A DNA stretch of 64,000 nt, taken from NCBI RefSeq assembly GCF_007997385.1, contig NZ_VOSC01000019.1, positions 327,864 to 391,863 on the forward strand, read 5' to 3'. Source of the DNA: Seonamhaeicola algicola. Lineage in GTDB: Bacteria > Bacteroidota > Bacteroidia > Flavobacteriales > Flavobacteriaceae. Each line of letters opens with the position of its first letter. The stretch's first letter is position 1. The notes beneath the pieces were generated by a model. The model was not told the origin of the DNA and searched no databases. It saw only the letters and a program-made list of their open reading frames with translations. Of the stretch, positions 1 through 64,000 are shown piece after piece. The position numbers and the translations under genes are program-made.

Positions 1-506
1 TACCCTTTTTTAAAATTTACTGAATTTCTATACTTCACTGTTTGTAAGTGCTCACAATATAATACTAGTTCTCCTGGTTGTTTATAAACCTCATAACTCA
101 CAGTTATTAAGCCCATTTCATCATACTTAGGTGTTTTATTAAGGTGTGTTCTAACTGTGTAAATTGTGTCTCCAATAAAAACAGGTTTTATAAAACGTAA
201 CTTATCATAACCATAACTAAACGTATTAACATTGTTATTGGCCATTAAGCCTAAACCTAAGCTGAATACCATTGCTCCTGCAACTAAGCGTTTTCCAAAG
301 AGGCCTTCTTCTTCGGCAAATACTTGGTCTCCTACATAAGGGTGCATATCTAATACCAAACCATTAAACATCATAGCTTCGCCTTCTGATATTGTTCTGC
401 TTATTGATCGGTCTTTTTGGCCTAATTTAAAATCTTCATACAACCATGTTTCCGTGTTATATAATGGAATGTCTTTATGTTGTTCTAGTGGCGTGTTTTC
501 TGGCAT
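1..506 (-). CDS. MaoC-like hotdog dehydratase, 3' end at or beyond window edge
   Basis: Read on the minus strand, an open frame starts at the ATG at 506-504 ([14 protein letters not shown]) and runs without a stop to the window edge, about 168 codons. The last visible two bases are TA, so the stop may be the very next codon. The pattern, with a central segment [13 protein letters not shown] followed by [20 protein letters not shown] and then [14 protein letters not shown], is that of single-domain MaoC hotdog hydratases/dehydratases, which usually act on CoA thioesters. The start lies 11 bases after the stop of the fucosidase gene, so it is very likely co-transcribed with the fucose genes. 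Its substrate is unknown; a CoA step is not part of the textbook fucose pathways. Family assignment is fairly sure, function is not. Confidence 0.75.
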
Positions 507-517
507 AACTATAATTT

Positions 518-2008
518 TTAATTGATTTTAAACACAAATGCGTGCTCACATGGTTTAGTATCTGGTAATTGAATACTAAGTGCGTCTATGGTCTGTTTAT
601 GCTTTAATTTACCATTATGACCTATTAATTCTACGGTTTTAATGTTTCCGTTATACTTGCTAGTGCTTAGGGATTTTATCGGTAAAACTCCAGATTCTGG
701 CCAACCTAAGGCAATGGCATATAGCTGGCCATTACGCGTAGTAAATCGAATATCTTTATCACCGAAACCATCAAACTGCATATCGGCTAAATGTCCTGTT
801 TTTGTTTCGGTTGGGCCTTCTCCATATATTAACCATGGACGGCTTTCATAAATAGCTTCTCCGTTTAGTTTTAACCATTTACCCATTTCTCTTAAACGCT
901 GCTTCTGTTCATCAGGAATAGTGCCATTAGGATGTGGTGCCACATTTAATAGTAGATTACCATTTTTACTTACAATGTCAACCAAATCGTCTATTAAATT
1001 ATTGGTTGGATAGCATTTTAAGTCTTTATGCCAAATCCATTTTTGTTTAGAAATAGAATTGTCTGTCAACCACGGTTCTGGATAAATATCAGGCATTCTA
1101 GAGCGTTCTAAATCTACGGTTCCTGTTCCCAAAGGAAAATCTGGCCGCTTAAATGTTAGAACAAATTCTTGTTCTTTTTTGGCTGCTTCATTGTATGCAT
1201 AGGCCATCATCTGTTTACGTATACCTTCTGAAAGTATTTGAATACGATTATCAAACCAAAGTAAATCTGGCGAATAACCATCTACTACCTCTTTTACCTT
1301 TTCTAGCCATACACGCTCAAATGCTTCACTTGGCATTGGATTTACGGTGTACCATGTACTTCCTTTGTCTAGTTGCCATGCGGTTTTAGGTACCTTTTCA
1401 CCATATAGTGAAGCATTTGCTGGGTCTGCGCAATCTGTGGTTTTATCCCAGGTTGGGAACCAGCCCCATAACCAAGAATGGTGTAAGCTTACAACATATT
1501 TTAAACCACGCTTACGAATGGCCTTTTCTAATTCGGCCGTTATATCACGTTTAGGTCCCATTTCAACAGAGTTCCAAGGGTTTACTTTAGAATTCCACAT
1601 AGAAAAACCATCAGCATGTTCACCTGCTGGTCCAGCAAAACGTGCGCCTGATTCTACAAACAAATCTGCCCATTCATCTGCATTAAACTTTTCTGCTTTA
1701 AAAAGTGGTACTAAATCCTTGTATCCAAATTCTTTTTGGTCACCATAAGTTTCCTTATGATACTTGTAGTTTGGATGTGTTTTATTATACATATGCGTAC
1801 CATACCAGTCAGATTCAGTTTCTGGTACGGAGTAAACGCCCCAATGGGTATAGATACCAAATTTGGCGTCTCTGAACCACTCAGGACATTCGTATTGTTG
1901 TAAAGATTCCCAAGTTGGTTGAAACTTTTCGGCAGACTTTTGGGAATACCCATTTTGACCAAAGTTTAAAACCATTAGCCCTAACAGAATTAGTAAACGT
2001 TTTTTCAT
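518..2008 (-). CDS. GH29 alpha-L-fucosidase, exported
   Basis: A 496-residue glycoside hydrolase of family 29, which removes terminal alpha-L-fucose from glycans by a retaining mechanism. Residues 1-22 form a signal peptide ending GYSQ, so it acts in the periplasm or at the surface. The conserved front end [14 protein letters not shown] (about residues 45-58) and the segment LLWFDN with the expected nucleophile Asp at about residue 253 are visible; many relatives read WFDG at this place. Length is normal for a bacterial GH29 catalytic domain plus a short beta domain. It is the first hydrolytic step of the locus: it feeds free fucose to the symporter and oxidising enzymes encoded just upstream on the same strand. 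No T9SS sorting domain is present. Confidence 0.93.
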
Positions 2009-2032
2009 TGTTTTAGTTTAAGCTTTAAAATT

Positions 2033-2668
2033 TTATAGTCGTCTCATATCCTGCCATTTTTCTTGAATTGAACTGTTGGGATCAGTTCTTTGAAATTTTG
2101 CTACATAAGCCTGCCACTCCTCCTCTCGCGGTAATTTTTGCCATTTAGGGCCTACCTCATCTAAATTGAAATCTGGTTTGGTATCCATTATCAAGATGGC
2201 TTGTGTACCTGAAAGGTAAATTTCCATGTCTTTTACACCAACTGTTTTCATATTGTTGGTTATTTCTGGCCATGCTTTACCCATGCTGTGAACTTCTTTG
2301 TATTCTTCTATAAGCGTTTCATCTTCTTGCAATAATAGTGTCCATACAAAGCGTTTTTTTTCTCCAATGCGGGTTTTTAATTGTCCTTCTTTGGCTTTGT
2401 AAATTTCTTTTTGTTCAAATTCATATATGCGTTCTAAAGCATTTAATTGGGTTGAAAGTATTGTACTAACCTCATCATTTGTTAGATGAACTTCAGTATC
2501 TATTAAAACAAAATAGTTTGGTGATTTTTGATAAACTTCAATAGATAATATTCCTGACTTTTTTATATGTTTCTGAAAATCTTCAGCATTTAATTTTTTT
2601 ATTACTTTATACGCTGTACTTTCTTCAGAAAACAAATATGTAAAGCGTTTAAATTTTTTAGCACTCAT
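2033..2668 (-). CDS. L-fucose/L-rhamnose-type mutarotase with two RhaM-like domains
   Basis: A 211-residue protein whose C-terminal half (about residues 103-211, from KRFVWTLLLQ to WQDMRRL) is a complete RhaM/DUF718 mutarotase domain, a dimeric ferredoxin-like fold that interconverts alpha and beta anomers of 6-deoxy sugars. Families of this kind are normally about 105 residues. The N-terminal half begins with a similar strand (KRFTYLF) followed by a helix and a second strand (YFVLID), and looks like a degenerate second copy. No signal peptide, so cytoplasmic. It sits three bases after the fucP stop and 24 bases before the fucosidase start, within the same operon. The likely role is to supply the anomer used by the fucose dehydrogenase. 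Confidence 0.8.
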   Translation of the reverse strand: MSAKKFKRFTYLFSEESTAYKVIKKLNAEDFQKHIKKSGILSIEVYQKSPNYFVLIDTEVHLTNDEVSTILSTQLNALERIYEFEQKEIYKAKEGQLKTRIGEKKRFVWTLLLQEDETLIEEYKEVHSMGKAWPEITNNMKTVGVKDMEIYLSGTQAILIMDTKPDFNLDEVGPKWQKLPREEEWQAYVAKFQRTDPNSSIQEKWQDMRRL

Positions 2669-2671
2669 TAT

Positions 2672-3931
2672 TTATGCTTTTATCTTAACCTTATACCCCT
2701 TTATTCCGAAGAATAATAAATACACATAACAAATTAACGGAATGATAAATGAATATTTTATACCAACAGTATCAGAAATATACCCCATTAATGGTGGTAC
2801 TATAGCGCCCCCAACTATACCTAATAAAAATACCGAAGACCCTGTTTTTGTATACTCTTTAAGATCTTGCATACTTAAACTAAAAATAATTGGGTAGATA
2901 ATTGAAGTAAAGAAGCCAACAATAGATAAGCATGTTAACGAAAAATAACCATTAGTAACTATGGCTAATGTTACCATAGCAAATGCACTTACACTGCAAA
3001 CAACTAATACATTTTGCGGCTTAAATTTCTTTAAAATGTAAACACCTAATAACCTACCAACAAGTACTAAACCCATAAAAGCTGTAATAAATTGCGCTGC
3101 TTTTTGTTCTGTAAGTTCTGGAAGGTTAAACCACTTTGCATAACGAATTATAAAACTTACAATACCAACCTCTGCGCCAACATAAAAGAATTCTGCACCA
3201 ACACCATAAAGGGTGTGTTTAAATTTTAAAATATCTTTTAATGGCTTTTTACTTCCGCCTTGTTCTTCTTTAATTATAGGTAGTTTAGTAAATACAACAA
3301 CCAAAGCAATTACTACTAAAATAGCTCCTAGCACAATGTAAGGTGGTTTTACCAAATCTGCTTCACTAGACAAAAAAGTTTCTAACTGGCTTGGTGAAAA
3401 AGCATCAATGGTGGCTTGCGAAACATCTTCTTCATGTAATAATAATAACGCCGCTAATGAGGGCGCTATTGTTGCCCCAACAGAACCTATGGCCGCTGCC
3501 ATACTTAAACGACTTGATGCGCCTTCAGGACTACCTAATTTTGTGATATATGGTGATGCTGTTACCTCTAAAATTGCAAAGCCTGCTGCCATAACAAATA
3601 AGGCTAACAAGAAAAAGGAATATACCCTTGTTTCGGCTGCTGGATAAAACAAGAAGGCTCCTATTGCGGCAATTGCTAAACCTGTAATCATTCCCATTTT
3701 GTATCCTTTTTTTTGGATATACCATCCTGCAGGCAATGCTGTTACGAAATAAGCTCCGAAAAAGGCAGACTGTACTAATGACGATTGGAAATCTGTTAAC
3801 TGACACGCTCTTTTTAAGTGTGGAATTAAAACATCATTTATGTTTCTACTTAAATTCCAAAAAAACATAAGTGCCATTACTATTATTAGTGGAACTAGAA
3901 ACTGTGAATAATTGGCTTTTTTTTCTTGCAT
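2672..3931 (-). CDS. fucP: L-fucose:H+ symporter, major facilitator superfamily
   Basis: A 419-residue membrane protein with about 12 hydrophobic segments and the FucP-family start (FLVPLIIVMALMFFWNLSRN, about residues 11-30), followed by LIPHLKRACQLTDFQSSLVQ and the usual AFFGAYFVTALPAGW. FucP-family proteins import L-fucose, and in Bacteroidota also other hexoses, with protons across the inner membrane. The neighbouring fucosidase and mutarotase make fucose the best substrate. In the untranslated bases before its start, the 12-mer TTTAGTTTAGTT is present twice in tandem (plus-strand 3931-3954), giving the A-rich initiation region typical of this phylum in place of a strong Shine-Dalgarno site. 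A 110-base gap separates it from the dehydrogenase upstream. Confidence 0.9.
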   Translation of the reverse strand: MQEKKANYSQFLVPLIIVMALMFFWNLSRNINDVLIPHLKRACQLTDFQSSLVQSAFFGAYFVTALPAGWYIQKKGYKMGMITGLAIAAIGAFLFYPAAETRVYSFFLLALFVMAAGFAILEVTASPYITKLGSPEGASSRLSMAAAIGSVGATIAPSLAALLLLHEEDVSQATIDAFSPSQLETFLSSEADLVKPPYIVLGAILVVIALVVVFTKLPIIKEEQGGSKKPLKDILKFKHTLYGVGAEFFYVGAEVGIVSFIIRYAKWFNLPELTEQKAAQFITAFMGLVLVGRLLGVYILKKFKPQNVLVVCSVSAFAMVTLAIVTNGYFSLTCLSIVGFFTSIIYPIIFSLSMQDLKEYTKTGSSVFLLGIVGGAIVPPLMGYISDTVGIKYSFIIPLICYVYLLFFGIKGYKVKIKA

Positions 3932-4041
3932 TTAGTTTAGTTTTTAGTTTAGTTTTTGATAGCTCTAACGTGTTTTAGAGTCATATTTTTTTTACAAATA
4001 ATGAGATGCCGAAACAAGTTCAGCATGGTATACAATTACTG

Positions 4042-5061
4042 TTAATTAACTTCAATAATTGCTTTTATTAAATCTTTTTGTTTATATAATTTTTCAAATT
4101 CAGTGGACACATTATCAAAATTTATTCGATGTGTTATAAATGATGAAGCGTCAATTTTACCAGCTTCAATTAGTCTTATAATTCTACCAAAATCTTCTCC
4201 CATGGCTGCTCTACTGGCTTTAAGTGTTAATTCTTTTTTATGAAAAGAAGGATCGTGAAACACCACATCGCCCATGAACAATCCTATAAAGACTATTGTT
4301 CCTCCTGCCGCTGCATATTTAAAGGTATTCATCATTGAGTTTTTATTGCCAGTTGCATCTAAAATAACGGTTGGTAAATAGCCATTAAGAAGTGTGGTTA
4401 ATTCTTCTTCTACATTACCCAACGCATTAATAGTGTCTTTTACTTTAGTAATTTCTTGACATTTTTTAAGTTTAGCATCATCAACATCCATAGCTATAAC
4501 TCTTGCGCCTTTTAACTGAGCAAACTGAATAGTACCTAAACCAATTGGCCCAACACCAATTACTAAAACAATATCATTTTCTTTAATATCGGCTCTGTCT
4601 ACAGCATGACAGCCAATTGCTAAAGGTTCTATCATTGCCAATTGATCATCAGACAATGAATTTGTTGCATGTAAAAATTTGGCTGGATACACAAAATACT
4701 CTTGCATTCCGCCATCAACATGCACACCTAACACTTGTAAATGTTCGCCGCAATTTGTTTTACCTCGTCGAACTGCTTGACCAATAATATCGTTGTAATA
4801 AGGTTCAACAGAACATTTATCACCTACCGATACATTAGTAACGTCATTTGCAACTGCAACTACTTCAACCGCTAATTCATGCCCTAAAATTCTAGGGTAA
4901 TTAAAAAAAGGTTGTTGCCCCTTAAAGGCGTGCAAATCTGTACCACAAACACCTATTTTCTTAACCTTTAATAATGCATTACCTTTAGATAATGCTTCAT
5001 TTGGTTTGTCAACCTCTAATTGTTCCCAAACACCTGGTTCTTTTAGTCTAACTACCTTCAT
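4042..5061 (-). CDS. Zinc-type alcohol/sugar-acid dehydrogenase (MDR family)
   Basis: A 339-residue medium-chain dehydrogenase. The catalytic zinc region (GVCGTDLHAFKG, about residues 37-48, and GHELAVEVV) and the Rossmann motif VIGVGPIGLG (about 167-176) are present. The lobe that normally carries four structural-zinc cysteines keeps only one (KTNCGEH), so structural zinc is probably absent. Relatives act on sugars or sugar acids, for example L-galactonate 5-dehydrogenase. In this locus it may oxidise or reduce a fucose-derived acid, L-lactaldehyde or a keto-deoxy intermediate; the sequence does not decide. It lies one base from the aldo/keto reductase gene, so the two are translated from one message. 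Confidence 0.8.
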   Translation of the reverse strand: MKVVRLKEPGVWEQLEVDKPNEALSKGNALLKVKKIGVCGTDLHAFKGQQPFFNYPRILGHELAVEVVAVANDVTNVSVGDKCSVEPYYNDIIGQAVRRGKTNCGEHLQVLGVHVDGGMQEYFVYPAKFLHATNSLSDDQLAMIEPLAIGCHAVDRADIKENDIVLVIGVGPIGLGTIQFAQLKGARVIAMDVDDAKLKKCQEITKVKDTINALGNVEEELTTLLNGYLPTVILDATGNKNSMMNTFKYAAAGGTIVFIGLFMGDVVFHDPSFHKKELTLKASRAAMGEDFGRIIRLIEAGKIDASSFITHRINFDNVSTEFEKLYKQKDLIKAIIEVN

Positions 5062-5062
5062 C

Positions 5063-6001
5063 TTATTTTGTTTGAATACAAGCTGTTACTTCATTAAATA
5101 ATTCCTCAGAAAGTTTACCAGCATTCCAATCATCAACAGTTGCCTTTATTTGCGCTGGTGTTCTGGCTCCCATTACTACTCTATCTGCTTCTTTTATTGA
5201 AAACAAGTAACGTTGTGCTAGTGTTGCTAGAGGCATTTTATATTTATCAGCTACTGCTTTAACTCTAATGGCATTTTCCATATCTAATTGAGTAATCCAC
5301 TCACCATCTACCCCTTCAGATTTATATTTTTCAAAACGATTACCCAGAAGCGAAAAGTGCAAAGCAGAAGCTGCATAATAAGCAATACCTTCTTTATGAT
5401 AACTTTGAATTTCGCCATTAAAAGCAGAAAGATTACAAGCATCCATGTGAAGAAAACCTGATACTACATCAAAATTTTCTTTTGTTATATATGGTTTGAA
5501 AGCTTCGGAAGGATTGCCACCAACACCTAATGAATTTACTAAACCTTGAGCTTTAAATGCTTTTAAAGTATTTAAAACTTCATCTATATTTTCCATTGGC
5601 ACTAACTGAGGTTCGTGTAAAAACAGCAGGTCTATTTTATCTACCCCTAAAGTTTTTAAACTGTTATCTAAGCTACGCTTCATACCATCGGTACTATAAT
5701 CTAGTTTCACTTCAAAAGCATCTTTGCCTTTTAATCGTCCTATTTTAGTACTTACAAAAGGTTTAGCGCCTTTCCATTCTCTTAATGCCATTCCTACATA
5801 ATACTCTGCATTGGCGTAAGATGGCGCTGTATCTAAAGCAGAAATTCCGTTTTCAAAAGCATATAGTAATGCATCAATAGAATCTCGCTGATCAACTTTT
5901 CCCCAGACGCCTCCCAAACCAGAAGTTCCGTAAACTAATCGGGTTTGATTATTAAATGCTGGACTGATAGAATGATCTCCTGTTATATATGTTGGTTTCA
6001 T
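5063..6001 (-). CDS. Aldo/keto reductase, probable L-fucose 1-dehydrogenase
   Basis: A 312-residue TIM-barrel oxidoreductase of the aldo/keto reductase superfamily. The catalytic tetrad is visible: Asp and Tyr in ALDTAPSYANAEYYVG (near residues 56-70), Lys in FVSTKIGRL, and His in LLFLHEPQL. Members of the D-threo-aldose 1-dehydrogenase group oxidise L-fucose at C1 to the lactone with NAD(P)+. With a GH29 fucosidase, a fucose symporter, a mutarotase, a sugar-acid dehydratase and an SDR as neighbours, L-fucose dehydrogenase is the most economical reading. It is cytoplasmic. No fuconolactone hydrolase is encoded between 1 and 9850, so lactone opening must be spontaneous or encoded elsewhere. 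Confidence 0.75.
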   Translation of the reverse strand: MKPTYITGDHSISPAFNNQTRLVYGTSGLGGVWGKVDQRDSIDALLYAFENGISALDTAPSYANAEYYVGMALREWKGAKPFVSTKIGRLKGKDAFEVKLDYSTDGMKRSLDNSLKTLGVDKIDLLFLHEPQLVPMENIDEVLNTLKAFKAQGLVNSLGVGGNPSEAFKPYITKENFDVVSGFLHMDACNLSAFNGEIQSYHKEGIAYYAASALHFSLLGNRFEKYKSEGVDGEWITQLDMENAIRVKAVADKYKMPLATLAQRYLFSIKEADRVVMGARTPAQIKATVDDWNAGKLSEELFNEVTACIQTK

Positions 6002-6023
6002 AATTTACTCTTAGTTAAGTGCG

Positions 6024-6785
6024 TTAGAAATTCACAGTTGCGCCACCATCTACTGGTAAAATAACACCTGTGATATACTTAGCGCCTTCTGAACTTAAAA
6101 ATACAGCTGCGTTACCAATATCTTCTGTGGTTCCAAAATGATCCATGGCAATTCTATTGGTTATTTGCTGTTTACGTGCTTGATCTTTGTTAACTGCATT
6201 TAAAAACATGTTAGATGTTATCCATCCGGGAGCAATAGCATTTACGCGTACATTATCTTTAGCAAATTCCGTTGTTAAGCTATTAACTAAACCTGTTAAA
6301 GCTGTTTTTGATGCACTGTAGGCAATAACCCTATCTATACCAAACAAACCAGCCATAGAACCAATCATGATTATAGATCCGCTTTTACGTTCTATCATTT
6401 TTTTAGCACATTCTCTAGTTAGTGCAAATACGCTAATTAAGTTTGTTTGTATAACGCGTTCAAAATCTTCATCTGTTGTATCTTGTGCCCATGCTTTATG
6501 ATGAATTCCGGCATTGTTTACTAAAATATCAATACCACCAATATTAGTTTCAATATCATCAACTAAAGCGGGAATAGAAGCTCTATTAGTAATATCATTT
6601 ACTCTGTAAAAAGCATTAGTTCCTAATTCATTTACGGCTTCTTTTAAAACAGGTTCTCTTCTCCCTGTTATAACAACTTTAGCACCCGCTTCAGCAAAGG
6701 CTTTTGCAATACCTAAACCAATGCCAGTACCACCACCTGTTACTAAAGCCAATTTATTTTTTAAAGAAAAAACCTCTAAACTCAT
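6024..6785 (-). CDS. SDR oxidoreductase, probable 2-keto-3-deoxy-L-fuconate dehydrogenase
   Basis: A 253-residue classical short-chain dehydrogenase. The cofactor motif TGGGTGIGLG (about residues 16-25), NNAG (about 91-94), a catalytic Ser in GSMAG and the YSASK motif (about 157-161) are all intact, and the C-terminus ends in the usual VDGGATVNF. It is cytoplasmic and NAD(P)-dependent. In the non-phosphorylated fucose pathway the enzyme after the fuconate dehydratase is an SDR that oxidises 2-keto-3-deoxy-L-fuconate at C4; the gene lies one base from the dehydratase gene, which supports that role. An alternative is a fucose or fuconate dehydrogenase acting earlier in the pathway. Confidence 0.78.
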   Translation of the reverse strand: MSLEVFSLKNKLALVTGGGTGIGLGIAKAFAEAGAKVVITGRREPVLKEAVNELGTNAFYRVNDITNRASIPALVDDIETNIGGIDILVNNAGIHHKAWAQDTTDEDFERVIQTNLISVFALTRECAKKMIERKSGSIIMIGSMAGLFGIDRVIAYSASKTALTGLVNSLTTEFAKDNVRVNAIAPGWITSNMFLNAVNKDQARKQQITNRIAMDHFGTTEDIGNAAVFLSSEGAKYITGVILPVDGGATVNF

Positions 6786-7874
6786 TTAAAACTTAATTTC
6801 GGTTAATTTATCATCAATAAAATTAAAGCCCCAACCTGGTAAATTGTGTGGTTTTGCATATCCATCTTGCAATACCATAGGATTATCAATTAACGGGTCT
6901 ACCCAATCAAACGATTCTGCGCCTACACCATTTGAAATAGTACACAATAATGGTACATCATAATCTTTATAATAGTGTGGTAATACAGGTAAATTGAAGC
7001 TTTGCGCTAATGCGGCACTTTCACGCCATTTTTCAACACCACCAATTCTTAAAATATCTGGTTGCCAAATATCTAATGCATTTCTGCATGCTAATTCTCT
7101 TAGAGGTAAGGTATCATATTCACGCTCTCCCATAGCTAATGAGATTCCGGCTTGATTTTTTAATATTTCAAAAGCCTGGAAATTCTGGTGATTAACAGGT
7201 TCTTCAAACCAATTTATATTTAATTCTTTTGCTTGACGAGATAATTTCATAGCAGATGGTAAATCCATGCCTTGGTTAGCATCCATCATAATATCTACCT
7301 TATCACCAACAGCTTCACGAACTAGTCGTAAACGCTCCACATCGGTGCTTACTTTTGGCGACCCTACTTTTATTTTAACCGCTTTAAAACCTCTGCTAGC
7401 ATAATCGGTAACTTCTTCTATTAGTTCATCGATAGTATAAGATATCCATCCGCCACTGCCATAAATAGACACTTTTTCTTTACAAACACCTAAAATTTCA
7501 TGAATTGGCTGGTTTAGAGTTTTTCCCCAAGCATCCCACATTGCAATATTTACAGCTGCTTGTGCCCAACGGTTAATGCCTTGGTTTCCAAAATACTCTC
7601 CTAAATGGTCTAATTTATCATAAACCACGCCCATGTCATTGGTTTTATGGCCTATTATATGTGGTATAGCATCTTTTAGCGCGCCTACAATTGCATTTGG
7701 GGAATATTGAAATGATAATAAGTACGACTCTCCAACCACGCCATTTTCTAGCTGAATTCTGAGTACTAAAAATGAAATTTCTGTTAGCGTATGAGTGGCG
7801 TCAGATATTGGTTTTTTTAAAGTTGTTGCTGCTTTATATATTTTGGCTTCTCTAATTTTAATGTCTTTGGACAT
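6786..7874 (-). CDS. Enolase-superfamily sugar-acid dehydratase, probable L-fuconate dehydratase
   Basis: A 362-residue mandelate-racemase-type enzyme. The KxK base motif (VKIKVG, about residues 171-176), the metal-binding Asp in MMDANQ, Glu in WFEEPV, Glu in AMGERE and a possible catalytic His in LPHYY are visible in order. These enzymes need Mg2+ and dehydrate acid sugars to 2-keto-3-deoxy acids. Context suggests L-fuconate. The best-known fuconate dehydratases are longer, around 440 residues, so a related acid such as L-galactonate or L-rhamnonate is possible. It is the promoter-proximal gene of the catabolic operon, with an AAAGGA ribosome-binding site before the start and a Bacteroidota-type -7 element upstream. 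Confidence 0.75.
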   Translation of the reverse strand: MSKDIKIREAKIYKAATTLKKPISDATHTLTEISFLVLRIQLENGVVGESYLLSFQYSPNAIVGALKDAIPHIIGHKTNDMGVVYDKLDHLGEYFGNQGINRWAQAAVNIAMWDAWGKTLNQPIHEILGVCKEKVSIYGSGGWISYTIDELIEEVTDYASRGFKAVKIKVGSPKVSTDVERLRLVREAVGDKVDIMMDANQGMDLPSAMKLSRQAKELNINWFEEPVNHQNFQAFEILKNQAGISLAMGEREYDTLPLRELACRNALDIWQPDILRIGGVEKWRESAALAQSFNLPVLPHYYKDYDVPLLCTISNGVGAESFDWVDPLIDNPMVLQDGYAKPHNLPGWGFNFIDDKLTEIKF

Positions 7875-7918
7875 GCTTTTTTCCTTTAAAATTTAAATTG
7901 ATTAGTTATTGGTATTTA

Positions 7919-7926
7919 CAAATTTA
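7919..7926 (-). promoter_or_regulatory. Bacteroidota-type -7 element of the fucose operon
   Basis: On the minus strand the sequence reads TAAATTTG, a full match to the TAnnTTTG -7 consensus of the primary sigma factor of Bacteroidota. It lies 44 bases before the dehydratase start, in the 163-base gap shared with the divergent AraC regulator. A well-spaced -33 TTG is not obvious, which would fit a promoter that depends on an activator. Confidence 0.45.
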
Positions 7927-8037
7927 TGTATAATGGTTTTGTTTGTTTTCCACAATAACGCTATTTTTATACACTATTTTGGTTTAATACATAAAATGTA
8001 AGATTTAACACTCCCAAAAACATATACTTTTTAATAA

Positions 8038-8904
8038 ATGAAAGCTAAATATCATGACATACGAAATTCACCTGGAAGCTCTTTTAGAGTTACTTTATTT
8101 GAAGATAATGAGTTTCCTGCTGCATGGCATTTTCATAAAGAATACGAATTAACATATATTATAAAAAGTACAGGTATACGTTATGTTGGCAACAGCATGG
8201 ATACTTTTGAAAATGATGATTTAGTAATGGTTGGCGCTAACTTACCTCATTGCTGGAAAACTATTGGAGAACAAACAGAACCTGTTACTTGCATTATTAT
8301 TCAATGGGATGAAAGCTTACTACAAAATTGGTTAGATAAAGAAGAAATTCAGCATATACACGAGTTATTAAAGCGCTCTCAACGTGGTATAAAATTTAAT
8401 ATTGAATTTGCTAAAGCTATAAAAGAACACCTTTTACAGTTAGTAGAAGCACAATCATTTGAGCGGTTAATTATATTTTTACAAATTTTACAAAAACTAG
8501 CCACTACAAATGCTTTTAATTTATTAGCAGGATCTAGTTTTTCAGAAAGTTTATCATCAACCGAAAGTGAACGTATTAACACTATTTACACATACTTAAA
8601 AGAACACCACTTAGACAAAATAACCTTAAATGATATTGCTAACGAAGTTGCCATGAGTAACGATACTTTTTGTAGGTTTTTTAAAAAAACCTTTAACACA
8701 TCATTTTTTTCTTTTTTGAACGAATATAAAGTAAGTATTGCCAGTAAAATGCTTATTGATACTGATTTATCGGTTTCTGAAATTGGTTATGAAACGGGGT
8801 ATAACAACCTCACTTTTTTTCATAGACAGTTTCAAAAACACGTGGGTATGTCTCCCTCAAAATACAGAAAAGCATATAGGCGTATTCCTATTGTTTCAAG
8901 TTAA
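8038..8904 (+). CDS. AraC-family transcriptional regulator with cupin sensor domain
   Basis: A 288-residue regulator. The N-terminal part (about residues 15-110) is a cupin-like sugar-sensing domain (AAWHFHKEYELTYI). The C-terminal part (about 180-285) holds two helix-turn-helix motifs of the AraC type, ending in the signature SVSEIGYETGYNNLTFFHRQ and GMSPSKYRK. It is transcribed away from the fucose operon from the shared intergenic region, the standard arrangement for a local activator, so it probably senses fucose or a downstream metabolite. Its last 17 bases overlap the 3' end of the convergent ThuA gene. Confidence 0.88.
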   Translation: MKAKYHDIRNSPGSSFRVTLFEDNEFPAAWHFHKEYELTYIIKSTGIRYVGNSMDTFENDDLVMVGANLPHCWKTIGEQTEPVTCIIIQWDESLLQNWLDKEEIQHIHELLKRSQRGIKFNIEFAKAIKEHLLQLVEAQSFERLIIFLQILQKLATTNAFNLLAGSSFSESLSSTESERINTIYTYLKEHHLDKITLNDIANEVAMSNDTFCRFFKKTFNTSFFSFLNEYKVSIASKMLIDTDLSVSEIGYETGYNNLTFFHRQFQKHVGMSPSKYRKAYRRIPIVSS

Positions 8905-9850
8905 ATGCTCTAGTAGAAACTTTATTAGCAGTTGGAAAATCTTCAGGAATACCAATAGTTACTTTACCTGTAGCTGCCCACTCTGTCCCACGTAATAAGG
9001 TTGTTATAAAACCTACACATTCAAAGGCTTTGGTATCATGCCCCAACGTGGTATGAAACACACGCCCTTTATGATAGTTAATAGTCATTAACATAGGCTC
9101 TGCTCTGTTAGATTTTGAACTTACAGCAGTACCTAAAATGGTTACATTTTCCGCAGGACCTCTTAAAAGCGCGTAACACTCATCAAAAGCATGCATCCAA
9201 GTTTTAGGTATGCCTTTAGTTATTGGGTGTTTTGTATTATACATGCTTACTAAAAACTCTTCAGCTTTACCGTGAGCACCACCGTAACCATCAGAAACAG
9301 TATCTTTAACAACTTTACCTACTTCATTTACATATAAATAAGGACCATGCTTTTTATTTCTATCCCAACCGCCAATACCAATGGCTTTGTTATATTCTTT
9401 CCATTCTGGAAAACAATTATCGGCAGCGTGTACGGTTACAAATCCGCCGCCATTTTTTAAATAACTTTCAAAAGCCTTTTTAGTTTCTTCTGGCCATGGA
9501 GCTGTACGCCAGCCAAAATTTGAAATAACTACATCATATTTTGAAAAGTTTGGAATAAAATCAGGGTCTGTTTTCGCCTTTTCAGTTTCAACACCTTCAC
9601 CTGCATTTGCTAATGGTAAGTACTTTGCTTCTCTAGTACTTTTCCATAAAAACTTTGTTCTTTCAATATCTACTTTAAACAACCCTGTTTCTTCTAAATA
9701 CTGACGCATCATGATTGTAGATTTTGGCCATACAGCGTGGTTATTTTGCCCGTCAATAATTAAAACTTTAATTTTTTTCTTATGAACAGCATTACAAGCT
9801 GTGCTTATAGTTACTAATAAAATTAGTAAAAAAAGACGTTTAAATTTCAT
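8888..9850 (-). CDS. ThuA-like protein (class I glutamine amidotransferase fold), lipoprotein
   Basis: A 320-residue ThuA-family protein: KVLIIDGQNNHAVWP near the N-terminus, YDVVISNFGWRTAPWP, a GGGFVTVHAADNCFPEW segment, and MLMTINYHKGRVFHTTLGHD near the end. The N-terminus is a lipoprotein signal with lipobox STAC (Cys at about residue 19), so it is anchored in the envelope. ThuA domains have an amidotransferase-like fold and are common in polysaccharide-utilisation regions of Bacteroidota, but no reaction is firmly established for this type. The start is preceded by an A-rich stretch like the one before the fucosidase gene. It converges with, and overlaps by 17 bases, the AraC gene. Confidence 0.82.
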   Translation of the reverse strand: MKFKRLFLLILLVTISTACNAVHKKKIKVLIIDGQNNHAVWPKSTIMMRQYLEETGLFKVDIERTKFLWKSTREAKYLPLANAGEGVETEKAKTDPDFIPNFSKYDVVISNFGWRTAPWPEETKKAFESYLKNGGGFVTVHAADNCFPEWKEYNKAIGIGGWDRNKKHGPYLYVNEVGKVVKDTVSDGYGGAHGKAEEFLVSMYNTKHPITKGIPKTWMHAFDECYALLRGPAENVTILGTAVSSKSNRAEPMLMTINYHKGRVFHTTLGHDTKAFECVGFITTLLRGTEWAATGKVTIGIPEDFPTANKVSTRAFNLKQ

Positions 9851-9966
9851 TTGTTTAGTTTAAGTTTTATGCTGCTAAATTAATTTAAGTTTTTGTAAAC
9901 AGATATCCTTTTGGTTAGAAATGTACAACAAATGAGTTTGTAGTGTACAACTTTAAAGTATTTTAT

Positions 9967-10003
9967 AATAAAAAAAGCCTGACAATAAAAATTATCAGGC
10001 TTT
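9967..10003 (-). terminator. Rho-independent terminator of the tRNA operon
   Basis: A 9-bp stem, AAAGCCTGA at 9974-9982 against TCAGGCTTT at 9995-10003, is followed on the minus strand by a run of T residues. It lies seven bases after the tRNA-Pro gene, in the right orientation to end the two-tRNA transcript. Confidence 0.8.
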
Positions 10004-10009
10004 AATTTG

Positions 10010-10084
10010 TCGGGGTGGCAGGATTCGAACCTGCGACCTCCTGCTCCCAAAGCAGGCGCGATGACCGGGCTACGCTACACCCCG
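10010..10084 (-). tRNA. tRNA-Pro (anticodon TGG)
   Basis: Read on the minus strand it begins CGGGGTG, pairs with CACCCCG at the 3' end plus discriminator A, and has an anticodon arm CCTGC-TTTGGGA-GCAGG (anticodon TGG) and a T arm GCAGG-TTCGAAT-CCTGC. The length is 75 nt. The 3' CCA is not encoded and must be added after transcription. Confidence 0.96.
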
Positions 10085-10095
10085 AAACATAAAAG

Positions 10096-10179
10096 CGGAG
10101 AGACCGGGATTCGAACCCGGGCAACACTTACGCGTTGACAGATTAGCAATCTGCTCCATTACCACTCTGGCACCTCTCC
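10096..10179 (-). tRNA. tRNA-Ser (anticodon GCT)
   Basis: Read on the minus strand it begins GGAGAGG and ends in TCTCTCC plus G. The anticodon arm is GCAGA-TTGCTAA-TCTGT (anticodon GCT), followed by a long variable arm typical of serine tRNAs and a T arm CCGGG-TTCGAAT-CCCGG. The length is 84 nt, with no encoded CCA. It is the first gene of a two-tRNA unit with tRNA-Pro, 11 bases apart. Confidence 0.96.
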
Positions 10180-10223
10180 TATTAAATTCATTTATGAACG
10201 TTTGCAATTTAAAATTGCGGTTG

Positions 10224-10231
10224 CAAATGTA
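10224..10231 (-). promoter_or_regulatory. -7 element of the tRNA operon
   Basis: TACATTTG on the minus strand matches TAnnTTTG exactly and lies about 45 bases before the tRNA-Ser gene. It is in the gap between the tRNA genes and the 3' end of pgpH. Confidence 0.5.
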
Positions 10232-10280
10232 ACTTTTACTTAACAAGCACGCAACTATTTTTTCATTTTTTTCAAAAAAA

Positions 10281-12329
10281 TTATTCAGGATATTCTATTC
10301 TTAAATGGTAAATGTTTGCTAGCTTTTGTTTTAGCACTTTTTTTATAGATTGAATTTCTTTAAAAGTTATGTTAGCATTTAAATATTGCCCCTCTTCTAC
10401 CTGCTTGTTTATAATATTTTCAACAAATGCATCAATTTTTGTTGATGTTGGTTCTTTTAAGCTTTTTGATGCTGCTTCAATACTATCACACATCATTAAA
10501 ATAGCCGTTTCTTTACTAAATGGCTTTGGCCCTGGGTAACTAAAATCTTTTTTATCTACCATTTCAAAATCTTCTTTTTCCTTCATATAAAAATAATATA
10601 CTACGCTAGTACCGTGATGTGTACGTATAAAATCTATTACTCTATCTGGTAGTTTGTATTTTCTAGCAATTTCAATACCATCAATTACATGGTTTACAAT
10701 TATTTTAGCACTTTCTTTAGCCGAAAGCTCGTCATGCGGATTTATTCCGGTAGATTGATTTTCAGTAAAATACGTAGGACTTTTCATTTTACCAATATCA
10801 TGATACAAAGCTCCAACACGCACTAACATAGCATTTGCACCAATTTCATTAGCTGATGCTTCTGCTAAATTTGCTACATTTAATGAATGATGGAATGTTC
10901 CTGGTGCTTTATTTGATAGTTCTTTTAATAGTTTTGAATTAGTATCAGATAATTCTAATAATGAAACATCAGACACTAAACCAAATAGTTTTTCGTAGGC
11001 ATAAATTAAAGGCTGTACAAAAAGTGTTGCCAAACCACATAATATAAACCAAATAAAGGTTTCCCATTGTATTGAATCTACACTACCTTCGTGAATTACA
11101 ATAAATGCAAAATAAGCAATAATATAAATTAATGTTATTTGCCCTACTGATATAAACAAATTAGCACGTTTATAAAGCTCAGACACAGTTAAAATAGTTA
11201 CAATACCCGTTATTATTTGTAAAAACATGTACTCATAGCTATTGGGTACTATAAAACCTAAAAGCAATACGGTTAATACGTGTGTAAAAAGCCCTAACCT
11301 AGCATCAAAAAAAGCTTTTAATATTAATGGCAAAACGCAAATTGGTACAACATATATAAACTTTGCATTATAATTTACTACCATAGTGGTTATAAAAATA
11401 AGTAAGGCTACATTAAAGAAAATAAAGGTTACTTTGGTATTGTTTTCATAAACTTTATTACGATACTTTCTTAAAAAAAGAAGTAGCATAAGCATTACCA
11501 ATGATACTAATAATGCATAAGCAAATAACACCCAATTGTAACTGGCATCACTCCAAACTTGCGATTCGTATTCAGATTGTAATGATTTTAACTTCTGATA
11601 TTTATCTCCTTCAACAACTTCACCTTTTGAAACAATTAAAGTGCCTTTTTCAACACTACCTCTTGTGTAAGACATTTTACTTAAAGCCTCCTCAATAGCC
11701 TTATCTGTTAAAGATTTATTATATGTTAAATTAGGCGAAACAATATCAAAAAACAATGATGTTATTTGAGGTTTATATAACGTTAAAGAAGCATTTTTTA
11801 ACGCTTCATCAATAATACCCGATACTTGATTTTGCTCAATTAAGTTTGAATAAAAAGCATCGTGTTTTTTTGTTCTATTATCTAAAATAGTAACAGCTCT
11901 ATTGTCATCAAAATCATAATTTTCATTTAAAACACCAAAAGCATATAATTTGTTTAAAACATTTGTACCAACCTTTCGTAATTGCGCTAAAGTATTGGGG
12001 TTAATAGAGTCTTTAAACGCTATTTTAAAAGCATTACTAAACGCTTTATTTACACGTGGCTCAACAGTATTATCTACATTAAAATATAATGCTACATTGC
12101 TTGTTATAAGCTGTTTTTCGGTGTTAATTTCATCATCTGTTTTCTTTATTGCAAAATCAAAAGGTGCTAATAAATTTTCAAATTGCCAAGGTTTTCCTTT
12201 TTCAAAATCGTATTTAAATTTTCCACTTTTAGGAAACAGGTATACTATTAAAATTGTGGTAGATACAAATAGAAGACTTTTATAAATTAATGAGTGATTT
12301 TTGTATAGTTTATTTATAAAGTCTTTCAT
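10281..12329 (-). CDS. pgpH: 7TM-HD cyclic-di-AMP phosphodiesterase, PgpH type
   Basis: A 682-residue inner-membrane protein. One membrane segment (about residues 14-32) is followed by an extracytoplasmic 7TMR-HDED domain (about 45-260), then about seven membrane helices (265-455) and a cytoplasmic HD domain (about 470-640). The HD metal site is intact: HHSLN, HDIGK (about 507-511) and THHGT. This order is that of PgpH, which hydrolyses cyclic di-AMP to pApA. It implies c-di-AMP signalling, with a diadenylate cyclase encoded elsewhere. The gene stands alone between the tRNAs and the divergent thiolase gene. Confidence 0.9.
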   Translation of the reverse strand: MKDFINKLYKNHSLIYKSLLFVSTTILIVYLFPKSGKFKYDFEKGKPWQFENLLAPFDFAIKKTDDEINTEKQLITSNVALYFNVDNTVEPRVNKAFSNAFKIAFKDSINPNTLAQLRKVGTNVLNKLYAFGVLNENYDFDDNRAVTILDNRTKKHDAFYSNLIEQNQVSGIIDEALKNASLTLYKPQITSLFFDIVSPNLTYNKSLTDKAIEEALSKMSYTRGSVEKGTLIVSKGEVVEGDKYQKLKSLQSEYESQVWSDASYNWVLFAYALLVSLVMLMLLLFLRKYRNKVYENNTKVTFIFFNVALLIFITTMVVNYNAKFIYVVPICVLPLILKAFFDARLGLFTHVLTVLLLGFIVPNSYEYMFLQIITGIVTILTVSELYKRANLFISVGQITLIYIIAYFAFIVIHEGSVDSIQWETFIWFILCGLATLFVQPLIYAYEKLFGLVSDVSLLELSDTNSKLLKELSNKAPGTFHHSLNVANLAEASANEIGANAMLVRVGALYHDIGKMKSPTYFTENQSTGINPHDELSAKESAKIIVNHVIDGIEIARKYKLPDRVIDFIRTHHGTSVVYYFYMKEKEDFEMVDKKDFSYPGPKPFSKETAILMMCDSIEAASKSLKEPTSTKIDAFVENIINKQVEEGQYLNANITFKEIQSIKKVLKQKLANIYHLRIEYPE

Positions 12330-12550
12330 TTAAGAAGTAATAATAATTAAATTATGTTTGAAATTTTTAAACAAAAACTCAAGATTAAAAACAAGCGGCA
12401 TTTGTAACCTATTAGTTATCACTTAAAAAAATAATATCAGTTTCAAATGTAGTAAATTATTGTGTTTTTAGATTTTTATAATAATGGAATCGTACCAAAA
12501 TCTATTAAAAATTGATTATTTTCGTTGCAATTATTTCAAATATTTAAAAA
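12330..12550 (-). promoter_or_regulatory. Divergent intergenic region pgpH / thiolase
   Basis: This is 221 bases without a gene. It contains TACATTTG on the minus strand at 12444-12451, a full -7 match that would give pgpH a leader of about 110 bases. On the plus strand, TATTTTCG near 12520 is a one-mismatch -7 candidate for the thiolase. I see no further strong structure. Confidence 0.35.
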
Positions 12551-13729
12551 ATGGGTAAAGAAGTCGTAATTGTTTCAGCAGCTAGAACTCCAATTGGAAG
12601 TTTTTTAGGTGCACTATCTACAATTCCTGCCCCTAAATTAGGAGCTATTGCCATTCAAGGCGCTTTAAATAAAATTAACTTAAAACCAGAAATGGTTGAA
12701 GAAGTTATTATGGGTAACGTTGTACAAGCAGGCACAGGGCAAGCTCCAGCAAGACAAGCTGCTATTTATGCTGGCATACCTAACACAGTACCTTGTACTA
12801 CTGTTAACAAAGTTTGTGCTTCTGGCATGAAAACTGTTATGCAGGCTGCACAAGCAATTGCGCTTGGTGATGCCAATATTATTGTTGCCGGAGGTATGGA
12901 AAATATGAGCTTAATACCACACTATTTGTATGCTCGTACGGGTACTAAATTTGGTCCAACATCATTAATTGATGGTATGCAAAAAGATGGATTAGTTGAT
13001 GCTTATGACCAAAATGCAATGGGTGTATGTGCTGATGCTTGCGCTACCGAATATAATTTTTCAAGAGAAGATCAAGATGCATTTGCAATACAATCATACC
13101 AAAGATCTGCCGCTGCTTGGAATGCTGGTAAATTTAACAATGAAGTAGTTCCTGTTGAAGTTCCTCAACGTCGTGGTGATGCCATTGTTGTTTCAAAAGA
13201 CGAAGAATATTCAAACGTTAAAATAGAAAAAATACCAAACTTACGCCCTGCCTTTACAAAAGATGGTACTGTAACCGCTGCTAATGCTTCTACCATAAAT
13301 GATGGTGCAGCTGCACTGGTTTTAATGAGTAAAGAAAAAGCTTTAGAACTTGGTTTAAAACCTTTAGCAACCATAAAAAGTTATGCCGATGCTGCTCATG
13401 AACCTGAATGGTTTACAACAGCACCAGCAAAAGCGCTTCCAAAAGCTTTAAATAAAGCGGGTGTTAAAATTGAAGATATTGAGTTTTTTGAGTTTAACGA
13501 GGCCTTTTCTGTTGTTGGGCTTGCAAATATGAAAATTTTGGGCTTAAATGATACCAATGTAAATGTAAACGGAGGCGCGGTTTCTTTAGGGCATCCATTA
13601 GGTTGTTCTGGTGCCAGAATTATAGTTACATTATTAAATGTTTTAGAACAAAATAACGCAAAATTAGGGGCTGCTGCAATTTGTAATGGTGGTGGCGGTG
13701 CTTCTGCTATTGTTTTAGAAAGAAATTAA
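12551..13729 (+). CDS. Acetyl-CoA C-acetyltransferase (thiolase II)
   Basis: A 392-residue biosynthetic-type thiolase. The acyl-accepting Cys is residue 89 in [10 protein letters not shown]. The C-terminal motifs [23 protein letters not shown] and CNGGGGAS carry the catalytic His and the second Cys. It condenses two acetyl-CoA to acetoacetyl-CoA or runs in reverse in fatty-acid or ketone breakdown. The length is exactly normal. It is cytoplasmic. The NlpC/P60 gene follows after nine bases, so the two are probably co-transcribed although their functions look unrelated. Confidence 0.93.
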
Positions 13730-13738
13730 TACAGTTTA

Positions 13739-14488
13739 ATGCAGTACGGAATTTGTAGTTTAAGCGTTGTTCCTTTAAGAAATGAGCCTGCCGACACCAG
13801 TGAACTTGTTACCCAAGTATTGTATGGCGATTTTTTTAAAGTATTAGAACAACGAAAATATTGGAGTAAAATACGATTAGATTTTGATGCTTATGAAGGT
13901 TGGATTGACAACAAACAGTACATTGAAATTTTAGAAGAAAACTACAAACAATTACAAGATAGTCCTCTAAAACTATCGTTAGATTTAGTAGAATTTATTC
14001 AAGATACCAACAACCAACTACACCCTATATTGTTAGGTTCATGTTTAAGTGGTTTACAGTTACTAAATCATACGTATGATGGCAACACAACACAAGGCCA
14101 AATAGCCAAAGAAAACATTATTACAACTGCTTTTTCATACCTAAATGCTCCGTATTTATGGGGCGGAAAAACACCTTTTGGTATAGATTGTTCTGGTTTT
14201 ACTCAAATGGTTTACAAACTAAACGGATATAAATTATTAAGAGATGCTTCACAACAAGCAACACAAGGAGAAGCCCTAAGTTTTATTGAAGAAAGTGAAC
14301 CTGGTGATTTAGCTTTTTTTGATAATAATGAAGGTATAATAACACATGTAGGCATAATTATGAAAGATAATTATATTATTCATGCCCACGGAAAAGTAAG
14401 AATTGACAGACTTGATCATTCAGGTATTTATAATGTTGATAAACGCACACACACACATAAATTACGGGTCATTAAAAAAATTATTTAA
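13739..14488 (+). CDS. NlpC/P60 cell-wall peptidase with SH3-like domain
   Basis: A 249-residue protein. An N-terminal bacterial SH3-like region (about residues 1-65, with VVPLRNEPADTSELVTQ) precedes a C-terminal NlpC/P60 domain (about 115-249) with the catalytic Cys in DCSGFTQMVYK, His in THVGIIM and a third polar residue in IIHAHGKVRID. Such enzymes cut D-Glu-diamino acid bonds of peptidoglycan peptides. There is no signal peptide, so it probably acts on imported muropeptides in the cytoplasm, like YkfC-type enzymes. A strong terminator follows immediately. Confidence 0.87.
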   Translation: MQYGICSLSVVPLRNEPADTSELVTQVLYGDFFKVLEQRKYWSKIRLDFDAYEGWIDNKQYIEILEENYKQLQDSPLKLSLDLVEFIQDTNNQLHPILLGSCLSGLQLLNHTYDGNTTQGQIAKENIITTAFSYLNAPYLWGGKTPFGIDCSGFTQMVYKLNGYKLLRDASQQATQGEALSFIEESEPGDLAFFDNNEGIITHVGIIMKDNYIIHAHGKVRIDRLDHSGIYNVDKRTHTHKLRVIKKII

Positions 14489-14490
14489 TA

Positions 14491-14524
14491 AAAAAAGGCT
14501 GCTTTAAAAGCAGCCTTTTTTTTG
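14491..14524 (+). terminator. Rho-independent terminator after the NlpC/P60 gene
   Basis: AAAGGCTGCTT is followed by its reverse complement AAGCAGCCTTT and a T run (14511-14524). The A run on the other side lets it also serve the convergent TPR gene. Confidence 0.85.
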
Positions 14525-14542
14525 TTTTAAAAGAAACTGATA

Positions 14543-15799
14543 TTAGTTTCCAGATTCAATAGAATCTACAATTTCTTTCATTTCTTTTTGCTTTGCAGTT
14601 TCCCCTAAAATACTATAAATATTCATTAAAGTTTTTGCTGCATTAATGTTATCACCATCCATTTCCAAAGCTTTAGTTAAGTAAGGAACAGCTTCTCTAT
14701 ATAAGTTTTGTCTTTCTTCTCTTAACTCATCATAACGTTTATCATCAGCTGCAGAACTTCCTAAACCATTCATTTCTTTAATAATACCTTCTTCTTTACC
14801 TAAAATTAAAGCAGATAAGTTAATGTAAGCATTACTATAAGAAGGATCTAACTCTATTGCTTTTTCATAATAAGATTTAGCGGCATCATTATCGCCAGAT
14901 TCTGAAGCAATAACACCTAAATTATATTGTAACTCAGCGTTATCAGGGTCCATTTGAGTTGCTTGCTCTAAAAGCTTTTTAAACTCCTCTGTATTACCCA
15001 TTTTAAAATGCACATTAGCTTCAGATAGTAATAAATTAATATCATCAGGACTTTCAGCTCTTGCATCTTTCATTGCTTGTAATGCTTTTTCATTATCACC
15101 ATTACTTACATAAATTAATGCAATATTTTTTACTATTTCAGGCTTTTTAGATTCTGTAGTTTTTTCAAAAGGTTTAATGTGTGTTTTAGCTGATTTTACA
15201 GATAAATCACGTAATTCTTTACTTTGAAAAACTTCCTCTTCTTGTGTGGTTTTGTTAACAGCATAGTATTGTGTACCAATACCTGTGTAACCTAAATCTC
15301 TTAATTGCTCATATAAACTTAAAGCTCTGTCATACTCTTTTACATTAACTGCTGTAGCCGCAGCGTAATATAAATAAGCAGTATCTTTTTTGGTTACGTT
15401 ATATGCTCTTTCAAAATACTTTGACGCTGAAGAATAATCGTTCTTTTCATAAAAACCATTACCTTTTTGAAGTAAAGCGTTTGTAATATCTTGTTTTAAT
15501 TTAGCAATTTCAGCTGGGTAAGCAGATTTTACGTTACCGAAACTTTCTAAAGCAGCATCAAAATCGGCTAAATTACCCGCGCCGTTAGAGTATAGGGCTT
15601 GTCCTTTTAAGAAATAAAATTTGTCTTTAGACTTATCGTCCATTGCAGACATTAAAGATTCTGCTTGATTAATTGCGGTTTTAGCTTCTGCAAAATTGTT
15701 ACTTTTAATAGCTTTTTCTGCTGCTTTTAATTCTTTTTTTTGAGCAAATGAAAAGCTGCAAATTGCTAAAGATAAAGCTACAAGAGTTTGTTTCTTCAT
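14543..15799 (-). CDS. Exported tetratricopeptide-repeat protein
   Basis: A 418-residue protein with a signal peptide (about residues 1-19, ending FSFAQ) followed by TPR repeats: KYFERAYNVTKKDTAYLYYA, ALQAMKDARAESPDDINLLL, AELQYNLGVIASESGDNDAA and AIELDPSYSNAYINL are typical units, spread from about residue 120 to 400. It is probably a periplasmic scaffold protein; no enzymatic motif is visible. It lies 18 bases after the gyrA stop and may be co-transcribed with it. Proteins of this kind next to gyrA are common in Flavobacteriaceae, but I know no defined function. Confidence 0.82.
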   Translation of the reverse strand: MKKQTLVALSLAICSFSFAQKKELKAAEKAIKSNNFAEAKTAINQAESLMSAMDDKSKDKFYFLKGQALYSNGAGNLADFDAALESFGNVKSAYPAEIAKLKQDITNALLQKGNGFYEKNDYSSASKYFERAYNVTKKDTAYLYYAAATAVNVKEYDRALSLYEQLRDLGYTGIGTQYYAVNKTTQEEEVFQSKELRDLSVKSAKTHIKPFEKTTESKKPEIVKNIALIYVSNGDNEKALQAMKDARAESPDDINLLLSEANVHFKMGNTEEFKKLLEQATQMDPDNAELQYNLGVIASESGDNDAAKSYYEKAIELDPSYSNAYINLSALILGKEEGIIKEMNGLGSSAADDKRYDELREERQNLYREAVPYLTKALEMDGDNINAAKTLMNIYSILGETAKQKEMKEIVDSIESGN

Positions 15800-15817
15800 T
15801 TTTAAAAATATTATTTA

Positions 15818-18376
15818 TTAATTATCAGTGTTATCGTTATTAGTATTATCAATAGTTGTGCCATCGTTGGTAACATCATTATTTTCAGCACCTTCAGCGT
15901 TTTCTACATCATCTTCATCATGCATTACTTTGGCTACCGCAGCAATAGAGTCGTTACCTTTAAGGTTTATTAATTTAACACCTTGGGTGGCTCTACCCAT
16001 GGTTCTTAAATTTGCAATTTCTAATCTAATGGCAATTCCAGATTTATTAATAATCATTAAATCATCATTATCTGTTACTGTTTTAATAGCAACTAAACTA
16101 CCTGTTTTATCTGTAACAGAAATTGTTTTAACCCCTTTTCCGCCACGGTTTGTTATTCTGTAAACAGCTTCACCATCTTCTGGATCATCAATAAATGTAC
16201 GTTTTCCGTATCCGTTTTCAGAAACCACTAAAACAGTTTCTTCTTGAGGGTTGTTTATGGTAACCATACCTATTACCTCGTCTTTATCATGTGCAAGTGT
16301 AATACCTCTTACGCCTGATGCACTTCTACCCATTGGTCTGGTTTTAGCTTCTTCAAACCTAATGGCTTTACCAGATTTTAGTGCTAACATTACTTGGCTA
16401 TCACCTGTGGTAAGTTTAGCTTCTAAAAGTTCATCTTCTTCTTTAATTGTAATGGCATTGATACCGTTTGTTCTTGGGCGCGAATACTGCTCTAAAGCAG
16501 TTTTTTTAACTTGCCCGTTTTTGGTTGCCATTATTACGTAGTGGCTGTTTATGTATGCTTCATCTTTTAAATCTTGAGTACAAATGAAAGCTTTTACTTT
16601 ATCATCTTGTTCAATATTTATTAGGTTTTGAATAGCACGCCCTTTGGATGTTTTACTTCCTTCAGGAATTTCATAAACACGCATCCAGAAACATTTTCCT
16701 TTTTGTGTAAAGAATAACATGTATTGGTGGTTTGTGCCAACAAATAGATGTTCAAGAAAATCTTCATTTCTGGTGGTTGATGCTTTTTGGCCTACACCAC
16801 CTCTATTTTGTGTTTTGTATTCAGTTAACGATGTACGTTTAATATAACCAGCATGCGAAATGGTAATAACCACTTTTTCATTTGGTATCATATCTTCAAT
16901 ACTCAAATCGCCTCCTGCATATTCTATTGTAGATCTGCGCTCATCGCCATATTTTTCTCTTACAACTTCAAGCTCTTCTTTAATGATATCCATTCTGCGT
17001 TCTTTTTTATCAAGGATATCTTTTAAATCTTCAATAGTTTTTAATAACTCATCATACTCCGCACGTAATTTATCTTGCTCTAAACCGGTAAGCTGGCGCA
17101 AACGCATTTCTACAATTGCTTTGGCTTGTATTTCGGTAAGTTTAAAGCGCTCCATAAGCTTTTCTCTAGCTTCTTCGGCGTTTGATGATGCTCTAATTAA
17201 AGCTATAACTTCATCTATATTATCTGAAGCTATTATTAAACCTTCTAAAATATGTGCGCGTTCTTCGGCTTTTCTTAATTCATATTGTGTTCTTCTTACA
17301 ACAACTTCGTGCCTGTGTTCAACAAAATAATGTATTAAGTCTTTTAAGTTTAATAATTGTGGGCGCCCGTTTACTAGTGCAATGTTATTTACACTGAATG
17401 ATGATTGTAAAGCTGTGTACTTATATAATTTATTAAGTACAATATTTGGTATGGCATCACGCTTTAATACGTATACAATACGCATACCTTTTCTATCAGA
17501 TTCGTCTCTAATAGTTGCAATACCTTCTAACTTTTTATCATTAACAAGGTCGGCAGTTTTTTTAATCATGTCTGCCTTATTAACTTGATAAGGTATTTCG
17601 TTAACAACAATACACTCACGCCCATTTACCTCTTCAATATTAGCTTTACCACGCATTACAATACGGCCTCTACCGGTATGGAAAGCTTCTTTTACGCCAT
17701 CATATCCATAAATAGTACCACCTGTTGGAAAATCAGGTGCTTTTATATGTTGAATAAGTTCATCAACTTCAATATCGTTATTTTCAATGTAAGCTATTGT
17801 ACCATTAACAACTTCTGTTAAGTTGTGTGGTGGCATATTTGTTGCCATACCAACTGCAATACCAGAAGCACCATTAACTAATAGGTTTGGTATTCTTGTT
17901 GGTAAAACGGTTGGTTCTTGTAATGTATCGTCAAAATTTAATTTATGATCTACAGTTTCTTTTTCAATATCTGCCAACATGTCTTCAGATATTTTTTGCA
18001 TACGCGCCTCTGTATAACGCATTGCTGCAGGACTATCGCCATCTATAGAACCAAAGTTTCCTTGGCCATCAACTAATAAATAGCGTAAGCTCCACTCTTG
18101 TGCCATACGCACCATAGTATCATACACTGATGTATCACCGTGTGGGTGATATTTACCTAAAACTTCTCCTACTATTCTTGCAGATTTTTTATGTGCACTA
18201 TTTGCTTTTACTCCAAGCTCATGCATACCATATAGTACACGCCTGTGAACTGGCTTTAAACCATCTCTTACATCAGGTAAAGCACGTGACACAATGACTG
18301 ACATTGAATAATCAATGTAAGCCGATTTCATTTCATCTTCAATGTTAATAGGAATCAATTTCTCTCCTTCTGCCAT
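15818..18376 (-). CDS. gyrA: DNA gyrase subunit A
   Basis: An 852-residue gyrase A subunit, the DNA-cutting half of the A2B2 enzyme that introduces negative supercoils. The catalytic Tyr is residue 121 in [10 protein letters not shown]. The quinolone-determining region reads [11 protein letters not shown], so the position of E. coli Ser83 is Thr82 and that of Asp87 is Asp86; Thr here is a common natural form. The six-bladed C-terminal domain (about 500-815) carries a diverged GyrA box, NRGGVGQK. The last 35 or so residues are a low-complexity Asn/Asp tail. The start [16 protein letters not shown] is the family start. Confidence 0.97.
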
Positions 18377-18637
18377 AAATAATCTATTAATATTTTTATG
18401 AGTTTTTCAAAACATGCTAATATAAGTATTTCAAAAGTGCTAATAAGTGATTAATGTTAGTTTTTTAACACTATTTATTAACAATTTCACACCCTTTTTT
18501 AGTTAATAAGTAAAAGTTTGAAAATTTTGATTTTCTAAAGATTTTTTTGTCAATTAGCATTCTACTTATAATTTAAGGTATAGTTTTTGCCTTTACTAAC
18601 TATAATTAGTATTTTTAATGCAGAAAGGAATTTAATT
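18377..18637. other. Divergent intergenic region gyrA / clpC
   Basis: This is 261 bases of AT-rich sequence between the divergent gyrA and clpC starts. No exact TAnnTTTG element was found for either gene; TATAGTTTTTG near 18580-18590 is a near match for clpC. I see no RNA gene or strong hairpin. Confidence 0.4.
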
Positions 18638-21184
18638 ATGGATGATAATTTTTCACCAAGAGTAAAAGATGTAATTGCTTACAGCAAAGAAGAAGCATTG
18701 CGCTTAGGTCATGATTTTATTGGCACTGAGCATTTAATGCTAGGCCTTTTGCGAGATGGCAACGGTAAAGCTATTAGTATTTTAAACGCTTTAGATATAG
18801 ACTTAAACCATTTGAGACGTAAAGTTGAAATTTTAAGTCCGGCAAATCCAAATATTAGTATTGCTACTAACCAAAAAAAGAACTTGCATCTAACAAGACA
18901 GGCTGAACGCGCCTTAAAAACAACGTTTTTAGAAGCCAAATTGTTTCAAAGTACCTCTATAAATACAGCACATTTATTATTGTGTATTTTAAGAAACGAA
19001 AATGACCCCACTACCAAGCTTTTAAATAAGCTGAAAGTTGACTATGATAATGTTAAAGAACAATTTAAATTTATGATTACAAACGATAATGATTATATAG
19101 AACCGAAAGCTGAATCTTTTCAAGATGATAGCTCAACCCCTGAAGATGATGCTTCAAAAGATATTTTTAATACACCATCTAGCAAAACCAATAAAAAATC
19201 TAAAACACCCGTTTTAGATAATTTTGGGCGCGATTTAACTGCTCTAGCCGAAGAAGGCAAACTAGATCCCGTTGTTGGACGCGAAAAAGAAATACAACGT
19301 GTGTCTCAAATTTTAAGCAGACGAAAGAAAAACAACCCACTTTTAATAGGTGAACCAGGTGTTGGTAAAAGTGCCATTGCCGAAGGTTTAGCGCTTAGAA
19401 TTGTAAAGCGTAAAGTTTCTAGAATACTGTTTAACAAACGTGTTGTAACGCTAGATTTAGCCAGCTTAGTTGCCGGTACTAAATACCGCGGACAGTTTGA
19501 AGAACGTATGAAAGCCGTAATGAATGAGCTTGAAAAGAATGATGATGTCATCCTTTTTATTGATGAAATCCACACCATTGTTGGTGCAGGTGGCGCTACC
19601 GGTAGTTTAGATGCTTCAAACATGTTTAAGCCAGCTTTAGCCCGTGGTGAAATTCAATGTATTGGTGCCACAACGTTAGATGAATACAGACAATATATTG
19701 AAAAAGATGGCGCTTTAGAGCGTCGTTTCCAAAAAGTAATTGTTGAGCCAACAAGTGTTGAAGAAACTATTGAAATTTTAAACAATATTAAGGCTAAATA
19801 TGAAGACCATCATAACGTTGATTACACACCCGAAGCTATTGAAGCTTGTGTGAAATTAACTAACAGATACATGACTGAGCGCTTTTTACCAGACAAAGCT
19901 ATTGATGCTTTAGATGAAGCAGGCTCGCGTGTACATATCACAAATATTGATGTGCCTAAACAAATTATTGAACTTGAAAAACAACTGGAAGACATTAAAG
20001 AAACCAAAAATGCAGTTGTAAGAAAGCAAAAATATGAAGAGGCTGCTAAACTTAGAGATGATGAAAAACGCTTAGAAAAAGAATTAGCCATAGCCCAAGA
20101 AAAATGGGAAGAAGACACCAAACAACATAGAGAAATTGTAACTGAAGATAATGTAGCTGATGTTATTTCTATGATGACAGGTGTTCCTGTAAACCGCATT
20201 GCTCAAACCGAAATTAATAAATTGGCAGAGTTACCAAACTTAATTAAAGGTAAAGTAATTGGTCAAGATGAAGCGGTAAGCAAAGTTGTTAAAGCTATAC
20301 AGCGTAACCGTGCTGGTTTAAAAGACCCTAACAAACCAATTGGTTCGTTCATTTTCTTAGGGCAAACTGGTGTTGGTAAAACGCAATTAGCTAAAATACT
20401 TTCAAAAGAATTATTTGATAGTGAAGATGCCCTTGTTAGAATTGATATGAGTGAATACATGGAAAAATTTGCCATTTCAAGATTAATTGGTGCACCTCCA
20501 GGATATGTTGGTTATGAAGAAGGCGGACAGTTAACTGAAAAAGTACGCCGTAAACCATACGCTGTTATTCTATTAGATGAAATTGAAAAAGCACACCCTG
20601 ACGTATTTAACATGCTTTTACAAGTGCTTGATGACGGTTATTTAACTGATAGTTTAGGTAGAAAAATTGATTTTAGAAATACCATTATCATAATGACATC
20701 AAACATTGGAGCCAGAAGACTTAAAGATTTTGGTACAGGTGTTGGTTTTGGTACATCGGCACAAAAAGCACAAGAAGATGCCAATGCCAGAAGCGTTATT
20801 GAAAATGCTTTGAAAAAATCATTTGCACCAGAGTTTTTAAATAGAATTGATGATGTTATTGTTTTCAACCCGCTTGAAAAAGAAGACATCAACAAGATTA
20901 TAGATATTGAGTTAGAAAAACTTTTAGCTAGAATTAAAAATCTTGGTTACATTTTACAATTAACTAATGAAGCTAAAGATTATATTGCCGAAAAAGGTTT
21001 TGATAAACAATACGGAGCAAGACCTTTAAAACGTGCTATTCAAAAATACATTGAAGATGCTTTAGCTGAAGAAATTGTATCAACCAATGTACAAGAAGGT
21101 GATAAAATAACTATTGATTTAGATAGTGATTCTAATGAATTAAAAATTTCAGTTGAAAAAGCTGAAGAATCTGCAGAGTCATAA
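18638..21184 (+). CDS. clpC: ClpC-type AAA+ protease ATPase
   Basis: An 848-residue Hsp100 unfoldase that feeds substrates to ClpP. It has an N-terminal Clp_N repeat domain (about residues 1-145), a first AAA+ module with Walker A GEPGVGKS, a UVR-like middle region (about 425-465, KQKYEEAAKLRDDEKRLEKE), a second AAA+ module with GQTGVGKT, and a D2-small domain. The UVR segment marks ClpC rather than ClpB. I place the start at the ATG at 18638, which gives the family start MDDNFSPRVKDVI and has an AAAGGAA site eight bases upstream. A longer in-frame start at 18587 would add 17 residues that are not conserved in the family. Confidence 0.95.
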   Translation: MDDNFSPRVKDVIAYSKEEALRLGHDFIGTEHLMLGLLRDGNGKAISILNALDIDLNHLRRKVEILSPANPNISIATNQKKNLHLTRQAERALKTTFLEAKLFQSTSINTAHLLLCILRNENDPTTKLLNKLKVDYDNVKEQFKFMITNDNDYIEPKAESFQDDSSTPEDDASKDIFNTPSSKTNKKSKTPVLDNFGRDLTALAEEGKLDPVVGREKEIQRVSQILSRRKKNNPLLIGEPGVGKSAIAEGLALRIVKRKVSRILFNKRVVTLDLASLVAGTKYRGQFEERMKAVMNELEKNDDVILFIDEIHTIVGAGGATGSLDASNMFKPALARGEIQCIGATTLDEYRQYIEKDGALERRFQKVIVEPTSVEETIEILNNIKAKYEDHHNVDYTPEAIEACVKLTNRYMTERFLPDKAIDALDEAGSRVHITNIDVPKQIIELEKQLEDIKETKNAVVRKQKYEEAAKLRDDEKRLEKELAIAQEKWEEDTKQHREIVTEDNVADVISMMTGVPVNRIAQTEINKLAELPNLIKGKVIGQDEAVSKVVKAIQRNRAGLKDPNKPIGSFIFLGQTGVGKTQLAKILSKELFDSEDALVRIDMSEYMEKFAISRLIGAPPGYVGYEEGGQLTEKVRRKPYAVILLDEIEKAHPDVFNMLLQVLDDGYLTDSLGRKIDFRNTIIIMTSNIGARRLKDFGTGVGFGTSAQKAQEDANARSVIENALKKSFAPEFLNRIDDVIVFNPLEKEDINKIIDIELEKLLARIKNLGYILQLTNEAKDYIAEKGFDKQYGARPLKRAIQKYIEDALAEEIVSTNVQEGDKITIDLDSDSNELKISVEKAEESAES

Positions 21185-21206
21185 ACATAAATAAAATAAC
21201 TCACAC

Positions 21207-21241
21207 AAAAAGAGCTAACTATTTAAGTTAGCTCTTTTTTT
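21207..21241 (+). terminator. Terminator between clpC and the Lrp gene
   Basis: A 14-bp stem, AAAAAGAGCTAACT at 21207-21220 against AGTTAGCTCTTTTT at 21226-21239, with a loop of five bases and T tract. The flanking A and T runs let it stop transcription from both convergent genes. Confidence 0.88.
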
Positions 21242-21247
21242 ATTCTA

Positions 21248-21724
21248 TTAAATTGGCACAGCATAATCATGCTTTATCTCACCCATTACAAAGGTACTAT
21301 GTGCACTACCTATATTTTTTATGCTGCCTAGGTGGTCTAAAACAAAATTTTGATACTCCTTCATATCATACACCATAATTTTTAATAAAAAATCATAATC
21401 ACCAGAAATATTATAACACTCTACAACTTCTTTTAGCGCCATTATATCTTTAACAAATTGGCGCCCTATGGTGCGTGTATGTTCTTTTAAAGTAACATTA
21501 CAAAATACAACTAAGCCTTTATTTAATTTCTCTGCGTTTAAAATAGCAGCGTACTTTTTTATAAATCCGTTTTTTTCTAATTTCTTAACACGTTCAAAAA
21601 CCGGGGTTGCAGATAAGTTTACTTTAGCACCAAGCTCTTTAACGGTTAAATTTGAGTTGTGTTGTAACAATCTTAAAAGTCTTAAATCAATATCGTCAAG
21701 TCGTGGTGTAGAATTATTTTCCAT
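21248..21724 (-). CDS. Lrp/AsnC-family regulator, probable local regulator of metE
   Basis: A 158-residue regulator from the start chosen here (MENNSTPRLDDID); a frame extension to 21745 adds seven unlikely residues. An N-terminal winged helix-turn-helix (about residues 8-60, LRLLRLLQHNSNLTVKELGA and LSATPVFERVKKLE) precedes a RAM/AsnC effector domain (about 70-150, YDFLLKIMVYDMKEYQNFV). Such proteins form octamers and bind amino acids. It is divergent from metE across 145 bases, and the gap carries a palindrome and a repeated half-site, so methionine-linked control of metE plus autoregulation is a reasonable inference. Confidence 0.88.
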   Translation of the reverse strand: MENNSTPRLDDIDLRLLRLLQHNSNLTVKELGAKVNLSATPVFERVKKLEKNGFIKKYAAILNAEKLNKGLVVFCNVTLKEHTRTIGRQFVKDIMALKEVVECYNISGDYDFLLKIMVYDMKEYQNFVLDHLGSIKNIGSAHSTFVMGEIKHDYAVPI

Positions 21725-21748
21725 AGAAATACTTTTAAATAACAAATA

Positions 21749-21765
21749 AAAGAATTTTATTCTTT
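21749..21765. promoter_or_regulatory. Candidate Lrp operator in the lrp-metE gap
   Basis: AAAGAAT at 21749-21755 and its exact reverse complement ATTCTTT at 21759-21765 form a 7-3-7 palindrome. The half-site TTTTATTCT (21755-21763) recurs at 21818-21826, inside the spacer of the metE promoter. Spacing and AT-rich dyad symmetry fit Lrp-family boxes. This is an inference from position and symmetry only. Confidence 0.4.
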
Positions 21766-21833
21766 AATAAAAACATTAAAAAGTTATTTAACCCAATATT
21801 ACAGAGTTATTATTTGTTTTTATTCTAAAAATA

Positions 21834-21841
21834 TAATTTTG
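21834..21841 (+). promoter_or_regulatory. metE promoter, -7 element
   Basis: TAATTTTG is an exact -7 match. A TTTG at 21813-21816 lies 17 bases upstream and can serve as the -33 element, making this one of the best-formed promoters in the window. The predicted leader is only about 20 bases, too short for a riboswitch, so control is more likely by a protein. Confidence 0.55.
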
Positions 21842-21869
21842 AACAGTAATAAAAACCATTTAAAACACC

Positions 21870-24173
21870 ATGAAAACTACTATTTTAGGCTACCCAAGAA
21901 TTGGCAAAACCAGAGAACTTAAAAAAGCTTGTGAGCAATATTGGGCGGGTAAAACTACCGAAACAGACTTAATAAATACTGCTTCAAACATTAAAAAAGA
22001 TAATTGGTTAAACCAACAACAAATTGGTATAGACAGCATACCATCAAACGATTTCTCTTTTTATGACCAAGTTTTAGATACCTGCCTAACTTTGGGTTGC
22101 ATACCTGAGAGATTTAAAAAAATAAACCACAATAATTTACTAAATTTATATTTTGCAATGGCCCGCGGATTGCAAAATGACCACATTGATGTTACTGCCA
22201 TGGAAATGACAAAGTGGTTTGATACTAACTACCATTATATAGTTCCTGAATTTGAAAAAAACCAGAGCTTTAGCTTTTTCTCAAAAAAAATAATTGATGA
22301 ATATAAAGAAGCGCTTAGCCATGGCGTAAAAACTAAACCCGTAATTATCGCCCCTGTAACTTTTTTACTTTTAGGAAAAGAAAAAGAAACTGGTTTTGAT
22401 AAACTAGACTTGCTTGAAAATTTACTTCCCGTATATTTTGAAATTTTAGATGAATTATCAAAACTAGGAGTTGAATACATACAATTTGATGAACCTTGCT
22501 TAGCTTTAGATATAACCACAAAGGCACAAGATGCTATTACATACACCTACAAAGCTATCAGCGAAAAATTTCCGCATTTAAAAATATTTTTAGCTAATTA
22601 TTTTGATTGTTACGGCAATAATTTAAATCTAGCTTTAAACTTACCTGTACATACTTTACATTTAGATTTGGTGCGTTGCTCACTTCAAATTGATGATATT
22701 TTACATACTGAAAATTTCAACCCAAAAACCCATATATCATTAGGCTTAGTTGATGGTAGAAATATTTGGATAAACAATTTTGAAGATTCATTAAAAATTA
22801 TTGATAAAATAACAACTAAAATACCAGCTGATAAATTATGGATTGCAACATCATGCTCTCTATTACACGTACCGTATGATTTAAATTCAGAAAAAAACAT
22901 ACAACCAGATATAAAACAATGGCTTGCCTTTGCACAACAAAAACTAGAAGAAGTTGTAGCTATAAAACATTTAGCAAGTGCTGATAATAATGATTTTGTT
23001 TATTTATTTGAAGAAAACAAACTGGCAAATATTAACAAATCAAAATCTAAAATTATACACAATTCAAACGTAAAAAACCGTGTAAATAATCTATCTGCTT
23101 CTTACAGCGAAAGAAACAGTACTTTTAAAATTAGACAAGCAAAACAAAAACACAGTTTAAAATTGCCCCTTTTTCCAACAACAACTATTGGTTCTTTTCC
23201 ACAAACAAAAGAGGTTAGAAATTGGCGATTACAACACAAAAAAGGACAACTTTCAACAGAAAATTATAATAAAAATATTGCCGAAGAAATTGAAAAATCT
23301 ATACGCTTTCAAGAACATATTGGTTTAGATGTTTTAGTTCACGGTGAGTTTGAACGTAATGATATGGTTGAATATTTTGGCGAACGTTTAAACGGTTTTG
23401 TATTTAGTGATTTTGGTTGGGTACAAAGTTATGGCTCTAGATGTGTTAAGCCGCCTATTTTATTTGGCGATGTATCTAGAAAAGAACCACTAACAGTTGC
23501 TTGGTCTACTTACGCACAATCTTTAACACCATTACCGGTAAAAGGCATGTTAACAGGCCCTGTAACTATTTTACAATGGTCTTTTGTTAGAAATGATCAA
23601 CCCCGTGCAACAACCTGTAATCAAATAGCTTTAGCAATTAGAGATGAAGTAGCCGATTTAGAAGCGAACGGTATTAAAATTATTCAAATTGACGAACCTG
23701 CAATTAGAGAAGGTTTACCTTTAAGAAAAAACGAATGGCAACATTATCTTAATTGGGCTATAAATGCTTTTAAAATTTCGGCAAGTGTAGCAAAAGATGA
23801 AACCCAAATACATACTCACATGTGCTACTCTGAATTTAATGATATTATTGAAGATATTGCTAAAATGGATGCCGATGTGATAACTATTGAAACCTCGCGC
23901 TCTGAAATGGAATTATTAGACGCTTTTGTTAATTTTAAATACCCCAATGAAATTGGCCCTGGTGTGTATGATATACATTCACCTAGAGTACCTACGGTAA
24001 CCGAAATTGAAATACTGCTAAATAAAGCTAAAGAAGTTTTACCAAAAGAACATATATGGGTAAACCCAGACTGCGGCTTAAAAACCCGCCATTGGCTCGA
24101 AACTAAAACCGCCCTAAAAAACTTAGTTTTTGTTGCCAAAAAACTTAGAGAAGAAGCATTGCAACTTGCTTAA
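21870..24173 (+). CDS. metE: Cobalamin-independent methionine synthase
   Basis: A 767-residue MetE, which moves a methyl group from methyl-tetrahydrofolate polyglutamate to homocysteine without B12. The N-terminal half starts TTILGYPRIGKTRELKKA. The C-terminal catalytic barrel (from about residue 430, LPLFPTTTIGSFPQT) has the zinc ligands His and Cys in IHTHMCYSEF and a Cys in NPDCGLKTR. Full length, cytoplasmic. It is divergent from an Lrp-type gene and followed by a strong bidirectional terminator. Confidence 0.97.
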   Translation: MKTTILGYPRIGKTRELKKACEQYWAGKTTETDLINTASNIKKDNWLNQQQIGIDSIPSNDFSFYDQVLDTCLTLGCIPERFKKINHNNLLNLYFAMARGLQNDHIDVTAMEMTKWFDTNYHYIVPEFEKNQSFSFFSKKIIDEYKEALSHGVKTKPVIIAPVTFLLLGKEKETGFDKLDLLENLLPVYFEILDELSKLGVEYIQFDEPCLALDITTKAQDAITYTYKAISEKFPHLKIFLANYFDCYGNNLNLALNLPVHTLHLDLVRCSLQIDDILHTENFNPKTHISLGLVDGRNIWINNFEDSLKIIDKITTKIPADKLWIATSCSLLHVPYDLNSEKNIQPDIKQWLAFAQQKLEEVVAIKHLASADNNDFVYLFEENKLANINKSKSKIIHNSNVKNRVNNLSASYSERNSTFKIRQAKQKHSLKLPLFPTTTIGSFPQTKEVRNWRLQHKKGQLSTENYNKNIAEEIEKSIRFQEHIGLDVLVHGEFERNDMVEYFGERLNGFVFSDFGWVQSYGSRCVKPPILFGDVSRKEPLTVAWSTYAQSLTPLPVKGMLTGPVTILQWSFVRNDQPRATTCNQIALAIRDEVADLEANGIKIIQIDEPAIREGLPLRKNEWQHYLNWAINAFKISASVAKDETQIHTHMCYSEFNDIIEDIAKMDADVITIETSRSEMELLDAFVNFKYPNEIGPGVYDIHSPRVPTVTEIEILLNKAKEVLPKEHIWVNPDCGLKTRHWLETKTALKNLVFVAKKLREEALQLA

Positions 24174-24190
24174 TTTTTTTTAAACTTAAA

Positions 24191-24227
24191 AAGCATTTAT
24201 GTTACAAAACATAAATGCTTACTTTTT
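24191..24227 (+). terminator. Bidirectional terminator metE / UMF1 transporter
   Basis: A 13-bp perfect stem, AAGCATTTATGTT at 24191-24203 against AACATAAATGCTT at 24208-24220, with a four-base loop and a T-rich tail on each strand. It sits between two convergent genes. Confidence 0.8.
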
Positions 24228-24232
24228 TAAAA

Positions 24233-25522
24233 TTAAGCCTTTTCGGGTACTTTAAATAATAGTACAATACCTAGTAAAAAGAACACGAATAGAAACAAAA
24301 TAGCTGAACGCATACTTGCTATTTGATCTACAACTGCAAAAATTGTCATACCTATTACTATGCCTATTTTTTCGGCAACGTCATAAAAGCTAAAATACGA
24401 TGTTGTATCATCAGTTTCTGGCAAAAACTTTGAATACGTAGATCTTGCTAAAGATTGTACACCACCCATTACAAAGCCAACTATTACAGCTGCAATATAA
24501 AATTGCACAGGCATTTTCATAAAAAATGCATAAAAGCAAAGTGCCATCCAAATTACATTTATTGCAATAAGTGTTTTTATGTTTCCGTATTTTATAGACA
24601 TTCTAGATGTAAGTACAGCACCACCAACAGCCACTAATTGTATAACCAAAATACTTACTATTAAACCTTGAGTTTTTTCATCGTTATTAGCCCAAGCTAT
24701 TTCTTTTTCACCAAAGTAAACAGCCATTAGCATTATGGTTTGTACAGCCATACTAAATACAAAAAAAGCATTTAAGTAACGTTTTAACCTTTTATTAGTT
24801 TTTAATTGCTGCCATACTATTTTTAATTCTCTAAAACCATTAAAAACTACATGCTTAGTTACTTTATGGCCTTTTGAGCTTCCTTTTGGTAAATAATAAA
24901 AAGTGTATTGGCTAAACAAAATCCACCAAAGCCCTACAGTTACAAATGAGTATTTCATCATTTGCATTTTTGCAGCACCATCTGTTTGGCTCATAACCAT
25001 GGCTAAATTCACAATAAGTAAAATAACACTACCAATATAGCCCCATGAAAAACCTTTAGCACTTATACTATCTTGCTGTTCAGGGAAAGCAATATCGGGC
25101 AGGTATGAGTTATAAAACACCAAACTACCCCAGTAGCCCAATAACCCCATAAAATAAAAAAGTACACTTGTGTGTATATAACTTAAATTGAAAAAATATA
25201 AACCAATACACCCTAAACCACCCATGTAGCAGAAAAATTTCATAAAATTCTTTTTATTACCAACATAATCTGCAATACCCGATAAAATAGGAGATAAACA
25301 TGCTACAACTAAAAATGTAAATGCTGTTACAATAGATATTAAAACGGTTTGTTTCATTTCAAAACCAAAAGCATTTACTAATTGGTTTTTGTCTTCAAAT
25401 AAGCTAGAGTAAAATATTGGGAATATTGACGAAGCTATTGTAAGGGTATAAACCGAGTTTGCCCAATCATAAAACGCCCAAGCATTTAGCAATTTTTTAC
25501 TTCCTTTTTTTAGTGTAGCCAT
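24233..25522 (-). CDS. MFS transporter, UMF1 (Atg22-like) family
   Basis: A 429-residue membrane protein with about 12 hydrophobic segments. The N-terminal signature NAWAFYDWANSVYTLTIASS (about residues 13-32) and DIAFPEQQDSISAKGFSWGY (about 148-167) identify the UMF1/Atg22-like branch of the major facilitator superfamily. Fungal Atg22 exports amino acids from the vacuole; bacterial substrates are unknown. It lies after the M48 gene on the same strand but a strong terminator separates them. Confidence 0.85.
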   Translation of the reverse strand: MATLKKGSKKLLNAWAFYDWANSVYTLTIASSIFPIFYSSLFEDKNQLVNAFGFEMKQTVLISIVTAFTFLVVACLSPILSGIADYVGNKKNFMKFFCYMGGLGCIGLYFFNLSYIHTSVLFYFMGLLGYWGSLVFYNSYLPDIAFPEQQDSISAKGFSWGYIGSVILLIVNLAMVMSQTDGAAKMQMMKYSFVTVGLWWILFSQYTFYYLPKGSSKGHKVTKHVVFNGFRELKIVWQQLKTNKRLKRYLNAFFVFSMAVQTIMLMAVYFGEKEIAWANNDEKTQGLIVSILVIQLVAVGGAVLTSRMSIKYGNIKTLIAINVIWMALCFYAFFMKMPVQFYIAAVIVGFVMGGVQSLARSTYSKFLPETDDTTSYFSFYDVAEKIGIVIGMTIFAVVDQIASMRSAILFLFVFFLLGIVLLFKVPEKA

Positions 25523-25523
25523 A

Positions 25524-25553
25524 ATAAAAAAGCTGCTCTTTATTGAGCAGCTT
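25524..25553 (-). terminator. Terminator after the M48 peptidase gene
   Basis: A 9-bp stem, AAGCTGCTC at 25530-25538 against GAGCAGCTT at 25545-25553, followed on the minus strand by a T run at 25529-25524. It ends the M48 transcript just two bases before the UMF1 start codon, so the run-out overlaps the UMF1 leader. Confidence 0.8.
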
Positions 25554-25679
25554 CTAAAGTATAAAAATATTTTTATTGAAACCCAATTTAGAGACGCTTT
25601 TAAAGAATACTCAAAAAATTGTTTTCAAAAATAAACCCGATGTACTAAAGGTTTTATATAGTGTGTAATATTTTAATAA

Positions 25680-26498
25680 CTATTTTCTAAAAGAGGTAAC
25701 ACCAAACTTTGCAGCTTCAGCCTTAGCTTTTGGCGCTAAAGCTTTTAAATTAGCTATACGCGAATCATTAGACGGGTGTGTACTTAACATTTCAGGTGGT
25801 GCTTGTCCGCCGCTATTAGCTTTCATACGTTCCCATAACAATGAGGCTTCATCAGGTGTATAGCCAGCAATAGCCATTAAATAAATACCAATTTTATCGG
25901 CTTCCGTTTCATGGCTTCTGCTAAATGGTAGCATAACACCAACTTGAGAACCAACACCGTAATATTGGTTAAACGCATTTCTAGATTTTTCATCCTTTAT
26001 GGCAATGTTTCCGGCAACAGCAAGTCCTGCTTGCAAGTAACCTGCACTCATACGTTGTTGCCCATGGTTTGCCAATGCATGAGCCACCTCGTGCCCCATA
26101 ATTGCTGCAACACCTGCTTCATTTTGCGCTATTGGTAAAATACCCGTGTAAAAAACAATTTTACCTCCAGGCATACACCAAGCATTTACAGTTTTATCAT
26201 CTACTAAATTATATTCCCATTTATAATCATTTAAATAGCCTTGATGCCCATTGGCGTTTAACCAACGCTCTGCGGCTACAGCTATTTTTTGGCCAACACG
26301 CTTAATCATTTCGGCATCTTTTGTACCTGTAATTACCTTGTTTTCTGTTAAAAACTGATCATATTGTGCAAAAGCCGTTGGAAACAACTGTGAGTTTGGT
26401 ACCAAAGCCAATGTTTTTTTTCCTGTAAATGGGTTGTGGGCACATGCTGTAACAATGGCTGCAACACCCAATAATGCTATTACGTTTTTTAGTTTCAT
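25680..26498 (-). CDS. M48-family metallopeptidase lipoprotein
   Basis: A 272-residue zinc peptidase. The signal ends in a lipobox VTAC (Cys at about residue 19), so it is a lipoprotein. The zinc motif HEVAH is at about residues 134-138 in MGHEVAHALANHGQ, and a third ligand Glu lies in SRSHETEADKIG. Relatives (LoiP, BepA) degrade misassembled outer-membrane proteins. The C-terminal PPEMLSTHPSNDSRI is typical. No TPR domain is attached, so it is of the short LoiP-like form. Confidence 0.9.
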   Translation of the reverse strand: MKLKNVIALLGVAAIVTACAHNPFTGKKTLALVPNSQLFPTAFAQYDQFLTENKVITGTKDAEMIKRVGQKIAVAAERWLNANGHQGYLNDYKWEYNLVDDKTVNAWCMPGGKIVFYTGILPIAQNEAGVAAIMGHEVAHALANHGQQRMSAGYLQAGLAVAGNIAIKDEKSRNAFNQYYGVGSQVGVMLPFSRSHETEADKIGIYLMAIAGYTPDEASLLWERMKANSGGQAPPEMLSTHPSNDSRIANLKALAPKAKAEAAKFGVTSFRK

Positions 26499-26657
26499 TT
26501 TAGTTATTTTATTTCATTATAAAAATACAAAAATTGTTGTGCTATATTTTTTAGACACTTACTTTTTTTGTTGGTCACAATAATTTATAAACGTTATATT
26601 TAATATACGTGTTATGAATTACTTTGGATACCGACTTACTTTAAAAAAGAATAAATT

Positions 26658-27137
26658 ATGAAGAACGCACTTGTTATATTTTGTTTTAGCTTTTTATTTA
26701 GCTGTAATGGACTTGCTCAAAAAAAAGAACAAAAAAAGGAAACATTTGAAATTACAAAAACTGATACCGAATGGAAAACACAATTAACTGAGCAAGAATA
26801 TTATGTTTTAAGAAAAGCAGGTACAGAACGTGCGTTTTCTAGTTCATTAAACAAAAACTACAAAGATGGTATATATGTTTGTAAAGCATGCGAAACACCT
26901 TTGTTTAAAAGTGAACACAAATACGATTCTGGTAGTGGTTGGCCTAGTTTTGATAGAGAAATTAAAGGTAATGTTGCTTTTTCTACAGATTATAAAATTG
27001 GTTACGCCCGCACCGAAGAACATTGTGCTACTTGCGGTGGCCATTTAGGGCATGTATTTAATGATGGCCCAAGAGAAACTACCGGAAAAAGACACTGTAT
27101 TAATGGTGTTGCGCTTAAATTTATACCTAAGGAATAA
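26658..27137 (+). CDS. msrB: Peptide-methionine (R)-S-oxide reductase, exported
   Basis: A 159-residue MsrB that repairs R-methionine sulfoxide. The domain (about residues 35-159) keeps both zinc pairs (CKACETP and CATCGGHLG) and the catalytic Cys in RHCINGVALKF. The N-terminus is a hydrophobic signal with FSC (Cys at about residue 16), so it is probably a periplasmic lipoprotein that protects envelope proteins. It lies alone between the divergent M48 gene and a broken DinB-like gene. Confidence 0.94.
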   Translation: MKNALVIFCFSFLFSCNGLAQKKEQKKETFEITKTDTEWKTQLTEQEYYVLRKAGTERAFSSSLNKNYKDGIYVCKACETPLFKSEHKYDSGSGWPSFDREIKGNVAFSTDYKIGYARTEEHCATCGGHLGHVFNDGPRETTGKRHCINGVALKFIPKE

Positions 27138-27206
27138 GTGTTTTTGAAATTTAACATTGGTTATTTATTAGTAACTTGTTGCTGCTAATTATGAATTTAT
27201 TTACCA

Positions 27207-27755
27207 ATGGAAAGTTACTTACCTAGTATTATAAAACAATTTGAATACTACAAAAGTTTAGGCAATAAAACCTTTGAGCAATTAACATTTAATGAATTAC
27301 AGCATGAATTTGCTGCTGATGCAAACCCTATTTCGGTTATAGTGAAGCACATGGTTGGTAATATGTTAAGCCGTTGGACTAATTTTTTAACTGAAGATGG
27401 TGAAAAAGAATGGCGTTATCGTGATACTGAGTTTGAAAACACTTACACCTCTAAAAAGGAATTAATTACTGAATGGAATAAAGGTTGGAATTGCTTATTC
27501 AATGCTGTTAAAGCGCTTAATGAAACTAATTTAGAACACAATTTATATTAGAATCAGGGGCATACGGTTACTGAAGCTATTAACCGTCAATTAGCACATT
27601 ACGCTTATCATGTTGGGCAAATTGTGCTTTTAGGTAAACTTATAAAAGGTGAAAATTGGCAGAGTTTATCTATACCCAAGGGCGCATCTAATATGTATAA
27701 TTTAGAAAAATTTAGTAAGAAAAAAACTAGACAACATTTTACTGATGATGTATGA
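27207..27755 (+). pseudogene. DinB-like (DUF1572) gene interrupted by an in-frame TAG
   Basis: The frame starts at 27207 (MESYLPSIIKQFEYYKSLGN) and is stopped by TAG at 27549-27551 after 114 residues. The same frame continues with NQGHTVTEAINRQLAHYAYH and on to TGA at 27753-27755, which together give about 182 codons, the size of DUF1572/DinB-fold proteins. Family members normally read something like YIRNQGH at this place, so the stop falls within a conserved stretch that carries a metal-binding His. The DinB fold is a four-helix bundle, often a thiol-dependent transferase. Either the gene is recently inactivated or this is a sequence error; both halves are otherwise well preserved. Confidence 0.78.
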
Positions 27756-27794
27756 AATACGTTTACTGATAAGCACCCGCAAGAAGGATTGAGG

Positions 27795-27862
27795 CATTTG
27801 TTGGAGCTCTCCCGGTTACGGGAAGCGACTGCCGAAAGCCTGTTTGCCCTTAGGCAACTTGC
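27795..27862. repeat. GC-rich palindromic element, REP-like candidate
   Basis: A short stretch of about 55% GC in a low-GC background, between the broken DinB-like gene and the 3' end of ndh. It holds two tight hairpins with GTTA/CTTA loops: TCCCG-GTTA-CGGGA (27810-27823) and TTGCC-CTTA-GGCAA (27844-27857), separated by AAGCGACTGCCGAAAGCC. It codes for nothing I can support. Size, composition and symmetry suggest a dispersed intergenic repeat; only one copy is in this window, so that is inference. Confidence 0.45.
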
Positions 27863-27881
27863 CATAATTGTTACAAAAATG

Positions 27882-29174
27882 TTACTCTTCTTCTACTCTA
27901 TGTATGCTTTTAAAGGGCCTTATTATAAGGCGAGCTTCTCTATCAAAACGGATGTAATTATAAACCCAATTTACAAATACTACCATACGGTTTCTAAACC
28001 CAATTAAAAAGAAAAGGTGTACAAACATCCACACGTACCATGCAAATACACCTTGAAATTTATATTTTTTTAGGTCTACAACAGCTTTGTTTCGTCCTAT
28101 TGTAGCCATAGAGCCTTTGTCTTTATAAACAAAGGGTTTCATTGGTTTTTCATCTATTAATTGTAGTAAATTATTGCCCAATTGTTCGCCTTGTTGTATG
28201 GCAGGTTGCGCCATCATAGGTAGGCCGTTTGGGAAATCTTCGGTTTTCATACAGGCAATGTCTCCAATGGCAAAAATGTGCTCAAAACCTTTAACTTGGT
28301 TGTATTGGTTTACTTGTATACGGTTGCCGCGTGTTACAAAATCTGCACTATCTAAACCGTTTATGGTTGCACCTTTTACGCCAGCTGCCCATACTAGGGT
28401 TTGGGTTTCAAAAGTTAAATCGGTATTAGTGGTAACGGTTTTACCATTATATTTAGTTACACGCACGTTTTTCCAAATGTTAACACCTAGTTTTTCAAGA
28501 AAATCTTCGGCTTTTGCTGAGGCTTTGTTGCTCATACCTTTTAAAATTCTATCGCCAGATTGTATGATGTGTATTTGTGCTAAACGGGTATCTAAATCAG
28601 GGTAATCTTTAGGTAAAATACCTTTTTTAATTTCGGCTAAAGCACCAGCAAGTTCAACACCCGTTGGCCCACCGCCTACTATTACAAAATTCATTAGGGC
28701 GTTGCGCTCGTTTAAATCTGAAGTTAATAGGGCATCTTCAAAATTTTCTAGAATTAAACTGCGTAAATTTAATGATTGTGGTATGGTTTTCATGGCCATA
28801 CTGTGCTTTTCAATTTCAGAATTTCCAAAATAATTAGTTGCAGAACCTGATGCTAGCACTAAGTAATCAAATTTTAAATTACCAATGTTTGTTTTTACTG
28901 TATTGCATGTAGTATCAATATACTCCACATTTGCTAACCTAAAATAGAAATTTGGAAAATCTTGCAAAACTTTTCTAATAGGGTATGCAATAGAATCGGG
29001 CTCTAAACCACCAGTAGATACTTGGTATAATAGCGGCTGAAAGGTATGGTAGTTATGCTTATCTAACAATACAACTTGTACTTCTTGCTTTGATAATTTT
29101 TTGGCTAAAGCTACGCCTGCAAAACCACCGCCAATGATAATAACCCGCGGATAACTTGTTCTAGGAATATTCAT
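27882..29174 (-). CDS. ndh: Type II NADH:quinone oxidoreductase (NDH-2)
   Basis: A 430-residue FAD enzyme that passes electrons from NADH to quinone without pumping protons. The FAD motif VIIIGGGFAGVALAKKL is at about residues 11-27, and the NAD-binding FVIVGGGPTGVELAGAL at about 165. The C-terminus has hydrophobic segments (WYVWMFVHLFFLIGF) that attach it to the inner membrane. I set the start at 29174 (MNIPRTSYP), because a frame extension to 29213 runs upstream through the promoter. Its -7 element TACATTTG is at 29193-29200, giving a leader of about 10 bases. Confidence 0.92.
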   Translation of the reverse strand: MNIPRTSYPRVIIIGGGFAGVALAKKLSKQEVQVVLLDKHNYHTFQPLLYQVSTGGLEPDSIAYPIRKVLQDFPNFYFRLANVEYIDTTCNTVKTNIGNLKFDYLVLASGSATNYFGNSEIEKHSMAMKTIPQSLNLRSLILENFEDALLTSDLNERNALMNFVIVGGGPTGVELAGALAEIKKGILPKDYPDLDTRLAQIHIIQSGDRILKGMSNKASAKAEDFLEKLGVNIWKNVRVTKYNGKTVTTNTDLTFETQTLVWAAGVKGATINGLDSADFVTRGNRIQVNQYNQVKGFEHIFAIGDIACMKTEDFPNGLPMMAQPAIQQGEQLGNNLLQLIDEKPMKPFVYKDKGSMATIGRNKAVVDLKKYKFQGVFAWYVWMFVHLFFLIGFRNRMVVFVNWVYNYIRFDREARLIIRPFKSIHRVEEE

Positions 29175-29192
29175 ATAATTACACTTGGTGTG

Positions 29193-29200
29193 CAAATGTA
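29193..29200 (-). promoter_or_regulatory. -7 element of ndh
   Basis: TACATTTG on the minus strand is an exact match to TAnnTTTG. It lies 19 bases before the ATG at 29174 and supports that start over the longer frame. Confidence 0.5.
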
Positions 29201-29279
29201 GTAAAAGATACAAATTTATAATGTTCTAAATTCTTTATTAAAAAAGCATTTTGTAAATTCGTAGCCTAAATTTTAACAC

Positions 29280-30656
29280 ATGAGTAAATACGATATTATA
29301 GTTCTTGGAAGTGGTCCTGGAGGGTATGTTGCAGCCATTAGAGCATCACAATTAGGTTTTAAAACAGCAATTGTTGAAAAAAGCGAACTTGGAGGCATAT
29401 GCTTAAACTGGGGGTGTATTCCAACAAAAGCCCTTTTAAAATCTGCTCAAGTTTTTGAATACCTTAAACACGCAGAAGATTATGGCTTAAAGGTTAAAGA
29501 TGCAGAACATGACTTTGATGCTGTAGTAAAACGTAGCCGTGGCGTTGCAGATAGTATGAGTAAAGGTGTGCAGTTTTTAATGAAAAAAAATAAAATTGAC
29601 ATTATTGAAGGTTTTGGCAAACTAAAACCAGGTAAAAAAATTGATGTTGATGGTACTGAATATAGTGCAGATAACATTATAATTGCTACTGGTGCACGCT
29701 CTAGAGAATTACCTAATTTACCACAAGATGGTGAAAAAGTTATTGGTTATAGAGAAGCCATGACCTTAAAAAAACAGCCTAAAAAATTAGTGGTAGTAGG
29801 TTCTGGTGCTATAGGTGTTGAATTTGCGTATTTTTACAACTCTATAGGCACTGAAGTTACTGTAGTAGAATATTTACCTAATATTGTACCTATTGAAGAT
29901 GAAGACGTATCAAAACAATTAGAACGTTCATTTAAAAAGAACGGTATAAAAGTAATGACATCGGCCGAGGTAACTAGTGTTGATACTTCAGGCAAAGGTG
30001 TTAAAGCAACTGTAAAAACTAAAAAAGGCGAAGAAATTTTAGAAGCCGATGTTATTTTAAGTGCTGTAGGTATTAAAACAAACATTGAAAATATTGGTTT
30101 AGAAGACGTAGGTATTGTAGTTGATAGAGATAAAATATTAGTAAACGATTTTTACCAAACTAACATACCAGGTTATTACGCCATTGGTGATGTAACACCT
30201 GGGCAAGCTTTAGCACACGTAGCATCTGCTGAAGGTATTTTATGTGTTGAAAAAATTGCCGATATGCATGTTGAACCAATTGATTATGGTAATATTCCTG
30301 GTTGTACTTATTGTACTCCTGAAATTGCAAGTGTTGGTTTAACTGAAAAACAAGCTAAAGAAAAAGGCTTAGATATTAAAGTTGGTAAATTTCCTTTTTC
30401 AGCATCTGGTAAAGCTAAAGCTGGTGGAAATTATGAAGGTTTTGTAAAGGTAATTTTTGATGCTAAATATGGCGAATGGTTAGGTTGCCACATGATTGGT
30501 GCTGGCGTTACTGATATGATTGCTGAAGCTGTTGTAGCCAGAAAACTTGAAACCACAGGGCATGAAGTTTTAAAAGCAATTCACCCACACCCAACAATGA
30601 GTGAAGCTGTTATGGAAGCTGTTGCCGATGCTTATGATGAAGTAATTCATTTATAA
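29280..30656 (+). CDS. lpdA: Dihydrolipoyl dehydrogenase (E3)
   Basis: A 458-residue flavoprotein that reoxidises lipoamide in the pyruvate, 2-oxoglutarate and branched-chain dehydrogenase complexes. The FAD motif GSGPGGYVAA (about residues 9-18), the redox disulfide GGICLNWGCIPTKAL (about 38-52), the NAD motif VVGSGAIGVEFAY and the C-terminal catalytic HPHPTMSEA are all intact. Length is normal. The gene is monocistronic and ends in a strong terminator. Confidence 0.96.
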   Translation: MSKYDIIVLGSGPGGYVAAIRASQLGFKTAIVEKSELGGICLNWGCIPTKALLKSAQVFEYLKHAEDYGLKVKDAEHDFDAVVKRSRGVADSMSKGVQFLMKKNKIDIIEGFGKLKPGKKIDVDGTEYSADNIIIATGARSRELPNLPQDGEKVIGYREAMTLKKQPKKLVVVGSGAIGVEFAYFYNSIGTEVTVVEYLPNIVPIEDEDVSKQLERSFKKNGIKVMTSAEVTSVDTSGKGVKATVKTKKGEEILEADVILSAVGIKTNIENIGLEDVGIVVDRDKILVNDFYQTNIPGYYAIGDVTPGQALAHVASAEGILCVEKIADMHVEPIDYGNIPGCTYCTPEIASVGLTEKQAKEKGLDIKVGKFPFSASGKAKAGGNYEGFVKVIFDAKYGEWLGCHMIGAGVTDMIAEAVVARKLETTGHEVLKAIHPHPTMSEAVMEAVADAYDEVIHL

Positions 30657-30685
30657 AATAAAAGATTTTTAAAAATCTATATAAA

Positions 30686-30723
30686 AAAAGCGGATAGAAA
30701 CACTGTTTCTATCCGCTTTTTTC
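30686..30723 (+). terminator. Terminator after lpdA
   Basis: A 12-bp GC-containing stem, GCGGATAGAAAC at 30690-30701 against GTTTCTATCCGC at 30705-30716, flanked by A and T runs. The stop codon of a possible small gene on the opposite strand falls inside the hairpin. Confidence 0.9.
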
Positions 30724-30858
30724 TTCTTTCTTATGTTTACTTTTCAGGTCTTTATGTTGTTCTTTTTGTTTTAATAATGCTTTCATAGATTTAAACAGAA
30801 GAAACCCTAAAACTAATACAAAACAAATAAGCACACATACAAGTAGGTTAATTTGCAT
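30709..30858 (-). CDS. Possible 49-residue single-pass membrane protein
   Basis: An open frame from ATG at 30858 to TAG at 30709 gives 49 residues. Residues 1-23 (MQINLLVCVLICFVLVLGFL and on) form one hydrophobic helix, and the rest is a very basic, Lys/Gln/Glu-rich tail (KQKEQHKDLKSKHKKEEKSG) with helical character. That division of labour looks protein-like and not random. It lies in the 269-base gap between lpdA and aroQ, upstream of nothing and antisense to the lpdA terminator, which would also serve it. There is no clear ribosome-binding site. Function unknown. Confidence 0.45.
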   Translation of the reverse strand: MQINLLVCVLICFVLVLGFLLFKSMKALLKQKEQHKDLKSKHKKEEKSG

Positions 30859-30925
30859 AATTTACTATTACTGATTTGGTATAAGTTTATGACACTACCA
30901 AATAAAATACGTCACAACACAATTA

Positions 30926-31342
30926 TTACATAAAGCTACCTATAGCCAACTCATAACTTTGTAAACCAAACCCCAAAATAACACCTTTAGCGTTAGGCGA
31001 TATATATGATTGATGCCTAAATTCTTCTCTACCAAATGTATTAGAAATATGTACTTCAACAACTGGTGTTTCAATACCTTTAATAGCATCGCCAATACCA
31101 ATTGATGTATGTGTATAAGCACCAGCATTTAAAACTACACCATCATAACTAAAACCAACTTCATGTAGTTTATTAATTAACTCACCTTCTACATTAGACT
31201 GGTAATATTCTAAACTTACTTCAGGGTATTTACCTTTTATTTCTTTAAAATAGTCTTCAAAAGTTAAACTACCATAAATTTCTGGCTCACGTTTGCCTAA
31301 TAAGTTTAAATTAGGCCCGTTTATGATTATTAGTTTTTTCAT
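30926..31342 (-). CDS. aroQ: 3-dehydroquinate dehydratase, type II
   Basis: A 138-residue type II dehydroquinase of the shikimate pathway, which converts 3-dehydroquinate to 3-dehydroshikimate. The N-terminal signature IINGPNLNLLGKREPEIYG (with the catalytic Tyr), the Asn/His-containing VVLNAGAYTHTSIGIGDAI and VEVHISNTFGREEFRHQSY are intact. Normal length, cytoplasmic, forms dodecamers. It stands near xerD, a neighbour pair seen in this phylum, but here an outer-membrane protein gene lies between them. Confidence 0.95.
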   Translation of the reverse strand: MKKLIIINGPNLNLLGKREPEIYGSLTFEDYFKEIKGKYPEVSLEYYQSNVEGELINKLHEVGFSYDGVVLNAGAYTHTSIGIGDAIKGIETPVVEVHISNTFGREEFRHQSYISPNAKGVILGFGLQSYELAIGSFM

Positions 31343-31370
31343 GTGGTAAATATATTTAAAATTAGGGCAT

Positions 31371-31399
31371 AAAAAAAGGAAGCTTTTTAGCTTCCTTTT
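31371..31399 (-). terminator. Terminator after the outer-membrane protein gene
   Basis: An 11-bp stem, AAAAGGAAGCT against AGCTTCCTTTT, followed by a T run on the minus strand. It lies 24 bases after the stop of the 31423-31917 gene. Confidence 0.82.
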
Positions 31400-31422
31400 G
31401 TGATTTTTATTTGTGTTTGAAA

Positions 31423-31917
31423 TTATAGTCCAAATTCCACACCTAGGTTTAAAACATCAAACGACCCCCCGTCAAGACTAACTCCTCTATACGATAATAC
31501 AATATCTAGAGATTCACTAATACTATACTGGGCTCTAGGAGCATAATAAAAACCTCCATCATTGCCTTCACTTATACCAACAGCATAACCTAAATCAGCT
31601 CCTAAAGTAAATTGATCTGAAACACCAAAACGAGCTGCTCCTGCTATAGGTAAAAATTGAGCATCTTCAACATCGATAGTACCGAATCCAGTATCTACAC
31701 TATCACCAAAAGAATGAGAAAAACCAGTAGCTACACCAGCTTGAAAATTTTCACCAGCATCCCATAAATAGTTTACATCCAATGTTACATTAAAAGTCCA
31801 ACCATCTCCAGCATCTCCAATAGGTAATCCTAAGTTAACACCAGCATTTAAGTCTCCCTGAGCATTCATAGTGAATCCAAAAACTGCAAAAGCAGCCATT
31901 AATAAAATTTTTTTCAT
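31423..31917 (-). CDS. Small outer-membrane beta-barrel protein
   Basis: A 164-residue protein with a signal peptide (about residues 1-19, ending MNAQ) and alternating hydrophobic residues and Gly/aromatic positions typical of an eight-stranded barrel (DLNAGVNLGLPIG, FTLGADLGYAVGI, FDVLNLGVEFGL with a hydrophobic C-terminal residue). It belongs to the OmpA-like transmembrane barrel type common in Bacteroidota. It has its own promoter and terminator, so it is a single-gene unit. Function not assigned. Confidence 0.78.
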   Translation of the reverse strand: MKKILLMAAFAVFGFTMNAQGDLNAGVNLGLPIGDAGDGWTFNVTLDVNYLWDAGENFQAGVATGFSHSFGDSVDTGFGTIDVEDAQFLPIAGAARFGVSDQFTLGADLGYAVGISEGNDGGFYYAPRAQYSISESLDIVLSYRGVSLDGGSFDVLNLGVEFGL

Positions 31918-31945
31918 TTTTAAATAATTTAAAGATTAGTTGCAG

Positions 31946-31953
31946 CAAACCTA
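31946..31953 (-). promoter_or_regulatory. -7 element of the outer-membrane protein gene
   Basis: TAGGTTTG on the minus strand is an exact match to TAnnTTTG, 29 bases before the start codon. Confidence 0.48.
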
Positions 31954-32121
31954 AATCTAAATTTTCATTTTACCAAATTAATTTTACCGTTTATCTGAAT
32001 AAGAATGCGTTTAATCGATAAAAAAGCACACTTTACCTATACTAAAACGTTAAATTTCATACGCTTATGAAAGAAAATAAATTCAATAAAAGATAGTAAT
32101 ATTTTAAGTATTTTTACATTT

Positions 32122-33018
32122 ATGAAATGGAATAACGCTTTAAACGATTATAAGCTGTACTTAAAAATAGAACGTGGCTTATCTGCCAACTCAATTGAAA
32201 ATTATGCCAGAGATGTACAAAAATTAATAAAATATTTAGAAGATAATAATATAACTACATCGCCTATTTCTATATCTTCTGAAGTTATAAAACAATTTAT
32301 TTATACCATAGCTAAACACGTAAATGCACGTTCGCAATCTAGAATAATTTCTGGTTTACGAAGTTTTTTTGGCTACTTGGTATTTGAAGATTACAGAAAT
32401 GATAACCCACTAGAACTCATTGAAGCCCCTAAAATTGGCAGAAAATTACCTGATACTCTTACAGAAGAAGAAATTGACAATATTATTAATGCAGTAGATT
32501 TAAGTAAACCTGAAGGCGAACGTAATAGGGCTATGCTTGAAACACTTTATGGTTGCGGTTTACGTGTAAGCGAACTTGTTAGTTTAAAATTATCAGATTT
32601 ATTTTTTGATGAAGGTTTTATTAAAGTTACTGGTAAAGGCAATAAACAACGTTTTGTACCTATTGTTGAAAGCACACAAAATTATATTAACTTATACAAA
32701 AACCAAGTTAGAAACCACTTACCTATTAAACCTGGTTTTGAAGACACCTTATTTTTAAACAGGCGCGGTAAACAACTAACTAGAGCCATGGTATTTACTA
32801 TTGTGAAGCAATTAGCTGAGAGTATTGGGCTAAATAAAAGCATATCGCCACATACTTTTAGGCATTCATTTGCTACACATTTACTTCAAAATGATGCCGA
32901 TTTACGCTCAATACAATTAATGCTTGGACATGAAAGTATAACCACTACCGAAATTTATGTACACGTAGATAAAAGCCATTTAACTAAAGTGGTTGAAACG
33001 TATCACCCTAGAAAGTAG
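32122..33018 (+). CDS. xerD: Site-specific tyrosine recombinase XerD
   Basis: A 298-residue tyrosine recombinase. The N-terminal SAM-like core-binding domain (about residues 1-90) precedes the catalytic domain with Arg in YGCGLRVSELVSLKL, Lys in VTGKGNKQR, HxxR in SPHTFRHSFATHLL, His/Trp position in LGHESITTTEIY and the nucleophilic Tyr in EIYVHVD. The length and motifs match the chromosomal XerC/XerD dimer-resolution enzymes and not phage integrases, and no attachment-site duplication was seen. It is followed by heptamer repeats and converges with rny. Confidence 0.92.
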   Translation: MKWNNALNDYKLYLKIERGLSANSIENYARDVQKLIKYLEDNNITTSPISISSEVIKQFIYTIAKHVNARSQSRIISGLRSFFGYLVFEDYRNDNPLELIEAPKIGRKLPDTLTEEEIDNIINAVDLSKPEGERNRAMLETLYGCGLRVSELVSLKLSDLFFDEGFIKVTGKGNKQRFVPIVESTQNYINLYKNQVRNHLPIKPGFEDTLFLNRRGKQLTRAMVFTIVKQLAESIGLNKSISPHTFRHSFATHLLQNDADLRSIQLMLGHESITTTEIYVHVDKSHLTKVVETYHPRK

Positions 33019-33025
33019 TTGCTTG

Positions 33026-33067
33026 TTGTTAGTTGTTAGTTGTTAGTTGTTAGTTGTTAGTTGTTAG
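33026..33067 (+). repeat. Six exact tandem copies of TTGTTAG
   Basis: The 7-mer TTGTTAG is repeated six times without a mismatch (33026-33032 through 33061-33067), eight bases after the xerD stop. The copy number is likely to vary between strains. It lies between two convergent 3' ends, so no promoter or reading frame is obviously affected. Confidence 0.9.
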
Positions 33068-33087
33068 AAGATATACCGAAACCAACT

Positions 33088-33111
33088 AACTTTTAACTTT
33101 TAACTTTTAAC
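33088..33111 (+). repeat. Second tandem heptamer, AACTTTT x3
   Basis: Three copies of AACTTTT followed by AAC. The sequence just before it, AACTAAC (33084-33090), is complementary to the GTTAGTT register of the first repeat, so the two arrays can fold into an imperfect hairpin between xerD and rny. Confidence 0.75.
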
Positions 33112-33119
33112 AAATCTAA

Positions 33120-34694
33120 TTATTTAGCAATATTAACTGCTCTGGTTTCTCTAATAACAGTTACTTTAACTTGCCCCGGATACGTCATGTCTGTTTGTAT
33201 TTTTTGCGAAATGTTAAATGATAAATCTGCTGCTTTATCATCATTTACTTTTTCACTTTCTACAATTACACGTAACTCTCTACCGGCTTGAATTGCATAC
33301 GCCTTTTTAACACCGCTAAAGCCAAAAGCAATGTCTTCTAAATCTTTTAAACGCTGAATATAACTATCTAAAACTTGACGGCGTGCTCCTGGGCGTGCTC
33401 CAGAAATGGCATCACATACTTGAATAATTGGCGCTAATAAAGATTTCATTTCAATTTCGTCGTGGTGTGCTCCAATGGCATTACAAACTTCAGCTTTTTC
33501 ACCAAATTTTTCTGCCCATTGCATACCTAAAATAGCATGTGGTGTTTCCATATCTGCCTCTGCATCTGGCACTTTACCTATATCATGTAGTAAACCAGCA
33601 CGTTTAGCAAGCTTTGGGTTTAAACCTAACTCTGCTGCCATTACTCCACAAAGTTTGGCTACTTCACGCGAGTGTTGCAATAAGTTTTGGCCGTATGACG
33701 AACGGTATTTCATGCGTCCTACCATTTTAATAAGCTCTGGGTTTAGGTTGTGAATTCCTAAATCTATTACCGTACGTTTTCCTACTTCAATAATCTCTTG
33801 GTCTATTTGTTTTCTTGTCTTTTTTACAACCTCTTCAATTCTTGCAGGATGAATTCGTCCGTCTGTTACTAAACGGTGTAATGATAAACGCGCTACTTCT
33901 CTTCTTACAGAATCAAAACATGATAAAATGATAGCTTCTGGCGTATCATCAACAATAATTTCAACACCTGTAGCAGCTTCAATGGCTCTAATATTTCTAC
34001 CTTCTCTACCAATAATGCGTCCTTTAACATCATCAGATTCTATGTTGAATACAGACACGCAGTTATCAACAGCTTCTTCAGTTCCTATACGTTGTATAGT
34101 ATTAATTATAACTTTTTTAGCTTCTTGTTCTGCTGTTAATTTAGCTTCTTCTAAAGCATTTTGTATGAATGCCATAGCATCATTTTTAGCTTCACCTTTT
34201 AAAGATTCAACTAATTGCTCTTTGGCTTCTTCTGCAGATAAACTTGAAATAACCTCTAGTTGCTGTACTTGACTTTTATGAAGACGGTCTAGCTCTTCTT
34301 GTTTCTTATCAAGTACATCAAGCCTATGGTTGTAGTCTTTAATTTTGTCTTCTAAACTCTGACTTAATTTTTTATTTTTTGAAAGCTCGCTAGAAACTTG
34401 AGACTCTTTATCTCTAGTTCTCTTTTCGGCTTCGGCCATTTTTTTATCTCTAGACAGTATTACCTTTTCATGCTCAGCTTTAAGCTCAATAAACTTTTCT
34501 TTAGCTTGTAATATTTTGTCTTTCTTAATGTTTTCTCCTTCACTTTTAGCTTCTTTAATAACTAAATTGGCATTTTTTTGTGCTTCTTTAATTATTTTTG
34601 ATGCTTTATTTTTTTCTAGAACTTTAGCTATAATAAAGCCAATAACTAAGCCTAAAACTATTCCTCCTATTGCAAATATGGTTGCGTTATCCAT
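33120..34694 (-). CDS. rny: Ribonuclease Y
   Basis: A 524-residue membrane-anchored endoribonuclease that starts decay of many mRNAs. It has one N-terminal transmembrane segment (about residues 4-24), a long coiled coil (about 30-200, rich in Lys/Glu/Ala), a KH RNA-binding domain ([20 protein letters not shown], about 228-247) and an HD domain with HDIGK (about 365-369). Full length. It follows the 6S RNA and zapA on the same strand, an arrangement found widely in Bacteroidota. Confidence 0.95.
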
Positions 34695-34715
34695 TATTAA
34701 TTAGTTGTTTATATA

Positions 34716-34895
34716 TAAAAAAAGCCTACATCAGTTGAAAGTTTTGTATAAACTCCTTAAAAACAAGTTTAGGGCTAACAAGCTGATCAAGGATCTGCTA
34801 AGTACTAGGTACGGCAGCCTGCTTTTACAACTTAAACTCACCCTTTTTAAAGAATTAACGTTGAGTTTATCAAAAAATAATAACTAATGTAGGCA
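34716..34895 (-). ncRNA. ssrS: 6S RNA (ssrS), flavobacterial type
   Basis: The 230-base gap between zapA and rny holds no credible protein gene, but on the minus strand it has the closing stem of a 6S RNA: GCCTACATTAGTT (34894-34882) pairs with AACTGATGTAGGC (34736-34724), with one G-T pair, directly followed by a T run (34723-34716). The roughly 170-nt interior is largely self-complementary, with an open central region. Position just downstream of zapA is the same as in E. coli, where zapA and ssrS are adjacent. 6S RNA binds the housekeeping RNA polymerase holoenzyme and damps transcription in stationary phase. The exact 5' end is uncertain; it may be processed from the zapA transcript. Confidence 0.78.
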
Positions 34896-34925
34896 GTAAC
34901 TTTTAGTTTATTTTAAAGAACGTAT

Positions 34926-35219
34926 TTAAGAGTTTAAATATGAATTTAATAAAGAATCTAAGGCTTTTAGCTTATCTTCAACATGTTCATTCACATTATT
35001 TTTATCTATAGATTTCTGTTCAACTTGAGATGCAAATTGTAAAGCGCACATGGCTAAAACATCTTGTTTATCTCTAACAGAATAACTTTGCTCAAACTGT
35101 TTTATCATATAATCAATGTTTTTAGCGGCTCTTCGCAAGCCTTCTTCTTGGCTTGGTTCTATAGTTAAAGGATATACTCTGTTAGCTATAGAAAGGCGTA
35201 TTTTAAGCTTTTCAGACAT
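34926..35219 (-). CDS. zapA: Cell division protein ZapA
   Basis: A 97-residue protein with the ZapA pattern: MSEKLKIRLSIANRVYPLTI, an N-terminal beta part, and a C-terminal helix (RRAAKNIDYMIKQFEQSYSV and on) that forms the tetrameric coiled coil. ZapA cross-links FtsZ filaments in the divisome. It starts 15 bases after the coiled-coil gene on the same strand, and the 6S RNA gene follows 30 bases after its stop. Confidence 0.88.
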   Translation of the reverse strand: MSEKLKIRLSIANRVYPLTIEPSQEEGLRRAAKNIDYMIKQFEQSYSVRDKQDVLAMCALQFASQVEQKSIDKNNVNEHVEDKLKALDSLLNSYLNS

Positions 35220-35234
35220 TGAATTTATGTTACA

Positions 35235-35525
35235 TTAATCGGATAATTGGGCTATACAATAGTCTAAATCTCTAATTAATGCGTTTATTTTAAGCTTAGT
35301 TTCTCTTTTATTATCGTCACTACCAAGTATTGAATTTGCCATTTTAAGCGCATGATATTTTTCTTCCCACTGTGTTAACAACACTTTTTGGTTTTGAATT
35401 TTTGTTTTTGAAGCGTTTAATTCTTCAGTTAATTTAGCGTTTGCTTGTTTTAAAAGCTCTAATTTGTGTAATACCTTGCTAGTTTTATTCTCTAAAGAAT
35501 CTACAATATCTTCAATATTACTCAT
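35235..35525 (-). CDS. Small coiled-coil protein upstream of zapA
   Basis: A 96-residue protein that is almost entirely predicted coiled coil (SLENKTSKVLHKLELLKQAN, LTEELNASKTKIQNQKVLLT), ending in a short helical stretch LIRDLDYCIAQLSD. No enzymatic motif. The tight linkage to zapA and its ZapB-like size and build suggest a divisome partner of ZapA; this is inference, and sequence similarity to ZapB is not evident. Confidence 0.75.
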   Translation of the reverse strand: MSNIEDIVDSLENKTSKVLHKLELLKQANAKLTEELNASKTKIQNQKVLLTQWEEKYHALKMANSILGSDDNKRETKLKINALIRDLDYCIAQLSD

Positions 35526-35549
35526 TTACAAAAATCAATACTTATCTCA

Positions 35550-35557
35550 CAAAGTTA
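35550..35557 (-). promoter_or_regulatory. -7 element of the zapA operon
   Basis: TAACTTTG on the minus strand matches TAnnTTTG, 25 bases before the coiled-coil gene. No second exact element lies between zapA and the 6S RNA, so this promoter may also drive the RNA. Confidence 0.45.
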
Positions 35558-35652
35558 ATACACCTTGCTATAAATTACAATTGTTTTTCAATAAAATTTT
35601 AAAATGTTCTTTTAGGTACATTTTAGTTAAAACTATGGCTTGATTTTTGTTT

Positions 35653-35660
35653 TACCTTTG
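35653..35660 (+). promoter_or_regulatory. -7 element of the M23 peptidase gene
   Basis: TACCTTTG is an exact TAnnTTTG match 43 bases before the start of the M23 gene, and probably also serves the receptor gene that follows after 13 bases. Confidence 0.48.
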
Positions 35661-35703
35661 CGTTTTAACTTCAAATTAATATTTTAGCTGTAAGTACTTT
35701 TTT

Positions 35704-37389
35704 ATGAGATTTTTACTAATTGCCCTATTTATTTTTCCAGGTTTAGCTATTGCACAAAACCCATATCCGCAAGATTATTTTAGCAATCCGCTAGAAATTC
35801 CTTTAATATTATCGGGTACATTTGCAGAGTTACGCTCTAACCATTTTCATTCTGGTATAGATATTAAAACACAACAACGCGTAGGTTTAAAAGTAAAAGC
35901 TTCGGCAGACGGTTTTGTTAGCCGTATAAAAGTATCGCATTACGGTTATGGTAAAGCACTTTACATTACTCACCCTAATGGTTATACCACAGTATATGCG
36001 CATTTACAAAAGTTTTCGCCAGAAATTGAAGCTTATGTAAAAAAGCAGCAGTACAAAAAAGAATCGTATGAAATTGAATTATTTCCTAGTGCAGAAACAC
36101 TGCTTGTTAAAAAAGATAGCTTAATTGCTTACAGCGGAAATTCGGGTGGTTCTGGTGGCCCACATTTACATTATGAAATTAGAGATAACCAAGAGCGACC
36201 TATTAACCCTATGCTTTTTGGTATTGATATTGCCGATACTTCGGGCCCTTACGTAAAATCTGTTTACGCTTACCCTTTAGATAAAAATGCCTTCATTAAT
36301 AATAGTAATGAAAAACAAAAACTACGCCTTATACCTTTAAATAATGGTGATTATGCTGTTGAAAACATTCAAGCTGTTGGAAATATTGGCATTGGCATTG
36401 AAACTAACGACAGGCAAAATTATGCTCCAAACGCTAATGGAGTTTATAACATTCAAACCTTTTTTAATGGCAACAGAAATTTTGAGTTAGATTTTAAACG
36501 CTTTTCTTTTAGCGAAACAAAACATATTAATCAACTTATAGATTATGAACATTATGCAACAAAAAGGCAACGCATTCAAAAATTATTCAAAAAAAACAAT
36601 CCGTTAAGTATTTTTAAATCGGTTGTAAATAATGGTGTTTTACATATAAAAGATAGTGCCTACGCGGTTTATAAAATTAGAATTGCCGATTTTAAAAATA
36701 ATGAAACGTGGGTTACGCTAAACATTAAAGGTGAAAAAAGCCCAACTGCAAAACCTACAGAAACTAAAATAACACCATATTACATTAAAGCTAACCAAAC
36801 TACCAATTTAAAAGAAGGCGCGGTATCTGTAGATTTTTATAAAGATACTTTTTATGATGATTTTTATTTAGATTTTGAATTACACAATGATACACTAAAG
36901 CTACATAAAGATGTAATGGCGGCTAAAAAATATTTCAATATTACTTATAATGTTAGCAACTATAACACCACCGATAAAAGGAAACTTTATATTGCGCGTT
37001 TGGTTGGTAGCAAACAATATCCGGCATACACAACAACCAAACGAAAAGAAAACACATTAATAGCCAGCACCAAAACATTGGGAACTTACGCCCTAGCTAC
37101 AGATACCATTAACCCCACAATTACACCTATTAATTTTAAAAACAACCAATGGATGAGTAACTACCATTATTTAAAAATTAAAATTGATGATGTGGGCTCA
37201 GGTATTTCAAATTACAGAGCCACCGTAAACGGAAAATGGATTTTAATGGAGTATGATTATAAAACAAAAACACTAACGCATAGCTTTAGTGATGGTGTTG
37301 TAACCGATACTAAAAACAATTTAAAACTAATTGTTACTGATAATGTTGGAAATAATTCTACTTTTGAAACGTTGTTTTACAGAAAATAA
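35704..37389 (+). CDS. M23-family peptidoglycan metallopeptidase, exported
   Basis: A 561-residue protein with a signal peptide (about residues 1-18, ending AIAQ). The LytM/M23 domain is N-terminal, about residues 30-170: first zinc ligand in SNHFHSGIDIK (His about 48, Asp about 52) and the HxH motif in GGPHLHYEI (His 154 and 156). The remaining 390 residues are beta-rich repeats of unknown role with no recognised domain. Such enzymes cut peptide cross-links or activate amidases during division. It is probably translated with the TonB-type receptor gene after it. Confidence 0.88.
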   Translation: MRFLLIALFIFPGLAIAQNPYPQDYFSNPLEIPLILSGTFAELRSNHFHSGIDIKTQQRVGLKVKASADGFVSRIKVSHYGYGKALYITHPNGYTTVYAHLQKFSPEIEAYVKKQQYKKESYEIELFPSAETLLVKKDSLIAYSGNSGGSGGPHLHYEIRDNQERPINPMLFGIDIADTSGPYVKSVYAYPLDKNAFINNSNEKQKLRLIPLNNGDYAVENIQAVGNIGIGIETNDRQNYAPNANGVYNIQTFFNGNRNFELDFKRFSFSETKHINQLIDYEHYATKRQRIQKLFKKNNPLSIFKSVVNNGVLHIKDSAYAVYKIRIADFKNNETWVTLNIKGEKSPTAKPTETKITPYYIKANQTTNLKEGAVSVDFYKDTFYDDFYLDFELHNDTLKLHKDVMAAKKYFNITYNVSNYNTTDKRKLYIARLVGSKQYPAYTTTKRKENTLIASTKTLGTYALATDTINPTITPINFKNNQWMSNYHYLKIKIDDVGSGISNYRATVNGKWILMEYDYKTKTLTHSFSDGVVTDTKNNLKLIVTDNVGNNSTFETLFYRK

Positions 37390-37402
37390 ATATTAACCAC
37401 CA

Positions 37403-39868
37403 TTGAAACCAAAACATCTTTTTTTAGTACCTCTATTTTTTTTAACTATAAGTATTTGTTTTTCGCAAACAGCAACCTTAAAAGGTGTTATCTTAAACGA
37501 AAACAACAAACCTATTGAAGGTGTAAACATTAAAACTAACAATGGCAATGGTACACAAACAAATAGTAATGGGTTTTACACATTAAATATTGCTGCAAAC
37601 ACTAATGTAATTGTTAGTTTCACGCATATTTCTTACAAAAAAGTTGAAGCTACATTCAACCTTAAAAATGGAGAAACTTTTGAGTTTAATCCCGTAATAA
37701 AAACAGCTTTAGAGCAAATTGCAACCGTAGTTGTTAGCTCTAAAAAACGAAAAGATGTTGAAGGTATTGTTACACTACAGCCCGAAACTATCAGGAAAAT
37801 TCCTGGTGCAAATGCTGGTGTTGAAAACTTATTAATGACGCTTCCTGGTGTTAGCAATAACAATGAACTAAGTACACAGTACAGTGTTAGAGGTGGTAAT
37901 TTTGATGAAAACTTAGTATATGTTAATGATATTGAAGTTTACAGGCCATTTTTAATACGCTCTGGCCAACAAGAAGGTTTAAGTTTTGTTAATACCAATT
38001 TGGTGCAAAATGTAGAGTTTTCTGCTGGCGGTTTTCAAGCTAAATACGGCGATAAACTATCATCTGTTTTAGATATTACTTACAAAACACCTTATCAGTT
38101 TGAAATTAATGCCGATTTAAGTCTTTTAGGTGGCAGTGTTTCATATGAAGATGTTAGTAAAGATTCAAAATTTACAAGCATCATTGGGGCACGCTACAGA
38201 GACAACAGTTTATTTGTAGATGCCAAGGAAACTGAAACCAACTTTACACCTACTTTTGCCGATTTGCAAGCCTATTTTACCTATAAATTCACTAATAAAT
38301 TTCATTTAAGTTTTTTAGGAAACGCCTCTATTAATAAATACAACTATGAACCCCAAACACGACAAACTAATTTTGGTACTTTAAGCGATCCTATTGCCCT
38401 TTTGGTGTTTTATGAAGGCCAAGAAAAAGACCAATACCAAACCTATTTTGGGGCATTCAAAGGCACCTATTTTGCAAATAATAATTTAACCTTAAAACTT
38501 ATTGCATCTACATACCATACAACCGAAGAAGAGTATTTTGATATTTTAGCGCAATACCGCTTAGGCGAAGTAAATACAAATATAGGTGAAGAAGATTTGG
38601 GTGAAGTTGAGTTTAGCGAAGGTATTGGAAGCCAATTAAACCATGGCAGAAATGATTTAGATGCATTAATAACAAACATTGAACACAAAGGCAATTTTAA
38701 ACTAAATGATAACCGCTTTGAATGGTCTGTTAAATACACACATGAAGACATTAGAGACCGATTGGTTGAATGGGAAGTTATTGATTCTGCTGGGTTTTCA
38801 ATTCGTCCACCAAAAACTATACCTGTAAATGAACAACCCTACACCGCGTACAACGCACCACTTGAACCGTTTTCAAACGTAAGAGCCTCTAACAACACTC
38901 AAATAGATAGAATACAAGCGTATGCGCAATGGAGCAAACGTTCAACTATAGGTAATAGTGATGTTTGGTACAATGCAGGCATTAGAGCTCACAACTGGTC
39001 TGTTAGCGGTACAGGAATTAATACTTCAAACCAAACGGTATTTAGCCCCAGAGCTCAATTTGCTATTAAACCAAACTGGAAAAAAGACATGCTTTTTAGA
39101 GCTGCTGCTGGCTTATACTATCAGCCACCGTTTTACAGAGAATTACGTGATGCCACAGGAACTGTACAATCAAATGTTAAAGCTCAAAAATCTATGCACG
39201 TGGTTTTAGGTAATGATTATAGTTTTAAAATGTGGGACCGCCCTTTTAAATTAACTTCAGAAGTATATTATAAAAATTTAACCAATGTAAACCCATACAC
39301 CATTGAAAACGTGCGCATACGCTACAGAGCCAATAACAGTGCCAAAGCCTATGCTTATGGTTTAGATATGCGATTGAATGGTGAATTTGTTCCGGGTACC
39401 GAGTCATGGTTTAGTTTTGGGTATTTAAAAACTGAAGAAAACATAGAAAACCAAGGATATATTGCAAGACCAACAGATCAACGTTTAAAATTTGCAGCAT
39501 TATTTCAAGATTACGTACCCAACATGCCACATTTAAAAATGTATTTAAACTTGGTTTATAACACGGGCGTTCCTGGTGGATCGCCTAGTTACGCAAACCC
39601 TTATGTGTACCAAAACAGGCTACCTGATTATAAAAGAGCCGATTTTGGCTTACAATTAGTATTGGTTGATGCCAAAAAACAATTTAACAACGGTTGGAAA
39701 AAACCGTTTAAAGAGCTATCTTTAGGTTTTGAAATATTCAATATTTTTGATGTACAAAACTCAATTACAAACACTTGGGTTAGAGATGTGTACAGCAAAC
39801 GCCAATATGCCATACCAAACTACTTAACACCACGTGTGTTTAATGTAAGAACGACTATGAAGTTTTAA
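37403..39868 (+). CDS. TonB-dependent receptor-like outer-membrane protein
   Basis: An 821-residue protein. Signal peptide (about residues 1-22, ending CFSQ), then a CarboxypepD_reg-like beta-sandwich (about 24-105, LKGVILNENNKPIEGVNIKT), a plug domain (about 115-230, LMTLPGVSNNNELSTQYSVRGG) and a beta-barrel to the C-terminal Phe (VFNVRTTMKF). It has no SusD partner, so it is not a typical glycan-uptake SusC. The start codon is TTG at 37403: an in-frame stop (TAA) lies just upstream and the signal peptide begins exactly there, so no ATG is available. Substrate unknown. Confidence 0.86.
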   Translation: MKPKHLFLVPLFFLTISICFSQTATLKGVILNENNKPIEGVNIKTNNGNGTQTNSNGFYTLNIAANTNVIVSFTHISYKKVEATFNLKNGETFEFNPVIKTALEQIATVVVSSKKRKDVEGIVTLQPETIRKIPGANAGVENLLMTLPGVSNNNELSTQYSVRGGNFDENLVYVNDIEVYRPFLIRSGQQEGLSFVNTNLVQNVEFSAGGFQAKYGDKLSSVLDITYKTPYQFEINADLSLLGGSVSYEDVSKDSKFTSIIGARYRDNSLFVDAKETETNFTPTFADLQAYFTYKFTNKFHLSFLGNASINKYNYEPQTRQTNFGTLSDPIALLVFYEGQEKDQYQTYFGAFKGTYFANNNLTLKLIASTYHTTEEEYFDILAQYRLGEVNTNIGEEDLGEVEFSEGIGSQLNHGRNDLDALITNIEHKGNFKLNDNRFEWSVKYTHEDIRDRLVEWEVIDSAGFSIRPPKTIPVNEQPYTAYNAPLEPFSNVRASNNTQIDRIQAYAQWSKRSTIGNSDVWYNAGIRAHNWSVSGTGINTSNQTVFSPRAQFAIKPNWKKDMLFRAAAGLYYQPPFYRELRDATGTVQSNVKAQKSMHVVLGNDYSFKMWDRPFKLTSEVYYKNLTNVNPYTIENVRIRYRANNSAKAYAYGLDMRLNGEFVPGTESWFSFGYLKTEENIENQGYIARPTDQRLKFAALFQDYVPNMPHLKMYLNLVYNTGVPGGSPSYANPYVYQNRLPDYKRADFGLQLVLVDAKKQFNNGWKKPFKELSLGFEIFNIFDVQNSITNTWVRDVYSKRQYAIPNYLTPRVFNVRTTMKF

Positions 39869-39875
39869 TGGAAAC

Positions 39876-41318
39876 CTATTTTATACTTACGTTTTCTGAA
39901 AATATCACTAAAGTATCTGTCCCTGCGCCAGTTAAACGTTGTGCATAAACTTGTATAGCTTCTCCGTTAGCCAAATTGGTATTGGTGCTTAAGGATACAT
40001 TTTGTATTTGGTTGTCATCTTCTATACGTACAACAGCATTAGATTCTGCAATTACAACATTATCCTTTGCTATGTAAAATGCATAAAAATTAGTTGAGGC
40101 TCCATTCACTCTAATAGATAACGATGCGTTTACTTGAAATTGACGTTCTTTTACACCATCATAAACAAGCTCATTATTACCTCCTGTACTTGTAAACCTA
40201 AACAAATTATTAGCTACAAAAGTTCCATTTCCTTGAACTTCAACCGCCGTTCCACTTGATATAGTTTGCGTAAAGCCTGTAGTTACTGGTCTGTTTGAAT
40301 AAAAATTTCCAGCTGCAACACCGTCGGTTTCAACTAGTAATCCTGGGCAATTCACATCCCACTCTCTGGTAAAATTATAACCTGTGTATGGTGATGTTCC
40401 GTTAATATAATTTCCGCCACCATAAAAAGCTACATCTGCTAAAGTAGCACCTCCTGAAATAGCAGTAACACCAGTAACATCAAAACCAGCTGTAGCTCCA
40501 ATTACTTCACTAAAACCACCTTGTTTTGCTATTACTTCAAAATTACCAACCATGGTTTGGTAAGTACCTGCGTTTGTACCATCCCATCCTTCAGAATTCA
40601 ATAATAACTGATTAATATCTGTATAGGTTATACCGGCTGAATTATTAACAAACTGCAAAATGCTATTAAAAACTAGGTTAAAATCTGAAATAGTACCAAC
40701 ACTTGCTGAGTTTACTATAAAACTATCTCTTAATATTAAATTTTCGGTACCTGTACCTGTTAAATTAAAAACTACACCTCCAATACCCGGAGCTGTTAAC
40801 GTTAAATTTCTTATTGAACCACCTGCGCTTCCTGCAAATAAAGTACCACCAGAGCGCACAAGTACATCTTCATTGGTATCTCTACCTGTAACGTAAGCAC
40901 TATTTAAATTAATAGGTGCTGCTAATAATATTGTTCCGTTTATTTCGTAAAGCGTATTGGTTGTTAATAAATACTCGGTACCACCACCAGCAGTAAGTTC
41001 ATCAGCTAAATCGGCGGCACTTTTTACTAATTTATAATTATCTCTTTGTTGGTTTGAAAGCGGCAACCATGCAGATCCGCTGTAATAATAAAATAAGTTA
41101 TCATCAGTATCAAACACTAAAAGTCCTTCTGCGGGTGTTGCAATGGCATTTCGTTGTGTGGTTGTCATTCTTGGGGTTAACATACCTTGTGTAGTTGATT
41201 CTACATCTAAAACAGAAGATGCATTTGGGGTAACTGTACCAATACCAACTTGGGCAGATAAAAATGACTGAAATACTAATAAAACTAGAAAAGAAAAGTA
41301 AATGTTGTAGGCTCTCAT
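39876..41318 (-). CDS. Exported surface protein with fibre-like N-terminal region
   Basis: A 480-residue protein from the start MRAYNIYFSFLVLLVF, which gives a clean signal peptide ending LSAQ; a longer frame to 41396 would put 26 residues before it. After the signal comes the flavobacterial segment VGIGTVTPNASSVLDVESTT ... MLTPRMTTTQRNAI ... GLLVFDTDDNLFYYY, seen at the start of many surface and tail-fibre-like proteins. The rest is beta-rich and Asn/Thr/Gly-rich, suggesting a beta-helix or stacked beta fold. No T9SS sorting domain is visible at the C-terminus (LVIFSENVSIK). Function unknown. Confidence 0.75.
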   Translation of the reverse strand: MRAYNIYFSFLVLLVFQSFLSAQVGIGTVTPNASSVLDVESTTQGMLTPRMTTTQRNAIATPAEGLLVFDTDDNLFYYYSGSAWLPLSNQQRDNYKLVKSAADLADELTAGGGTEYLLTTNTLYEINGTILLAAPINLNSAYVTGRDTNEDVLVRSGGTLFAGSAGGSIRNLTLTAPGIGGVVFNLTGTGTENLILRDSFIVNSASVGTISDFNLVFNSILQFVNNSAGITYTDINQLLLNSEGWDGTNAGTYQTMVGNFEVIAKQGGFSEVIGATAGFDVTGVTAISGGATLADVAFYGGGNYINGTSPYTGYNFTREWDVNCPGLLVETDGVAAGNFYSNRPVTTGFTQTISSGTAVEVQGNGTFVANNLFRFTSTGGNNELVYDGVKERQFQVNASLSIRVNGASTNFYAFYIAKDNVVIAESNAVVRIEDDNQIQNVSLSTNTNLANGEAIQVYAQRLTGAGTDTLVIFSENVSIK

Positions 41319-41427
41319 ACTATCAATTTTAGACTTGGGTAAATAAAATGTGAGAGACTTATGTTTTAAAAGTACAAAAACAACCTTAAAAAACAAAGAA
41401 ATTACTAAAAATTAAGCGTAAAACTAT

Positions 41428-42573
41428 TTATTTAACAATAAACCCCTTTAAGGTTTCAATAACATAGTCTACATCTTCTTTAGTATTATATATGCTGAAA
41501 GAAAAACGTAATGATGGTTTTTTAATAGCATCTTTATTTAAAATTTCAGCTAAAACATGCGATGCTTTTGTACTACCACTTTGGCATGCACTACCTCTAG
41601 AACAAGCAATGCCTTTTAAATCTAATTGAAATAAAATCATGGCTACACTTTCAGGAGGCATAGGTAAACAAACATTAACTAAATTATAAGCACTTGCATT
41701 TAAATTTGAAGATAGTCCGTTGAAAATTACCTGAGGTATTTCAGCTGAAATTTTATCAATAAAATACTGTTTGAGTGATGTAATATATATAGTTTCAGCT
41801 TCTAAATTATTGTAAGCTATTTTAATTGCTGTTTCCATGCCTACAATATTATGCACACTTTCGGTCCCTGCTCTTAAACCACGCTCTTGTTCGCCGCCTG
41901 TTATTAATGATTTTAAGCCTGAGTTTTTGCGTACAAAAGCAAAACCAATTCCTTTTGGTCCATGAAATTTGTGTGCCGATGCTGCTAAAAAATCAACCTC
42001 AATAGCTTGCAAATCTATAGGATAATGTCCAATTGCTTGTACAGCATCGGTATGAAACAAAGCATCATATTGCTTACATAATGTTGCGGCACGTTTAATA
42101 TCTAAAATATTACCAATTTCGTTGTTAATATACATAAGGCTTACCAACGTTTTGTCATGGGTTTTTAGTGCCTTTTCTAAAGCTTCAAAACTTATATTTC
42201 CATGAGCATCAACATCTAAATATGTTAGCTTAATCTTGGCCGTTTTTTCTAAATCTTTCAAGGTATTTAAAACGGCATGATGCTCTATTTTTGTTGAAAT
42301 TATATGGGTTACATCTAAACTATTTACAGCACTTTTCAATATTAAATTATCGGCTTCAGTACCGCCCGATGTAAAAATAATTTCACCTTCAGAAACATTA
42401 AAAGTAGTAGCAATGGTTTTTCTAGCCTTTTCAATTAACACTTTTGATGCTCTACCCAAACTGTGCGATGATGATGGGTTTCCGTAGTTATTTTGCATAA
42501 CTGCTGTCATTGAGGTTACTACCTCGTCTCGTAGTTTTGTAGTGGCAGCGTTATCAAAATACACAGTTTTCAT
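41428..42573 (-). CDS. Cysteine desulfurase (class V aminotransferase fold)
   Basis: A 381-residue PLP enzyme of the NifS/IscS type that takes sulfur from cysteine for Fe-S clusters or thiolation. It starts VYFDNAATTKLRDEV, carries the PLP Lys in FLAASAHKFHGPKG (about residue 201) and the catalytic Cys in CSRGSACQSGS (about 325). The length is slightly short of IscS. No IscU or other Fe-S scaffold gene is adjacent, so its partner is encoded elsewhere. It is divergent from a lipoprotein gene, with a -7 element TATTTTTG for each direction. Confidence 0.93.
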   Translation of the reverse strand: MKTVYFDNAATTKLRDEVVTSMTAVMQNNYGNPSSSHSLGRASKVLIEKARKTIATTFNVSEGEIIFTSGGTEADNLILKSAVNSLDVTHIISTKIEHHAVLNTLKDLEKTAKIKLTYLDVDAHGNISFEALEKALKTHDKTLVSLMYINNEIGNILDIKRAATLCKQYDALFHTDAVQAIGHYPIDLQAIEVDFLAASAHKFHGPKGIGFAFVRKNSGLKSLITGGEQERGLRAGTESVHNIVGMETAIKIAYNNLEAETIYITSLKQYFIDKISAEIPQVIFNGLSSNLNASAYNLVNVCLPMPPESVAMILFQLDLKGIACSRGSACQSGSTKASHVLAEILNKDAIKKPSLRFSFSIYNTKEDVDYVIETLKGFIVK

Positions 42574-42601
42574 TTTAATAAAATTGAAGCTTTTTAAGTA
42601 G

Positions 42602-42609
42602 CAAAAATA
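42602..42609 (-). promoter_or_regulatory. -7 element of the cysteine desulfurase gene
   Basis: TATTTTTG on the minus strand, an exact match to TAnnTTTG, 28 bases before the start codon. Confidence 0.48.
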
Positions 42610-42659
42610 CTTGAAATAAAATTATTTTCAATAACATACGTTATAAATAACAATTCTAT

Positions 42660-42667
42660 TATTTTTG
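42660..42667 (+). promoter_or_regulatory. -7 element of the TSP3-repeat lipoprotein gene
   Basis: TATTTTTG on the plus strand, an exact match, 17 bases before the ATG at 42685. It forms a back-to-back promoter pair with the element at 42602-42609. Confidence 0.48.
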
Positions 42668-42684
42668 CTGTAAAATTAACACCT

Positions 42685-43605
42685 ATGCGCCACATATTTT
42701 TAGTTTTATTTTCATTGTGCTTAACCACTATTTATTCATGTGATGATGGTGATGTTATTACCGTTAGTCTAGATTTTGAAGATACGTTTCAGGCGTGTAA
42801 TGGCGTTAGTGGTATTGTACTTTATAAAACTAAGAATGACCCGTCTGAATCACTTTCAGTATTTATTAGTAATTACACTGTAGATGCTATGCTAAATGTA
42901 GGTGATGATAATACTTTTGAAGAAACTAAAACCGGAACTTTTAACTACAGAACTTACAACAACGCCACAATTTCTGGCGGAGATTTATTTTGTAACGACG
43001 TACCACCTTCTGACGTTGAAATAAGAAGTGATGATCAAAGTGCTTGTTCTGTATTTTTTAGAACTGTTTTAACCGAAGATGATAACGATGGTGTACCAAC
43101 AGAGCTTGAAAACCCAGACCCAAACGGCGATGGCATTTTTGACGATGCACAAGATACTGATGGTGATAGTATACCCGATTATATTGATTTTGATGATGAT
43201 GGCGATAATGTTCCTACCGCAAATGAAAACCCAGACCCTAATGGCGATGGCGATTTAAGCGATGCTCAAGACACTGATGGTGATGGTATACCCGATTATT
43301 TAGATGATGATGATGATGGCGATGGCACCCTAACACGCGATGAAGAAAAAGGTGTGCAAGACCAAAATCCTACAAATGATGAAACTAATGAAGCCGTAGG
43401 GCCAGATTATTTAAACCCTGATGTTAGTGATGTTTTACCTGCAACAGCTTACAGACAACACAGCTATACTAAAGCATTTTTAGTTACAGCTACCATTTTA
43501 AATTTAGACCTTTCAAACTTAACGCAAGACGAGTTGTTTTTTGGTAACTTAACCGGTGATAGCAAAACATCAAAAACAGAAACTTTAACGCCTAATTTTA
43601 ATTAA
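42685..43605 (+). CDS. Lipoprotein with thrombospondin-type-3 calcium repeats
   Basis: A 306-residue protein with a lipoprotein signal (lipobox YSC, Cys at about residue 19). Residues about 130-235 are DxDxDG calcium-binding repeats of the thrombospondin-3 type (DTDGDSIPDYIDFDDDGD and DTDGDGIPDYLDDDDDGD). The unit containing ENPDPNGDG occurs twice, 117 bases (39 codons) apart, showing an internal duplication. The C-terminal part (TAYRQHSYTKAFLVTATILN) may be a small beta domain. Probably displayed on the outer membrane. Its stop codon directly abuts that of the convergent Smr gene. Confidence 0.82.
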   Translation: MRHIFLVLFSLCLTTIYSCDDGDVITVSLDFEDTFQACNGVSGIVLYKTKNDPSESLSVFISNYTVDAMLNVGDDNTFEETKTGTFNYRTYNNATISGGDLFCNDVPPSDVEIRSDDQSACSVFFRTVLTEDDNDGVPTELENPDPNGDGIFDDAQDTDGDSIPDYIDFDDDGDNVPTANENPDPNGDGDLSDAQDTDGDGIPDYLDDDDDGDGTLTRDEEKGVQDQNPTNDETNEAVGPDYLNPDVSDVLPATAYRQHSYTKAFLVTATILNLDLSNLTQDELFFGNLTGDSKTSKTETLTPNFN

Positions 43606-44163
43606 CTAAGGCGCCATATTTTGGTAAATATAAACTTCGGTAGCACCTAAACCGTATTTTTGGTAATTGGCATCATAAAACTTTACATTGTTATAACGCC
43701 CAAAAAGATATGCTAACTCAAGTTTTAAAACACCTTCACCCACACCATGAATAAACACTATTTTTTGTATGCGTTTGTTTATGGCAAATTCTAACTGCCT
43801 TTTAGCTGTATCTAATTGCAGTGTTAGCATGTCATGATTACTCATACCGCTTGCATTTTTTACTAACTGGTTAATATGCAAATCTACCTCCATTGTAGGC
43901 TGAAAACGTTCTTTAGCTTTCACTTTAGGCTGTTTTTTGCGTTTTTTTTCTTCTTTTTCAGAAACTACAGCATGCAAGCTTTTGTGCGAAAAAATAGATG
44001 TTTTTAAAGCAGCAGGTTGTTCTTTTACCAAAGCACTTGCCTCAAAATTTAATAAAAAACCATCTTCTGTTTCAACAGTAATTGTTGTACCAGAAATGTT
44101 TGTAACAATACCCGATAAATTTTCATCTAAAACAGAAACTGTATCGCCTTTTTTAAAATTCAT
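43606..44163 (-). CDS. Smr-domain protein with N-terminal beta domain
   Basis: A 185-residue protein. The N-terminal 60 residues (KKGDTVSVLDENLSGIVTNI) form a small beta barrel like the DUF2027 domain; a basic linker follows (EKEEKKRKKQPKVKAKER), and residues about 95-185 are an Smr domain: VDLHINQL, IVFIHGVGEGVL and a C-terminal GATEVYI. Smr domains, found at the end of MutS2, are nucleic-acid nucleases or binders. This separate form is typical of Bacteroidota. No gap separates it from the small membrane protein gene upstream. Confidence 0.85.
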   Translation of the reverse strand: MNFKKGDTVSVLDENLSGIVTNISGTTITVETEDGFLLNFEASALVKEQPAALKTSIFSHKSLHAVVSEKEEKKRKKQPKVKAKERFQPTMEVDLHINQLVKNASGMSNHDMLTLQLDTAKRQLEFAINKRIQKIVFIHGVGEGVLKLELAYLFGRYNNVKFYDANYQKYGLGATEVYIYQNMAP

Positions 44164-44352
44164 TTAATCAGTTGTATTATCAAATTCATTATTATTTTTT
44201 TTGCTTGGTATGGTTGCAGATATACGGTAAATACCAAGCATAAGTACAATTATACCTATTATAAGCAAATATACATTTTGTGTTTTGCTGTTGTTGGCAT
44301 ACAAAGCAATAATAGCGCCTAAAAGCGTTAAAAAATAGTTAAAGCATTTCAT
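44164..44352 (-). CDS. Small two-helix membrane protein
   Basis: A 62-residue protein with two hydrophobic helices (about residues 5-20, FLTLLGAIIALYA; and 28-44, VYLLIIGIIVLMLGIYRIS) and a polar C-terminal tail. The start MKCFNYF is preceded by an A-rich stretch. Its stop codon touches the start of the Smr gene, so the two are translationally linked. Function unknown. Confidence 0.72.
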   Translation of the reverse strand: MKCFNYFLTLLGAIIALYANNSKTQNVYLLIIGIIVLMLGIYRISATIPSKKNNNEFDNTTD

Positions 44353-44466
44353 TTTAAATATTAATCAAAATTAACTCAAATTATAAGCAATTACACATCA
44401 AAATAAAGTAATTTTTATTATTATGATTTTTTTTGTATTTTAGAGTCATTCATTTAGCCCCAAAAT

Positions 44467-46344
44467 ATGAAAAATTTTATCACACTTGCAAGCTCTTTGC
44501 TTTTTGTTTCCCTTGTTTTTGCACAAGATTTGTACGTTGGAAATAACACTGAATTGTATGCACTTGATGTGCCTATTTTTGTAACTAATGACATTAGGTT
44601 AGAGTCTGCCTCTTCAAATTTTTACTTGAGAGGCGATGCCCAATTAATACAAGATGTTGATATTAAAAATTCTGATGCAGGTGAAATTTCTATATACCAA
44701 AACCAAACCACCAATGTTTATGAATACAACTTTTGGTGTTCGCCAGTTGGAGTTAGCGATAACACATCAAACCAAAACGTAGATTTTAACGGTACAAATA
44801 TACACGACCCTGCTGATGATACTGATGTTAGCAATGTTACATCTATTCCTTACGGATACACAACAAGCTATGAAGGTACAGCCACAGAACTTTCAAATTA
44901 CTGGATTTACAGTTTGCGCGATGGCGAAGGCTACTACAGTTGGCAGCAAGAATTTGATATAGGGAATATTGAAACAGGCTATGGTTTTACGTTAAAAGGA
45001 AGCCCAAATACTGATAATGTTTTAGATTTTAGAGGCCGCCCAAATAACGGAACTATTTTAGTAAGTTGTAGGTTTGATGGTGTTGATGATCAACCATCAG
45101 GAATACCTAACAGTGCACAAACGTTAACAGGTAACCCATACCCTTCTGCACTAGATTTAAAATTGTTTTTTGTAGAATCAGTAACAAATCAAGCTATCCT
45201 TTTAAATGAAATTTATTTCTGGGAGCAAAAACAAAACAACTCGCATTTTTTAGCAGATTATGAAGGAGGCTATGGTGAATATATACCTGGTGATTTAACT
45301 GATGATACAGATAATGGCACTTACACCTTTGCACCTTTTGAAAACTATAATGGCGATGGCACAACAAATGGTACTACTACAGGAAACACAATTGATTTTA
45401 GCGGAAATAACCAAAGACGTTTTGCTGCCGTTGGGCAAGGTTTTATAATAGCCAGTGACCCTATTGGTCTTGGTGGTGATGCTGAATTTACTAACGCTAT
45501 GCGTGTTTATTTTGAAGAAGACTCAACACCAGGTGGTAACGGTTCTATTTTTGCAAAAAACAGTAAAAAAACAGGTAAGAACACACAAACAAAAAACTAC
45601 CCCATGTCTCACAACGGTGTAGATTATAAAAAAATTATTGATAACCCAACAATAATACCTGAAATACGAATACATACACATGTTAATAATACTTTTTACA
45701 AAGAGAATGTTATTGCTTTTAGAGCAGGTACACCCAACAACAATACCTACAATAAAGGTTTTGATGGCTCAAACGTAAACACCTTAAGTAGTGATGCGTA
45801 TTTAATTTCTGAAGATAAAAATTTATCTATAAAATCTATTAACTATTCTGAAAGCACAAGATTAAAATTTGGTTTTAAAACCAACCAAGACAATACGCCT
45901 TTTAGTGTTACCGTAAATAAACTAAACAACATACCTAATGATGTGGATGTTTATATTTTTGATAATGAAACCAATATATACACTAATATTAAAGAAGGAA
46001 GTTTTAACGCCGTTTTAAACAAAGGTGTGTATAATGATAGGTTTGAAATTACGTTTGCTAAAAGCACATTAAACACTACTGAAGACACTTTTAGCAACTT
46101 TAAAATATACCAAAATAACACACAAGCACAAGTTGTAATTAACAACCCAAATAGTTTAAAATTAAAGGAACTAATACTATTTGATGTTAGTGGAAAACGT
46201 GTTTTATTTGAAACTATTAACTCTAATAATAACACACTATCATTTTCAACAAAAAACCTAAGCACAGGTGTATATGTTGCAAAAGTTACAACAGACAACA
46301 ATGCTGCTAAAACTCAAAAAATTGTAATTAACAACCAAAAGTAA
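44467..46344 (+). CDS. T9SS-exported surface protein
   Basis: A 625-residue protein with a signal peptide (about residues 1-19, ending VFAQ) and a type A T9SS C-terminal sorting domain (about 545-625: FKIYQNNTQAQVVINN, LILFDVSGKRVLFETI, LSTGVYVAKVTTDN, KTQKIVINNQK). That domain sends it through the type IX system to the cell surface. The middle part has no recognised catalytic motif; segments such as NFWCSPVG, LTGNPYPSALD and GQGFIIAS resemble the repeat-poor surface proteins found across Flavobacteriaceae. Function unknown, export route well supported. Confidence 0.85.
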   Translation: MKNFITLASSLLFVSLVFAQDLYVGNNTELYALDVPIFVTNDIRLESASSNFYLRGDAQLIQDVDIKNSDAGEISIYQNQTTNVYEYNFWCSPVGVSDNTSNQNVDFNGTNIHDPADDTDVSNVTSIPYGYTTSYEGTATELSNYWIYSLRDGEGYYSWQQEFDIGNIETGYGFTLKGSPNTDNVLDFRGRPNNGTILVSCRFDGVDDQPSGIPNSAQTLTGNPYPSALDLKLFFVESVTNQAILLNEIYFWEQKQNNSHFLADYEGGYGEYIPGDLTDDTDNGTYTFAPFENYNGDGTTNGTTTGNTIDFSGNNQRRFAAVGQGFIIASDPIGLGGDAEFTNAMRVYFEEDSTPGGNGSIFAKNSKKTGKNTQTKNYPMSHNGVDYKKIIDNPTIIPEIRIHTHVNNTFYKENVIAFRAGTPNNNTYNKGFDGSNVNTLSSDAYLISEDKNLSIKSINYSESTRLKFGFKTNQDNTPFSVTVNKLNNIPNDVDVYIFDNETNIYTNIKEGSFNAVLNKGVYNDRFEITFAKSTLNTTEDTFSNFKIYQNNTQAQVVINNPNSLKLKELILFDVSGKRVLFETINSNNNTLSFSTKNLSTGVYVAKVTTDNNAAKTQKIVINNQK

Positions 46345-46395
46345 TACGTTTATAATTTAGTACATTAGCATAAATTTTTAAATAGCTATTACTCT

Positions 46396-46677
46396 ATGGA
46401 AGAATACATGCTTCCTTGTTTAAATAAAAAATTTTTTGGTGTAGAATGCTTTGGTTGTGGTATGCAGCGTGCTTTAGCCCTCATATTTAAAGGCGAATTT
46501 GTACAAGCATTTTACATGTATCCTGCTATTTACACACTTATTTTACTAGTTGTTTTAATAACAATAAATGCTTTTAAAAACAACAAACTTTTATCTAAAA
46601 TTAATACTACTTTAGCTGTAGTAAATGCTATAATTATTATTTGCAGCTTTATTATAAAAACTTTTTTTAACCAATAA
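46396..46677 (+). CDS. DUF2752 membrane protein
   Basis: A 93-residue protein. The start of the domain has the family pattern of Pro-Cys and then CFGCGMQRA (about residues 17-25), followed by two hydrophobic helices (YTLILLVVLITINAF and TLAVVNAIIIICSFII). DUF2752 proteins are short inner-membrane proteins with a conserved CxGCGxxR motif and unknown function. A start at 46408 (MLPCLNKK) is equally possible. It stands 11 bases before the next small membrane gene. Confidence 0.82.
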   Translation: MEEYMLPCLNKKFFGVECFGCGMQRALALIFKGEFVQAFYMYPAIYTLILLVVLITINAFKNNKLLSKINTTLAVVNAIIIICSFIIKTFFNQ

Positions 46678-46687
46678 ATCATTACAC

Positions 46688-47017
46688 ATGGAACAAAAAA
46701 AATTACCTAATGCAACGCTTATTTTAGTATTTGGAATACTATCAATTGTTGGCTGTTGCTTTTACGGTATAGGCATAATACTTGGTGTAGTTGCCATTGT
46801 ATTAGCTGGAAAAGCAATAAAAATTAATGCTGAAAACCCTGATGAATATACAGGTATTCAAAATGTAAAAGTTGGTAAAATACTATCAATTATAGGTATT
46901 ATTTTAAGTGCTTTATATTTATTATTAATTATTTGGTTTGTATCAACATTTGGTTGGGAAGCTATGCAAGACCAACAATTAATGCAAGAAAGACTTCAAG
47001 AAATGATGGGACAATAA
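46688..47017 (+). CDS. Small membrane protein, DUF4190-like ('CCC motif')
   Basis: A 109-residue protein with two hydrophobic regions (about residues 11-38, LILVFGILSIVGCC..GIIL, and 60-84). The motif GCCFYGIGIILGVVAIVLAG followed by a glycine-rich second helix is typical of short DUF4190-type proteins often called CCC-motif membrane proteins in Bacteroidota. The polar C-terminus is Gln/Met-rich. Co-transcribed with the DUF2752 gene and followed by a terminator. Function unknown. Confidence 0.78.
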   Translation: MEQKKLPNATLILVFGILSIVGCCFYGIGIILGVVAIVLAGKAIKINAENPDEYTGIQNVKVGKILSIIGIILSALYLLLIIWFVSTFGWEAMQDQQLMQERLQEMMGQ

Positions 47018-47042
47018 CCCGTACCATATTCTAACCATAAAT

Positions 47043-47082
47043 AAAAATGGACTAATTTATAACTAAACTAGTCCATTTTTTT
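47043..47082 (+). terminator. Terminator after the DUF2752/DUF4190 unit
   Basis: An 11-bp stem, AAAATGGACTA at 47044-47054 against TAGTCCATTTT at 47069-47079, with a T run. It can also act on the convergent membrane gene. Confidence 0.78.
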
Positions 47083-47100
47083 ATGCTTTATTTTTCTTTT

Positions 47101-47547
47101 TTAAAATAACGAAGCCCCTATAACAGCTCCTATTATAACCAAAATATAAAGTGAAATTAACACTATAGAAAAAATGCCTAAAAACTTATAATGTGATTTT
47201 AAGCTTGAAAAAGCTTTAGCAAAATCATTATTATTTTCTTGTTTTAAAGCACTTTTCATACTTTTTGAAAACCTAAACAAATACATAACAGGAAAAAAGT
47301 AAACAGCGGCAAGAATAATGTAAAACAGCGCTATACCCGAAGCATAACCAGCACCGTATGCTGAAGCTAAACCACTAGAAGCTGCACCCGTTATTCCCAT
47401 GATAATACCTGCAAATATCATGAGACCAACACCTACAAAACCAAGTATTGCTAAAAAAGATGACCATTTTACGGTTTCAGTTAAATAGTCTTTAATTTCC
47501 GAGTTAATGCCAAGTTCAAAACTTTCAAAAGCAGATGTTTCTTTCAT
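47101..47547 (-). CDS. Small integral membrane protein (DUF5362-like)
   Basis: A 148-residue protein with three or four hydrophobic segments (WSSFLAILGFVGVGLMIFAG, ALFYIILAAVYFFPVMYLF, IFSIVLISLYILVIIGAVIG) and a cytoplasmic loop SKSMKSALKQENNNDFAKAF. This fits the DUF5362 type found in Bacteroidota. It starts three bases after the rocD stop, so the two share a message. Function unknown. Confidence 0.72.
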   Translation of the reverse strand: MKETSAFESFELGINSEIKDYLTETVKWSSFLAILGFVGVGLMIFAGIIMGITGAASSGLASAYGAGYASGIALFYIILAAVYFFPVMYLFRFSKSMKSALKQENNNDFAKAFSSLKSHYKFLGIFSIVLISLYILVIIGAVIGASLF

Positions 47548-47550
47548 AAA

Positions 47551-48795
47551 TTAATTTTCAAATTGTTTAAATGTTTTTGTTATTATGCTTACACAGTCTA
47601 ACAACTGTTCTTTATTCATAACTAAAGGCGGTGCAAACCTTATAATGTTACCGTGTGTTGGTTTTGCTATTAATCCGTTATCTCTTAAAGCTAAACACAT
47701 ATTCCAAGCAGTTTCGCTATCTTCAGTATCATTTACAACAACAGCATTTAACAACCCTTTACCACGTACTTTGGTTATAATGTTACTGGTTTCAATATAT
47801 TTATTCATTTCACTTCTAAAAAGTTCACCTAAAATACGTGCATTTTCAGCTAGATTCTCTTCTTTAACAACCTCAAGCGCAGCAATAGCTATAACAGCCG
47901 CTAATGGGTTTCCGCCAAATGTACTGCCATGCGTACCGGGTGTCATTACATCCATAATATTATTATTTGCCAATACGGCACTTATAGGGTAAGCACCTCC
48001 ACTTAAAGCTTTGCCTAAAATTAAAATATCAGGTTGTACGTTTTCGTGGTGTACAGCCAATAGTTTGCCTGTTCTGGCAACACCGGTTTGAATTTCATCT
48101 GCAATAAACAATACATTATGCGCTTCGCACAGTGCTTTTGCTTTAGCTAAATAACTTTCTGAAGGCACGTAAACACCAGCTTCACCCTGTATAGGTTCTA
48201 CTAAAAAACCAGCTACATTATTGTTGTTTTTTAACGCTGCTTCTAACGCATCTAAATTATCATATTCAATACGAATAAAAGCATCGGCATAAGGCCCAAA
48301 GTTTTTATTAGCAGTACTATCACTAGAAAATGATACTATTGTAGTTGTACGCCCATGAAAATTGTTTTTACAAACTATAATTTTAGCTTGGTTTTCGTCA
48401 ATACCTTTTACCTCATAAGCCCATTTACGGCATACTTTCATAGCAGCTTCAACAGCTTCGGCACCAGAGTTCATTGGTAATAATTTATCAAAACCAAAAT
48501 ACTCACACGTGTATTTTTCATAAAGCCCTAATTTATCATTGTAAAATGCTCTAGAAGTTAAGGTTAATGTTTGGGCTTGCTCAACCATAGCATTAATAAT
48601 TTTGGGGTGACAATGCCCTTGGTTTACCGCTGAGTATGCCGAAAGAAAATCGTAATAACGTTTTCCATCAACATCCCACACATAAACACCTTCGCCTTTA
48701 CTTAATACTACGGGTAGCGGATGGTATGTGTTTGAGCCATACGTTTTTTCTAATTCAATTGCTTGCTGTGATGTTAATTTTTGTAAAACAGCCAT
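47551..48795 (-). CDS. rocD: Ornithine aminotransferase
   Basis: A 414-residue class III PLP aminotransferase that converts ornithine and 2-oxoglutarate to glutamate semialdehyde and glutamate. The PLP motif FIADEIQTGVARTGKL, the Lys in LGKALSGGAYP (about residue 258) and the N-terminal GVYVWDVDGKRYYDFLSAYS, typical for ornithine aminotransferase, are intact. Normal length, cytoplasmic. The 215-base region upstream has a structured, GC-richer segment that may be a regulatory leader. Confidence 0.93.
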   Translation of the reverse strand: MAVLQKLTSQQAIELEKTYGSNTYHPLPVVLSKGEGVYVWDVDGKRYYDFLSAYSAVNQGHCHPKIINAMVEQAQTLTLTSRAFYNDKLGLYEKYTCEYFGFDKLLPMNSGAEAVEAAMKVCRKWAYEVKGIDENQAKIIVCKNNFHGRTTTIVSFSSDSTANKNFGPYADAFIRIEYDNLDALEAALKNNNNVAGFLVEPIQGEAGVYVPSESYLAKAKALCEAHNVLFIADEIQTGVARTGKLLAVHHENVQPDILILGKALSGGAYPISAVLANNNIMDVMTPGTHGSTFGGNPLAAVIAIAALEVVKEENLAENARILGELFRSEMNKYIETSNIITKVRGKGLLNAVVVNDTEDSETAWNMCLALRDNGLIAKPTHGNIIRFAPPLVMNKEQLLDCVSIITKTFKQFEN

Positions 48796-48825
48796 TTTAA
48801 AAAGTTTTAATTGTTAATAAAATAA

Positions 48826-48916
48826 CCATTCCTACTCTACCTTTATCCTTTCAGAAAAGACTCCGAAAATTCAGCGTGGGAGAGAAATCATCCCTAGATA
48901 AGTACTGCAAGTTACA
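48826..48916 (-). ncRNA. Candidate structured RNA leader of rocD
   Basis: The gap before rocD holds a stretch clearly richer in GC than its surroundings. On the transcribed (minus) strand a closing helix GATAA/TTATC (plus-strand 48843-48847 with 48897-48901) encloses two possible hairpins: GGGA-TCCC (48891-48894 with 48878-48881) and CTCC-GGAG (48879-48882 with 48861-48864). These use the same bases and exclude each other, which is how many riboswitches work. It matches no riboswitch class I can recognise. The function could also be at DNA level. Confidence 0.4.
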
Positions 48917-48998
48917 AATATTATTTGTTTATTTATTTTTTAAGTGAAAATGAAATAAACTTAATTTAAATTAATATACATTTATTTGCCGCTATTAT

Positions 48999-49006
48999 TA
49001 TTTTTG
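48999..49006 (+). promoter_or_regulatory. -7 element directly before rlmD
   Basis: TATTTTTG is an exact -7 match, ending only four bases before the ATG at 49011. Transcription normally starts a few bases after this element, so the message would be leaderless or nearly so. Confidence 0.45.
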
Positions 49007-49010
49007 CAGC

Positions 49011-50465
49011 ATGCCTAGAAGAGAACGAAACAAGTTTGTAAAACGCGGTGAAATAATTGAACTGCTTATAGAAGATTACGCCTTTGGCGGTAAAGGAATT
49101 GGACGTATTAGAAACGAACATGGCGAATTTGTTGTGTTTGTACCCAACACCATACCAGGGCAAAAGGTTAAAACGCAAATTAAAAAATCTAGTAAAAAAT
49201 ATGCGGAAGGCAAATTGCTTGATGTTATTACTAGAGCTGAAAACGAAACAACTATACCCTACCAAGATATACCGGGTGCACCCTACATTTATTTGCCTAT
49301 TGAAAAGCAACATGAATATAAGCAAACCAGCACTTTAGAACTTTTTAAACGTATTGGTAAAGTACAAAACATTGAAAGCCTGTTTGATGAATTTGTAAGT
49401 TCACCAAACACTTTTCATTACAGAAATAAAATGGAATACGGTTTTTCGGCCATTGGTTATAACAGAACCGAAAAAACCGATATTGATGCCTTTACCCTTG
49501 GTTTTAAAAAACGTGGAACTTGGTGGTGTGCCGAAAATTTAAATAATGATAGCGGCTTATTTGATGCCCAAGTTGAAAACAACCTAAAACACATTAGAAA
49601 TTACTGCGAGCAAACAGGTTTAGCACCTTGGCATGCTCCTAGAAAAGAAGGTTTTTTTAGGTATTTTATTGTTAGAAAATCACATAAAACCAATAAACTG
49701 CTTTTTAATTTGGTTACCACATCATATGATTTACCAAAATTCAACCTTACTAAATTTGCCAATTATTTAGTAGAATTATTTGGCAATAGAGTTGCTGGTT
49801 TTCTTCACACTATTAATGATGAAATTGGAGACCGTACCATTGCCACAACAGGAAGTATAAAACTTATTTATGGCAATGATAAAATTGTTGAAGAATTACT
49901 GGGTTTAAACTTTGAAATTAGCATAAAAAGTTTTTTTCAAACCAACCCAAAATGTGCTGAAAAACTTTACAGCAAGGTTATTGATTATGCATTAGAAAAC
50001 AAAGATGCTGTTGATAACACTGTGGTTTTAGATTTGTTTTGTGGCACCGGAACTATTGGGCAAATTTTAGCTTCAAAAAGTAATAACACCAAAATTGTAG
50101 GAGTAGATATTGTTGCATCGGCAATTGAAGATGCTAAAGAAAACGCCAAAAGAAACAATATTGAAGGTTTAAAGTTTTATGCCGCCGACGTTGGTAAATT
50201 TCTAACAGAACACCCGCAATACAAAAACAAAATACGCACAATAATTTTAGACCCTGCAAGAGCTGGTATTGCACCAAAAACACTTAAAAAAATAATAAAC
50301 CTAAATGCAGAACGTTTGGTTTATGTATCTTGTAACCCTGCAACCCAAGCACGAGATACCGAACAATTAATGGCCGAAGGTTACAGCATAAAAAAAATGA
50401 GTTTAGTAGACCAATTTCCGCATACAGCACATATTGAAACCGTTGTGCTGTTTGAAAAGAAATAA
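49011..50465 (+). CDS. rlmD: 23S rRNA (uracil-5-)-methyltransferase RlmD/RumA family
   Basis: A 484-residue methyltransferase. An N-terminal TRAM domain (about residues 12-70, GEIIELLIEDYAFGGKGIGR) binds RNA. The catalytic part has the SAM motif VLDLFCGTGTIGQ (about 340-352), the DPARAG motif (about 418-423), and the nucleophilic Cys in YVSCNPATQARD (about 442-453). It methylates a uridine of 23S rRNA to m5U. The four-cysteine Fe-S site of E. coli RlmD is not evident, as in many Bacteroidota members. DUF6452 and DUF6048 genes follow. Confidence 0.9.
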   Translation: MPRRERNKFVKRGEIIELLIEDYAFGGKGIGRIRNEHGEFVVFVPNTIPGQKVKTQIKKSSKKYAEGKLLDVITRAENETTIPYQDIPGAPYIYLPIEKQHEYKQTSTLELFKRIGKVQNIESLFDEFVSSPNTFHYRNKMEYGFSAIGYNRTEKTDIDAFTLGFKKRGTWWCAENLNNDSGLFDAQVENNLKHIRNYCEQTGLAPWHAPRKEGFFRYFIVRKSHKTNKLLFNLVTTSYDLPKFNLTKFANYLVELFGNRVAGFLHTINDEIGDRTIATTGSIKLIYGNDKIVEELLGLNFEISIKSFFQTNPKCAEKLYSKVIDYALENKDAVDNTVVLDLFCGTGTIGQILASKSNNTKIVGVDIVASAIEDAKENAKRNNIEGLKFYAADVGKFLTEHPQYKNKIRTIILDPARAGIAPKTLKKIINLNAERLVYVSCNPATQARDTEQLMAEGYSIKKMSLVDQFPHTAHIETVVLFEKK

Positions 50466-50522
50466 CTAATTTTTTATTAAGAAAAACTAAACTAACAAAC
50501 GTATTAATATATACGCAAACTA

Positions 50523-51068
50523 ATGAAACACTTAAAATTAATTATACTGCCAATTGTAATTTTTGCAGTGGCATTTATAAGTTGTGAAAGAGACGATATT
50601 TGTCCGGAAAGCACACCAACAACCCCATCATTAATCATAGATTTGTATGATTTTACAAACCAAGAAAACCGTAAAAATGTTTTTAATTTGGTAGTAGTTG
50701 GTGTAGATAACGATACTATTTTACCAGGCTATGAATTTGTAACTGCCGATGATTTTATACTACCCTTAAAAACAGATGCCAACTCAACGCAATACCGCCT
50801 TATAAAAGACGCTACCGTAAACAATAACGGCACACCTGATGATAGTGAAGATGATTTTATTGAGGGCAATATTGATATAATTACCATTAATTATACAACT
50901 GAAGAGGTTTACGTATCTAGAGCCTGTGGTTACAAAACTATTTTTAATAATGTAGAAGTAGTTATTACTGATGATGCTGATAACTGGCTTTTAGGCAACC
51001 CAATAAACTTAACCAATAACCAACCAGTAGAAAATGAAAACGCAACACATTTTAACTTATTTCACTAG
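50523..51068 (+). CDS. DUF6452-like lipoprotein
   Basis: A 181-residue protein with a lipoprotein signal (lipobox FISC, Cys at about residue 21) and the following ERDDICPE segment. It is mostly beta sheet (LIIDLYDFTNQENRKNVFNL, IDIITINYTTEEVYVSRACG). It belongs with DUF6452, a Bacteroidota family usually found next to rlmD and DUF6048. Its last 35 bases overlap the start of the DUF6048 gene in another frame, so the pair is translationally linked. Function unknown. Confidence 0.78.
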   Translation: MKHLKLIILPIVIFAVAFISCERDDICPESTPTTPSLIIDLYDFTNQENRKNVFNLVVVGVDNDTILPGYEFVTADDFILPLKTDANSTQYRLIKDATVNNNGTPDDSEDDFIEGNIDIITINYTTEEVYVSRACGYKTIFNNVEVVITDDADNWLLGNPINLTNNQPVENENATHFNLFH

Positions 51069-51762
51069 TATAGCTTTAATATTTGCGTTTAGCACCACTA
51101 CTTTTGCCCAAAACGATAGTATTGTAAACGCAACCGATTCTTTAAAAATTAAACAAAAATATGGCCTTAGAATTGCTGGTGATGTTGGTAAATTAATACG
51201 CTCTTTTTTAGATGAAGATTATTCTGGTTTTGAAATTGCTGCCGATTTTAGACTAAAAAAAAACATGTATATAGCTGGTGAAATTGGTTTTGAAGAAAAA
51301 AATACTATTACAGATTATATGGATATTACAACCAATGGCTCGTACTTTAAAGGTGGTATAGACTTAAATATGTATGAAAATTGGTTAGATATGGATAACA
51401 TGGTTTATGCAGGTTTTAGGGTTGGTGTTAGCAGTTTTTCGCATGATTTAAACAGCTTTTCGGTTTATAGTACCAATCAATATTGGAATCCGCAATTTTC
51501 ATCAATCAATACTCAAGAATTTAGCGGCTTAACAGCTTTTTGGGGTGAACTTATTTTAGGTATGAAAGTTGAACTATTTAATAACCTTTACATGGGTTTA
51601 AACGTACAATTAAAAATATTAGCAAGTGAAACGGATCCTGATAATTTTGAAAACGTTTATATTCCCGGATACGGCCGCACATATGATAGCACTGGCCTAG
51701 GCACTAGCTATAGCTACACTTTAGGTTACAGAATACCTTTGTATAAAAAAGCTAAAAAGTAA
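51034..51762 (+). CDS. DUF6048-like outer-membrane protein
   Basis: A 242-residue protein with a signal peptide (about residues 1-26, MKTQHILTYFTSIALIFAFS ... TFAQ) and a barrel-like pattern of short amphipathic strands (YGLRIAGDVGKLI, MYIAGEIGFEEK, YAGFRVGVSSFSH, YSYTLGYRIPLYK). DUF6048 is a Bacteroidota family of presumed outer-membrane proteins. The signal peptide starts inside the coding part of the DUF6452 gene; the 35-base overlap is therefore real and not an artefact of start choice. Confidence 0.78.
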   Translation: MKTQHILTYFTSIALIFAFSTTTFAQNDSIVNATDSLKIKQKYGLRIAGDVGKLIRSFLDEDYSGFEIAADFRLKKNMYIAGEIGFEEKNTITDYMDITTNGSYFKGGIDLNMYENWLDMDNMVYAGFRVGVSSFSHDLNSFSVYSTNQYWNPQFSSINTQEFSGLTAFWGELILGMKVELFNNLYMGLNVQLKILASETDPDNFENVYIPGYGRTYDSTGLGTSYSYTLGYRIPLYKKAKK

Positions 51763-51796
51763 TTTAATAGAAGTTGTTTTGGTGTTAAAGTATTAA

Positions 51797-52240
51797 TTAA
51801 TCTTCATCAAAAAACACTTCTTTTAATATATCTATTCTTAGTTTTAGTAATTGGGCATTTTCAAAAGTAGGCTCAATTGGTACAGGAAAACATGCTTCAA
51901 GTGAATTTTGGTTTATTACATTATCAACCCAATCATACATTAATTGACAATATATAGCAACAGCCTCTTGTGCCGATGTAACAGATTTATCTAAATACAC
52001 AAAAGGCAAATAGCCTGCTACTACCCAAACAAAATCATCAACATCATTATTAATAGGCTCAATTTCAAACAGAAAAACACCCAATAAATCATAAGAGCTA
52101 AACTCAAAATCATACCATGATTTTTTTACTTCAACACACCAGTCATTACTTTCTATATAAGCCTGTGCCTCTTTTTGTAAATTTAAAATAGTTTGAAGTT
52201 CTGCAGTTTGAATTAAACCATTTTAAACATCTTCATTCAT
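51797..52240 (-). pseudogene. Gene of unknown family broken by a stop at codon 6
   Basis: An ATG at 52240 opens MNEDV and is stopped by TAA at 52225-52223. The same frame continues without any further stop for 142 codons, NGLIQTAELQTILNLQKEAQ to the end LKEVFFDED at 51797, and its composition is that of a real soluble acidic protein (148 codons in all). No ATG, GTG or TTG lies between the stop and the TTG at 52084, which would lose about 47 conserved-looking residues. I do not recognise the family. Most likely a recent nonsense mutation or sequence error; initiation at TTG to give a 95-residue protein is the alternative. Confidence 0.62.
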
Positions 52241-52267
52241 ATTTTTATGTGTAGTTTTAAACTAAAA

Positions 52268-53425
52268 TTATTTCATATACTTACCTTTCTTACTTCCTTC
52301 ATACATAACATACTTAACTAAGCGCGATTCTAATTTGGCATTAAATAGTTGTATTTTTCTTGAAGGGCGTAAACCAACAAATTTTAAAGCATCTAAATTT
52401 GAGGTAATAAACCAAGCATCGGTACCTGGATAGTTTTGTTTTAACGTATCACCTATATTTTTATAAAACTGCTCCATATCAATATTTAAACGTTCGCCGT
52501 ACGGTGGATTAAATACCATATGTAATTTGGCGTTACCGCCTTTTTGAGTTTTGAAAAAATCTTCGTGCTTCACCGTGATAAAATCATCTAATTGTGCGTT
52601 TTTAATATTGTCTTTAGCTTTGTAAACGGCACTAGGCGCTTTATCATAGCCTATAATTTTATAGTGAAAATCGCGCGTTTTTTTAAGCAATGATTCTTCA
52701 ATTTTTTCAAATAAATCAACATCCCAATCCTGCCAACGTTCAAAAGCAAACTCTTTACGCATTAAGTTTGGCGGAATATTACAGGCAATCATAGCAGCCT
52801 CAATAAGCATGGTTCCAGAGCCACACATGGGGTCCATGAAATCACATTGACCATCCCAACCAGACAGCATAATCAAACCAGCAGCTAACACTTCATTAAT
52901 TGGTGCAATATTAGTAGCTGTTTTGTAACCACGTTTGTGTAAAGAATCTCCTGAAGTATCTAATGATACTGTGCAATCATTTCTATCAATATGAATATTA
53001 ATTTTTAAATCAGGAAATTTTAAATCTACATTAGGCCTTTGCCCGGTATTATCTCTAAACCTATCAACTATAGCGTCTTTAGTTTTCAGGGCTATAAATA
53101 GTGAATGTTTAAATACTTGCGAATGTATTGTAGCATCTACCGCCAATGAACCTGATGATTTTAAATAATTCTCCCAAGGCATTTTGTATATATTATTATA
53201 CAAATCTTGCTCATTAAATACTTTAAATGAATGAATGGGTTTTAAAATTTTAATAGCAGTACGCAAACCTAAATTAGCTTTATACATAAAGCCTTTATCG
53301 CCCACAAAACTTACATTACGCACACTTTTTTTAACATCTTGCGCACCAAGTTGCGTTAACTCATTTGCTAATAAATCTTCAAAACCAAATAATGTTTTGG
53401 CTACCATTTTGAAATTTTCATCCAT
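52268..53425 (-). CDS. THUMP-domain RNA methyltransferase (RlmL/K N-terminal type)
   Basis: A 385-residue methyltransferase. Residues about 5-165 are a ferredoxin-like plus THUMP RNA-binding region; residues about 170-385 are a Rossmann methyltransferase with DPMCGSGTMLIEAAMIACNI (about 197-216) and the N6-adenine/N2-guanine catalytic motif NPPYGERL (about 306-313). By architecture it corresponds to the RlmL half that forms m2G2445 in 23S rRNA. Full length, with its own promoter TATTTTTG at 53460-53467. Confidence 0.9.
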   Translation of the reverse strand: MDENFKMVAKTLFGFEDLLANELTQLGAQDVKKSVRNVSFVGDKGFMYKANLGLRTAIKILKPIHSFKVFNEQDLYNNIYKMPWENYLKSSGSLAVDATIHSQVFKHSLFIALKTKDAIVDRFRDNTGQRPNVDLKFPDLKINIHIDRNDCTVSLDTSGDSLHKRGYKTATNIAPINEVLAAGLIMLSGWDGQCDFMDPMCGSGTMLIEAAMIACNIPPNLMRKEFAFERWQDWDVDLFEKIEESLLKKTRDFHYKIIGYDKAPSAVYKAKDNIKNAQLDDFITVKHEDFFKTQKGGNAKLHMVFNPPYGERLNIDMEQFYKNIGDTLKQNYPGTDAWFITSNLDALKFVGLRPSRKIQLFNAKLESRLVKYVMYEGSKKGKYMK

Positions 53426-53459
53426 TTTTTACTACTACTTAATTACGTGTATAAAAATG

Positions 53460-53467
53460 CAAAAATA
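53460..53467 (-). promoter_or_regulatory. -7 element of the THUMP methyltransferase gene
   Basis: TATTTTTG on the minus strand, an exact match to TAnnTTTG, 34 bases before the start codon. Confidence 0.48.
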
Positions 53468-53745
53468 ACGTAATTTTTTTCTGCATAAAGTAAACTTTGA
53501 GTTTTAAAATTTTAAAGTATAGCCACATAACACTAACATCATTTAAGTGTTGTGTTTTTATATGATAAAAATTGGTGTACTTTTGCAGTAAATTTTGAGC
53601 ACACTTAACTGGGTTAAGGTTTAGTAAGTTACTTTATTGTTTTCATTTTTTGTAAAAACTATTTTTAATAAAAAGTAACAAAAAGCCTAACTGTACAATT
53701 TCCATACATATTGAAAATTTACACAGTAACCCCATAAAAAGGACA
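53468..53745 (+). promoter_or_regulatory. Intergenic region with promoter and long leader of the methyltransferase gene
   Basis: The gap is 320 bases (53426-53745). TACTTTTG at 53578-53585 is an exact -7 match, and a TTG at 53550-53552 lies somewhat far upstream (25 bases). This predicts a leader of about 155 bases, the longest in the window. Inside it CTTAAC can pair with GTTAAG (about 53605-53620), and GTTACTTT (from about 53629) with AAAAGTAAC (about 53671-53679). No known riboswitch consensus was recognised and no small open frame with good initiation was found. Confidence 0.35.
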
Positions 53746-54477
53746 ATGAACACAGATACATCTACTTGGTTTTCATCATGGTTTGACACGCCATACTACC
53801 ACATTTTATATAAAGATAGAAACGATACCGAAGCACATGCCTTTATGGACACGCTTACCAACTACCTTAACATACCTGAAAATGGTACTATTTTAGATTT
53901 GGCTTGCGGACGCGGAAGACATGCCAGATATTTAAATAAAATTGGTTATGATGTTACTGGTGTAGATTTAAGCGAAAATAGCATTGCTTATGCTAAAAAA
54001 TATGAAAACCATAGGTTAAAATTTAAGGTTCATAATATGTGCCAGCCTTTTAACAAACAATTTGACGCTGTTTTTAATTTATTTACCAGTTTTGGGTATT
54101 TTGATGATGATACTGATAATCTTAAAACTATAAAAGCCATTAAAGCTAATTTAAACGATTTTGGTTTTGGAGTCATTGATTTTATGAATAGCGATTATGT
54201 TATTGAAAACCTAGTACCAGAAGAAGTTAAAACCGTAAACAACATAACTTTTAATTTAAAACGCTATGTTGAAGGAAACCATATTATTAAAGATATTTCA
54301 TTTACCGATAATGACCATTTTTACAATTACAAAGAACGTGTTAGAGCTTTTACCTTAGAAGATTTTGAGCAATTATTTGAAGAAGCTAACGTACACCTTC
54401 TTGATGTTTTTGGCGATTATAACTTACGTAAGTTTAGTAAAAAAACTTCCGAAAGATTAGTAATGATTTTTAAATAG
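53746..54477 (+). CDS. SAM-dependent methyltransferase, class I
   Basis: A 243-residue methyltransferase. SAM motif I reads ILDLACGRGRHARYL (about residues 44-58), followed by VTGVDLSENSIAYAKK, an acidic second motif, and FNLFTSFGYFDDD. Type 11/25 methyltransferases of this sort methylate small molecules. Substrate not predictable. A good AAAGGA site lies five bases before the start. It is followed 44 bases later by the ZIP transporter gene on the same strand, so it may be the first gene of that unit. Confidence 0.82.
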   Translation: MNTDTSTWFSSWFDTPYYHILYKDRNDTEAHAFMDTLTNYLNIPENGTILDLACGRGRHARYLNKIGYDVTGVDLSENSIAYAKKYENHRLKFKVHNMCQPFNKQFDAVFNLFTSFGYFDDDTDNLKTIKAIKANLNDFGFGVIDFMNSDYVIENLVPEEVKTVNNITFNLKRYVEGNHIIKDISFTDNDHFYNYKERVRAFTLEDFEQLFEEANVHLLDVFGDYNLRKFSKKTSERLVMIFK

Positions 54478-54521
54478 TAAAACCTAATTAATGTTTACAG
54501 CAATTTCGGTTAAATTTTTCT

Positions 54522-55196
54522 ATGAATAATTATCTTTTACCTTTTTTAGCAGTAGTTTTAGGTGTAATAATTGCACGCTTTACTAAAAACACAAAATCTT
54601 GGAATACTAAATTACTACTATCTTTTAGTGGCGCTTTTTTATTAGCACTAACGCTGTTTGAACTATTGCCCGAAGTATATCATCACCTAGAAACAAAAAC
54701 AACAGGTCTCTACATTATGGCTGGTATTATGCTTCAAATAATTTTAGAACTTTTCTCAAAAGGCGCTGAACATGGGCATGTACACAACAATGAAAACGAT
54801 AAAACGTTTCCATACGCGTTGTTTTTAAGCTTATGCATTCATAGCTTTTTAGAAGGTTTCTCTATACACGACCATAATGATATGGTTTACGGTGTTTTAA
54901 TTCATAAAATACCCATTGCTACTATTATAAGCATGTTTTTGCTAAAAAGTAATTATGATAAATTTCAAATAGGCGCTTTTTTAATAGTATTTGCATGTAT
55001 GACCCCTTTAGGTACACTTATTTCAAATATTTACGGAGATATGCATAACACCATAAGTATAATAAATGCTTTTGTAATTGGTATGTTTTTCCATATTTCA
55101 ACAACTATACTATTTGAAAGTAGTGATGGCCACAGATTTAATACCTCAAAGTTTATAGCTATAATTTTAGGTGTTGGTATTGCCTATTTAATATAA
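54522..55196 (+). CDS. ZIP-family metal transporter
   Basis: A 224-residue membrane protein with about eight hydrophobic segments and a His-rich cytoplasmic-type loop (GAEHGHVHNNENDK, about residues 86-99). The ZIP signature in helices IV and V is present: HSFLEGFSIHDHN (about 108-120) and VLIHKIPIATIISMF (about 125-139), which carry the metal-binding His and Glu residues. ZIP proteins move Zn2+ or other divalent ions into the cytoplasm. It opens the metal island that continues to 61979; orientation and spacing suggest a shared unit with the DUF4268 gene after it. Confidence 0.88.
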   Translation: MNNYLLPFLAVVLGVIIARFTKNTKSWNTKLLLSFSGAFLLALTLFELLPEVYHHLETKTTGLYIMAGIMLQIILELFSKGAEHGHVHNNENDKTFPYALFLSLCIHSFLEGFSIHDHNDMVYGVLIHKIPIATIISMFLLKSNYDKFQIGAFLIVFACMTPLGTLISNIYGDMHNTISIINAFVIGMFFHISTTILFESSDGHRFNTSKFIAIILGVGIAYLI

Positions 55197-55221
55197 ATGC
55201 ACATTTTATTAACTAAATAAC

Positions 55222-55650
55222 ATGTTTAGTAAAGAAGAATCTAGATTACTGAGACAAGAATTTTGGACTAGCTTTGGAAAATCTTTCCCTAGAAAATGGA
55301 TATTATACAACACCAAATTAAAAGGTTTTAGTTTTAAATTTCATTTTGATACAAAAAAAGCTTTAGTAGCACTAGATTTAGAAGACGATTTAGAACACCG
55401 CATTAAATACTGGGAAAAACTAGTTGCCTTAAAAACCATTTTACAAGACACGTACTTACCCGAAGCCATTTATAATGAAACCTATATTTTAGAAAACCAT
55501 AAAGAAATTTCTAGAATTTATATTCCTTTAGAACAAAAAGTATCTATTCACAACAAAAACACGTGGCAAGATGTTATGATATTTTTCAATGAAAAAATGA
55601 GCCTTTTTGAAGCTTTTTTTGAAGAATATAAAGATGTTATTGAAGGCTAA
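55222..55650 (+). CDS. DUF4268 protein
   Basis: A 142-residue soluble protein: FWTSFGKSFPRKWILYNTKL near the start, then FHFDTKKALVALDLEDDLEH and IRYWEKL-type text, as in DUF4268 proteins, some of which are linked to nuclease-like folds. Aromatic and charged, no signal peptide, no metal motif. It lies 25 bases after the ZIP gene and before the operator region of the MerC operon. Function unknown. Confidence 0.78.
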   Translation: MFSKEESRLLRQEFWTSFGKSFPRKWILYNTKLKGFSFKFHFDTKKALVALDLEDDLEHRIKYWEKLVALKTILQDTYLPEAIYNETYILENHKEISRIYIPLEQKVSIHNKNTWQDVMIFFNEKMSLFEAFFEEYKDVIEG

Positions 55651-55730
55651 CCTACCTATTACAAACCAATTACATACGCACTAGTATTTTTTACAAACGG
55701 CAAACAAAAAATACAGGTAACAAAAAAACA

Positions 55731-55751
55731 TAATGCAACCATGTTGCATTA
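55731..55751. promoter_or_regulatory. Perfect 9-3-9 palindrome, candidate Zur operator (site 1)
   Basis: TAATGCAAC at 55731-55739 and GTTGCATTA at 55743-55751 are exact reverse complements around the spacer CAT. The site ends 12 bases before the -7 element and so covers the -33 region. Dyad size and the metal genes it precedes fit a Fur-family repressor; zinc (Zur) is the best guess because of the COG0523, FolE, ZIP and PA4064-4066-like genes. It differs from the E. coli Fur and Zur boxes. Inference from symmetry and context. Confidence 0.62.
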
Positions 55752-55763
55752 AAACAATTAGGC

Positions 55764-55771
55764 TATATTTG
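55764..55771 (+). promoter_or_regulatory. -7 element of the MerC-FolE-COG0523 operon
   Basis: TATATTTG is an exact -7 match, 26 bases before the start of the MerC-like gene. It lies between and partly inside the two palindromic operator sites, so bound repressor would block it. Confidence 0.55.
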
Positions 55772-55787
55772 CAATACAGTTGCATTA
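55767..55787. promoter_or_regulatory. Second, imperfect operator copy (site 2)
   Basis: The right half GTTGCATTA at 55779-55787 is identical to the right half of site 1. The left half ATTTGCAAT keeps the TGCAA core, with the same three-base spacing. It overlaps the end of the -7 element and the expected transcription start. Two copies, centre to centre 36 bases apart, strengthen the case for a repressor. Confidence 0.55.
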
Positions 55788-55797
55788 ATTTTTATAA

Positions 55798-56208
55798 ATG
55801 AAAATAGCCATAAAAAAACCTGACACTTTAGGTGCTTTAGCTAGCACACTTTGTTTAATACATTGTTTATTAACCCCATTTATATTTTTAGCACAAACTA
55901 AAGTTGCTGCTTGCTGCGCAACTAACGGTGTTCCTAATTGGTGGAAATCTATAGACTTTATTTTTCTAATAATTTCATTTTTTGCAGTATATCAATCAGC
56001 TAAAAACAGTACAAAAAAAACTGTAAAAATGGCTTTGTGGTTTTGCTGGAGCCTTTTATGCTTTTTAATTATAAATGAAAAATTAGCGTGGTTTCACCTC
56101 CCTGAAATACTTATATACCTAACCGCAATTTCTATGGTTATACTTCATGTTTACAACCTTAAATATTGCCAATGTAAAACTGATAATTGCTGTACAAATA
56201 ATGAATAA
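55798..56208 (+). CDS. MerC-domain membrane protein
   Basis: A 136-residue inner-membrane protein with about four hydrophobic segments. The first carries LGALASTLCLIHCLLTPFIF (about residues 11-30) with a Cys/His pair in the membrane, as in MerC, and a second Cys pair CCAT follows at about 39. The C-terminal tail is Cys-rich (KYCQCKTDNCC). MerC moves Hg2+, but there are no other mercury genes here; chromosomal relatives in this phylum are better explained as zinc or metal uptake proteins. First gene of the operon behind the two palindromes, overlapping folE by eight bases. Confidence 0.84.
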   Translation: MKIAIKKPDTLGALASTLCLIHCLLTPFIFLAQTKVAACCATNGVPNWWKSIDFIFLIISFFAVYQSAKNSTKKTVKMALWFCWSLLCFLIINEKLAWFHLPEILIYLTAISMVILHVYNLKYCQCKTDNCCTNNE

Positions 56209-56863
56209 AGATTTAATAGAAAATATAGGAGACAATCACATTTCTTCAAATGTAAACACACCACTATTACCAACTGCTTTTGATAAAAATGATGATGAAA
56301 AAATTAAAACCATTCAGCATCATTTTTCAAAAATAATGGAAACATTAGGCCTAGATTTAACTGATGATAGTTTATCTGGCACGCCATACCGTTTTGCTAA
56401 AATGTATGTAAAAGAATTATTTTATGGCCTAAACCCAGAAAACAAACCTAAACTATCGGTTTTTGAAAATAAGTACAGCTACAACAAAATGCTTGTTGAA
56501 CAAAATATAACTATAGATTCTTCTTGCGAACACCACTTTTTACCAATTACAGGGCACGCACACATTGCATACATACCTAAAGATAAAGTTATTGGGCTAT
56601 CAAAAATTAATAGGTTAGTTGATTATTACGCACACCGCCCGCAAGTACAAGAACGCTTATCACTTCAAATTTTAAAAGACCTCCAAACTATTTTAAACAC
56701 TGAAGATGTTATTGTAATGATAGCCGCAAAACACCTTTGCGTATCTTCCAGAGGTATAAAAGATAAAGATAGTTTTACAACAACTATTGAATATGGTGGC
56801 TGCTTTGAAAAAAAAGCTTACCGAAATGAATTTTTAAACATTGTAAACAATACAACCAAATAA
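56201..56863 (+). CDS. folE: GTP cyclohydrolase I, zinc-type
   Basis: A 220-residue FolE from the start [10 protein letters not shown]; a frame extension to 56147 lies inside the MerC gene and is not used. It makes dihydroneopterin triphosphate from GTP, the first step of folate synthesis. The zinc ligands Cys109, His112 (in SSCEHHF) and Cys180 (in KHLCVSS) are all present, so it needs zinc, unlike the FolE2 type. Catalytic QERLSLQI is intact. Its start ATGA overlaps the MerC stop. Its place in front of a COG0523 gene matches the known link in which COG0523 proteins keep a zinc-dependent FolE active under zinc shortage. Confidence 0.93.
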
Positions 56864-56883
56864 AGACGCTAATCAATATCAAC

Positions 56884-58101
56884 ATGAAAAAATTACCCGT
56901 AACCGTATTAAGTGGCTTTTTAGGTGCAGGAAAAACCACGTTGTTAAATCATATTCTTCATAATAAAGACGGTTTAAAAGTAGCCGTTATTGTTAATGAT
57001 ATGAGTGAAGTTAATATTGATGCGCAATTTATTGAAAATGAAAACACATTATCTAGAACTGAAGAGAAATTAGTTGAAATGAGCAACGGTTGCATTTGTT
57101 GTACCCTACGTGAAGATTTGATGGTTGAAGTTGAAAAACTAGCAGCACAAAATAAATTTGACTATTTATTAATTGAAAGCACAGGCATTAGTGAACCTAT
57201 TCCTGTTGCCCAAACATTTACTTTTGAAAGTGAAGACGGCACAATTGATTTAAGCCGTTTTAGTTACATTGACACCATGGTTACTGTAGTTGATGCTTTC
57301 AATTTTTTAAAAGACTTTTCAAGTCCTGATTACTTAACAACAAGAGCGCTTACAAATATTGAAGGAGATAACCGCACCATTGTTAATTTACTAACAGACC
57401 AAATAGAATTTGCTAATGTTATTTTAATAAACAAAACAGATTTAGTTACTAAACAACAACTAGAAGAATTAAAAGCCATTATTAATTCATTAAATCCTGA
57501 AGCAAAAGTTATTTTCACAAAACAATCTAATGTTGCGTTAAATAACGTTATTAATACTGGTTTGTTTGATTATGCTAAAGCTGAAGCATCGGCAGGTTGG
57601 ATAAAAGAATTAGAAAACGAACACACCCCTGAAACCGAAGAGTATGGTATTGGTTCTTTTGTTTTTAGAAGCAAAAAGCCATTTCATCCAGAGCGTTTTC
57701 TAAACTATTTAAACACAGCTTTTCCACAAAACATTATACGCAGCAAAGGTTTATTTTGGCTAGCTTCAAGACCCAAACAAGCGCTTATTTGGAGTTCGGC
57801 AGGTGGTTCTTGTAAAGCAGACAACGCCGGTGTATGGTGGGCATCAATGCCGTTTTCTGAACGTATAAATTATGCTGCTTTTATTGAAAACCAAAAAGAC
57901 ATTGAAGCCGGTTGGGATGCCCAATTTGGAGACAGAAAAATAGAACTGGTTTTTATTGGCCAATATTTAGAAAAAAACGACATAATTAATCAACTAAACA
58001 CCTGCCTTTTAACCGATGATGAAGTAAAACAATGGAAAAATAATGCATTCACAAAAATTGATAGGTGGCCAATTGAAAATTTTGAAACTTCAAATGCTTA
58101 A
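56884..58101 (+). CDS. COG0523 GTPase, putative zinc metallochaperone (ZigA/YciC type)
   Basis: A 405-residue G3E-family GTPase. Walker A is GFLGAGKTT (residues 11-19), the metal motif CICC is at residues 70-73 in SNGCICC, and the base-recognition motif is INKTD (about 180). A CobW C-terminal domain runs from about residue 250 to the end. This architecture is the ZigA/YciC/ZagA zinc chaperone group, which loads zinc into client enzymes; one known client type is FolE, the gene just upstream. A B12-related role is unlikely, as no cobalamin genes are near. Confidence 0.88.
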
Positions 58102-58123
58102 CTTTAGCAATTAAAACATATGT

Positions 58124-58654
58124 ATGTCTGCTATTAAAATAGGAATTATTACTGTTAGTGATAGAGCTAGCGCTGGCCTTTATGAAGATTTAAGTGGTAA
58201 AGCCATTATAAATACCCTAAATAACTATTTAAAATCACCTTGGAACGAAGTTTACAGCATTATTCCTGATGAACAAACAATTATTGAAGAAACCATTATA
58301 AACATGGTAGATAATGAACAGTGTTGTTTGGTTGTTACAACAGGAGGCACAGGACCCGCTAAACGCGATGTTACTCCTGAAGCTACCGAAGCCGTTTGTG
58401 ACAGAATGATGCCTGGGTTTGGTGAACTTATGCGTGCAGAATCTTTAAAATATGTACCAACCGCAATTCTTTCAAGGCAAACTGCAGGCCTTAGAGGTAG
58501 TAGTTTAATTGTAAACTTACCTGGAAAACCAAAATCTATTCGCGAGTGTTTAGATGCTGTTTTCCCTGCAATACCATATTGTATTGATTTAATGGAAGGT
58601 CCTTTTTTACAGTGTAATGAGCAGGTTATAAAACCATTCAGACCTAAAAAATAA
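58124..58654 (+). CDS. mog: Molybdopterin adenylyltransferase (Mog/MogA family)
   Basis: A 176-residue protein of the MoaB/Mog fold. It has IGIITVSDRASAGLYEDLSG near the start, the conserved TTGGTGPAKRDVTPEAT (about residues 73-89, with the GGTG and the catalytic Asp), and SLIVNLPGKPKSIRECLDAV. Mog activates molybdopterin by adenylation before molybdenum insertion. No other molybdenum cofactor gene is in the window, and the gene is tightly packed between two COG0523 GTPases, 22 and 7 bases away. Its role in a metal-stress operon is unexplained. Confidence 0.88.
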   Translation: MSAIKIGIITVSDRASAGLYEDLSGKAIINTLNNYLKSPWNEVYSIIPDEQTIIEETIINMVDNEQCCLVVTTGGTGPAKRDVTPEATEAVCDRMMPGFGELMRAESLKYVPTAILSRQTAGLRGSSLIVNLPGKPKSIRECLDAVFPAIPYCIDLMEGPFLQCNEQVIKPFRPKK

Positions 58655-58661
58655 CCAAAAA

Positions 58662-59567
58662 ATGGAAGCTATTATTACCATTGTTGGATTTTTAGGTGCT
58701 GGCAAAACCACACTTTTAAAGTATTTAATTGAAAAATTTCAAGCTGAAAACTGGCAGCCATTTGTAATTTTAAACGATTATGAAAACGCCAATATGGATG
58801 TACAACAATTTAGAGAGCAACTTAATTTAAACACCATAAAACCTTTAAGTGGTAGCTGTATTTGTTGCAGTGGTATTGTTGAACTTAGAAACACTGTTAA
58901 CCGCATTCCTGAAAGAAAAAATGGCATTACGCTTATTGAGGCTAACGGCACTTCAGATGCTTGTAGCTTAATGGAATTTTTGGGTGTTGGCCTAAACAAC
59001 AGGTTTTTACCACCAGTACAAATTTCGGTAGTTGATGTTAAAAATTGGCAAAAGCGCCATGAGCATAATGAATTAGAAGCTAACCAAATACAAGTATCTT
59101 CACTCCTAGTTCTAACACATTTAGATGCTGTTAGTTTAAAAAGGAAACAAGCCGTTGTTTCACAATTGAAAATATTAAATCCTTCGGCTGAAATTTTTGA
59201 TGCTAATAGCTTAAATGTTTCATTGCTTCCAAAACTTGTACCTTCAAAAAACACATCAAATAAAATAAATCATTTAAAATCGCATTGGGCGTCATGCTCT
59301 GTAGATTTACCTATTTTACCTTCAGAAAATAGTATTAAAACTATTTGCAAAGCTTTACCAAAAAGTATTTTACGTGTTAAAGGTTGTGCAAAAATTGCCA
59401 ATAATGAAAACTACACGTATTTTGAGCGTAAACCAGACGGTAATATAACCATAAGGCCTTTTAAAGGACAACCAATTACGGGCGCAAAACTACTTACCAT
59501 TGGTCCAGGAAGCAAACCATCGGTTTTAGAAAACGCCATTCAATCTAGTATTCATTTAGTAAAATAA
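58662..59567 (+). CDS. Second COG0523-family GTPase, divergent
   Basis: A 301-residue G3E-family protein with Walker [10 protein letters not shown] (residues 9-17) and the metal motif CICC at residues 66-69 (GSCICCSG). Where family members read NKxD for base recognition it reads LTHLD, so the nucleotide preference may differ or be weak. Near residues 238-300 there is only a short C-terminal domain (KGCAKIANNENYTYFERKPD), smaller than the CobW_C domain of the first copy. It may be a distinct chaperone with its own client. It is the last gene of the operon; the next gene has its own promoter. Confidence 0.8.
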   Translation: MEAIITIVGFLGAGKTTLLKYLIEKFQAENWQPFVILNDYENANMDVQQFREQLNLNTIKPLSGSCICCSGIVELRNTVNRIPERKNGITLIEANGTSDACSLMEFLGVGLNNRFLPPVQISVVDVKNWQKRHEHNELEANQIQVSSLLVLTHLDAVSLKRKQAVVSQLKILNPSAEIFDANSLNVSLLPKLVPSKNTSNKINHLKSHWASCSVDLPILPSENSIKTICKALPKSILRVKGCAKIANNENYTYFERKPDGNITIRPFKGQPITGAKLLTIGPGSKPSVLENAIQSSIHLVK

Positions 59568-59572
59568 TCTTT

Positions 59573-59580
59573 TATTTTTG
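59573..59580 (+). promoter_or_regulatory. -7 element of the ABC transporter unit
   Basis: TATTTTTG is an exact match, five bases after the COG0523 stop and 11 before the next ATG. The predicted leader is about five bases. The palindrome of the upstream operon is not repeated here, so these genes may be controlled differently or by read-through. Confidence 0.48.
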
Positions 59581-59591
59581 CATTTTTTATC

Positions 59592-60221
59592 ATGATTCAA
59601 ACGCAAAATTTAACGTTTCAATATAAAAATAGTTCAAATGTATTATCATTTCCCAACATACATTTAAAAACAAACGAACACTTACTTATTTTAGGAAAAT
59701 CTGGCATTGGCAAAACTACCTTGCTGCATCTACTAGCTGGTTTATTAAGCCCAAAAACAGGTAATATTGCTATAAACAATGTAAATATTTCTACTTTAAA
59801 CAGTAAAAAACTAGATAAATTTAGAGGTAGTAATATTGGTATGGTTTTTCAAAAAAAACATGCCATACCTTCGTTAACCGTTTTTGAAAATTTAAAGGCA
59901 CGTTTATACTTTTCAAAAAAAGAAAAACCAGATAGTTATTTAAATCAAACTTTAGAACAATTACATTTAACCGACTTTAAAAATAGTAAGGTGAATGAAA
60001 TTAGTGAAGGACAATTACAACGCTTAGGCATAGCACTTTCGGTAATACATAATCCGCAAATTATTTTGGCCGATGAACCCACTTCTAGTTTAGATAATGA
60101 AAACTGTAAAGCCGTTATAAAACTACTTATAGAACAGGCCGAAAAAAACAACGCGCACTTAATTGTTATTACGCATGATGAGCGTATTATGCCATTTTTT
60201 AATAACACCCTTACATTATGA
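59592..60221 (+). CDS. ABC transporter ATP-binding protein (LolD/MacB type)
   Basis: A 209-residue ABC ATPase. Walker A is LGKSGIGKTTLL (about residues 35-46), the Q-loop is IGMVFQKKHAIPS, the signature is NEISEGQLQRLGIALSVIHN (about 135-154, with SEGQ in place of the usual SGGQ), Walker B is IILADEPTSSLD and the switch His is in VITHDERI. This is the type seen with MacB/LolD-like permeases. It is followed with a four-base overlap by the permease gene. Relatives in the Pseudomonas PA4064 and Vibrio zrg clusters are Zur-regulated. Confidence 0.88.
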   Translation: MIQTQNLTFQYKNSSNVLSFPNIHLKTNEHLLILGKSGIGKTTLLHLLAGLLSPKTGNIAINNVNISTLNSKKLDKFRGSNIGMVFQKKHAIPSLTVFENLKARLYFSKKEKPDSYLNQTLEQLHLTDFKNSKVNEISEGQLQRLGIALSVIHNPQIILADEPTSSLDNENCKAVIKLLIEQAEKNNAHLIVITHDERIMPFFNNTLTL

Positions 60222-61555
60222 ATATTTGGAAAATAAGCATAAAAAACCTAAAAAATAAAGCATTTTACACAGGTTTAAGCATTATAATTTTAGCCTTAAG
60301 CATCACATTACTACTTGGTATTAAACAAATACAGCAATCTTTTAAATATCAAACTGAAAATAATTTAGGTAATATTGATATGGTTATTGGCGCAAAAGGC
60401 AGCCCATTGCAACTCATTTTAGCATCGGTATTACACATTGATAATCCTACTGGAAATATTTCGTATACCGAAGCAAAAACGTTGGCTAAAAACCGATTGA
60501 TAAAATCGGCTATCCCAATATCTTATGGCGATAATTACAAAGGCTACAGAATTGTTGGAACCAACAACAACTTTTATACACTTTATAATGCTGAATTAAA
60601 TAACGGCCGTTTTGCAAATACAGCCATGGAAGTTGTAATTGGTGCTACCATTGCCAACAAGCTAAACTTAAAATTAGGCGATACTTTTAAAAGCGCTCAT
60701 GGTTTAATTGATAATACTGTTGATGTACACGATAACGAGTTAACCGTTGTTGGTATTTTAAAACCTACAGAAAAAGTAATTGACCGCTTAATTATTACTC
60801 CCTTAGAAACCATTTGGGATGTACACAACCACAATGATGAAGTGCATAATGAAAATGATGAAAATGAACATAATCATGATGAAGATGCTCATAAAACTGA
60901 AGAAGAACACACACACGAGCATACCCACAATGATACACATGAACATGAAGAGCATCATAACATCGAAAAACATTCAGATAATCATGAAGAAGATCATGCG
61001 CATGAAAACAAGCAAATTACAGCTTTATTAGTAACCTTTAGAAACCCTATGGGCTTACTAACTTTACCCAGAAAAATAAACGACACTAGCAATTTACAAG
61101 CTGCTTTACCTAAATATGAATTAGATAGATTATATGAATTTACAAGTATAGGTTTTAAAACCATTACCTGGATAGCCTATTTAATTTTAATAATTTCTGG
61201 CATCACAATTTTTATAAACTTATATAAAATGGTAAAAGAACGCGCTTATGATTTGGCCTTATTACGCAGTTATGGTGCTAGTAATTTTCAGCTAATTAAA
61301 ATGGTTTTTTATGAGGGTTTTATAGCCGCATTTTTAGCATTTATTCTTGGGCTAACTATTGTTAAAATTGGCACTTATGCCCTAATTAAATTTAGTAACT
61401 TAGGCATGAAAGCACACATTATTCAACCATTAAACATACAAGATGGTATACAAATTGCGGTATTAGTTTTTATAATGGTAACTTTGTCTATAGCGTTTGC
61501 TATTTACCCCATTTTAAAAATGAATATTTCAACTATTTTAAGTAATGAAAAATAA
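60218..61555 (+). CDS. ABC transporter permease with histidine-rich loop (MacB/FtsX fold)
   Basis: A 445-residue inner-membrane protein: one membrane segment near residues 16-36, a large extracytoplasmic domain, then three segments (about 310-332, 362-385, 408-430) as in the MacB/FtsX/LolE fold. The extracytoplasmic domain contains an insert at about residues 200-265 with 18 histidines among Asp/Glu/Asn (HEHTHNDTHEHEEHH), a clear metal-binding stretch. This matches the Zur-regulated ABC permeases related to PA4065. The ATPase gene overlaps it by four bases (ATGA) and the DUF3299-like gene overlaps its end by 11. Confidence 0.87.
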   Translation: MNIWKISIKNLKNKAFYTGLSIIILALSITLLLGIKQIQQSFKYQTENNLGNIDMVIGAKGSPLQLILASVLHIDNPTGNISYTEAKTLAKNRLIKSAIPISYGDNYKGYRIVGTNNNFYTLYNAELNNGRFANTAMEVVIGATIANKLNLKLGDTFKSAHGLIDNTVDVHDNELTVVGILKPTEKVIDRLIITPLETIWDVHNHNDEVHNENDENEHNHDEDAHKTEEEHTHEHTHNDTHEHEEHHNIEKHSDNHEEDHAHENKQITALLVTFRNPMGLLTLPRKINDTSNLQAALPKYELDRLYEFTSIGFKTITWIAYLILIISGITIFINLYKMVKERAYDLALLRSYGASNFQLIKMVFYEGFIAAFLAFILGLTIVKIGTYALIKFSNLGMKAHIIQPLNIQDGIQIAVLVFIMVTLSIAFAIYPILKMNISTILSNEK

Positions 61556-61979
61556 AATATTAATTGGCTTATTATTAACAACTTGTGTTTCATTCAGTCA
61601 AACCAATATAACTTGGAATGATTTGGCAAAAGTTACATTTGAAGAGAAATTTTTACCTGCTTATGATGAAGCTTTTTTAGTACCAACGTTTTCAAACACT
61701 TTAAAAGCTTTAGAAGGAAAATATGTTACCATTAAGGGATATTTTTTAAATATTGCTCCAGAAGAAAAAATATATATACTTTCAAAAGGCCCTATGTCTT
61801 CTTGCTTTTTTTGCGGTGTTGGTGGCCCAGAAACAGCAGTAGAATTAGAATTTGATAATACGCAAAACTTCAAAACCGATAATATTGTTTTAGTTACCGG
61901 CAAGTTAAAATTAAATGCCGTTGATGTAGATCATTTTAATTATATATTAACAGATTGCACTTTAAAATTAACACAGTAG
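61545..61979 (+). CDS. Small exported protein, DUF3299-like
   Basis: A 144-residue protein with a signal peptide (about residues 1-19, ending SFSQ). The mature part has the pattern of DUF3299: LKALEGKYVTIKGYFLNIAP, a Cys pair in SSCFFCGVGGPETAVELEFD (about residues 84-103), and VTGKLKLNAVDVDHFNYIL. Proteins of this type accompany MacB-like ABC genes in Zur-regulated clusters. It probably works with the ABC pair in the periplasm. The partner DUF2796 zinc-binding protein found in those clusters is absent here, perhaps replaced by the His-rich loop of the permease. Confidence 0.8.
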   Translation: MKNKILIGLLLTTCVSFSQTNITWNDLAKVTFEEKFLPAYDEAFLVPTFSNTLKALEGKYVTIKGYFLNIAPEEKIYILSKGPMSSCFFCGVGGPETAVELEFDNTQNFKTDNIVLVTGKLKLNAVDVDHFNYILTDCTLKLTQ

Positions 61980-61986
61980 GTTATAC

Positions 61987-62481
61987 TTAAATAATAGTTT
62001 TTACCATTTCATAATCATCCATAACAAAGCCATTTCCAATATCTGCAACCACAGATCTTTTGTTTATAAAACCTAATGCTTCATAAGCTTTTATTGAATT
62101 TTCATTATCAACATTAACCGTTAATCTTATTGCTTTTAGGTTGAATTTTTTAGCTTTATCTTCAATAAAATTCATGGCTGTTTTTCCTATTTTTTTTCCT
62201 CTACAGCTACTCAAAACATAAATTTTACTTAAAAATAATATTGTATCTTCTTTTTTTATTGAAATATATCCAACAGGCTTTTTATTGTATTCAAGTAAAT
62301 AATACATATAATGATTGGTTACCTGTGATTTTATTGCCGCAGCAGATTGAAATTTTTCAAGCATATAATCAACCTGTGCCAACCCAATTATTGGTATGTA
62401 ATGCTCGCGCCAAATTGTATCGGCCAATGTAGCTATGGTTTCAAAATCCTGGTTTGTTTTTGCAATAGAAATAGTTATCAT
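61987..62481 (-). CDS. GNAT-family N-acetyltransferase
   Basis: A 164-residue acyl-CoA-dependent transferase. The acetyl-CoA motif is IYVLSSCRGKKIGKTAMNFI (about residues 91-110, with the RGKKIG core), followed by LRLTVNVDNENSIKAYEALGF (about 117-137). Acceptor not predictable. Its stop codon lies seven bases from that of the DUF3299-like gene, convergent. It is followed, on the minus strand, by nothing in the window; the hemolysin-III-like gene upstream is three bases away. Confidence 0.86.
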   Translation of the reverse strand: MITISIAKTNQDFETIATLADTIWREHYIPIIGLAQVDYMLEKFQSAAAIKSQVTNHYMYYLLEYNKKPVGYISIKKEDTILFLSKIYVLSSCRGKKIGKTAMNFIEDKAKKFNLKAIRLTVNVDNENSIKAYEALGFINKRSVVADIGNGFVMDDYEMVKTII

Positions 62482-62484
62482 GTT

Positions 62485-63111
62485 TTAAATAATGTAAAAG
62501 AAAATCATAAAAAAATGGCAAATAGCGCCAACCAAAACAAAGAAATGCCAAATTACATGATTAAAAGGTATTTTTTCAATAGCATAAAAAACAATACCAC
62601 CCGTATATGCTAAACCTCCTGCAAAAAGTAATAAAATGGCATTATAATTAACAGTACTTGATAGCGCTGTGAAATCAAATACAATTAACCAGCCCATTAC
62701 AAGGTATAACAGGGTTGAAAATGCCCCAAATTTTCCTGTGAAAAATAATTTTAAAACCACACCGAAAGCGGCTATAGCCCAAACTAAATAAAAAAGCAAC
62801 CACCCTTTACTATTTGCTAAAGAAATAAGACAAACTGGTGTGTAAGTGCCTGCTATTAAAAGGTAAATACTTATATGATCTAAAATTCTAAAATAGTGTT
62901 TATTTTGTTCATTTTTTACAGCATGATATAAGGTTGAAGCTGTAAACAACACTATTATTGAAACTCCATAAATAATTACACTAAAAAGGCTATTTGGTGT
63001 TTTTTTGGTATCAAATACTATAAGTAGTGTTAATGCTAAAATGCCAAAAACAGCACCAATACCATGCGAAAATGCGTTAAGTTTTTCTTCAAAAGCAGTT
63101 TGTTTACGCAT
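62485..63111 (-). CDS. Hemolysin III / PAQR-family membrane protein
   Basis: A 208-residue protein with seven hydrophobic segments and the PAQR pattern: EEKLNAFSHGIGAVFGILAL (about residues 8-27), FTASTLYHAVKNEQNKHYFR, LDHISIYLLIAGTYTPV and a C-terminal NHVIWHFFVLVGAICHF. The conserved Ser, Asp and three His residues that bind metal are in place. Despite the name, most bacterial members are not toxins; the fold is a zinc-dependent hydrolase. It lies between the DUF4294 and GNAT genes in one compact minus-strand unit. Confidence 0.9.
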   Translation of the reverse strand: MRKQTAFEEKLNAFSHGIGAVFGILALTLLIVFDTKKTPNSLFSVIIYGVSIIVLFTASTLYHAVKNEQNKHYFRILDHISIYLLIAGTYTPVCLISLANSKGWLLFYLVWAIAAFGVVLKLFFTGKFGAFSTLLYLVMGWLIVFDFTALSSTVNYNAILLLFAGGLAYTGGIVFYAIEKIPFNHVIWHFFVLVGAICHFFMIFFYII

Positions 63112-63783
63112 TTATTTGTTGTTTTTCCATTTATTGGTTAATTCATAAAAATCGAATTCAACTGCCGATTTTTGTGCCTCTAAGCGTCCGTTTTGAAAAT
63201 TTCGTTGTAAAATATCTTCAATTAAATAATCTTCTTCAACATTAATGGGGTCAAACTCTTTTTTTAAAGAAATATTAAACATACTTGCTGTTGTATTATA
63301 CCAAAATGCCCGCCAACCGCTACGCAATTCTTTCACTAAATTAAATGCCGTTTCGCCTGTTTGCCTGTGTATCAGTTTAACTAAAATTTGCCCTTCGGTA
63401 CGCGACATTTTTTTTAATTCATCTGAAAATTCACCTTCAATATATTTTTGAATACGTTTGGTATATCGTTTTTTTTCACGCTTGCGCTTTAATCCTTCTA
63501 ATCGTTTATTCATAGAATCTAAACGTACGGCGGCAAGTTTTGCGTATGGATAAACTTTTAAGGTTTTTCGGCGTAAAATTAAATACCTAATACGGGCTTC
63601 TCTACTATCAAATTTTAATTTATGTAAAAGTTTAACTTCCTCTAAACCAATGCTAGTTCTAGGCACAGAGTCGCCTTCAATAATTAAATACTCAACCGTA
63701 TCAGTAGTATCACTAACCACTTCTGTTGTTTGGGCAGCAATTATTATAGGAAAGAATAAAAGAAAAACTTTAAAAATTCGCAT
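63112..63783 (-). CDS. DUF4294 protein, exported
   Basis: A 223-residue protein with a short signal sequence (about residues 1-17, FKVFLLFFPIIIAAQ) and the Bacteroidota-specific DUF4294 domain (about 45-200), seen in VKLLHKLKFDSREARIRYLI, VYPYAKLAAVRLDSMNKRL and LIHRQTGETAFNLVKELRSG. Very basic central region (KRKREKKRYTKRIQKYI). Function unknown; the DUF is often next to M42 peptidase genes in this phylum, as here. First gene of the minus-strand unit, with -7 element TAATTTTG at 63810-63817. Confidence 0.86.
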   Translation of the reverse strand: MRIFKVFLLFFPIIIAAQTTEVVSDTTDTVEYLIIEGDSVPRTSIGLEEVKLLHKLKFDSREARIRYLILRRKTLKVYPYAKLAAVRLDSMNKRLEGLKRKREKKRYTKRIQKYIEGEFSDELKKMSRTEGQILVKLIHRQTGETAFNLVKELRSGWRAFWYNTTASMFNISLKKEFDPINVEEDYLIEDILQRNFQNGRLEAQKSAVEFDFYELTNKWKNNK

Positions 63784-63809
63784 GAATTAAAATTGAGGCT
63801 TCATAAATT

Positions 63810-63817
63810 CAAAATTA
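63810..63817 (-). promoter_or_regulatory. -7 element of the DUF4294 unit
   Basis: TAATTTTG on the minus strand is an exact TAnnTTTG match, 26 bases before the start codon at 63783. Confidence 0.45.
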
Positions 63818-63918
63818 CTAATTTACACTTAGTATAACGTTTTTTTAAGCCTGTTATTTTTTTTACAATTAAATGTAGCTTTATATTAAATTAGTATTTT
63901 AGTGCAAAACTTTAATTT

Positions 63919-64000
63919 ATGGCAAAAAAGAGCATTCTTAATAAAAAATCTATAGAATTTTTAGAAAAATATTTAAACAATGCCGCCCCTACAGGTTATG
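63919..64000 (+). CDS. Probable M42-family aminopeptidase, 5' part only
   Basis: Only the first 27 codons are inside the window: MAKKSILNKKSIEFLEKYLN and then NAAPTGY. This start, with the segment LNNA(S/A)PTGY/F, is the one of M42-family metallo-aminopeptidases of Bacteroidota. It is divergent from DUF4294, a usual neighbour. The assignment rests on a short stretch. Confidence 0.6.
   Translation, partial: MAKKSILNKKSIEFLEKYLNNAAPTGY

Follow-up and report, generated by a model that had tools for sequence, protein, structure and literature searches.

Eight genes at 55798-61979 of the stretch of Seonamhaeicola algicola DNA analysed here (64,000 nucleotides, hereafter the window) very probably constitute one operon, comprising merC-like, folE, ZigA-like and mog genes, G2, a MacB-type ATPase, a permease and a small secreted protein. 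Very probably, too, it is repressed by Zur, encoded elsewhere in the genome, and serves under zinc shortage. The preliminary description had proposed a zinc-limitation island of ten genes at 54522-61979; its idea of a coherent response, with a Fur-family operator and linkage in relatives, is supported, whereas the membership of the ZIP and DUF4268 genes and the DUF3299 label for the last gene are not. The features of the locus, together with the zur gene, are as follows.

53746-54477, plus strand: class I methyltransferase gene (Pfam Methyltransf_25, 1.6e-13), a neighbour outside the operon
54522-55196, plus strand: ZIP-family metal transporter (Pfam Zip, 1.5e-19)
55222-55650, plus strand: DUF4268 protein (Pfam DUF4268, 3.7e-28)
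55734-55748, no strand: predicted Zur box 1, TGCAACCATGTTGCA (exact match, 0 mismatches; position shared with relatives)
55764-55771, plus strand: TATATTTG, which fits the flavobacterial -7 element TAnnTTTG (from the sequence and the general consensus)
55770-55784, no strand: predicted Zur box 2, TGCAATACAGTTGCA (1 mismatch)
55798-56208, plus strand: merC-like gene (Pfam MerC, 8.9e-19)
56201-56863, plus strand: folE paralogue, type IA (zinc-type) GTP cyclohydrolase I (NCBIfam FolE, 1.8e-81)
56884-58101, plus strand: G1, ZigA-like COG0523 zinc metallochaperone GTPase (cobW, 3.9e-58; NF038288, 568.7 bits)
58124-58654, plus strand: mog-type molybdopterin adenylyltransferase (NF006932, 3.3e-86)
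58662-59567, plus strand: G2, second COG0523-like protein (cobW, 4.2e-27; YjiA, 3.2e-15)
59592-60221, plus strand: MacB/LolD-type ABC ATPase (Pfam ABC_tran, 3.5e-31; NCBIfam LolD, 5.3e-45)
60218-61555, plus strand: MacB-type permease (MacB_PCD, 4.5e-13; FtsX, 5.1e-13)
61545-61979, plus strand: small secreted protein with a conserved CFFCG motif (alignment)
C25:48688-49062, strand not given: Zur-type Fur protein L003 (PF01475, 1.3e-8)

The ORF list of the window confirms ten consecutive plus-strand ORFs at 54522-61979, with gaps of at most 150 bases and several overlaps as first described. The gaps measure 25 bp (ZIP-DUF4268), 147 bp (DUF4268-MerC, the largest), 20 bp (FolE-ZigA), 22 bp (ZigA-Mog), 7 bp (Mog-G2) and 24 bp (G2-ABC), and overlaps of 8, 4 and 11 bp join MerC to FolE (ATG at 56201), the ABC ATPase to the permease and the permease to the last gene, respectively. 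Pfam and NCBIfam matches in the run cover ZIP, DUF4268, MerC, FolE, two cobW/COG0523 proteins, Mog, an ABC ATPase and a MacB_PCD plus FtsX permease. Gene order, the predicted operator and the linkage to zur are read from the sequence itself; co-transcription of the eight genes and their repression by zinc are what we infer.

The leader (55734-55784) contains two 15-bp palindromes, TGCAACnnnGTTGCA, which are spaced by 36 bp and lie over a TTG/TAnnTTTG promoter, and these coincide with the regulator site proposed earlier at 55731-55787 (0 mismatches at 55734, 1 mismatch at 55770). TAnnTTTG is the consensus of the flavobacterial -7 promoter element. Box 1 contains the promoter TTG (55744-55746), and the last TG of TATATTTG is the start of box 2, an overlap also present in 46 of 62 box pairs; in relatives the boxes are mostly spaced by 38-39 bp. 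Furthermore, the palindrome is found at the start of 43 of the 45 merC genes in the named relatives' loci. Operator sites were sought by pattern searches; exact sites number two in the genome versus none in 4 Mb simulated with a Markov model, and the eight 1-mismatch sites are not enriched (about 11 expected under the model). The case for the predicted boxes rests on position and conservation. For a ZTP or other riboswitch, no relevant Rfam match was obtained in the leader at E<=1, nor did the region hold a ZTP match.

It is unlikely that all ten genes, ZIP and DUF4268 included, form one zinc-limitation operon, even though they are co-directed with short gaps and ZIP is a plausible zinc importer. 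Three Tamlana species and three congeners have an opposite-strand zur between DUF4268 and merC; Tamlana sargassicola, for example, has the matching gene order with zur inserted at this point. In addition, only 4 of the 80 named loci have ZIP within 10 kb of G2. A methyltransferase gene, also co-directed, lies 44 bp upstream of ZIP, the order methyltransferase-ZIP-DUF4268 is kept in Tamlana and congeners, and the palindrome pattern search found no box with <=2 mismatches upstream of this block. Because of the gene order in relatives, we rejected ZIP and DUF4268 as operon members; they are probably one unit of upstream neighbours, transcribed separately from the operon. Linkage of the island genes recurs when gene order is compared across Flavobacteriaceae, and thus the genes are not unlinked in all relatives. 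Nor are MerC and Mog the odd additions they first seemed, since merC is normally the first gene, with folE directly behind it in 37 of the 45 cases, and 25 of the 80 named loci contain Mog.

Similar palindromes also precede RND/P-type metal-efflux loci with another Fur-type protein in other genomes, and a box alone therefore proves neither Zur nor the sign of regulation. Control of the operon by another Fur-family regulator (Fur or the efflux-linked paralogue L002), which would make iron, peroxide or metal excess the signal, is nevertheless quite improbable. The genome encodes only three FUR proteins, including L002 and L003, and L002 has a one-mismatch box at a distance of about 6 kb; however, it is L003 that carries a box of the operator type in its own leader, the operon contents are zinc-related, and in relatives merC and the L003 homologue point away from each other, with two boxes in the interval. 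The search for a Fur-family gene in this genome led to a Zur-like candidate, L003, whose family profile matches solved Zur/FurB structures (including 2o03, 4mtd and 3mwm) and also some Fur chains; CxxC pairs are conserved. Among 151 sampled genomes of the family, a Zur-like Fur protein and an exact box co-occur (18/22 versus 26/129, Fisher p=3.6e-8; reversed control, p=1). In S. algicola, zur is lost from the merC locus and one such gene is kept on another contig. Since this unlinked Zur shares only about 53-54% identity with the merC-linked Zur proteins of congeners, its recognition of the boxes in trans is assumed.

Under Zur control, zinc-loaded Zur from contig C25 would, in ample zinc, bind both TGCAACnnnGTTGCA palindromes over the -33 and -7 elements and block transcription; when zinc falls, Zur would be released and the eight proteins made. 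The MerC-like membrane protein is a candidate zinc importer that may bring in or pass on zinc. It scores 68.5 bits against Pfam MerC, above the gathering score of 27.6, and its alignment shows conserved C19, H22, C23, C124, C126, C131 and C132; the AlphaFold model has four helices (pLDDT 77), and a structure search with it gave no significant PDB match. The MerC domain, together with the palindromes before efflux loci in other genomes, could point to an operon centred on MerC that confers resistance to mercury or heavy metals, but this is very unlikely: no MerA, MerR, MerT or MerP gene is present within the run, and in dozens of genomes the genes linked to merC are zur, folE and those for zinc chaperones.

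The second product, a FolE that matches 1fbx (E 1e-60), is by sequence a distinct paralogue retaining all zinc ligands. The Cys/His/Cys ligands (SCEHH, HLC) are found in it and in nearly all Zur-linked copies, and in the tree it stands apart from the other folE genes of congeners. This dedicated zinc-type enzyme would sustain folate synthesis, probably loaded by the ZigA-like GTPase and perhaps with help from G2. Chance association of metal transporters with a molybdenum-cofactor or pterin operon can be set aside as highly improbable, for although both FolE and Mog are enzymes of pterin pathways, the genome has three other folE genes, Mog is missing from most relatives' islands, and moaA and a MoaC/MoaB-type protein lie elsewhere in the genome without a listed box. 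The mog gene of the operon is a second copy beside that 304-aa MoaC/MoaB-type protein, a homologue at C28:83106 near moaA.

G1 has the GTPase motifs, NKTD, CxCC and a CobW_C domain (3.7e-24), but its 568.7 bits fall below the ZigA equivalog cut-off of 600 (NCBIfam NF038288), and it is therefore called ZigA-like only. In G2, Walker A and CxCC are conserved in an alignment of eight orthologues and an invariant T152-H153 takes the place of the NKxD guanine-specificity motif, hence the term COG0523-like; its predicted model is of low confidence (pLDDT 62), with YjiA as the best PDB matches. The permease contains a His-rich insert (His at 18 of 60 residues), also found in orthologues, and with this presumably periplasmic insert the MacB-type ATPase and permease, together with the small secreted protein, may act in the envelope on metal or on a metal carrier. 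The last gene gave no Pfam match at E<=10 and no PDB relative, none of nine orthologues matches DUF3299 at E<=10, and the protein is PA4066-like by position only.

Further boxes in this genome precede two TonB-receptor loci, a thioredoxin-reductase-like gene and a His-rich lipoprotein, and several of these boxed loci adjoin the operon gene set in relatives. The relatives' islands also hold a metal-free iota carbonic anhydrase, PhoX and an LCIB-type carbonic anhydrase, putatively zinc-sparing enzymes able to replace zinc enzymes. A PF01297 (ZnuA-type) ABC system was considered as a Zur target and rejected; it lies beside a DtxR-like regulator (by eye), with no box at <=1 mismatch within 14 kb. 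Tentatively, the Zur regulon of marine Flavobacteriia may be a distinct one that uses an operator of its own, paired copies of TGCAACnnnGTTGCA spaced by about 38 bp. Its core would be a new zinc route from a MerC-like inner-membrane importer to a zinc-type FolE via ZigA and a COG0523-like partner without the guanine-specificity motif, and species-specific cassettes would add the zinc-free replacements. For a large marine bacterial group, this proposes a specific, testable operator and zinc-shortage regulon, together with a role outside mercury resistance for MerC-like proteins and, in a genus in which no zinc-independent FolE2 was found, a folate route that retains zinc (zinc-type FolE plus chaperone); the recurrence of metal-free iota carbonic anhydrase and PhoX in box-bearing islands makes their proposed zinc-sparing role directly testable. 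Our search of the open-access literature, with most subscription papers outside it, found no Bacteroidetes Zur regulon and no MerC-Zur link.

Parts of the operon resemble known systems. MerC mercury transport proteins share the Pfam domain, four helices and conserved Cys, whereas the merC-like gene here has no mercury-resistance genes beside it and is linked to zur and folE. The G1 GTPase (56884) recalls Acinetobacter baumannii ZigA, albeit with a sub-threshold score and in a different operon. Pseudomonas aeruginosa PA4063-PA4066 (PMC11481552) and the analogous Vibrio cluster likewise combine a split MacB-type ATPase/permease and a small secreted protein under Zur, but here no PA4063-like gene lies alongside, the permease itself carries the His-rich stretch, and the last gene does not match DUF3299, the family of PA4066. 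In Bacillus subtilis, according to PMC10882993, the COG0523 GTPase ZagA (YciC) is tied to the supply of zinc to a zinc-dependent FolE when zinc is short; B. subtilis also has FolE2, which was not found in this genus. The closest known analogue is the Zur-controlled cobW1/folE operon of Cupriavidus metallidurans, Op0317f_1 (PMC10882993). The passages on it mention neither MerC nor Mog, nor a second COG0523-like protein or a MacB set, its FolE is of the metal-promiscuous IB type rather than the zinc-type IA, and its CysS2, QueD and AllB are absent here; nevertheless, Op0317f_1 likewise places a COG0523 gene and a FolE paralogue under two Zur boxes, and it holds a carbonic anhydrase, as do some flavobacterial islands.

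The ten plus-strand ORFs that the preliminary description placed at 54522-61979 are real, and Pfam and NCBIfam supplied family assignments across the run with the exception of its last gene, which encodes a small secreted protein (61545..61979). The earlier DUF3299 label for that gene was not supported: none of nine aligned orthologues matched DUF3299 and the window protein had no Pfam family match even at E<=10. The folE start codon is the ATG at 56201, which puts the first 8 bp of folE within the end of merC, and the run stops against a convergent gene:

61987-62481, convergent to the run, acetyltransferase gene

The genes from merC to the last gene are presumably co-transcribed, and we consider it very likely from the sequence that 55798-61979 is a Zur-controlled zinc-limitation operon of flavobacterial type. 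The operator, linkage, gene order, domain content and retained FolE ligands are seen directly in the sequences.

The 147-bp gap before merC holds an operator consisting of two predicted 15-bp Zur palindromes (boxes):

55734, box 1, TGCAACCATGTTGCA
55770, box 2, TGCAATACAGTTGCA

The consensus of flavobacterial promoters comprises a TTG and a -7 element (TAnnTTTG). A promoter of this type, TTG-N17-TATATTTG, is situated between the boxes, with predicted box 1 covering its TTG and predicted box 2 beginning on the last TG of its -7 element. Relatives have the same layout between divergent zur and merC; box spacing was 38 bp in 38 of 62 pairs and 39 bp in 10, and TAnnTTTG ended on a box in 46 of the 62. 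Zinc-dependent Zur would repress the operon from these sites.

Three FUR proteins are encoded in this genome, among them the anticipated Fur-family candidate, L003 on contig C25, which has CxxC pairs and a box within its own leader. Its family profile matched solved structures of Zur/FurB, and some Fur chains scored nearly as well; L003 resembles Zur of other genera (L020, L052, L065). Homologues of Zur scoring above 170 bits, taken as close, occurred in 22 of 151 family genomes, and the exact box was present in 18 of these 22 versus 26 of the 129 others (p=3.6e-8); a reversed control pattern showed no association with the Zur homologue across the 151 genomes. The C25 Zur would act on the operon in trans. 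Divergent from L003 are a small gene and genes for an ABC ATPase, a TonB receptor, two ABC-2 permeases and an AstE/AspA-type protein, most of which directly follow merC-folE in L045, L052 and L065.

Three congeners and three Tamlana species share the order methyltransferase-ZIP-DUF4268, opposite-strand zur, boxes, merC-folE. Tamlana sargassicola (L081) has precisely the gene order of the window with zur added. On the simplest reading, zur was lost from this locus in the window's genome and the boxes were kept. Among 80 named loci around the gene for the second COG0523-like protein (G2; 58662..59567 in the window), 45 had merC, with a box at its start in 43 of them, 40 had folE, 29 zur, 25 Mog and 4 ZIP; these counts are not independent events, since the loci include near-duplicates, many Aquimarina and some short contigs. 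Damaged or rearranged copies in L024:6303-10304 (truncated G2, enlarged ZigA frame) and a remnant fusion of FolE and the last gene (L020:7798-8151) suggest ongoing turnover of Zur islands. At L026:5141-7493, Zur is divergent from a ZigA gene and a gene assigned by eye as HisI (phosphoribosyl-AMP cyclohydrolase)-like, with a box between.

A complete list of the genome's sites differing from the box by no more than one base, among which one-mismatch sites were not enriched by count, placed boxes before three further loci besides the operon and zur:

C1:294485, box before a thioredoxin-reductase-like gene
C1:514565, box before a small gene, a TonB receptor and two DUF4625 lipoproteins
C28:311483, box before a His-rich lipoprotein

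L022 carries the TonB2/DUF4625 genes in one contiguous stretch together with G2, ZigA, the ABC pair and the last gene, and in L031 the thioredoxin-reductase-like gene follows the same set. The remaining one-mismatch sites are intragenic (L006, L009, L011) or, in one case, next to an efflux locus (L012). Metal-efflux loci of the RND or P-type kind are preceded by this palindrome (C28:282539 in this genome [L012, L047]; L055, L056, L058, L071, L072, L074, L078), and some of them also encode another protein of the Fur type, which may be a paralogous regulator whose operator resembles this one. A ZnuA-type (PF01297) ABC system at C30:519904-520716 (L049), beside a DtxR-like regulator and a TonB receptor, has no box within one mismatch in the surrounding 14 kb and probably serves manganese or iron outside Zur control.

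Box-bearing islands of relatives also contain genes for PhoX-type phosphatase (L021:4582-6261 and 19 of the 80 named loci), LCIB-type carbonic anhydrase (L044/L045; 238-aa protein) and metal-free iota carbonic anhydrase (L043, L057, L079, L028; 11 of the 80). The iota enzyme matched PDB 7c5x (E 2.7e-78) and, below its cut-off, the NCBIfam metal-independent carbonic anhydrase; its biochemistry is described in PMC8132391. Its gene lies between folE and the ZigA-like gene in a congener (G156, L043), is usually followed by one for an uncharacterised 164-aa protein, and is absent from the window's own genome. A box with at most one mismatch was near 4 of 10 full-length iota loci in the family sample and not near the other 6, several of them in small genomes. 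The recurrence in Zur islands suggests a zinc-sparing role.

This genome carries four folE genes, all of type IA, and no FolE2; the same absence holds for all seven genomes of the genus. In a tree, Zur-linked folE copies stand apart from the remaining folE genes of the congeners. Of 53 such copies, one is an exception and one is partial; the others retain the Cys/His/Cys ligands, so the operon FolE does not represent a switch to a zinc-free enzyme.

Roles for the MerC-like protein, G2, Mog, the MacB set and the last gene are putative. G2 matches YjiA by sequence and by fold and keeps Walker A and CxCC; the NKxD position is an invariant T-H, so its sequence makes strict guanine specificity doubtful. 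The MacB set resembles PA4064/PA4065, interpreted as a Zur-regulated exporter (PMC11481552), in that ATPase and permease are split here too, and the operon permease has a His-rich periplasmic insert also found in orthologues. Metal loading of FolE is presumed, and the likeliest agent would be the ZigA-like GTPase; B. subtilis ZagA and the cobW1 operon of Cupriavidus (PMC10882993) provide the analogy.

Follow-up and report, generated by a model that had tools for sequence, protein, structure and literature searches.

Introduction

The zinc-responsive Zur regulators of Actinobacteria, Bacilli, Proteobacteria and Cyanobacteria are Fur-family dimers that bind palindromes lying over promoter elements (PMC6103462). 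The Zur box of E. coli has the consensus TRWNAYRWTATAWYRTNWCA, and both znuA of S. coelicolor and yciC of B. subtilis have paired Zur boxes, at −35 and −10 (PMC6103462). The sensory cysteine of these proteins is essential: the C79S substitution in S. coelicolor Zur virtually abolishes DNA binding, and C88S is the corresponding case in E. coli (PMC6103462). The control of COG0523 genes by Zur is well documented in other phyla (PMC2770081). In Vibrio, the zinc-regulated ZrgABCDE operon encodes an ABC permease and ATPase outside the ZnuBC family (PMC9817125).

Zinc regulation in Bacteroidota has hardly been studied. Two Zur reviews make no mention of this phylum, and a paper of 2025 on the flavobacterium Riemerella described its zinc genes as previously unstudied (PMC11960050). 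No Bacteroidota Zur box was found in the literature searched, which did not extend to RegPrecise and subscription papers, where an earlier description is possible.

Here, a 64,000-nucleotide stretch of the Seonamhaeicola algicola genome (the window) was analyzed. It was concluded from sequence comparisons that two palindromes over one promoter very probably form the double operator of an autoregulated Fur-family repressor, Zur-like and responsive to zinc, in marine Flavobacteriia. Such a system would resemble the known Zur systems in its Fur-family dimer, in the palindrome over promoter elements, and in having COG0523 and TonB-receptor targets (PMC6103462). It differs from them in the half-site TGCAAC with an N3 spacer, in the flavobacterial −33/TAnnTTTG promoter, in the MerC protein that heads the operon, and in a box that, for most genomes, also precedes the gene of the regulator itself. 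By analogy, the mechanism would be an ordinary one; what is new lies in the motif, in the subgroup of the regulator, in the operon headed by MerC and in a box shared with efflux operons.

Probable Operator Boxes and Promoter Elements

The following elements were assigned in the promoter region:

55731–55751, no strand, operator box 1, a perfect 9-3-9 palindrome TAATGCAAC-CAT-GTTGCATTA
55744–55746, + strand, TTG of the putative −33 element, in the right half of box 1 (read from the sequence)
55764–55771, + strand, −7 element TATATTTG of a sigma-A promoter, matching TAnnTTTG (PMC9723704)
55770–55784, no strand, operator box 2, TGCAATACAGTTGCA, one mismatch to the motif

The core of box 1, TGCAAC-N3-GTTGCA, occupied positions 55734–55748 over the −33 region. 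Box 2, at a distance of 36 bp, had the right half GTTGCATTA in common with box 1, followed by the same TTA, and overlapped both the 3′ end of TATATTTG and the predicted transcription start. The original prediction had described exactly this arrangement, a perfect palindrome over the −33 region and an imperfect copy with an identical right half over the −7 element and the start, and both its sequences and its coordinates were correct.

The flavobacterial sigma-A −7 box, TAnnTTTG, is located at −12 to −5 (PMC9723704), which places the start near 55776, within box 2. The TTG at 55744–55746 lies 17 bp 5′ of TATATTTG and would represent the −33 element, a distance with which the position of box 1 over the −33 region agrees. 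Relative to TATATTTG, the centres of box 1 and box 2 were at +23 and −13, respectively, at or adjoining the offset peaks conserved in relatives. In a box at the −13 offset, the first TG is at the same time part of the TTTG in the −7 element, while a box at +23 to +25 provides the TTG at −33; both placements would be expected to block the polymerase.

Genes Behind the Promoter

The promoter was followed by a run of eight genes (55798–61979), and a further metal transporter gene was located 5′ of the operator:

54522–55196, + strand, ZIP-family metal transporter (Pfam PF02535, 1.5e-19)
55798–56208, + strand, MerC-domain membrane protein, first gene of the run (Pfam PF03203, 8.9e-19)
56204–56863, + strand, GTP cyclohydrolase I, FolE (Pfam PF01227, 2.8e-59; NCBIfam FolE)
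56884–58101, + strand, COG0523 GTPase, ZigA-like zinc metallochaperone (NCBIfam ZigA, 5.9e-171)
58124–58654, + strand, MoCF_biosynth (MogA/MoaB-like) protein (Pfam PF00994, 1.7e-27)
58662–59567, + strand, second, shorter COG0523 GTPase (Pfam PF02492, 4.2e-27)
59592–60221, + strand, ABC transporter ATPase (Pfam PF00005, 3.5e-31)
60218–61555, + strand, FtsX/MacB-type permease (Pfam PF02687, PF12704)
61545–61979, + strand, small protein with an N-terminal hydrophobic segment, last gene (no family match)

The gaps within the run did not exceed 25 bp and several genes overlapped, so a single transcript is likely, and the eight genes are likely to constitute an operon. The first COG0523 protein contained the CxCC motif (as GCICC) and scored 568.7 bits over nearly the full NCBIfam ZigA model, just below the cut-off of 600 bits; hence, it was named ZigA-like.

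In other phyla, the FolE under Zur control is usually a zinc-independent isozyme. In contrast, the FolE of the window retained the zinc-ligand motifs CEHHF and HLC. The window copy was one of four GTP cyclohydrolase I genes in the genome (C1:384175, C1:514971, C28:2017 and C29:647529).

The permease carried a long His-rich (His/Asp/Glu-rich) segment (HEHTHNDTHEHEEHH...). Its gene stands in one run with those of an ABC ATPase and of the COG0523 GTPases, and it is possibly a zinc transporter. The window operon would resemble the Vibrio ZrgABCDE system (PMC9817125) in being zinc-regulated and in encoding an ABC permease and ATPase that fall outside ZnuBC. However, the last gene (61545) had no DUF3299 match, and a Zrg-type identity of the genes at 59592–61979 was rejected.

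Box Occurrences in the S. algicola Genome

The candidate regulon was drawn from pattern searches of the genome, in which only 2 boxes were perfect and 10 were within one mismatch of the motif. Seven of these ten were in promoter position. The other three lay inside coding regions (L026, L029 and L031), close in number to the reversed-pattern background of 4, and were set aside as chance. Thus, the motif was not frequent and unlinked to metal genes, the outcome that had been named beforehand as damaging to the prediction.

The promoter boxes included those of the window operon and of the gene for a Fur-family regulator. The box in the regulator's own promoter, TGCAACCAAGTTGCT, had one mismatch and was ~22 bp upstream. 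Other boxes in promoter position preceded the genes of an AztD-like zinc chaperone (L033; NCBIfam AztD, 6e-25), of a small secreted protein accompanied by a TonB receptor (L028) and of a thioredoxin-reductase-like (TrxR-like) oxidoreductase (L014), as well as an efflux operon (L032/L205). The motif search of the window placed no box before the ZIP transporter gene (54522). A relaxed pattern, TGCAA-N5-TTGCA, matched 11 sites in the genome against 8 for the reversed control, and therefore added no reliable targets. Beyond the ten sites of these genome searches, boxes within coding sequence at L188, L189, L191, L196, L199 and L200, in the SufD-like genes L008 and L207, and in a tandem repeat at L194 were likewise discounted as due to chance or to repeats of another kind.

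The Regulator

The regulator, Zur1, is encoded at C25:48688–49062 (~127 aa), not beside merC as in relatives, where the two genes are divergent. Its close relatives occurred in Algibacter, Hyunsoonleella, Winogradskyella and Tenacibaculum. The protein belonged to the Fur superfamily (PF01475, 37.5 bits against a cut-off of 23.1), and the Fur of the genome (L001) was another protein, which matched the Fur family far more strongly. The best sequence matches in the PDB were the Zur proteins of M. tuberculosis (MtFurB), E. coli and S. coelicolor. A structural model of moderate confidence (pLDDT 78.6, pTM 0.66) gave the Zur of Synechococcus (7ne9) as the best fold match, together with that of S. 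coelicolor (7vo0); Fur and PerR were close behind, so the predicted likeness of fold extends to these as well.

Among 105 sequences, the four cysteines of the structural zinc site with its two CxxC motifs (Cys89, Cys92, Cys123 and Cys126) were invariant. The sensory residues were nearly as well conserved: H84 and H86 in 105 sequences, H58 in 104 and C72 in 102. His58, Cys72, His84 and His86 aligned with D65, C79, H85 and H87 of sensory site 2 of S. coelicolor Zur. Thus, the predicted sensory site would be of the N3S type, with His58 in place of the site-2 Asp, rather than N2OS as in S. coelicolor Zur. Compared with S. coelicolor Zur and M. tuberculosis FurB, the sensory Cys and His and the four structural Cys were aligned at ~25% overall identity, and the regulator possessed two additional invariant cysteines, Cys75 and Cys97.

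The score for the curated Zur equivalog NF008646 was 31.4 bits, against a cut-off of 167. That model describes the E. coli-type Zur, and a distant Zur is still allowed; hence the name Zur-like. With a score so far below the cut-off, the identity of the metal rests on the ligands and the gene neighbours. The regulator is probably a Zur-like zinc sensor, and zinc-dependent DNA binding is predicted for it.

Conservation of the Box in Relatives

In an exact-pattern search, 21 of 59 related genomes had the box, compared with 2 for the reversed pattern. In several of these relatives, the box was flanked on one side by merC and on the other, in divergent orientation, by the gene of a ~126-aa Fur-family protein.

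Further, 80 regulator loci were collected by scanning public genomes with an alignment of the regulator, and the 250 bp before each regulator gene were searched with no motif assumed. TGCAAC with a spacer of 3 was the commonest exact 6-bp palindrome (55 of the 80 loci), and the other high-ranking half-sites were mostly shifted registers of the same box. With up to one mismatch allowed, the box was present within 250 bp upstream of 74 of the 80 orthologous regulators, compared with 0.35% of random windows from those loci. These counts supported the original prediction of a metal-linked Fur/Zur-type operator differing from the proteobacterial boxes, and direct comparison of TGCAAC-N3-GTTGCA with the E. 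coli consensus confirmed the difference.

The duplication was conserved as well. Two boxes were found upstream of the regulator at 63 of the 80 loci, 59 of the pairs being 37–39 bp apart, one base or more above the 36 bp of the window pair. The box centres had preferred offsets from TAnnTTTG (+9, −13, +24/25 and +47/48), which indicates that the boxes are placed on promoter elements. A symmetrised logo of 120 sites consisted of an invariant TGCAAC core and a weaker A/T-rich flank.

Of 29 MerC orthologue loci, taken independently of the regulator gene, 18 carried a box of no more than one mismatch within the 330 bp upstream, while no control window had a site with fewer than 3 mismatches. The remaining 11 loci, a few of them cut by contig ends, were without a clear box. 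Among 151 genomes of the family, a perfect box tracked a strong orthologue of the regulator (18 of 23 genomes against 26 of 128, p = 1.4e-7). Outside the family, orthologues at L237–L249 and L251 had a box, either perfect or with 1–2 mismatches, and L257 had two perfect ones; no box was found at L250 and L252–L256.

In many genomes (L074, L049, L079, L082, L102, L115 and others), an ABC ATPase gene, not merC, was divergent from the regulator; next to it came the genes of a DUF3526/ABC-2 permease and of another membrane protein, and then often merC. The ATPase and DUF3526/ABC-2 permease set is a candidate for a further zinc-linked ABC system. In several genomes (L149–L154), a related Fur-family clade adjoined a TrxR-like gene. 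The palindromes there were of the types TGCGA-N5-TCGCA and TGCAA-N5-TCGCA, which would fit a drift of the operator in step with its regulator.

Proposed Mechanism

We infer DNA binding, zinc as the signal and the direction of regulation as follows. When zinc is sufficient, the zinc-loaded dimer would bind box 1 at −33 and box 2 at the −7 element and start, and with both boxes occupied the promoter would be closed to RNA polymerase. Under zinc scarcity, the repressor would be released and MerC, the FolE copy, the two COG0523 metallochaperones and the ABC transporter would be made. The window operon would then be a zinc-sparing and zinc-supply operon, and the same box would control the regulator's own gene and those of the AztD-like chaperone, the TonB receptor and the TrxR-like oxidoreductase. 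The ZIP transporter gene without a box, the zinc-ligand motifs of FolE, the low Zur score of the regulator and the MerC loci that lack a clear box count against the zinc-repressor reading.

Operator and regulator occur in a large number of marine Flavobacteriia as well as in further families and classes of the phylum, and offer a handle on how these bacteria may cope with low zinc. The regulon can be read from genomes, and the promoter is a candidate zinc-responsive element for genetic tools in Flavobacteriia.

A Second Regulator and the Box of Efflux Operons

A second Fur-family clade, Zur2, had the same sensory and structural residues as Zur1 and a similar recognition helix. In S. algicola, Zur2 (L002) was associated with a czc-type efflux operon at C28:288.7 kb, and a box was located at the start of a CzcA-type operon:

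L205:2540–2554 (G000:C28:282539, this genome), efflux box

Twenty Zur2 loci were fetched regardless of any box at the operon start. CzcA was encoded at 17 of them, and 11 of these 17 had a box with at most 2 mismatches before the first gene; at the other three loci, a TonB receptor replaced CzcA and no box was found at the operon start. In all 17 boxed promoters (the 11 and 6 others), the box centre was exactly 20 bp before TAnnTTTG; these promoters, at L205, L208, L210, L214, L215, L220–L225, L227, L176, L183, L186, L190 and L168, belong to CzcA-type efflux or TonB-receptor operons. The consensus was TTTGCAACaC.(G/A)TTGCAttAAA, i.e., TTTGCAAC-N3-(G/A)TTGCA, and the TTG of the right half was 14 bp from TAnnTTTG, compared with 17 bp in the window. 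Near-identical boxes also adjoined Zur2 genes with divergent TonB receptors (L007 and L010).

A near-identical box on efflux operons is not predicted by a pure zinc-uptake repressor and counts against that simple form of the proposal. The fixed 20-bp offset fits an activator, and a conserved repressor site could look alike. We tentatively suggest, as a possibility with the odds against it, that in Bacteroidota one operator serves two Fur-family zinc sensors with opposite jobs, Zur1 repressing supply through paired boxes and Zur2 acting at the single box of the czc operon, probably as a zinc-dependent activator. If so, supply and efflux would be set by competition or by a division of labour at one motif; a real sharing of the efflux box would in any case raise the new question of how two sensors divide one motif.

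The same observations allow a different reading of the window itself, namely that Zur2, alone or together with Zur1, binds the boxes there, so that the activity of the operon would mirror the balance between two sensors with a shared operator. The common residues and recognition helix, as well as the near-identical boxes at Zur2 efflux operons and beside Zur2 and TonB receptor genes, are consistent with it. However, in relatives with merC the window-type boxes adjoined Zur1 and not Zur2, and the efflux boxes were single, fixed at +20 and often asymmetric (ATTGCA), whereas the merC and zur boxes were mostly paired and at other offsets. A role of Zur2 at the window boxes was consequently considered unlikely.

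Identity of the Metal and Chance Expectation

MerC was named for mercury uptake in mer operons. This link and the score of the regulator below the curated Zur cut-off would suit a Fur-family repressor of the operon that responds to another metal (e.g., cadmium, mercury, cobalt or manganese), with MerC conferring metal resistance. Against this, neither merA, merT nor merP adjoined the MerC gene in the window, the neighbouring genes encoded ZigA-like and FolE proteins, the wider box set extended to an AztD-like zinc chaperone, and characterised Zur proteins have such a sensory Cys. Another metal was thus regarded as improbable, and the Zur-like zinc sensor was retained.

A single 9-3-9 palindrome carried little weight of its own. 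Three perfect 9-3-9 palindromes were present in the 64-kb window, with 1.05 expected in Markov-1 sequence, so a lone one is insignificant and was rejected as evidence. The further two were AGGCTGCTTTAAAAGCAGCCT at 14496–14516 and GATAGAAACACTGTTTCTATC at 30693–30713; the original statement that the window held no other such palindrome was therefore true of the exact sequence and false of the class. With up to two mismatches, TGCAAC-N3-GTTGCA was found 3 times in the window, without excess over shuffles.

That the palindromes are a chance occurrence, or belong to an unrelated dimeric regulator, would account for a motif class expected once per 64 kb but is scarcely credible given the duplication of the box, its conservation across families and classes, and its co-location with one Fur-family gene. 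Markov-1 sequences of 64 kb averaged 0.25 boxes when up to one mismatch was allowed and 0.025 when none was, and two boxes within 60 bp were found in none of 40 such sequences. The pair of boxes 36 bp apart is beyond chance.
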